The notes beneath the pieces are model-generated. The model was not told where the DNA came from. It saw nothing but the letters and a program-made list of their open reading frames with translations, and made no database searches. A DNA stretch of 31,212 bases from Fragilariopsis cylindrus CCMP1102 (Eukaryota; Bacillariophyta; Bacillariophyceae; Bacillariales; Bacillariaceae). Positions 1 through 31,212 of this stretch are shown here, one piece after another; the stretch's first letter is position 1; each line of letters begins with the position of its first letter. Position numbers and translations under genes: made by a program. The stretch is from contig FMBT01000639.1 of NCBI GenBank assembly GCA_900095095.1, positions 1 through 31,212 of the forward strand, read 5' to 3'.

Positions 1-3
1 ACT

Positions 4-1023
4 ATGTATAATTTAACAGTCATTGACACCTACTTCATTCAACCAATGATCAAGAAGAATCCCCGTTTCCGCCAAATCATCACGGCCGAATTTCGGAAAT
101 CTATCACGGATTGGCGTCTAGCCCCAACGAACTTCGAAGGCACCAAACCCCATGGGGGGCTTGGCCCTCTCACTTACGTCACCAGGTCGACGGCCGAGAG
201 AGAGAGACTCGAAAGTGTTCGCGCTCTCAACGCACAATGCGTACCAACGTCAGCCGACATAGAGCGCAGCATCCCAGGAACGCCACAGATTCCGGACACC
301 ATCGATGCCCTAATCACCAACCTGCAATTAACTCAACTAGGTTTAATACAGGTAATTGGCGACAGAGCGCCACCGTCAATTCAACTCCAGCGCCTGCTCG
401 ATGCCCTGTTCGACAACTACAGTCGTCTATCCGCCATAGCCAACTTCCGGGCTCTAATCAGCAACGAAATTATTTACCAACTGTGCCGCCATCTTGAGCG
501 GTATTTCGGCGTCTTTTGCACAGCAGAAGACGTAGCCGCCAAGCGTTTCCCGAAGTTCAACATCGATTTTCTCATCCTGGGTATCGAAAACAACAATTTG
601 TCCTTGTCGCACAGCTACGGTCCAATTTTCCTTCCAGCGAAGACTCCGGCAACGCCGCGACCCAGCCCTCCAACACCTACAGACCGGAATACAGACCGAA
701 AGCGAAATGCTGACAAGTCACCAAAGAAGGACAAACCTACAACACGCAAGGGTCCGGGATGCGACGCCATCAGAAAACTAATCGCGGACCACCGCGCAAC
801 ACATGACGGCAACTTCCCCCGCCTCTCGGACATCCGGACTGCCAACGAGTTCGGATCGACGAAAGAAATGTGCGAGGCCCTAGGCCTCAAATCGAGTAAT
901 TGTCTCAACTATGGGCTTTTCTGCTACTGCAACGGAAAATGCAAGAACACCCACCAGTCCGATTTCAGCGCTTATAAACCGGACAAGGCCATCGAGATGT
1001 TAAAAAAGGCCACCACCATGTAA
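4..1023 (+). CDS. ORF1, Gag-like protein of the YR retrotransposon
   Basis: An intact 339-residue ORF with an ATG three bases from the window edge; it could extend further upstream outside the window. Its role is inferred from position as first ORF before RT: a structural, nucleic-acid-binding Gag-like protein. The middle (about residues 215-250) is a basic Pro/Lys-rich linker. Near the C-terminus is a cluster C-x6-C-x-C-x3-C-x3-H (about residues 298-315), which resembles a zinc knuckle, the RNA-binding device of Gag proteins, although the spacing is not the classical CCHC. No protease motif (DTG/DSG) is seen. No specific family is recognised beyond this. ORF1 and the next ORF are separated by about 340 bases when the first ATG of the RT frame is used. 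Confidence 0.6.
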   Translation: MYNLTVIDTYFIQPMIKKNPRFRQIITAEFRKSITDWRLAPTNFEGTKPHGGLGPLTYVTRSTAERERLESVRALNAQCVPTSADIERSIPGTPQIPDTIDALITNLQLTQLGLIQVIGDRAPPSIQLQRLLDALFDNYSRLSAIANFRALISNEIIYQLCRHLERYFGVFCTAEDVAAKRFPKFNIDFLILGIENNNLSLSHSYGPIFLPAKTPATPRPSPPTPTDRNTDRKRNADKSPKKDKPTTRKGPGCDAIRKLIADHRATHDGNFPRLSDIRTANEFGSTKEMCEALGLKSSNCLNYGLFCYCNGKCKNTHQSDFSAYKPDKAIEMLKKATTM

Positions 1024-1359
1024 GCAACAACCAAATAACCGCCAGTAGCGAGTATACAGTAATTAAGTAATAACTATAAAACAATCTATGTTAATTTTCA
1101 TATATAATTTTCTCATTACCATCACCTGCTATAATGTTTCTCCAACCCCAGCGTACCGCCTAGGTTCACACTCCCGAGTGTGCCACACCCGCGGTTCACA
1201 CTACCGAGTATACCACCACCACCTCGTTCGCCATGCCGTCCAGACACTCCGTACAGGACACCGTATTGTCGACCGATCCCTCCACCGCCCCGACGACAAC
1301 CAGTCGACGACAATGCGTTTACTCCAACCCAAAGTAAGTTACCACAATTCAAAGGTTTA

Positions 1360-3644
1360 ATGTTTCCTCGTCATGAAGTTTTAAATCACCCAGCAGGTCC
1401 GGATCTGCTAGAATACGCACTCGAAGGCTGCCCAGTCGACTGCGGCGATGATTGGACTCTGGAGCGCCTAGAATTAGCAATCGCGAGTGGAGCACACTCC
1501 AGTGCGAACGTACCCGAAGCAGCAGCCGCATGCAAAAAGGAAGCCCTCGAACGCGTCACGGAGGGCTCCTGTCGCCTCGTCAATTGGGAGGACATCAAAC
1601 ATGATTTCCCCCCAAATCTAAAAATTTCACCACTAGCTGCAGTACCGCACAAGTCCCGCGTCTATCGGATGATCCTAGACTTATCCTTCCAGCTCCTCGT
1701 CAACGGAAAGAAGCTGGACTCAGTAAACAGTGCGTCCGACAAATCATTGGCAAAACAAGAATCAATGTACGAACTAGGGAACGTTATCCCCAGAATCATA
1801 TGGGCAATGGCTCTGTCGAAAGACAAAACGACACCTTTTATGTTCTCAAAAGTAGATTTAAAAGATGGCTACTGGCGAATGGCAGTCAGCGAAAAAGATG
1901 CATGGAATTTGCATACGTCCTACCAGGAGCAGGCCCGGACGACCCGGTACAACTCGTTATCCCGGACGCCCTCCAGATGGGCTGGAGCGAAAGCCCGCCT
2001 TTCTTCTGCGCCGCAACCGAAACGGCACGCGACATCATCAACGACAAGATGCGACATGACGTCATCATCGACGAGCAACCGATGGAAAACATCATGATGG
2101 ACATCGATTGGACCAAGATCAACAAACTTCACACTCCAATCGACTCGGAAACTGATAAACGGACGTTCCTTCAACTCATCGAGGTCTACATCGACGATTT
2201 CATCGGCGTAATCCAGAGCACCAACGAAGCCGATCTACTCCAGTTTTCACGTCGCATCCTCGACGGCATCACCAAGGTATTTCCGCCTCCGGAATTGTCC
2301 GGAAGCAAGATGGCACATCCGGTCTCGGAAAAGAAGCTTTTCGAGGACGGAATCTGGGACACCAGGAAAGAAATCCTAGGTTGGCTCTTCGATGGAATCT
2401 CACGCACCATCGAACTGCCACAACGTAAATGCGAAGAACTCCTTACCGAACTCAAGGCGATACGCCGCAAAGACAAGATTGAAGTAAAACGTTTCCAAAA
2501 ACTTCATGGACGACTACAATTCGCGACCATTGCCATACCATGTGGCAAACCAATCCTGGGACAACTAAATTGTTACATGGCCGCAGCTGCCAAAAACCAG
2601 GGTCGAAAAATCGAAGTAACAAACGACTTCGCAAACATCCTCCGGGATTGGTCAGCACTCATCCGTCTAGTCGGACGACGACCAACACATGTCTCCGAAC
2701 TCATCGAACATCCACCATCTTATCAAGGCTTCGTAGATGCATCCAAATGGGGAGTCGGTGGAGTCTGGTTCAGCGGCACAACGACCGTCGTCCCGATCGT
2801 ATGGTTCTTCGAGTGGCCGCAAGAAATACGAGACCAGTTTTGCTCGTCATCCAACAAAAGCGGGCAACTCACGATATCAGATTTAGAACTAACCGGAATA
2901 CTCATGCACTGGCTTGTTCTCGAGCACAGCGTGGACCCAATTACACTCCGGGGCGTCAGCGTCTCAATCTGGTGCGACAACCTCCCGGCAGTAGCGTGGA
3001 TGTACAAATTCAGGACGAGCACATCATTGGTCGCAGCACGAATCCTCCGAGCCATGGCGGTACGCCTGCACACCAACAGAACAGCATTACTCTCAGTGGA
3101 ACACATCTCCGGCATTTACAACAAAATGGCAGACGTTGCATCCCGCAAACATAGTCTCGACAATGCTACATTCCTCACCGACTTTTCCGCTCATTTTCCC
3201 CCACCACAGGACAAATCCTGGACTCTGTTCCTCCTCAGCAACAAAGTTACGTCAAAAGTCTCTTCGGAGCTGCTACAGAAGCAATCGACTTTGGAGTCGT
3301 GGCGTCGACTACCAACGAAAGAATACGTTTTTGGAAAGCTTGGACCCACTACCTCGCCATTTACTTTCCTACCTATGACGAAAAACTCAGTACACTTACT
3401 CAACAAGACAAAATCGAAGTGCTGGTCAGTTTCGCCCAACATGTGCGATCCGGAGGCGTTTCACGACAAAAACAACAAGTTCGTGCGCAAACAGTCCAAG
3501 TATCGCTTCGGGCCATCACAGCGCGTTTCGAGATGGACGGAGAACAAAGTCCGGTGGTTAACACGCAAGGAAAATATTATAAAAAAATCGGCCAACTTAT
3601 TGAGGGCTACCGACGAACCGACCCCCCTGCCAAATTCAAATTAG
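1360..3644 (+). pseudogene. Reverse transcriptase-RNase H ORF, one frameshift near 1908
   Basis: The RT copies element RNA into DNA and RNase H removes the template. The first ATG of the frame is at 1360; the frame is open further upstream without ATG. RT motif A (FSKVDLKDGYW) is near 1840-1875, a DIRS-type MGWSESPPFF block near 1977-2005, and the catalytic YIDDF box at 2187-2201. RNase H follows with all four acidic residues: Asp 2736-2738 in GFVDASKWG, Glu 2886-2888, Asp 2976-2978 in WCDN, and Asp 3132-3134 in MADVASR. Between motif A and the SPPFF block the reading frame changes by -1 (about 1905-1912, beside a short T run), as if one base were missing; no canonical slippery heptamer is present. 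The frame continues to 3644, overlapping the recombinase frame for several hundred bases. Catalytic residues are otherwise intact. Confidence 0.85.
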
Positions 3645-4404
3645 CAGTACCAATCAGTGTCCCAAGATACATGTATCACTACGCGTTAACAGGCACCGAA
3701 AAACAAAAGGCAGTGGCAGATATAGCCATCATCGCTTTCTACTATCTCCTCCAAGTCGGAGAGTACACGTACACTCCGACCTCAACCAAAAAGCTAACAC
3801 AAGCTTTCAGACTCCAGGACGTCACATTATGGGACAAGAATACCATCCTCGACCATAACCTCCCAATCGACGCCCTTTTAATCAGATGCACAGCAGCAAC
3901 TCTTCGAATATCGAATCAGAAAAATGGCAAACGAAACCAGGCAATACACCATTTTACAACAAATACGGATACATGCCCAATAAAAGCACTAATTAGAAGA
4001 GTCAAGCACATCACTGCTCACACTTCAGTCCGACTGCTATAATTAGCACGTATTTCGAACACCCGACTCACCAGGGCAAAGTAATGCGCGCAACCGAAAT
4101 TAACTCCGCGCTCAAAGCAGCAGTACTCCAACTCGACATGAAAAAACACGGGTTTGAAGCAGCGCAAATAAGCTCACACAGCTTACGCGCAGGAGGGGCG
4201 ATGGCGATGCACCTACACAACACCCCAACACACACGATTCGAAAAATGGGACGCTGGAGCAGCGACACTTTTCTCGACTACATCCACGAACAGATCGCTG
4301 TTTTTTCAGCCGGCCTGTCAACAGCGATGGGCAAGAACATTTTCTTCCATAACATAGGTTTTCGCGCCATCCCGACCCCTATTTTAGACAACGAAGATAC
4401 TTAA
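3155..4404 (+). pseudogene. Tyrosine recombinase of the retrotransposon, frameshifted near 4015
   Basis: This enzyme would integrate the circular element DNA through a tyrosine-linked intermediate. The frame is open from 3155 but has no ATG until 3532, although similarity to the N-terminal core-binding domain (RIRFWKAWTHYL) begins near 3315; it may be made by a -1 shift from the RT-RNase H frame. The first part stops at 4042. The rest continues in a frame offset by -1 from about 4015 to 4404. Box II is HSLR at 4177-4188, followed by GRWSS with Trp 4255-4257 and the nucleophile Tyr 4279-4281. Box I reads LLQVGEY: the position normally Arg (R-x-G-E) is Gln, codon CAA at 3752-3754, one transition from CGA. 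Loss of this Arg plus the frame break suggests an inactive copy. Confidence 0.82.
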
Positions 4405-4571
4405 TTAATATAAAAACAAACATTTACCCTAACTAATTTGCTCACAACTAGTCGCGCTCAAAACCACTGAGCTACCGAATACAGCATTCACAACGTTTTT
4501 GAGTTGATGCCATTCCGGTTTTACTCTCGCACATAATTTACTGTTTGAGTTCTAAATCCGTTACCAATCTC

Positions 4572-6305
4572 ATGCTGGAACAAATAGAAACAAACGGTTC
4601 AACTCTACCCACCATGCTAGATCCGTTGCAGGAACGGCAATCACCCATCACGGAGAACGCCACGACCGAAACGGCTCCAATAACAACGAAAAACCTGAAC
4701 TCACACCTGTCTCTAGGCAAACCAACAGGTTCAAAACCAACACCGGCTCACAATGCGGCAATAATCACACAAACGAAGTTTGCTCAACGAACTATAATCG
4801 AAAGTTACACGGATTTAGCCTGGTACAATTCACCACAATACTCCCATAAATCACTTTCACTAAATTACAAAAACGCAAATTGCAACAACACACTCCCTAC
4901 TAAAGCAAACATGCCTCTCAACCACACCATTCCAGGCTTCGAATCCCTAGGTGATGCTTACATCGAGATCAGTGCTCTCATCAACCGCGACTTTCACACC
5001 GAAATCACCGACGCCCAAGTGTACAACGCCGACTACGAGCTAGCTAAAGCCCGTCACATCCGAACTCTTCTCCGCAAAGGTACAACCACCGAACCGGACG
5101 CAAAACGCAGCAAGAACGATTCCCTGCCACAGTCCATCATGGCCTCCATCGCCGGGGCTTTCACCAACACCCCCCACCTCAACGTCCCCGAAATCAACAC
5201 TACAGCACTTGTGTTAATGGACATGGAACTACAACGCCATCGTAAACTTGCCGAAACAATCGATCTCACAATCGACACCCATACGGCACCTGTTCCCACT
5301 CCGCCGGCAAACATTCCGGCCGTCATTCCACCAGCAAACATACTGGCCGTCATTCCAGTCATCCCAACGGTTCCAATCACCCCAGGTTCACCAGCGGATG
5401 CAGCGCCAGGAATCGGAGATGACACCACTGAACCAACGACTCCGGTAAACAGAACTCTTTTTGGTCCCGAAACCGCGGCAGAGGCCGAAGCCAGGGAACA
5501 GACCGAAGAGACCGAAGCCCCGGTAGATCCCGAGGCCAAAGTATTCAAACATAATTGCACACCTTCCAAGGAGAGAAACGTCCACCACGCCAACGCAAGT
5601 GTCGGAGCAACACTACGCATCCACTTTGCAACTACTATGGTCGCGGAAACGGAACGACCATTCATCCTAACCTGCAAGAATGAAGATAACCCGCGAACTG
5701 CACTACAAGCGATGTTCACAATCATGGGTGTATGTGTACCTCAGGATTGGCTCGACGGCCTCTTCACGCCTGCTCACGACTACACAAAGGACAAAGAACC
5801 ATTGTTCACGATCCTCCGGAACCACAAAGGAGAAGACTATTTCAACTTACAAGACTACATGTCCGAGGCCACCAACCACGGCCTCCCATGTGACGTACAG
5901 GGATGTTTTCTAGGAAAAAACGGCGGAAATTTTAGCAAACAGGGTTTCACCACCACCAACCCACTCCTCTGCCAAATGGAAATCGAGGGGAATCTCGTCT
6001 CGCCTAAACCCGAGAAACATTACCAATGGGTAATCTATATTCCGACCATGAACATCGTAATCACGTGCAACGACTATGTCTCAACCTCCTCGAAGGCAGA
6101 CACATCACAAACCACGTGGTCACTAGGAAAAGGCACCCATTATGCATTATTGCACAAAGAATACTGCAGCATCAACAAACTCCTCGGAAAACTCATGTTC
6201 CCTGCAAAGAAGGACAACAACCGAAACCTAAAGTTGAACAGTGCAGTTTGGATTACAAACAAGCAATCCAACTTCAAATTATTCGATGATAACGTAGAAA
6301 ACTAA
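4572..6305 (+). CDS. ORF4, unknown protein downstream of the recombinase
   Basis: An intact ORF of 577 residues from the first ATG at 4572; the frame is open a little upstream without ATG. I do not recognise it. The N-terminal 230 residues are Asn/Thr-rich. A Pro/Ala/Val-rich, then acidic, low-complexity stretch follows (about 5270-5530). The C-terminal 250 residues (from about 5540) look globular, with Cys, Trp and aromatic residues spread through them. It lacks the GDS and DxxH motifs of the SGNH hydrolase that Ngaro elements carry after the recombinase, and lacks a DPPY-type motif of the adenine methyltransferase of DIRS1. An intact frame beside broken RT and recombinase genes suggests that it is a real element gene. 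It could be an accessory or Env/hydrolase-like product, but nothing in the sequence decides. Confidence 0.6.
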   Translation: MLEQIETNGSTLPTMLDPLQERQSPITENATTETAPITTKNLNSHLSLGKPTGSKPTPAHNAAIITQTKFAQRTIIESYTDLAWYNSPQYSHKSLSLNYKNANCNNTLPTKANMPLNHTIPGFESLGDAYIEISALINRDFHTEITDAQVYNADYELAKARHIRTLLRKGTTTEPDAKRSKNDSLPQSIMASIAGAFTNTPHLNVPEINTTALVLMDMELQRHRKLAETIDLTIDTHTAPVPTPPANIPAVIPPANILAVIPVIPTVPITPGSPADAAPGIGDDTTEPTTPVNRTLFGPETAAEAEAREQTEETEAPVDPEAKVFKHNCTPSKERNVHHANASVGATLRIHFATTMVAETERPFILTCKNEDNPRTALQAMFTIMGVCVPQDWLDGLFTPAHDYTKDKEPLFTILRNHKGEDYFNLQDYMSEATNHGLPCDVQGCFLGKNGGNFSKQGFTTTNPLLCQMEIEGNLVSPKPEKHYQWVIYIPTMNIVITCNDYVSTSSKADTSQTTWSLGKGTHYALLHKEYCSINKLLGKLMFPAKKDNNRNLKLNSAVWITNKQSNFKLFDDNVEN

Positions 6306-6732
6306 CAAGTCCTACAACCTCGACCATGTCCAGAGTCGTGCTACCCCAATAGCACTCCTGACTCAACCATTCCGACATCCATCTACACCGAGCAAATCGT
6401 AGACACCAGGATCACGCCTATACAATAACGACGTATCCAACGAACATCTTGTTAAAAGGTTCTATACCCCTAATCGAACCAAAAATTTTTAACTATACAT
6501 ATATAAAGAAAAGAGAATAATCAGTAGTTAACTAATAATCGTAACTTTCACCGAAGCTACAACTAGGTTGCAACACACAATATTTCATTCTCAACTTTCA
6601 CATTAGCTACACTAATACTAGAGTCTCACTCCCGTGCACATAGCCTGGCCTAACACACCCACGCTATGACCGGAAGTCATTTCAACATTCCACACATTTA
6701 TGGGACTATACCCAACTAAAGTTGGTTTGATG
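6306..6732 (+). other. Noncoding tail of the retrotransposon
   Basis: The 427 bases between ORF4 and the first terminal repeat contain no plausible coding frame. An AT-rich stretch with a TATATAAAG-like string near 6498-6507 could be a promoter or 3'-end signal. A short imperfect palindrome (CCAACT-AA-AGTTGG) lies near 6712-6725. Nothing else is recognised. Confidence 0.5.
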
Positions 6733-7001
6733 GAGGAAGCTCTTTTAGTATCTTTAGTGGCTAGTGAACCCCGGAACACAAGTGGTCCGGAATACACAAT
6801 CCACCAAAAATAGGTCACATCAGTTCAGTCCCGAGTTAGCCACGACTGACAACAATCAACCTCTTTTGACGAAACTATATACACTTAGATAGATCCAGAA
6901 AAACGTGTTCAACAAAACCGAGGTAAGCCAGAAGAATGATTCACAATAATTACTTTAGTCGCATAGCAACTCCGGCTAAATTTAGTGCAACTAAATTTAG
7001 T
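6733..7001 (+). repeat. Terminal direct repeat, copy 1 (B1)
   Basis: Every base read here matches 7201-7469 at an offset of 468. It begins GAGGAAGCTC and ends in two CTAAATTTAG palindromes. In the split-direct-repeat model this is B1, the inner copy. Perfect identity of the copies implies recent replication or insertion. Confidence 0.92.
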
Positions 7002-7200
7002 CAAGGAGTGTTAAAGCTGTAAAAAGGAATCAAGCGATTTATTTTTATACAACGCGCGCGCTAGTAGAAAAATCAAAGTCCAGAAGAGAAATCTATTCTG
7101 GACTCATTCTTTTGGAAACATCGTGTTTTGTTGTGAGGCAGCTCCGGAGCTGACGTGACCGCTGAAAGCGCTTCTTCTTCCACAACCATCCTCACTCCTA
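7002..7200 (+). repeat. Spacer between the repeats, predicted A2
   Basis: These 199 bases separate the two 269-bp repeats and match nothing else inside the window. In PAT/Ngaro elements this segment (A2) is a copy of the left terminus A1, which would lie just outside the window. It contains a hairpin with 9-base arms (7077-7085 and 7096-7104) and a perfect 14-base palindrome CAGCTCCGGAGCTG at 7139-7152. Confidence 0.6.
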
Positions 7201-7469
7201 GAGGAAGCTCTTTTAGTATCTTTAGTGGCTAGTGAACCCCGGAACACAAGTGGTCCGGAATACACAATCCACCAAAAATAGGTCACATCAGTTCAGTCCC
7301 GAGTTAGCCACGACTGACAACAATCAACCTCTTTTGACGAAACTATATACACTTAGATAGATCCAGAAAAACGTGTTCAACAAAACCGAGGTAAGCCAGA
7401 AGAATGATTCACAATAATTACTTTAGTCGCATAGCAACTCCGGCTAAATTTAGTGCAACTAAATTTAGT
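7201..7469 (+). repeat. Terminal direct repeat, copy 2 (B2), right end of element
   Basis: Identical to 6733-7001. The shared sequence stops at 7469, which marks the right boundary of the element; host DNA resumes at 7470. It ends 124 bp upstream of the ATG of the myotubularin-like gene, so this repeat may act as part of that gene's promoter or leader. Confidence 0.9.
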
Positions 7470-7593
7470 TAACGTATTACTGTACAGTACAGTGGTTTAA
7501 AATAATACCTTTTCTACAAAACATAAATACACATTTTTACAAAGATTTAGCCATTATCAACAAAATTAAATAACTCCACACGAATATACCGAA

Positions 7594-10500
7594 ATGAGTG
7601 AATCCTCGTTACCATCTGTCGAGGACGTCGATCTCGCAGACGATTCTCTCCAGGATCTTATAACAGAGGCGGAAACGTTGATGCGGGACTTGCCGCTACC
7701 GGAAAATAATACAACTACAAGTAGTGGCGCCACTGGCAGTGACGATGCTGTTGTGGATGTAAATATTACACCAGCACCAGCACCAGCACCAGCACCAACT
7801 GGCATCGGGACTTCTGTCGATACAGGATCGACAACAAACGATATTGGAGGAAATTTCTCGATTGATGACGAAGATGACGATGACGATGACGACGACAATG
7901 ATGGTATTATCAACGATGACCCTCTCCAAGCTAATATGAGTACCGGTGCGGCGTTAGCGACACCGATACCGGCTGTACAAGAAGGAATACACGATCATCC
8001 GCTTCATCCGCTTTCGGCCGATCGTTTGTCTACTCCCACCATATCTGCGCATAACACACCACCCACTTCTGGCAACAGTGCCAATTCCAATGCCATGCCG
8101 AATATTTTCAACGGTAGTAACGGGATTGGAATGATGAATATGGGAAGAGTATCAGGAGGTGCTGGAGAAGCCGCTGCAGTTGCCGCTGCTACTACTAGCA
8201 TGTTTGCTTCCAATTTCGCATCGATGGCTCAAGGAATGGCACAACGAGGTATGGCTCAAGTTGCGGCAGCCACAGCGCCACCCCAAGCGGTGCACGTGAT
8301 GGGATCGCAACAATCGACGAGGATGATGCAAGGGCAACAACAAGTAACAGGAATGGCTCAACCTTGGTCGAATGGGATGAATAACAATGTGTTCTCTAAT
8401 ACAGATATGGCGACGAATTCGGCGGGGACGGTGGTCGCCAATGCAGGAATGGGCATCGACGAACAACTTGACAAGGATCAAAAAAGTCGTCTTCTTCAAG
8501 AAAATGTTGGGGACTTGTTGGACGGTGAGCGTGTTATCATGTTTCTGACGAATTTACTCCATGTTAGTGACACGTCGGGATTGTCCTATGTCGCTTCCCA
8601 GCAGTCCCAGCATTCATCAGGATCTACAATTATGTGGTGTTGTGTCATGACCTATTATCGCCTCATTCTTTTTTCAACGGCACGTAATGATAGCAAACAT
8701 ATAGAAGCACCCGATGGTTGGGATCAAAACTGTTGGATGACCGCAAACGACCCCAGCATGTCAATCCAGCTCCTCGAAATACCTCTAGCATCTATGGATC
8801 GCGTCGAAAAGACGGTATACCAGGCCGCCGGATCGAGTTTTATGGGTCTCGTTGTCCACGGAAAGGATTGTGGTAGAGTTATTCGATTTACAACCCCTAG
8901 TTACGCCGACACTGGGCGAGCATTCGAATCTCTTAATACGTACGCCTTCCCCGGCCGAAGAAACTTAGGATACCTCTTTGCATTTGAATCGAAACGCCAA
9001 GAAGTTATTTCTAGTATAAAAATGGACGAAGTAACCCTCCCACCTACGCCTAGACGCTTTGATCCTATGACGGAATATCCACGATTGATCCAGAAGACAG
9101 GCATTACGCAATCACCCTGGGCACTTTGGGCTTCTGTCAATTCATCCTACAAACTAAGCCCATCTTATCCATCCGTTTTGGTTGGACCAGCCTCCCTTGA
9201 CGAGACTAAACCAGAAGCCCTAAGTGTTATTCGACAATGTTCTACCTTCCGAAGCGGACAACGACTTCCAAGTATGACGTGTGCGGTACGGGTGGTTCAT
9301 CCATTTGGCGATCGTCTCAACCTAAGGTCGGTTTGCAAGGTAATCGTAGCCCTGCAGATGAACTATACATTCGACACATCATAGAATCCGCGAGAGGAGC
9401 AAATGCTATGAGTGAACCTAATAATATATATCCCCGTAGTGTTTTAGAGCAATTGACTGGTGATTATACTGTTAGTAGCGGCAATGGAAAGAGCGATATC
9501 TGGGTGCCAGAACCAGGATGTGGCTTGAAGATCTTGGACTTGAGACCAAAATCGTCCGCTTTGGCAAACAGAACAGGGGGTGAGTCTTGCATATTGAAAG
9601 GAGGTGCTGAAATATCTTTGAACGGTGTCCGTTTTGATTGTTGTAGTGACTAGCCATATAGTCGAGTTCATTTCTTCGTTTTATCTAACAAAAAAAATAT
9701 GTTCTTGCGGATGCGACTCTTTTATTTCTTCTATGCGGCCTCGTTGTTTTGTTCTTGGTTATTGTTAGGGTATGGATACGAAAATACCTCGAATTATTCC
9801 AACACGACCCTGCAATTTTGTAACATACAGAATATTCATGGTGTCCGCGATAGTTACCAGAAATTATGTAATGTTTGCAGCAGTAAATCTGCCTCAGATG
9901 TACAATGGAATTCCTTGATAGAAGATACCAGATGGCTTTCTCATATTCGGACTATTCTCGCTGCATCTTGGGAGACTGCGTATTGGGTTCACGTGTGGAG
10001 AATCCCTGTTCTGGTTCATTGTAGCCATGGATGGGATCGGACATCACAAGCAGCATGTCTGGCCCAGCTATTTCTCGATCCTTATTATCGCACTCAGCAC
10101 GGCTTCGGTGTTTTGGTTGAAAAGGATTTCATGAGCTTTGGACATCCATTCCACCTTAGGTGTGCACACGGCGAGGGTAGAAGTGATGTCAAGAACAATT
10201 CAAAGTCGTCGTCGATTGACGAAGGTCAGATTTCCCCAATATTCTTACAATTTTTGGACTGTGTTTACCAATTGGTCCAACTTTATCCAAATGCTTTTGA
10301 ATTCAACACACAATATTTGCTTATCTTGTCATTTCATGTATACAGCTGTCGCTTTGGAAATATGCTATGCGACACGGAGCGAGAACGTGAAATCATGGCT
10401 AGTATTCGACAACGAACCTACTCAATTTGGGATTACCTCGAAAGCAAATCCGAGTGCCTGAACCAAAGTTACTTGAAGAGCGAGGGCGTCATGCTGATGC

Positions 10501-10619
10501 CCTTACCTACGGTACTCCGGAATGTAAAACTCTGGAAGGAAAGGCATTTGAAATTCACCCCCAAACCTAGCACGATGATTGGACCTTCCCTTCCGTCAAA
10601 TGTAAATGGCAGTAATTGA
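7594..10619 (+). CDS. Myotubularin-family phosphoinositide 3-phosphatase, one intron, one frame break
   Basis: Myotubularins remove the 3-phosphate of PI3P and PI(3,5)P2 on endosomal membranes. The ATG at 7594 opens a low-complexity N-terminus with an Ala-Pro repeat (about residues 59-68) and an Asp run (about residues 93-105). A PH-GRAM-like domain lies at about 8480-9000 and the phosphatase at about 9060-10450. The P-loop at 10017-10040 reads HCSHGWDR: the catalytic Cys, the Arg and the second Asp are present, but the first Asp of the canonical CSDGWDR is His (CAT, 10026-10028). An intron at 9580-9768 (GTGAGT...TTAG) restores a Gly-rich GGGYGYE junction. At about 9280-9290 the frame shifts by -1 between SMTC and GSSIWRSSQPKVG, where a Trp is expected; one missing G would repair it. 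Product about 945 residues. Confidence 0.85.
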
Positions 10620-10931
10620 ACTAGCACAACTGGTGATGCGTGCAACTGATGTAGCTGTTAAGGTCAATCACTATTAACCAAACATTTTACTGTACTTATT
10701 GAATTAGTCATCTACATATATGTCTTTTATTTTACCTGTAGCATATTTTATGAGTATTTAGCTGGTTCAAAATCTACTGTATGCTCACAACAAATATAAA
10801 GTTTTTAAATATCGTAAATAATTGTATTATATATATTCAAAATAGAGATTTGTTACATTTCATTTCATTTTAAACATTGCATTCCTTTGTTGCCGTATCC
10901 TCACCACCATCACATAGCGTTTCTTGTAGAA
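10620..10931. other. Convergent 3' region
   Basis: About 310 AT-rich bases between the 3' ends of the myotubularin gene (+) and the propeller-protein gene (-). It should hold both 3'UTRs and poly(A) sites; no gene is seen. Confidence 0.5.
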
Positions 10932-12911
10932 TCAAACACACAATACTACAACGATTAGTGCTACTACGAGAGCTGCTGTGCTTGTCTCAGCAATTTTGCT
11001 GGTGGCGCTTTCATTGAGCTCATCTAGAGCTGTTGGCGGACTTGTAGACGCTGTATCTTTGTCGGTAGCCAAAGGGACTATAGTACGAGCTGGGAATCCA
11101 AGTGTTGTTGCTTGTACAATTGTTGGTGCTGTAGTCGGATTGACTATGGGACTGGCCGTTGGGCCTTCCGTTCGATTAGCAGACGGACTAGCACTGGGAC
11201 TTGCAGATGGAGCTGGACTCTTTGTTGGGTTATCTGACGGAGCATGACTTGGGAAGAATTTTCCAGATGGCAATTTTGATGGGCTACCACTTGGTGCTGA
11301 ACTGGGTGACGATGAATGCTTGCCACTTGGTGATTCAGACGGACTGATGGTTGGAACTTCAGTGGGAGACGAAGATGGAACTATTGACGGAGAATCTGTG
11401 ATGGATAATTTCTTTTCTGAACAAGCTTGAAATTCTCCACGAACAAAAACCGATTGTTCTGAGCATAGATTTTTATCTCTAATCAAGTCATCACCATTTC
11501 GACATGTCTGTCGATCCAACAAAGTTTCGAAGACGGAAACTTCTTGTGCCATACCGGTCACGTCATCAGTATTCGGTGCTTCTAAATCAGGGATGCCGCA
11601 GAAGCTAGAAGAATCCAATGAAGCTTGTACCGTTCCGTCAGACATTGCAGTTACTACCATGGATCCTTGATCATTCAATGCAAAGAATTGATTCATCGCA
11701 CCATTAGAATCGATTTTCCCAGAAAAGATAACGTTGTTAACAATTTGACCCCATGCATCAGACGATTGTCGTTCGTAGACTGCTATATATCGTCCTTCAA
11801 CAGTTGATATCGCAATGGCAACCCGTTCAGCGTTACGTGAGATCATGACAGTACTACCAAATTGAATACCGTTGTTGGGTCCTGCCATTGGATCTCCGAC
11901 CAAGATCCATCGCCGAGGAGCGCGGAAAGATGAAGCTGGTTTTCGCCAATGATATAGGCGTACGAGACCAGAGCCTATGCTTTTTTCATTTTTCCATCCG
12001 GGAGACCCAACCAAAAGAAAGGGTTGCCCATTAACATCTCCACTTATATCTAGAGTAGATCCAAAGGCTTCCCCAATTTTTCTTCCTGTCATATCATCTC
12101 CCATTTGCTCCCAACCTGTCGACGTTGTGTCTGATGCCGTGTAAATAAGAACAAGACCTTGATTCTTATTAAATCCTGGACAGCCAATTGCGACTCGAAA
12201 GGAATATGGAGAATATTGAGATGGAGCTTCCGCGATACTCACTGCTGAACCAAACATATCGCCAGTATTTCTTCCTATAAGAGAAGGAAGAAATGTGTTC
12301 CATGCGTTACTTGAGCTATCAGATGACGACAAGTCACGTACAAAAAACTGAACTTTCCCTCGATTTGACAAATAAGTTTCGCATGACATAGAAAGGTACA
12401 ATCTCGTCGAAGTTTGAGCGAGTTTTATATGTTCCCCATCAGCAATACACCACAATGTACCAATGTTTTTAATCGTTGTGGTTGCTGTTGCTGCTGCTAC
12501 CATGGAAGTGACATTACCGTTGTTGCCAGATGACGATGATTCGGTGGTTTCGTTGGACTGCATGATTTCCCAGACTTGTACTTGCTTGGCATTCGATTCG
12601 TGACGACTTGCTAAGAACTGACCGTCAGGTGAAAGGGAGAAATGTTTCCCACTAACGCCATTGAGATTGACAGCAAGTTTCCAGGACATATGATATTCAT
12701 CGTCAAGGTCGTAGATAGCGATTGAATTATCTGATGTCGCCACGGCCATCCGCCGACCGTTGTCCCCAAGCTCAACTCTCTGCGAAGTGGAAGAAATAGA
12801 CGCAAGAGAATCCTCACGCAAAGGATTAGCAGGAGCCCACGACCCATTGGCCACATATGAGATGCAGAGGATGAAAAGAAGGACATATTGCGCTGTGTTT
12901 GCTGTCATCAT
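10932..12911 (-). CDS. Secreted beta-propeller-like protein with PS repeats and GPI-type tail
   Basis: An intact single-exon ORF. An upstream ATG at 12959 would add 16 residues, but the ATG at 12911 places a clean signal peptide at the N-terminus (TAQYVLLFILCISYVANGS), so I prefer it. The next 450 or so residues carry WD/FG-GAP-like blades, for example DNSIAIYDL, SPDGQFLASR, and repeated 'GS.LDISGD..' and 'VGSPGW' units, suggesting a beta-propeller. Cysteines cluster just before a region of about 110 residues rich in SPS/PSxxPS repeats, a composition typical of diatom cell-surface proteins. The C-terminus ends in a hydrophobic run (ALVVALIVVVLCV) with no charged tail, as in GPI-anchor signals. 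Likely an extracellular or wall-associated protein. The partner or ligand is unknown. Confidence 0.75.
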   Translation of the reverse strand: MMTANTAQYVLLFILCISYVANGSWAPANPLREDSLASISSTSQRVELGDNGRRMAVATSDNSIAIYDLDDEYHMSWKLAVNLNGVSGKHFSLSPDGQFLASRHESNAKQVQVWEIMQSNETTESSSSGNNGNVTSMVAAATATTTIKNIGTLWCIADGEHIKLAQTSTRLYLSMSCETYLSNRGKVQFFVRDLSSSDSSSNAWNTFLPSLIGRNTGDMFGSAVSIAEAPSQYSPYSFRVAIGCPGFNKNQGLVLIYTASDTTSTGWEQMGDDMTGRKIGEAFGSTLDISGDVNGQPFLLVGSPGWKNEKSIGSGLVRLYHWRKPASSFRAPRRWILVGDPMAGPNNGIQFGSTVMISRNAERVAIAISTVEGRYIAVYERQSSDAWGQIVNNVIFSGKIDSNGAMNQFFALNDQGSMVVTAMSDGTVQASLDSSSFCGIPDLEAPNTDDVTGMAQEVSVFETLLDRQTCRNGDDLIRDKNLCSEQSVFVRGEFQACSEKKLSITDSPSIVPSSSPTEVPTISPSESPSGKHSSSPSSAPSGSPSKLPSGKFFPSHAPSDNPTKSPAPSASPSASPSANRTEGPTASPIVNPTTAPTIVQATTLGFPARTIVPLATDKDTASTSPPTALDELNESATSKIAETSTAALVVALIVVVLCV

Positions 12912-12959
12912 GTTGATTCTGTCGATAAATTTCGGGATGAGCTTTGGTAAAAAAGACAA

Positions 12960-15056
12960 TATGCAAGTGTTCTATTTGACTGTTTAATCTTTCCTATTTT
13001 ATGAGAATGAGAGGACCGTAACTTTTGAAAGAATGTGGTTGATTTTAGAGGGTAGGTGTCGGAGGCAGCTTGGAGGAGGAAGTCTCGTAGGCATTCTCGT
13101 AGGCAATCTCAAACCCAGGCTCAAGAAACGGACACGAGAAACGTCGAAATCACGCTGCAAAAATCCAAAAAAACGATTCATTGTCACGTTGTAAAGTACT
13201 TGATTACAAAACCCACGCCTCATAATACAGCACGTTTTCCGTTTCATCATTTATATGACTTCATATTGTCTGTTTCTCATCTTGAATCGGAAATACTATT
13301 CTTTCTTTGATATTTTTAAAGGGGTGTGCTATGATCATCACGAATACAACACGGTTTATGCATGATTGTCAATTATTGTTGGAAGTTACTTTTTTCCGTT
13401 TCAAGTTCGAAGTCGAATGTTGTTGTTGTTCTTTGTTCGTCATTTTTGTTAAAACAAAAACAAAAAATTAAATTCACGACTAGGCACTTTTGTTCATACG
13501 TGGATAAAAATTATGAAAAAGTTAAATACTAATTTTTCTGGCTGCTGGGAAACATAATTGGCTGGTGGAACATTACAAGAGGTGCATAAGAGAGAAGTAA
13601 TACAAATCGAATAGTAGAGTAAGGGCTAAATGAATAATACAATAGTTCTATTATTACTATATTGACCAGGTAGGCATAGGGTGGTGGTTGGTTTTACTAA
13701 AAGAGCGTAAGAAGGGGATCCATTAACAATGGGTATGTTTGATATGTTTTTCAAAAAAATAAAAATCATGTGAGTGTTATAGAATCAACTCCCACTAAAT
13801 GAATAGTAGCCGCATCTCCATGCCGCTGGGTGTACCACCATCTTCATCCTGTTAAAGTTATGTGTGCTAAAGTTATCTCATCGCTCTCTAAGTACAATGA
13901 TGTATTATCAAGAAATTTATAGTGTATATGGTACCTTGTAGCTGCTGAAAACAACAACAATAGACTGATACTGTTGATCCTGGTAATCTGAGAGGAAAGA
14001 CAACTATAGAAGGGTTTATTCTAGATAGGTGTGTACTGTATTGTAGTTATTATTTTGGTAGGTAGTACCAACTGCCTCAGCAGTAAACAACATTCTGAGT
14101 AGTACCCATTAATAGTATATGATAATATCTAGATAGCAATATATAGTAGTAATAGGACTAGTAATATTGACATAACAACTAACATGCTACCTCATCATCC
14201 CATGATCCTTGTCAGATTTCATTGTTGTGGTAATCTTAACGCAATGAAGACAAACAACACATATTTATTTTTTATGGAAAGCTTCATTTATGCTCATCAT
14301 GGGAGTCTGTAACAGCTTTTCTGGTCTGCATATCTAGACAATAGCTTATATAGTATGGTATAGAGTGTGCTCGTTGTTATAAATCAAAACATCCGTAGCA
14401 GGTAGCAGGGGTTTTACTTGAATAGTTTCATCTATTACTATATGAGCAATTTCCAATTTTGTGATTTTTAAGGTATATTTCACTCACTTATCTTTGTCAA
14501 TAGTATATTATTTCAACCCATAACAGATAAATATACCGCTTCATTCTTATTAAAGTCTCAGCGTAATAGTTTGTTGTTAGGTTAGCACTAAATTTTTTCC
14601 TCAACGACACTAAAGGAAAAATTGCTAGTGTTGTTTCTACAGTATACTAAAATTGTTAAACTAAATTTATTATTTCTGACATAAATACAGAAGAGGAGAA
14701 AACACCAGAAATGATACCATCAGAAGAGGAAAATAAGCTACAATAGGATAATACCAAAGTTTTACTCGAATCAGCAGATGGAACGAGTCCTCCAATAATC
14801 CTGATCCATGCAAGAAATGGATACTTTATTTTTTGTTTAAGGATCTTGTTTTTCAGTAGGTGCGAAAATACGACGATGATAGTTGATAGTGCAATACAGT
14901 AATTTTTTACTTCGGATTCCGCTAACTATTTCGTATAGAACGATCATTCAATCGTTGACATTGATTTATTTCTCTTTCTTTCTCTCTCTCTTCATATATA
15001 AATTCTTTTTTCGTGTTTATTTTGGCTTCTTTTGTATTATATAATCAGTCTCCATA
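12960..15056. other. 2.1-kb intergenic region without a recognisable gene
   Basis: AT-rich, stop-dense in all frames, with only short chance ORFs. A pyrimidine-rich CT tract lies near 14968-14992. No tRNA-like, snRNA-like or transposon sequence was recognised. The left end should contain the promoter of the propeller-protein gene and the right end the 3'UTR of the bL20 gene, both of which lie on the minus strand. Confidence 0.5.
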
Positions 15057-15886
15057 TTATAACTTACTTTTATTACTCGTATGTTCCACTATTTGAACGA
15101 CCGATCGAAATGCAAATGGTTCATTGGCTGCCAGCTCCGCCAATATCTAAGAGAGAACAAATATGACGATACCAATTGGAAGGAATAAAATTAGTTTGAA
15201 ACACGTAAGAGTAGAGTGCATATACCCCATCTATCCGTATCCAAACAAACAGAACAATACGAATGAAAAACAAATTCCAGGTTAGAGACTTACCTTCTTA
15301 TCAAGTTTCATGCCAGATTGCTTGTAGCTGCCCATAAATTGAGAATATCGCCAGGAATACTGTCGAACACCTGCCTGAATTTTTTGAATCCAAAATTTCG
15401 ACCATTCACGTCGTTTAACTCGTCTATCCCGATAACCGTACTGCCACGATTTCTGCAGGCGACGAATTGCGACACGGAAACAGTTTTTTGATCGCCCTCG
15501 AAAGCCCTTTGTGTGCTTCAGCAAGTTTTTGTGCTGAGAAAATAAAATAATAATAAAATGAAAAAAGAAAAGGCCGAGAAACACCAATTGAAATAGAAAG
15601 GAAGAAAATAACAGAATTAGGACATTTTTCTCGATTAAGTTATCATCGTCTTCAACCAAAAAAAGAAGGACGACGAAAGCACTAGTCTTTTCTCTCTCTC
15701 TCTCTTTACTAGGTAAAACATCCATCTCACCTTCTTCGTGGCAAAAGATCTTGTTATCGTCGTTGAAGAACCCGGCAATTGGAGACACGATATCTGTATT
15801 TTTTGTCTACAGTTGTTATAGCAAGAGGGAAGGGAATACTTGGCGAACAACCCACCACCACACCGAGAAAGTAGCTTAAAGGACAT
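15057..15886 (-). CDS. Mitochondrial large-subunit ribosomal protein bL20
   Basis: Three phase-0 exons: 15886-15731, 15533-15294 and 15146-15057, joined by introns 15534-15730 (GTGAGA...CTCAG) and 15147-15293 (GTAAGT...CTTAG). The 161-residue product is continuous with the bL20 family. Exon 2 has the rRNA-binding core (KGFRGRSKNCFR, YRDRRVKRREW, WIQKIQAGVRQ, LDKK). Exon 3 supplies the usual C-terminal helix (ILAELAANEPFAFRSVV). Exon 1 is an Arg/Ser-rich, acid-poor presequence ending in RSFA, a typical matrix-processing context. There is no ASAFAP-type plastid signal, and algal plastids usually encode their own rpl20, so a mitochondrial destination is inferred. bL20 binds 23S-type rRNA early in large-subunit assembly. 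Start chosen as the first ATG of the exon 1 frame. Confidence 0.9.
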
Positions 15887-16362
15887 GATGAAGGCGAATG
15901 GTAATTCTTGAAGAATAGTTAAACTCGACTTGTCTTCTTTGTACAAGTCAAGTAAGTATGATACATTTAACGTACACGCGTATTTTGATTGATGAAATTA
16001 AATTGTTGTTTTAAAGTTGCTTTTAACAGTTAGTTGAAAGTTGTGTGCGATTTTTTCTTCGTTTTGAAGGGCACGAAGACACGTAAATTTGAGGGTGCCC
16101 CCAAAAGTCGTATTTCCTCCAAATCTCGTTGACTCGACTCGTGATTGACAGTCGTGGCAAGATTCAATTGTACACGACTGGAAAATACGTTAACGTGCTT
16201 GTCCATTTCGCCGCGTGGTGTTTTGATTTCTCGAATCGAAGAATGTGCATGAAATTCAAAAACGGTCATCAGTATCAGCCTTATGATTATATTGTTATTC
16301 TCACATAATCTAATTTAATACAGTAAAAGTAAATTCAAACAAATAAATTTTAAAACGCAACC
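15887..16362. promoter_or_regulatory. Shared divergent promoter region between bL20 and PDI genes
   Basis: The 476 bases between two start codons pointing away from each other must contain both promoters and 5'UTRs. The 100 bases before the PDI ATG are AT-rich. No specific motif could be assigned. Confidence 0.5.
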
Positions 16363-17213
16363 ATGAAATTTTCACTAGCTTCTATTGTTCTTATGGGCGT
16401 GTCCGCCTCCGCTGTCGATCTTACTGCCGACGTAAGTATTTCCATTCCATGTACTTGTCCGGTGTACTGTATCTAGATGATTTCAATCAAGGATCATCAA
16501 AAAAGAAATGATCCGTCGAAACAATTCGACCATTAATTATAAATGACCGCTGTCCTTACCTCATTTCTTGCCTTCTTTTTAATTTTCTTTATATACAAAT
16601 AATAAATGTTAATCCAAAATAGAACTTCGATGAAATGACTGCCGGAAAGGTTGTCTTCTTGAAGATGTTTGCCCCATGGTGTGGACACTGTAAGAAAATG
16701 AAACCCGATTGGGACAAGTTAATGGATGATTTCAAAGACTCAGAAACACAATTGATTGCTGATGTCGACTGTACCGCTGAAGGCAAACCTGTCTGCGATA
16801 GCAACGGTGTCAAGGGTTTCCCCACCCTTAAGTTCGGTGACCCAACCGACTTACAAGACTACCAAGGTGCTCGTACTTACGAGGCCCTTAAAAAGTTCAT
16901 TGAAGAAGACCTCAAACCTAGTTGCTCCCCCGCCAACCTTGACTTGTGCGACGATGACAAGAAGAAGGAGATCGAAGCTCTTTTTGCCCTCGATGATGCC
17001 ACCCTTGACGAAAATATCGCTACCGAAATGAAGAAACTCGATGATGCTGAAAGTGAATTCAAGGCTGCAGTCGAAAAACTTCAAGAAACTTACCAAAAGC
17101 TTATGACCGATAAGGAAGCAACCGAAGACTCTGTTAAGGAATCCGGTCTCGGTCTTATGAAGTCTGTTAAGGCTGCCAAGGCCAAGGCTGCCGTAGGTAG
17201 TGATGAGCTTTGA
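16363..17213 (+). CDS. ER protein disulfide isomerase-like protein, single thioredoxin domain
   Basis: Two exons, 16363-16431 and 16623-17213, around a 191-bp phase-0 intron (GTAAGT...AATAG), give 219 residues. Exon 1 encodes a signal peptide (MKFSLASIVLMGVSASA). Exon 2 opens with a thioredoxin fold carrying the active site WCGHC (CGHC at 16680-16691) and the cis-Pro region GFPTLKF. The last 90 residues are helical and charged, predicted to be coiled or ERp29-like rather than a second thioredoxin domain. The C-terminus is SDEL, a KDEL-type ER-retrieval variant. The protein would form or rearrange disulfides in secretory proteins. Classical PDI has two catalytic domains and about 500 residues, so this is a short PDI-like form. 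No frame breaks. Confidence 0.9.
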
Positions 17214-18583
17214 GGAGCTCATAATGTACGGCAAGTTGGGTGGTCTGATGGTGTTAGTTTTCGATCTTTCATCTCTATTTCATTTTTAATTGGAGTTATG
17301 TTGGTTAGTCGTGCTTATACACGCATCTGACAAATTGCTGATATTTGCAGTAGTAAAGTTAACGCGGAGAAAAATTGTTCTATCTTAAGGATCGTAATGA
17401 ATGAAGTTATGGAAACGTGCAGGAGCAGGGAAATAGGTTTAAACAAAAAAATTAACACTATTCGATTCCTCTGGTTTTCTTATGACGGACATGTTACAAT
17501 GTACCATAAAGTTTGTGTAAAGATAAAAAAACAGTTTTTCAGCAGCATGTTCTTTCTTTTTAGTGAAGTGTAATGTAGTGTAGTTTTGATAGCCGACAGG
17601 CCCAATAGTTTAAACAGTGTATGACCATATGATATTCCTTTCTTTTCTCTCTAACACTTGGGAACAACAAGTGGTAGATAATTATTGGACCAATTCCTTG
17701 GTTTAACTTAAAGCTATTGTGTATTTGGGATTCGGGAGTCAGTGGTTCGGTTGGATATGCAGGCAGTATCAGCTGCTCATGCTCATTGATTTACTATCCT
17801 GGCTCTTCGTAATAATAATTTCATCTATTGATTGTGCTCAACACCGTTTATCGATGGAAAAATTGCTGCTATTGTTGAGATTTTAATTGCTATGGGTGTG
17901 AATAATAATAATATATGTAGAATACATTGAAGTAGCAATAAGAGCAACAAATGATGACATGATGAGCTCAAATTCTTGTAATCACGTAGTTTTTGTAATA
18001 CAGTGATCCTCATTCATTGCTAGTCTGAGCTGCAATTTTGTATCGTCATTACTTTCTAATGTCAATAATACTAAACTACTAATACTACTGGACAACGCAC
18101 ATCCGTAGAATGACCTTCCATAGAGTCAGCTAAATAAGGGAGGTAACAATGCACTCATTCTCTTTTTACTATCCAGTTATTGTAGTTTATAGTATGTCCC
18201 TCTGTCCCTTAACTTTTTGCTCTTTCAGAATGCGTATTTTGACACAGAAATACCTCTAAGTGCTCTGTTTATATCAGTAAAGAAGGAAACTTGTAACATA
18301 CCAAGAACAAGAACAGTCACACAAAACTATCTAATGAAATCACAAAGAAAAAAGATAACAAAATAATTCCCTCTGTGCGGTCACATCAAACCACAACAAA
18401 TAAAAATAAGAATACAAATGTGACAATATAATATTATATAGTGAATAATATTGGAATAAAGCAGCATCTCTATGTCTTCATTTGTCGCAATTAGGATGGA
18501 TAACAGGTGTGTACTTGTATTCTGATTGCTGGTTCCGCATATATTCATACGATAAATTTTATAGAATGCGACTCCGAGGTGCT
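17214..18583. other. 1.4-kb intergenic region, no gene seen
   Basis: AT-rich DNA downstream of the PDI gene. The only minus-strand ORF near 17825-18013 is short and Leu-rich from repeated CAA/AAT-type triplets on the other strand, and is judged chance. Nothing in it supplies the missing catalytic half of the SPPL2-like gene to the right. Confidence 0.5.
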
Positions 18584-18650
18584 GTCTTCAGTTGCCGTCG
18601 CTCCAGCTGCTCCATTTGCCGCTGATCTAGGTGCTACTGACATTGCTTAA
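18584..18650 (+). other. Short coding-like exon tail of unknown origin
   Basis: After an acceptor-like TTTTATAG ending near 18564, a short open stretch reads SEVLSSVAVAPAAPFAADLG and reaches TAA at 18648-18650. Its G+C content is clearly higher than the surrounding AT-rich DNA. It could be the last exon of a + strand gene or a gene remnant, but no upstream exon was found. Confidence 0.25.
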
Positions 18651-18937
18651 ATCGAAACAAAATGACTTTTCACTTTTTCTGTGATGGGACATACCCCTCC
18701 AGCACCTTTCATACCTTGTGGTATATTTTTGTCCTCCATAATTGGTTAAATCCCATCCAAGTTTTGTTTTCGTTCTTTCCATCTAACCTGTAGTTATGAT
18801 ACAACCCAAGAGAAGTATTAGAATATGGTATTTTTTGTATGTCCCAACTTTTTAATGGTTGATATATAGCAGCTGGTATTGAAATAGCAAATTGATCGTC
18901 CGGGAAACGACATAAAAAACAATCACCATATAATGCA

Positions 18938-20155
18938 TTATCCCGTGTAGTCCTTTTTGGTTGTATGTAAAAGTTTAAATCGGTTTGTTGATGTTGCATC
19001 TTCACCGATATTCTCAACCACGATTTTGTCGGGGAAGATGCCTTCGCCGTTCTCCAAGTCCGTACTTGATTCCCTGCGATGTTGATTGTGACTATTGGTT
19101 TGTTTCCCCTCCTCACTTTTCTTATAAGCAGTAAATTGTGTATCGAAAACTCTATAATTCCCAGCTGCGTACCACGCCCCAAAAAAAATTACAAAAGTAC
19201 CAAATAACCACATTAAGATATACGAACCATTGAACATCGAATTGCTACTACGAGATTCGACCGATATTACATTTCCAGACGATAATAGACCAGATTGGAA
19301 AATTACTTCGGATTGTCGTATGGTCAACCAAACAGCGATGATGTCGTCCGTGTCTAATTCTTTTGCGTCGTCGGCTGATGGCATAGTAACAGGTGTATCC
19401 CATGCACAGCAAACGAAATATTCATCCGAGTTATTCACTCGAGATGCTACCAATCACAGTTGTGATTCACATTGTTGTAAAGTAGTATCGGTGAGATTAC
19501 AAACAGTAGTCGTGCCCGTGATGTCGATATCACTTCCTACCGTAAGTCCATCATTATTTGCTGTTATTGCCATCGTCGGTGTTATCGTTGTGTCATTCCC
19601 ATAATAGGATCGAGTTGAGTCTCGTTATAGGGTGATGGAAGTGGATCTAACACAAGCTTAGTGTATCCATTATCTAAAAATACAACAACAAAAGTAAGAA
19701 AGAAGAAAAAAAATTTAAATCAAAATGAAAATTCAGAAATGAAGTTCAAACACAAAACAGATAGTAGTATTTCGAACTTACTACATTCATAATCAAGTTT
19801 ATCAATCGGGAATATTTCTCTTTCTGAGGTACTATCCCATCGATATCGTGCGGCTAATCGGTCGTAAATAAGGATGGCCTTAGCACCGTAAAATGCTGAT
19901 GCAGCGTACGCTTTCCGTTCGAAGGAGCATTCTCCGCTTGGGACTAACATGACAGTATCTTCTTCTGGTCTTGGATATGGAGGTAATGTACTAGTAGAAA
20001 AGGTTTTGTTATCGTTGTTGTTGTTGATGGGATTCTCCTTGTATATTACGGTGGTTTTTCCGTTTCTCTGTTCTAGAAGTCAAGTTCTTGCTATTTTGAT
20101 ATCATACACAACACACTGTCTGTAACGTAGATCCAATTACAATCCATTTCTTCAT
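18938..20155 (-). pseudogene. Broken PA-domain membrane protein, probably SPPL2-like, missing the protease half
   Basis: A possible first exon starts at ATG 20155 with a hydrophobic signal-like stretch (MKKWIVIGSTLQTV). After an acceptor-like CTTCTAG near 20080, a protease-associated (PA) domain is visible (MLVPSGECSFERKAYAAS...GAKAILIYD). A donor GTAAGT near 19780 and acceptor TTTTTAG near 19672 lead into an acidic lumenal segment (FVCCAWDTPVTM) and one membrane segment (YILMWLFGTFVIFFGAWYAAG), then a charged linker. This order fits signal-peptide-peptidase-like 2 proteins. The YD and GxGD catalytic segments and TM2-9 that should follow are absent from the next 1.7 kb on this strand. The frame also shifts by -1 near 19600, and an in-frame TGA lies at 19454-19456. 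A PA-TM-RING protein is the alternative, but no RING is present either. Confidence 0.55.
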
Positions 20156-20393
20156 TTATTTATATCTTTCGAAAAACAAGCGACGTCTGTCCCAAACCCC
20201 ACCCGAAACATGCATATGCGTATTTTACGCGTGGAACAACAGCACAACAACTAACACAAAGTCAAGTTATCCAAGGGCGGGGTAGATTATTACCCCTGAG
20301 GTATCCGACATATTTTATTGTAAATCTGAACATATACAATTTAGAATTACACTCGCAGCGAAAGCCTCCAAGAAATATCTCCAACTTCAAACT
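20156..20393. promoter_or_regulatory. Upstream region of WARS
   Basis: The 238 bases between the broken SPPL2-like gene (-) and the WARS start codon. It should contain the WARS promoter and leader. No assignable motif. Confidence 0.4.
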
Positions 20394-22629
20394 ATGACGG
20401 AAGACACTGCTAATATCAAAAATGAGGAGGAACAGAAAGTTGCCGCTACTACTACCAATAAAGATGAAAGTAAAAAGAAAAAGAAGAGAGTGATTGTGCG
20501 ACCTCCTTGTCCTCCTGCAGTTTCCACCGGATACCTAATTTTACGTGGTGTCCTGCAAAGTTTAGTTGGTGCTAGCATGGACGAAGCCGTTGTTTCGCTG
20601 TTGCAGCCTACGTATATCAAAGAAAACGTCCCATCGGGAAAGTTCTCCATCAATTTTGGGAAGAAACTTGGATCTTGCGAGTTGGATTTACCGGAGGAAG
20701 ATGAATCACCGACGTCAATTGCTGAGTTTTGGAAGACCCTCCAAATTGCATTGGATCGAATCATTGCAGAGGACATTCCAATTGTCACAAGCGATTCGAT
20801 TCCCAAAGAACAAGCCCTGAAAGATTACGGAGAAGGAATTCTCAATGGTGGTATTCAAAAAAATAAGGCTTCCGATCTTTTGCCGTGCTGCTCGATATCG
20901 GGTATTGTGTTGGCCGTGCCGCCTAGTATCCCCTACGCTACAACGGGATCCATCAAGGGAATCGTACTAGAGACTAATCAATGCAGTATTAATGCTGGTA
21001 AGAAAGCACGCAAGGCTGAAATTACGCTCAAATTCAAAGTGGAAGAAAAAATAGATGGCAGTGGTGATGCGTCATCACCTGCATTGGCAGAAATTTTGCC
21101 TCCCGACTCTTTTTCGGAAATAGTGACTCAAGAAAGCTTGGCTAGTCTACGAAAGAATGAAATTCGTCTAAAGGAAGGACGGTTGCTAGTTGTAGCTGCG
21201 GCAACAGAGAAAGACCAAAAAGAAAAGGATTCTACTAATGACGAAGAAGCAGCGGGCAAAGATAGTAACGAAGAAATGGTTGTTAATGCCTTTGAAGTCA
21301 AGGGTGAAATTGATTACACTAAGTTGGTGGACGACTTTGGTTCCACACTAATCGATGATCCTCTTATGAAACGTATTGAAGCTTACGCAGTTGGAAAGGG
21401 CAATGTTACAAAACTTCATCGTTTTCTACGACGGGGCATTTACTTTTCTCACCGTGACATGAACGCCATTATGGATTGTATAGAAAAGGGAAAACCAATG
21501 TATTTATACACCGGTCGAGGTCCTAGCTCATCATCGATGCATATCGGCCATTTGATTCCTTTTTTGTTCACACAGTGGCTGCAGAAGGCGTTCAATGTTC
21601 CGTTGGTAGTGCAAATGACAGACGACGAAAAATTCTTATTTAAGGGCAAATACGAGAACGAGACTGGAGATAACTTAGATTATTACGCTGGACTTACCAT
21701 TGAAAATGCCCGTGACATTATAGCATGTGGGTTTGATTACAAAAAGACATTCTTGTTTTCCGATTTAGATTATGTTGGAACTATGTACCCCAACATTGTT
21801 CGTATTTGGAAGGCCGTCACGAATAATACTGTAAATGGCATTTTTGGTTTCGACGGTTCTGCTAATATTGGTACGTAATTGATCTGTATATGTAACTGCA
21901 ATGTACATTTCTAATTCACCGTACCAATTTCTATAATTTTTACGATGAAGGAATGGTTGAACTAAATATTGTTTATTTTGTTTCTGTTCCTCTATACTAG
22001 GTAAAATCGCATTCCCAGCGATCCAAGCCGCTCCATCTTTTGCATCGAGCTTCCCCGTAGTCCTGGAAGAACCGAATCCTCGTGGAACTAAGGCAGTGTG
22101 TTTGATTCCCTGTGCCATTGACCAGGATCCTTACTTTCGCATGACGCGAGACGTTGCTCATAAACTTGTTGGTAAGGATCATGCGATGGGCGGCAAGCCG
22201 GCCTTGATACATTGTAAATTCTTTCCCCCGCTACAAGGCTCCAACGGCAAAATGTCCAGTAGCGACGAAAACTCGGCCATCTTCTTGACTGACACACCTG
22301 AGGAAATTGAACGCAAAATTAAAGAGAATGCCTTTTCGGGTGGACAGGAAACGAAAAAGCTCCAAGAAGAGCTAGGTGCGAACTTAAATGATGACGTAAG
22401 CTACCAGTGGTTGTCATTCTTGTTGGAAGATGACGACGAACTTGCTCGTATTGGAGAGGACTATGGATCAGGAAGTGGTGAATATTGGTCTACGGGTAAA
22501 GTTAAGGCGCGGTTGATTGAGGTCCTTCAAGATTTAGTGGCCAAGCACCAGGAGAAGCGTGCAAAGATTACAGATGATGAAATTAGAAAGTGGATGGTGC
22601 AGCGCAGTATTCTGGTAAAGGAGGAATAG
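20394..22629 (+). CDS. WARS1: Cytosolic tryptophan--tRNA ligase
   Basis: Charges tRNA-Trp with tryptophan for cytosolic translation. Two exons, 20394-21870 and 22001-22629, around a 130-bp intron (GTACGT...ACTAG) that splits a Gly codon in [17 protein letters not shown]; product 701 residues. The class I catalytic core begins near 21300: the HIGH-type motif is [10 protein letters not shown] (about 21535-21560), followed by [20 protein letters not shown] and [16 protein letters not shown]. The KMSKS-type loop is KMSSS at 22249-22263. These are eukaryotic-cytosolic signatures, not those of the organellar bacterial-type enzyme. The first 300 or so residues are an extension much longer than the WHEP domain of animal enzymes and do not resemble it; their function is unknown. 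No targeting peptide is evident: the N-terminus is acidic, then Lys-rich. Frame intact. Confidence 0.95.
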
Positions 22630-23137
22630 AACCAAAAAACCTAGAATGAAGACAAATTGCAGTAATATTAATTATTGATTTCATATACAAATACCGGTAC
22701 ATTTACATTATTAAATTTTAAGAAGATATAAGAATATTAGTTTTTTTGTTTGTTTGTGACCTTGATTTATTACAGGGGTCATACTTATCACCCCTGGATT
22801 ATTACTATTACAGTAGTACAAGTAGTAGCCATTTATTGTCTTCTTCAATAACAAATTTGTGTCCCCTCCAAAGTTCCCCTCCCCAATTAATGCGCGATCT
22901 TTGTTGTCAATCATGTGCGCCGCAATATTAGCTAATACCTTGTTGTGAAAAAACACCGTGTTTCAAGTTTCAAAGATGGCTTTCCAACATTTTCATTATT
23001 TATTTGACCATGATTTGATCAATTGACCACACTTTATATTTAATCATTATTTTATCCAATCCTTGTTGACACATAAACAAAGACTAACGCAATAGCAACA
23101 TCACACCTTTTAATCATTACTTAAACTTTGAAGTACA
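22630..23137. other. Intergenic region between WARS and the RGG-box gene
   Basis: About 500 AT-rich bases with no coding frame. It contains the WARS 3'UTR and the promoter of the next + strand gene. Nothing else recognised. Confidence 0.5.
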
Positions 23138-23307
23138 ATGGCAACTCCAATGCGTTGGGCGGATTCTGATAGCGACGACAGCGAAGAAGAAGAAGAGTAT
23201 AATAAAGCAAACGAGGACGCATCAGTACGATCAGACGATGGACAGAAGGAGCAAATAAATAATAATCAAGCTACTACGATAACTCATTCCCAACCATCGT
23301 CACAAAG

Positions 23308-23361
<54 letters not shown>

Positions 23362-25521
23362 TAACAATAATAACAATAACCATAGTCGTCAGAATAATCA
23401 TCATCAATACCAGAACCAACAGAATCAGAATCAGAATTCTTATGATTCTAAATATCACCAAAAAGGAGGGAAACAACAAGCTCATCATGGAGGAGGCGGC
23501 GGCGGAAATCATGGAGGAGGAGGAGGGAATGATAGGCCACAGCAGCATCAGCATCACAAAAGCAGAGGAGGACCCGAGAACTGGAAGCAAATGGCAAAAG
23601 CATCTTCTCGATTTTCATCAGGTACGTTTATTTAGTGTGCGTTGTGAGTTGCGAGTATTTATTCTACACTATATATTATCTTTGTTGATGATATTTTTGG
23701 AAAAATATCGAGTGTACGCACTGATTGAATACGATTATGTACTGAACTAGATTATTAATACTGCGCCTATTATAATTGTAAAACAAATGTATATTAATGT
23801 AGATTCTGGAAATAATAAATCGAGTGGTAGTATCGATGGAAGCGCATGGATGGCTCAAAGACGGGCCAAAATGGAACAGGAGGTTGAAGTACAAAAAAAG
23901 AAACAGGCCGAACAAATGCAACATCAGCAGGAAGAAAAACAAACACGTCGCAAATCACAGCTGAGCGCCCTGAAGATGGCAATGCGAGAAATTTCATTGA
24001 AACGAGAAGAAGAGGAAGCTCCATCCAAGGAAAAAACAGTATCATCTATTCCCGATAAAAAACCACCACAGGTTCAAATTTTGACGAGAAAGAGTAATAG
24101 TAATAATATCAGTAATAATGATACTGCTGCTGCTGCTACTACAACTTCGAAACCTACAAATGATTATATCGATAAGAACAAGAACATCCAAATCAAGGAT
24201 AAAAAAGAAGAGGAAACGAAAGGATCATGGAGGCGAACATCATATTCTTCATCATCAGGAGCATCAGCACAAACAAAACAGCAGCAACATCTTCAAATCC
24301 ACCACCGCCGACAAAGTACTGCTACACTATCGGAGAATCGACCTCTATTTCCTCAGATCAAAACAAAAAGAACTTATCAAACAAGACAGAGCTTCGACCC
24401 GATCGCAGTTCCATCAAATTCGAAAAGGATCGAAGCAGTATTGCTGCGTCTAATAATAGTACTACGCCTACTACTACTGATGCTACTACGGCTAAGAAAA
24501 CTCCACCAAATGTTAATTCAATCAGTAATTGCGTTGATAAGGTCAAAGAGCAGAACACGATGACTGAAAATCAACCACTAGCTACCGATGGCAAAAGTGA
24601 TGTTAAAACCCCCGAAAATAACGACGATAAACATCAACACGTCATCGTAGCATTCGATGATGCCTCTGGCCATCCTTCCACCAAAATTAAGAAGAAAAAC
24701 AACACCAGCAACAATAATAAAAATAGAAAGAGCAAGAGCAAGACCAGTAATAATAATGATAGTAAATATGTTGCTTCTGACATCAAGACAAAGTCTTGTA
24801 ATGAAAATAATATCGATGAGGAGGTTGCATCCACAAAAACATCATCATCACGTGGATCTTCAACGTTCCAGACGTCGTCGTCGTCTCGAGGTGGCGGTGG
24901 TCGTGGAGGTGGTCGTGGAGGAGGTCGTGGAGGTGGTCGTGGTCGTGGTCATAATCATAGTCGTGGCCGTGGTCGTGGTCGTGACAACAACAATAACAAC
25001 AATCCACGTCGTGGATCTGGACGTAGTGAAGGTGGAAAATCACGTCAGTCCACAGATACGACAACTAGTAACCGTGCTAGTACTGGTGCTGGTGAAAATG
25101 AGCAGTCGACAAAAGGAAAAAAAGGAGGAATGAATAATAATTCGAATAACGACAATGAAAATCGCCCTCGTAATGAAGGGGGCGGAAGATTTGGTGGTAG
25201 AGGAGGAAAACGCCGTGACTCAGAAAGAGAAAAAAACAGATCTTCTATGACAGGTAGCAATAATGGACGACCGCAGAATAGTAATGTCAAAAAAGATGAA
25301 CCATCTTCGTCATCTTCTGGTGGACGTGGACATAGCAGCAAAGGTAGGGGAGGATCGGGATAGGAAGGGGGAGAGGTGGTCAGAAGAATAGCAGTAATAG
25401 TGGGAAGGACTCCTCTGCTAAAGCTGAGAGTTCTACTGATAATGCTGCTACTGGTGGTGGCAGTGGTAGTGGTGGTACAACACCTAAACCGAAAAATAGC
25501 TACGAGATCGGCAAGAATTAA
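23138..25521 (+). CDS. Low-complexity RGG-box protein, likely RNA-binding, two frame breaks
   Basis: Exon 1 is 23138-23621; intron 23622-23802 (GTACGT...TGTAG) joins in phase to DSGNNKSSGS. The N-terminus (MRWADSDSDDSEEEEE) is acidic, then a poly-Asn run and a His/Gly-rich segment. Exon 2 begins with a charged helical region (AQRRAKMEQEVEVQKKKQAE), then Asn/Ser/Lys-rich sequence, and an RGG/GRG array at about 24890-24990 with further GGRGG units to the end. RGG boxes bind RNA or ribosomes and are methylated by arginine methyltransferases; that role here is inferred from composition only, with no RRM or other folded domain. The frame shifts by -1 near 24275-24300 and again near 25350-25366, each repaired by one added base; the C-terminus then ends PKPKNSYEIGKN at TAA 25519-25521. 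Confidence 0.65.
23310..23358 (+). repeat. (AAT)n microsatellite coding poly-Asn
   Basis: An uninterrupted AAT/TAA triplet run in exon 1 of the RGG-box gene, continued by AAC/AAT-mixed Asn codons. It is the kind of repeat that expands and contracts by replication slippage. Confidence 0.9.
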
Positions 25522-25753
25522 ACTATTATTAAAACGACGCTAGATAATTTTCAAGTAATGTATATAATGCAGAAATTGATTTTAACTTTGGTTTCCCCGA
25601 TTATTTTATTATTAATTATTATTAGTCCTGTTCTGTGTATAATTTAGTTTGTATTGATCCTGTTTTAGTAAACAGTCGCAGCTATCAGTCAAGAAGCGCT
25701 ATTTTTTGGTTTTTGATGCGGAGCTCTTTTGCTCTGAAGAGAGCGCTCTTTTC

Positions 25754-25756
25754 GTG

Positions 25757-25787
<31 letters not shown>

Positions 25788-25798
25788 GTGTGTGTGTG
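25754..25798 (+). repeat. (GT)n dinucleotide microsatellite
   Basis: About 45 bases of GT units interrupted by two TATG units, between the 3' ends of the RGG-box gene and the zinc-ribbon gene. Simple sequence repeat. Confidence 0.9.
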
Positions 25799-25834
25799 AA
25801 CCCCGAAGAAGCCCTAAATCGTATTATCTTATTA

Positions 25835-28800
25835 TTATGCCTTGGCCTTCACGCCCTTTTGTAATCGAGCCTTTTCTTTTTCATCCTTTTGCAAAGCATA
25901 TTTCTCCCGCTGACGTTCTCTACACCGGAGACACTTAGTTGCTAGTCCCTTATCACCAAACGCAGCCCACGGTCGAAAGTTTTGCAGCCCTTGCACCATT
26001 TAATCTCAAGACCAGAGTTGGCAACAACCCAAACATTGACATCGCAAAGGGTGCATAGACCTTTGTTTTGGGTTGGAATAATGGCATACCCGCCCTTATC
26101 TCCCGCCATATTCTGACCGTTTGCGCTTCTTGAATCTTTCTTCCCGCCCAGTGGACCGTTACATTTCTTCTTGTTTCCATTAGAACATGGACATGCCGAC
26201 CCACACATGACACAGCATCTCATTCCTTCGGGAAGATTAACAGCCTGCTTTTGAGACATGTGAACAGGGAAGTTCACTAGACTGGTAAACTCTGGTACAG
26301 TAGCTCCCTTCAACTTTTCCATATCACCCTGGAATTTGGAAGGAATAGGAGGTTTCAAAGGAACACACTTCCTCTTCGATTGAGTAATATCCATTGGTGA
26401 CATGTGATGAGGACTTGCCATTGGAGGTACCATTCCTCTGTGATGCGGACTCCACATAGGCTTCGGTCCAGATAGTCCCATCGGGGATGTCAACGGATGA
26501 TGTGATGACATGGGTTGAGGGATATGTATTGGCATAGGTGCCATGTGGGTACCTGGAGGCATCCTTCCCCTAAGATTCCGAATTCGATCATTATGAGGTC
26601 CTGGTGGTGGATGGTTACCAAACATATGAACAAAGTCGCGTCTTTCACTATGTAGAGGCTACGTGCAAATCCCATCCCCATGTTTGAGCCTGGATAATGT
26701 GGTGCTGGAGGTTTTGATCCAGCAAATACTGGCGTTGGAGGAAGACCATCACGTGGTGGCCCATGCGAAAAGAATTGAGGAGTGGGCTGTTTTTGTCTTC
26801 TGTCCATGAAAACACTATTTGAATGGTAAAGCTGTTCATGCTGTGCTCCTTTTGTGCCTTGCTCTTTTCCGGGAATTGATCTCTTATCAGGTCTATCCGA
26901 ATGCTGGTTTTCACGCTCATCAGAACCTGAATCACGGAAGAAAATTGGAAGGGGAGTTGTTGTTCCACCAGCACGATCCACGGACAGAGCAATTTCTGAA
27001 TTTGGCGATAACATTGAAAGCCGTATACTCTCACCGTCATCCTTATCATTCTCGTCTTCGTCATTTTTCTTCTTTGACTCATGATCTTCCTTCCAGAGAG
27101 AAAAGTGTTGGGGACTAATCACCATGTTGCTAGTTGCAGACGACAAGTAAGAAGTCGTAGAGTCTGGACGTCTTCTTTCTCCTTTTTCACTGTTCTCCTC
27201 CCAACTGCAACCTGCTAGATCCTCAAGCGAAGGGGTGTCCCCTGCTATACTCCATGACAAAGAAGGTGCCATAGCAGCAAATGCTGCCGCAGAAGGTGAT
27301 ATTCCCGTCTCACCCGAGTGTGGTAACGGAGTAAAGGACTGACCGCGAAGATGCCTGTTCAAGGTATGTTCATCAGTCATCATTTCATTTTGCATCATAT
27401 TTGGTGGTGTTGGTGTGTCCGATATTGAACCGTGCCGTTGCTTTTCGTTTACCTCGTGCATGTCTGTTTTCACTGTTATCTTCGGAGTCATATTCCTTTT
27501 CCTGTTCGTATTTTTACTAATTGGAGTCTCGTCAACGTCATGATGATTGATAGGCGATGTTGACAAACTGAGAAAAATATTCCTATTGGAACTTTCACCA
27601 GTTTCCTCCTGCTCAGAATCTTTCATAGAAAGCTGTCTAAAGCGAGATGACTCGGCACCGTCGATCGATTGGTCGGAAGCGTTTGCCATTCGAGCATTGC
27701 CCTTCCTCTTGAAAATCGATTGTGCATTATTGTTTCTCTCCATCGGAACTGGAGCACTGTCACTTCCTTTTCGTCTCTTTGGTGATGCTTTTGACATTGG
27801 CATATTACCATCTACTGTACCATCCGCTGATCAAAGAATGGAGGAAAGAAATAAAAAGAGATAGAAAATGGACGGAAAGTAGCGATTTTGAGAGGTTGAA
27901 GATCATCGTGGGACGAATCGATATATACATATATATACATATAATTATATATGTATATAAATATACATATACACATATATACTATACTAGTATACCATTT
28001 GATATTGATTGAACATACCTTTTGGACCTTCGTAGGAGCAGAGTGAAAATCCTCCACCACTTAAACTTGAGGTAGTCGAGTTACCAGAATTCACCCTTCG
28101 ATGAGTTGGCTGCTCACCTTCGAAGATATTTACTGAGGAGCGAGCCATAGGAGGTAGATAACTCGATGTTCGTGACGATGATCTATCACGCTTATTTGGT
28201 GATTCTGCCGTAGACTGATCTGTAGTTTTACTAGCTGTGGTTGTACTATTACTAGAACTGCTATTTGTTCTTCGGAAGGAATAAGATAAGGGAACCGATT
28301 TATCTTTGCTCCTATCATCAACACCCTCGATTGTTCGTTTCTTTCTAGATCCATTTGTCGATTGCGACTTGTTTGATCTCTTACTCCTAGACGAAAGAGA
28401 TAGAATTCGAATCAGATGCTTGATGAGAATTATGGTACGACGGTGGAGGAGGTCCACTAGGATGGTATCCGATAGGAGGCGGAGGGCCAGGATATGGACC
28501 ACCGTATCCACTAGGATGATATCCAGGAGGAGGAGGTCCAGGGCGTCCAGGCATATTCGGTGGATGACTGTAGTGACCATTTGGTCCACCATAGTGACTC
28601 TGTTGACCATGGTGAGGCAAGGGTGGCATTTGTGATAATGATGTGGATGCGGACCTCGAAAGTGATCCTGAGGACCCCCGGAGTTTCCATTGTAGTAGGG
28701 ATGAGGCGCATGAGGATGAGGGTATGGAGCAGGTGGTGGTGGTCCTCTTCCTCCTCCGTGCATACCATGATGATTAGCATAATGCCCTCCTCTTCCAGGA

Positions 28801-29162
28801 TGAGGGGGATGATGAGGTTGATGATGATGATGGTACGAAGGATGAAAGCCTTCATTTGGATAAGGTCTTTGTAGACGAGGAGAATGATGAGAAACTGATG
28901 AGCCTTTCCCTTTTCTAGCATTCGGAGAAGATTTAGATTGCATAGACTTCTTTGAGATAGATGGCCCATCTCTTTCTTCACCCATTTCCCTTCGAGAAGA
29001 TCTATCATCTATCCCATCATCTCGATCCTCTATCTTCACGAGACTCTCTGAAGCACTCCATACTTTTCCTGTACCATTAGCCTCCATGATCGAAGACTCT
29101 TCTTTACTCATCCCACCGATTCCCGTCGATGACGATGCTGTTTTCGTATCCCCAACTTCCAT
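25835..29162 (-). CDS. His/Pro-rich protein with C-terminal Cys4 zinc-ribbon region, several frame breaks
   Basis: The ATG at 29162 starts a Ser-rich N-terminus, then a His/Pro/Gly-rich stretch (YHHHHQPHHPPHPGRGG). Exon 1 ends at 28019 and an intron at 27827-28018 (GTATGT...ATCAG) joins to exon 2. Exon 2 is Ser/Asp-rich, then Pro-rich. The C-terminal 170 residues carry paired cysteines: CCVMCGSACPC, CTLCDVNVWVV, WCKGCKTF and, after a frame change, KCLRCRERQREKYA, ending at TAA 25835-25837. The spacing suggests two zinc-binding clusters, so a nucleic-acid or protein-binding zinc ribbon is inferred; no named family is recognised. Frame changes lie near 28630 (-1), 28395 (+1 or -2), 26665 (-1) and 25975 (-1, where CGT-GGG would read CGT-TGG with one T). 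Conserved sense across all breaks argues for one gene. Confidence 0.6.
27921..27988. repeat. AT-rich (TATA/ACAT) microsatellite in intron
   Basis: A run of TATATACAT-type units within the intron 27827-28018 of the zinc-ribbon gene. It contains self-complementary segments but no recognised function. Confidence 0.75.
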
Positions 29163-29707
29163 TGTTAGGTTTACGAACGATTGATTTTTGAAACAAAACT
29201 AACACAAAAGGAACCTAAAAAAAGTACAGTATTATAGTGTTAATAAATTCAAGATCTTGTTTGTGTTCGTTCGTGTTTAATTGTGAGGTAGGAAAATAAA
29301 TAATGTAGAGGGCAGGCCCCGTAAAATATTAAGCAATCCTCAAAATACTGTTTGTGTGAAATGTAAACGGTTTTGACGCATAAAAAGTGACGGTTTAACA
29401 CATCACAATAAAGTACAACACATAAAGTGACCGTTTGGACTACCGGTTCGCTCCTCACCTCTCTCTCTCTCTCTCTCTCTCTCGAAAGTGCGAAATATAA
29501 TATTTTTTAGCCGATACAGCAATCGTACAACGGAATTTGCCGCGCGAGGTGATTTTTTTTTCAATCACGAATGAACAATACAGAATGAATCAATCAAAAT
29601 CAACTCGAATCAATCAAAATCAATCGAATCATTCAAAATTGGTTTTTCGTTTTTCAGAGCATTTTGTCATATGTTTTCACGCTGTCGACCACAAGCTAGG
29701 ACTGACC
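29163..29707. promoter_or_regulatory. Divergent promoter region between the zinc-ribbon and PC-esterase genes
   Basis: About 545 bases between oppositely oriented start codons, including a CT microsatellite at 29459-29485 and an imperfect ATCAA/AATCA-type repeat cluster near 29585-29640. Both genes should start transcription here. An ATG-like start upstream of 29708 in the same frame gives no signal anchor at the N-terminus and is disfavoured. Confidence 0.45.
29459..29485 (+). repeat. (CT)n microsatellite
   Basis: About 13 uninterrupted CT units in the divergent promoter region. On the other strand it reads as a GA repeat, a common element of core promoters and of replication slippage. Confidence 0.9.
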
Positions 29708-31122
29708 ATGGGATCGAAGAGATACGCCTTTATTTCTGGATTATGCGTCTTGATACTATTATTTTCGACAAGGAATATCATCATCGGTAGTGTCACAGTC
29801 AGTAGAATAACTGCAGCAACCAATGAATCGGAATCCCGTTCTGCAACTATATTACTACAACACGCACAACAAGAGGACGATGGACACGATAACATAATCT
29901 ATAGTAATGCGAGTAGCATAGTTCGAATCATCGAAACCGATCGAAGTCAGTCGAATTCATCTTCCCTTCCGTGGTGCACCCGAAATGAAATAAGAGTAGG
30001 ATCTTGGACACCTCAAATTCTTGATAGTCACCCTACAACCCCGCACAGTCCATCTTATGTGTTATCCAGAAAATGAGTACAAGACAACAGGCCAATGGAA
30101 GCATACGTACGAATGGCAAACCGACAGCAGCAGAAGATTGTGCTTTTTCCAACTGGAATCGTGATGAATTTTGTAGTTTAATGAAACGTACTACTATACT
30201 GGTACGTTTCTTTCACCCATAGGCCGAGAACTTTTCTCTGTTCTTGTTGTACAATATTTACTGATTACTGACTACAATTGTTCATTCATTTTTTGGTTTC
30301 TTCTTCTTCTTCTTCAATGATGTGCGTAGATTATAGAGATTCACTTAGTTTTGAACATTATCGCTCTCTTGGTCATTTGATGGGAAAACATATATCGCAA
30401 TTCTCTCAACACCAATCAAAAGAGGAACAGGGGAACATTGTTAACTACGTTTGCCAAAAACAAACGCGAATTGTTTATCGCCGCGACGATCTATTGTCCA
30501 ATGTCAGCCAGGCTATTTTTGAAGGAGGGAGCTTCCCACAAGTAATAGTGATGAATCGTGGTGCACACTATCAGAATGATACAATGCTTATGACAGGAAT
30601 GATGAAAGTCGTAGAGGAATTGAAAAATTGGAAGTTACAATGCGAGATATTCAACATTACATGTCATTTGCTATGGCGAACTACTGTCCCCGGTCATCCA
30701 AACTGCGAGAAGCATGACTATAATGGACCAGTTAACGACCTATATGCTATGGAGACTATGATTAATGATCGCTCTAACTATAATAATCGAACAATTAAGT
30801 ATAACTGGTACAACTATCAACACCAAAATGAGATGGTAGTTGACATGTTGACAAAGAATCCATCATTTTTACAACAAGGGTGAACTTCACCCCCTTTCTT
30901 CCTTGAAATAATCGATGCTTACTATTTGAAATACTTCGACCCGACGAACATCGTGCCCACCAAGGAGATTGTTTGCACAATTGTTATCCAGGAAAGCAAG
31001 ATGTATACAGTCAACTACTGCTCCATTTTCTGCGAATACAACGCGGACGCAAAGATATAGATTCAATGATTGCTTGGCAAGATAACTACCATACGAGGAC
31101 GAAGATCCAACAGAAAGTATAG
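29708..31122 (+). pseudogene. PC-esterase (TBL/CAS1-like SGNH) type II membrane protein, heavily frame-broken
   Basis: The ATG at 29708 (context GACCATGG) gives a basic end and a signal anchor (YAFISGLCVLILLF), a Golgi-type topology. Sequence blocks follow the PC-esterase/SGNH order: a HLMCYPENEYKTTGQWKHTYEWQ-like block in one frame (split here by frame), AEDCAFSNWNRDEFC in another, then an intron 30202-30329 (GTACGT...CGTAG). After it comes the nucleophile block DSLSFEHYRSLG, where one G missing near 30336 removes the Gly of GDS. The C-terminal block RPDEH...DCLHNCYPGK (about 30935-31000) has the DxxH catalytic pair, and the frame ends at TAG 31120-31122. Relatives O-acetylate cell-surface polysaccharides; this role is inferred. 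At least five frame changes (about 30025, 30055, 30125, 30336, 30930) and a TGA at 30881-30883 interrupt it. Confidence 0.6.
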
Positions 31123-31212
31123 CATGCATGTTTTAACGGTGATGAAGACAGGGGGTAATAAATTATTTCTATTATATAGAGTTTAAAGAAATGAAAAATA
31201 ATGTCAACAAAC

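Follow-up and report, generated by a model that had tools for sequence, protein, structure and literature searches.

A contig of the diatom Fragilariopsis cylindrus CCMP1102 carries two identical direct repeats close to one another, which raises the question of what kind of mobile element ends in this way and how such an end could be rebuilt in each round of copying. We refer to the contig, analysed over its whole length of 31,212 nucleotides, as the window (FMBT01000639.1; labelled C282). The original prediction, made from its letters and open reading frames, took positions 6733-7469 for the split-repeat end of an element that combines a reverse transcriptase (RT) with a tyrosine recombinase (YR). 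A survey of the genome (67.9 Mb in 818 contigs; layout scored for 40 of 41 candidates), in which 104 matches to light-harvesting proteins (PF00504) mark a photosynthetic eukaryote, bears this reading out through the layout of 13 loci and an RT-RNase H fold. The region very probably forms the right end of a split-direct-repeat tyrosine-recombinase retrotransposon of 10.32 kb, A1-[ORF1, RT-RNase H, YR, ORF4]-B1-T-A2-X-B2, that would replicate by the cycle proposed below and exchange ORF4 as a cassette. By layout and gene order the element appears to be of a kind already known, Ngaro/PAT-type, and the exchange of ORF4 is its unexpected part. This algal family is young and still heterozygous, and because it consists of many near-identical copies, the templated regeneration of B, integration at a single T and solo by-products become readable from sequence.

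Organization of the repeat block

As had been claimed, two identical 269-bp repeats surround a 199-bp segment: both a repeat search and direct base comparison find 6733-7001 and 7201-7469 to be the same over all 269 bases. The repeat search returned a slightly longer pair (6733-7004 and 7201-7472, 272 nt, 100%), and a mismatch follows directly after the 269-base run (C at 7002, T at 7470). Comparison with other copies sets the repeat unit proper at 268 bp followed by a T (269 with the T), and the order across 6733-7469 is B1-T-A2-X-B2-T (Table 1). The spacer, 7002-7200, comprises a 178-bp A2, the repeat that ends at CTTCTTCTT, and a 21-bp segment, X, that is missing from A1. X lies outside the plain A1-B1-A2-B2 scheme and thereby counts against a simple split-repeat model. 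It occurs once each in 32 of the 75 loci compared, is exact in an old remnant of the block on C631 and, by eye, is one base off in its counterpart on C425. The A repeat contains a hairpin with nine outer pairs (7078-7105), of which C631 has changed two pairs on both sides with pairing kept; seven pairs are kept in C103, C354 (A1) and C525, and C425 has lost the hairpin.

Table 1. Coordinates of element features in the window (C282)
Feature	Position	Strand	Basis
End of nested LTR-like element, ACTATGTATAATTTAACA	1..18	.	91 genomic places; missing from reference copy
GTCATT, putative 6-bp duplication flanking the nested insertion, second copy on C66	19..24	.	C66/window alignment to reference
ORF1, 3' part (Gag position); 5' part on C66	19..1023	+	Open frame; full ORF in C349
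Predicted RT-RNase H ORF, interrupted, open pieces 1135-2097 and 1605-3644	1135..3644	+	RVT_1 in homologues; predicted fold
Putative tyrosine recombinase ORF, interrupted, open pieces 3155-4042 and 3997-4404	3155..4404	+	Weak Phage_integrase match
Putatively exchanged ORF4 cassette, approximate limits, core = ORF4 coding sequence	4500..6520	+	C340-C209 50-bp identity profile, carried over by alignment
ORF4, type II, intact, 577 aa, no recognised domain	4572..6305	+	Open frame, family search
B1 repeat	6733..7000	+	Repeat search, copy comparison
Internal junction B1|T|A2, TTTAG-T-CAAGG = both element ends joined	6996..7006	+	Copy comparison
Single T between B1 and A2	7001		Copy comparison
A2 repeat (= A1 at left end of other copies), with 9-bp hairpin	7002..7179	+	Copy comparison
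X, 21 bp, after A2, not after A1	7180..7200	+	Copy comparison
B2 repeat, element's right terminus	7201..7468	+	Repeat search, copy comparison
Single T at right junction, extra versus empty site	7469..7469	+	Empty-site comparison

Copies across the genome

A search for further copies, suggested as a check of the predicted layout, returned 13 near-identical loci with the full B1-A2-B2 block, matching over 728-737 of 737 bases at 99-100% identity, which rules out a chance origin of the layout. The anticipated order A1-body-B1-A2-B2 holds: in 11 of these loci A1 is found some 10 kb to the left in the same orientation, and in the other two (the window and C562) the contig ends before the position of A1 is reached. 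The copy on C349, which serves as reference, measures 10,319 bp from CAAGG to TTTAG, and the 11 full copies are 98.6-99.9% identical to one another outside ORF4. A1 equals A2 over 178 bp in seven of the ten copies compared; one mismatch each in C260 and C299 and two gaps in C340 count against the model. The expectation that A1 would equal all of 7002-7200 was thus right for 178 of the 199 bases and wrong for the 21 bases of X.

Shorter derivatives accompany the full copies. Solo A-X-B units stand on C90 (L052-L053) and C103 (L054-L055), and the copy on C156 (L049-L050) has a single B and no A2; these are the two shapes expected from loss between repeats. Some copies have a left flank in common (390-690 bp at 99-100% identity) and differ in their right flanks, namely C398/C299 (L012, L024) and C260/C298/C505/C553/C156 (L018, L022, L057, L058, L050). 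Because the left flank is shared without the right one, single contigs may be misjoined; misassembly, duplication and recombination between copies are all possible sources of this pattern. C631 and C425 (L061-L064), once candidates for additional full elements, hold only an old B1-A2-B2 remnant adjoining a long ORF of tandem PS-rich repeats, and probably represent a single locus in two alleles, with 86-96% identity in pieces.

The window copy and its nested insertion

It had also been predicted that the bases just left of the window would match 7002-7200. Here the prediction failed: the window starts inside the element, behind a nested insertion, and the bases just left of it are not shown to be A1. 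The 18-mer with which the window opens is present at 91 genomic places (45 + 46; none for the reversed control), frequently paired at a spacing of 8.6-8.8 kb, and marks the end of an abundant LTR-like element. After these 18 bp the window enters the element at reference position 2877, which places A1 another 2.88 kb of element leftward. The matching left part is found on C66, which carries A1 and element positions 1-2882 at 99.8% identity, followed by unrelated DNA starting TGTACG. LTR-type insertions follow a TG...CA rule at their ends. The hexamer GTCATT stands on both sides of the nested insertion, since the element part of C66 ends at 2882 and that of the window starts at 2877, and this pair would be the duplication expected of a nested LTR-type element.

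A third contig, C150, speaks to the link between the two. In C150, the last 150 bp of the C66 left flank (99%) abut the right flank of the window (531 bp, 95%) with no base between them. This empty site joins both flanks, so one haplotype lacks the insertion, of which C66 and C282 are best taken as the two halves. Against this link, C66 extends 15.5 kb past the nested insertion without reaching the right half of the element, and none of the places listed for the window's 18-mer lies on C66.

The window copy itself looks dead, with interrupted RT and YR frames, a glutamine in place of an arginine in YR and a nested insertion that splits it. The claim that the identity of B1 and B2 marks a young copy is borne out but incomplete: the identity reflects recent templated copying, but the copy that carries it no longer looks alive.

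Junctions, integration and a proposed replication cycle

Compared with the empty site on C150, the filled site contains one T beyond CAAGG...TTTAG and no 4-6 bp duplication; at this one clean empty site, integration left no target site duplication. A second empty allele, C405 for C398, has both flanks but 28 extra bases at the junction, and joined-flank searches for C166, C209, C260, C81 and C340 returned no empty site; both results count against a general rule. The base left of A1 is T in all 12 loci counted (C298, C505, C553, C156 and C299, whose flank is common with a counted locus, were omitted and also have T), and a T also stands left of A in the solo units C90 and C103. Right of TTTAG the base is T in 10 of 14 loci, that is in 10 of 13 plus C103, which has C (this count excludes C562, whose flank is that of C166, and the truncated C298). 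With T at every left junction and at only 10 of 14 right ones, the junction T resembles the first base of the element itself more than a duplicated target base, although both are possible. A flanking match at C324, GAATGAATCGAA, was rejected as a target duplication, as the site is GAAT-rich and the other ends compared show no such match.

The internal B1|A2 junction, TTTAG-T-CAAGG, equals the right terminus joined to the left terminus. Relative to C349, ten B variants at five distinct positions occur in a copy's B1 and B2 alike. They fall in five of 13 copies (one each in C209 and C299, two in C81, three each in C324 and C471), and as C81, C324 and C471 have two of them in common, they partly represent one lineage. 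The remaining seven of 13 copies carry no B variant. Counting against a strict rule, C299 and C471 each have one unshared B difference, and five more are listed at the very end of B2 in C298, where that copy is truncated. Sharing of variants between B1 and B2 within a copy is what templated regeneration would predict. In the cycle that we propose, an RNA in which A1 and B2 are each incomplete would undergo reverse transcription, and the internal B1-T-A2 block would serve as the template for completing and joining the ends into a DNA circle. The YR would then recombine the B2|A1 junction of the circle with the target at a single T.

A pair of identical direct repeats at one end would also be seen in an LTR or simple terminal-repeat retrotransposon that had undergone a local duplication of its right end. 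The original prediction had named a B repeat at the left end as the sign of such an element; none was found there, and all ten left ends compared start with A, which contradicts the LTR model. Recurrence of the same B1-A2-B2 layout in 13 loci and the clean empty site, with one T in place of a 4-6 bp duplication, speak against it as well, and we give a local duplication next to no credence. The split-repeat reading leaves a further choice concerning the solo units on C90 and C103 and the single-B copy on C156. YR acting on the pair of B|A junctions in the circle could have produced them, in place of homologous recombination, and both shapes expected of such a reaction are indeed found. However, homologous recombination of A1 with A2 or of B1 with B2 yields the same shapes, and two cases of the one and one of the other are too few to decide; we hold an origin through YR to be possible, if doubtful.

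Proteins encoded by the element

The identity of the RT rests on homologues of the interrupted frame in the window. RVT_1 is matched by 15 of 38 RT homologues at E<=0.01, although the closest homologue, P0001, has no Pfam match itself. The predicted model of P0001 (pLDDT 84) matches the RT structures of MMLV, foamy virus, HIV and Ty3, with a best E of 4e-13, low TM scores by query (0.24-0.35) and 11-17% identity; this predicted fold indicates that the element encodes an RT-RNase H. RT relatives are abundant: 7988 scored candidates yielded 443 proteins at E <= 0.001, and the 120 of these that were listed are 39-99% identical. A scan of viral contigs with the RT found no relative. C260, C299, C324 and C340 keep an RT frame of 836 open codons; in the window copy this frame is broken.

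Of the 12 listed copies that include YR, eight have an open frame of 415-416 codons and four (the window, C398, C471 and C81) have a split one; sequencing indels are a possible source of the split frames. The match of YR to Phage_integrase is weak (E 0.007, 16.6 bits) and falls below the 27.1 cut-off, which counts against the assignment. YR has no PDB sequence match, and PDB sequence searches with YR, the single RT and ORF4 returned no row below E 0.4. By eye, the motifs LLRVGEY and HSLR and a C-terminal Y may correspond to the R-H-R-Y residues of a tyrosine recombinase. At the expected first catalytic arginine the window reads YYLLQVGEY, as opposed to YYLLRVGEY in all 11 other copies where the motif was found. 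ORF1 matches no Pfam family above cut-off. A methyltransferase domain was not detected by Pfam in the ORF1, RT, YR or ORF4 pieces, a weak test because Pfam missed the focal RT too. In C81 (L043), the loss of about 120 bp between ORF1 and RT creates one open frame of 1760 codons.

ORF4 as a probable exchanged cassette

Upon comparison of the 13 loci, ORF4 stands out from the rest of the element. Five loci carry a type I version (C349, C398, C260, C209, C298), seven a type II version (C282, C166, C324, C340, C471, C81, C562) and one, C299, a type III version. Types I and II share 42% protein identity and differ most in the middle part. When C209 is compared with C340, C166 and C282, dS is 1.12 in ORF4 (1.55 for C209 versus C282 by protein-guided alignment), as against 0.000-0.036 in YR, 0.006-0.012 in RT and 0.008-0.022 in ORF1. 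C299 shows ORF4 dS of 0.35-0.46 versus 0.025-0.071 elsewhere, and C156 reverses the pattern, with 0.045 in ORF4 and 0.30-0.57 in the backbone. The approximate limits follow the borders of the gene: in 50-bp windows, identity between C340 and C209 drops at 7350, some 70 bp ahead of the ORF4 start, from 100% to 74%; it is back at 92% at 9200, just past the stop, and at 100% at 9400. A diverged ORF4 in a near-identical backbone, together with the reverse in C156, calls for gene exchange between lineages. Thus ORF4, with three diverged versions in one backbone and one of these recurring in a second, diverged backbone, appears to be exchanged as a cassette.

Could the mosaic arise otherwise? If two families had been misjoined inside near-identical repeats during assembly, ORF4 would only seem to be exchanged, and the contigs with common left and different right flanks (C398/C299 and C260/C298/C505/C553/C156) are possible misjoins of this kind. 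Yet type I is present in five and type II in seven of the 13 loci, the breaks falling at the borders of ORF4, and to the right of ORF4 identity is back at 92-100%, so that an artefact would need two misjoins per contig at the same places; we judge it improbable. Even less credible is that ORF4 diverged in place under very fast selection, without exchange. The concentration of differences in its middle part would suit such a course, but synonymous dS reaches 1.1-1.5, as exchange predicts, beside a nearly unchanged YR, C156 shows the opposite pattern, and dN/dS between types is 0.36-0.60, not above 1.

Cassette exchange is hence the reading that we follow for the gene itself. Its dN/dS values of 0.36 (I-II), 0.43 (I-III) and 0.60 (C209-C156), and of 0.09, 0.44 and 1.0 between close copies with few changes, indicate a protein that is mostly, if loosely, constrained. 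ORF4 is found on 15 contigs (28 matches of 29 candidates in the genome search), all of which carry element repeats. Its protein relatives are P0121 (98%, type II), P0124 (99%, type I), P0125 (87%, type I) and P0122, by eye the version on C354; these searches were word-limited, and more distant relatives may exist. No Pfam family matches ORF4 above cut-off, and AlphaFold, run from six sequences, gave no usable fold (pLDDT 30).

The proposed model casts ORF4 as an accessory gene that has passed as a cassette from one element lineage to another; the likeliest routes are template switching among co-packaged RNAs and recombination of cDNA circles. On a more tentative reading, which is less likely than not, ORF4 may be an exchangeable host-facing module that co-packaged RNAs swap by template switching, much like retroviruses, so that one successful backbone would circulate with several diverged versions. 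In C156, the second backbone, high identity extends from ORF4 through B as far as the right end and resumes from A1 to about position 1000; on a circular intermediate this would be one continuous tract, as would be expected if the exchange took place in cDNA or in the circle. The swaps constitute direct evidence that YR retrotransposons residing in one genome recombine, and they suggest that selection may favor differences in this gene; ORF4 is the part of the element that deserves specialist attention.

Relation to known elements

Layout and gene order resemble those of Ngaro-like elements (PMC8547959, PMC9210276, PMC6681497, PMC4157794, PMC3266345). Those of Cafeteria burkhardae (PMC8547959) and Xenopus (PMC9210276) have the same A1-[ORFs]-B1A2B2 layout and the same order of a Gag-like ORF, RT-RNase H and YR. 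The Cafeteria elements also leave solo AB units but measure about 6 kb rather than 10.3 kb (PMC8547959), and the 21-bp X between A2 and B2 is a feature of the element described here. Amphibian Ngaro has a fourth ORF after YR, which encodes an SGNH hydrolase (PMC9210276); our ORF4 shares this place, but has no SGNH hydrolase domain detectable by Pfam and occurs in exchanged, diverged versions. The PAT-like elements Pat1, Toc3 and Kangaroo, of which Toc3 and Kangaroo are green-algal, likewise combine split direct repeats with a YR (PMC4157794, PMC3266345). They differ in that no methyltransferase domain was found here by the weak Pfam test, in that YR and RT lie on the same strand here and on different strands in Kangaroo, and in that the internal repeats here lie downstream of YR. 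VIPER/TATE of kinetoplastids, also YR retrotransposons with A1 on the left and B1, A2 and B2 on the right, differ in host group (PMC6681497). Comparable to ORF4 in behavior are retroelements of bdelloid rotifers, in which an extra 3' ORF (env, GDSL or exonuclease) is modularly common to lineages of LTR and Penelope-like elements (PMC5408684); here, by contrast, one orphan ORF occurs in diverged versions within one near-identical YR backbone. From diatoms, a Crypton, another YR element, has been reported (PMC3212892), and a Gypsy/DIRS1 class has been tabulated (PMC8613185). None of the titles and abstract openings surveyed describes ORF exchange within a split-repeat family.

Outside the element, the window contains an ORF at 16635-17213 that by eye we presume to be thioredoxin/PDI-like (WCGHC), and one at 20394-22629 that, again by eye, presumably resembles a tRNA synthetase.
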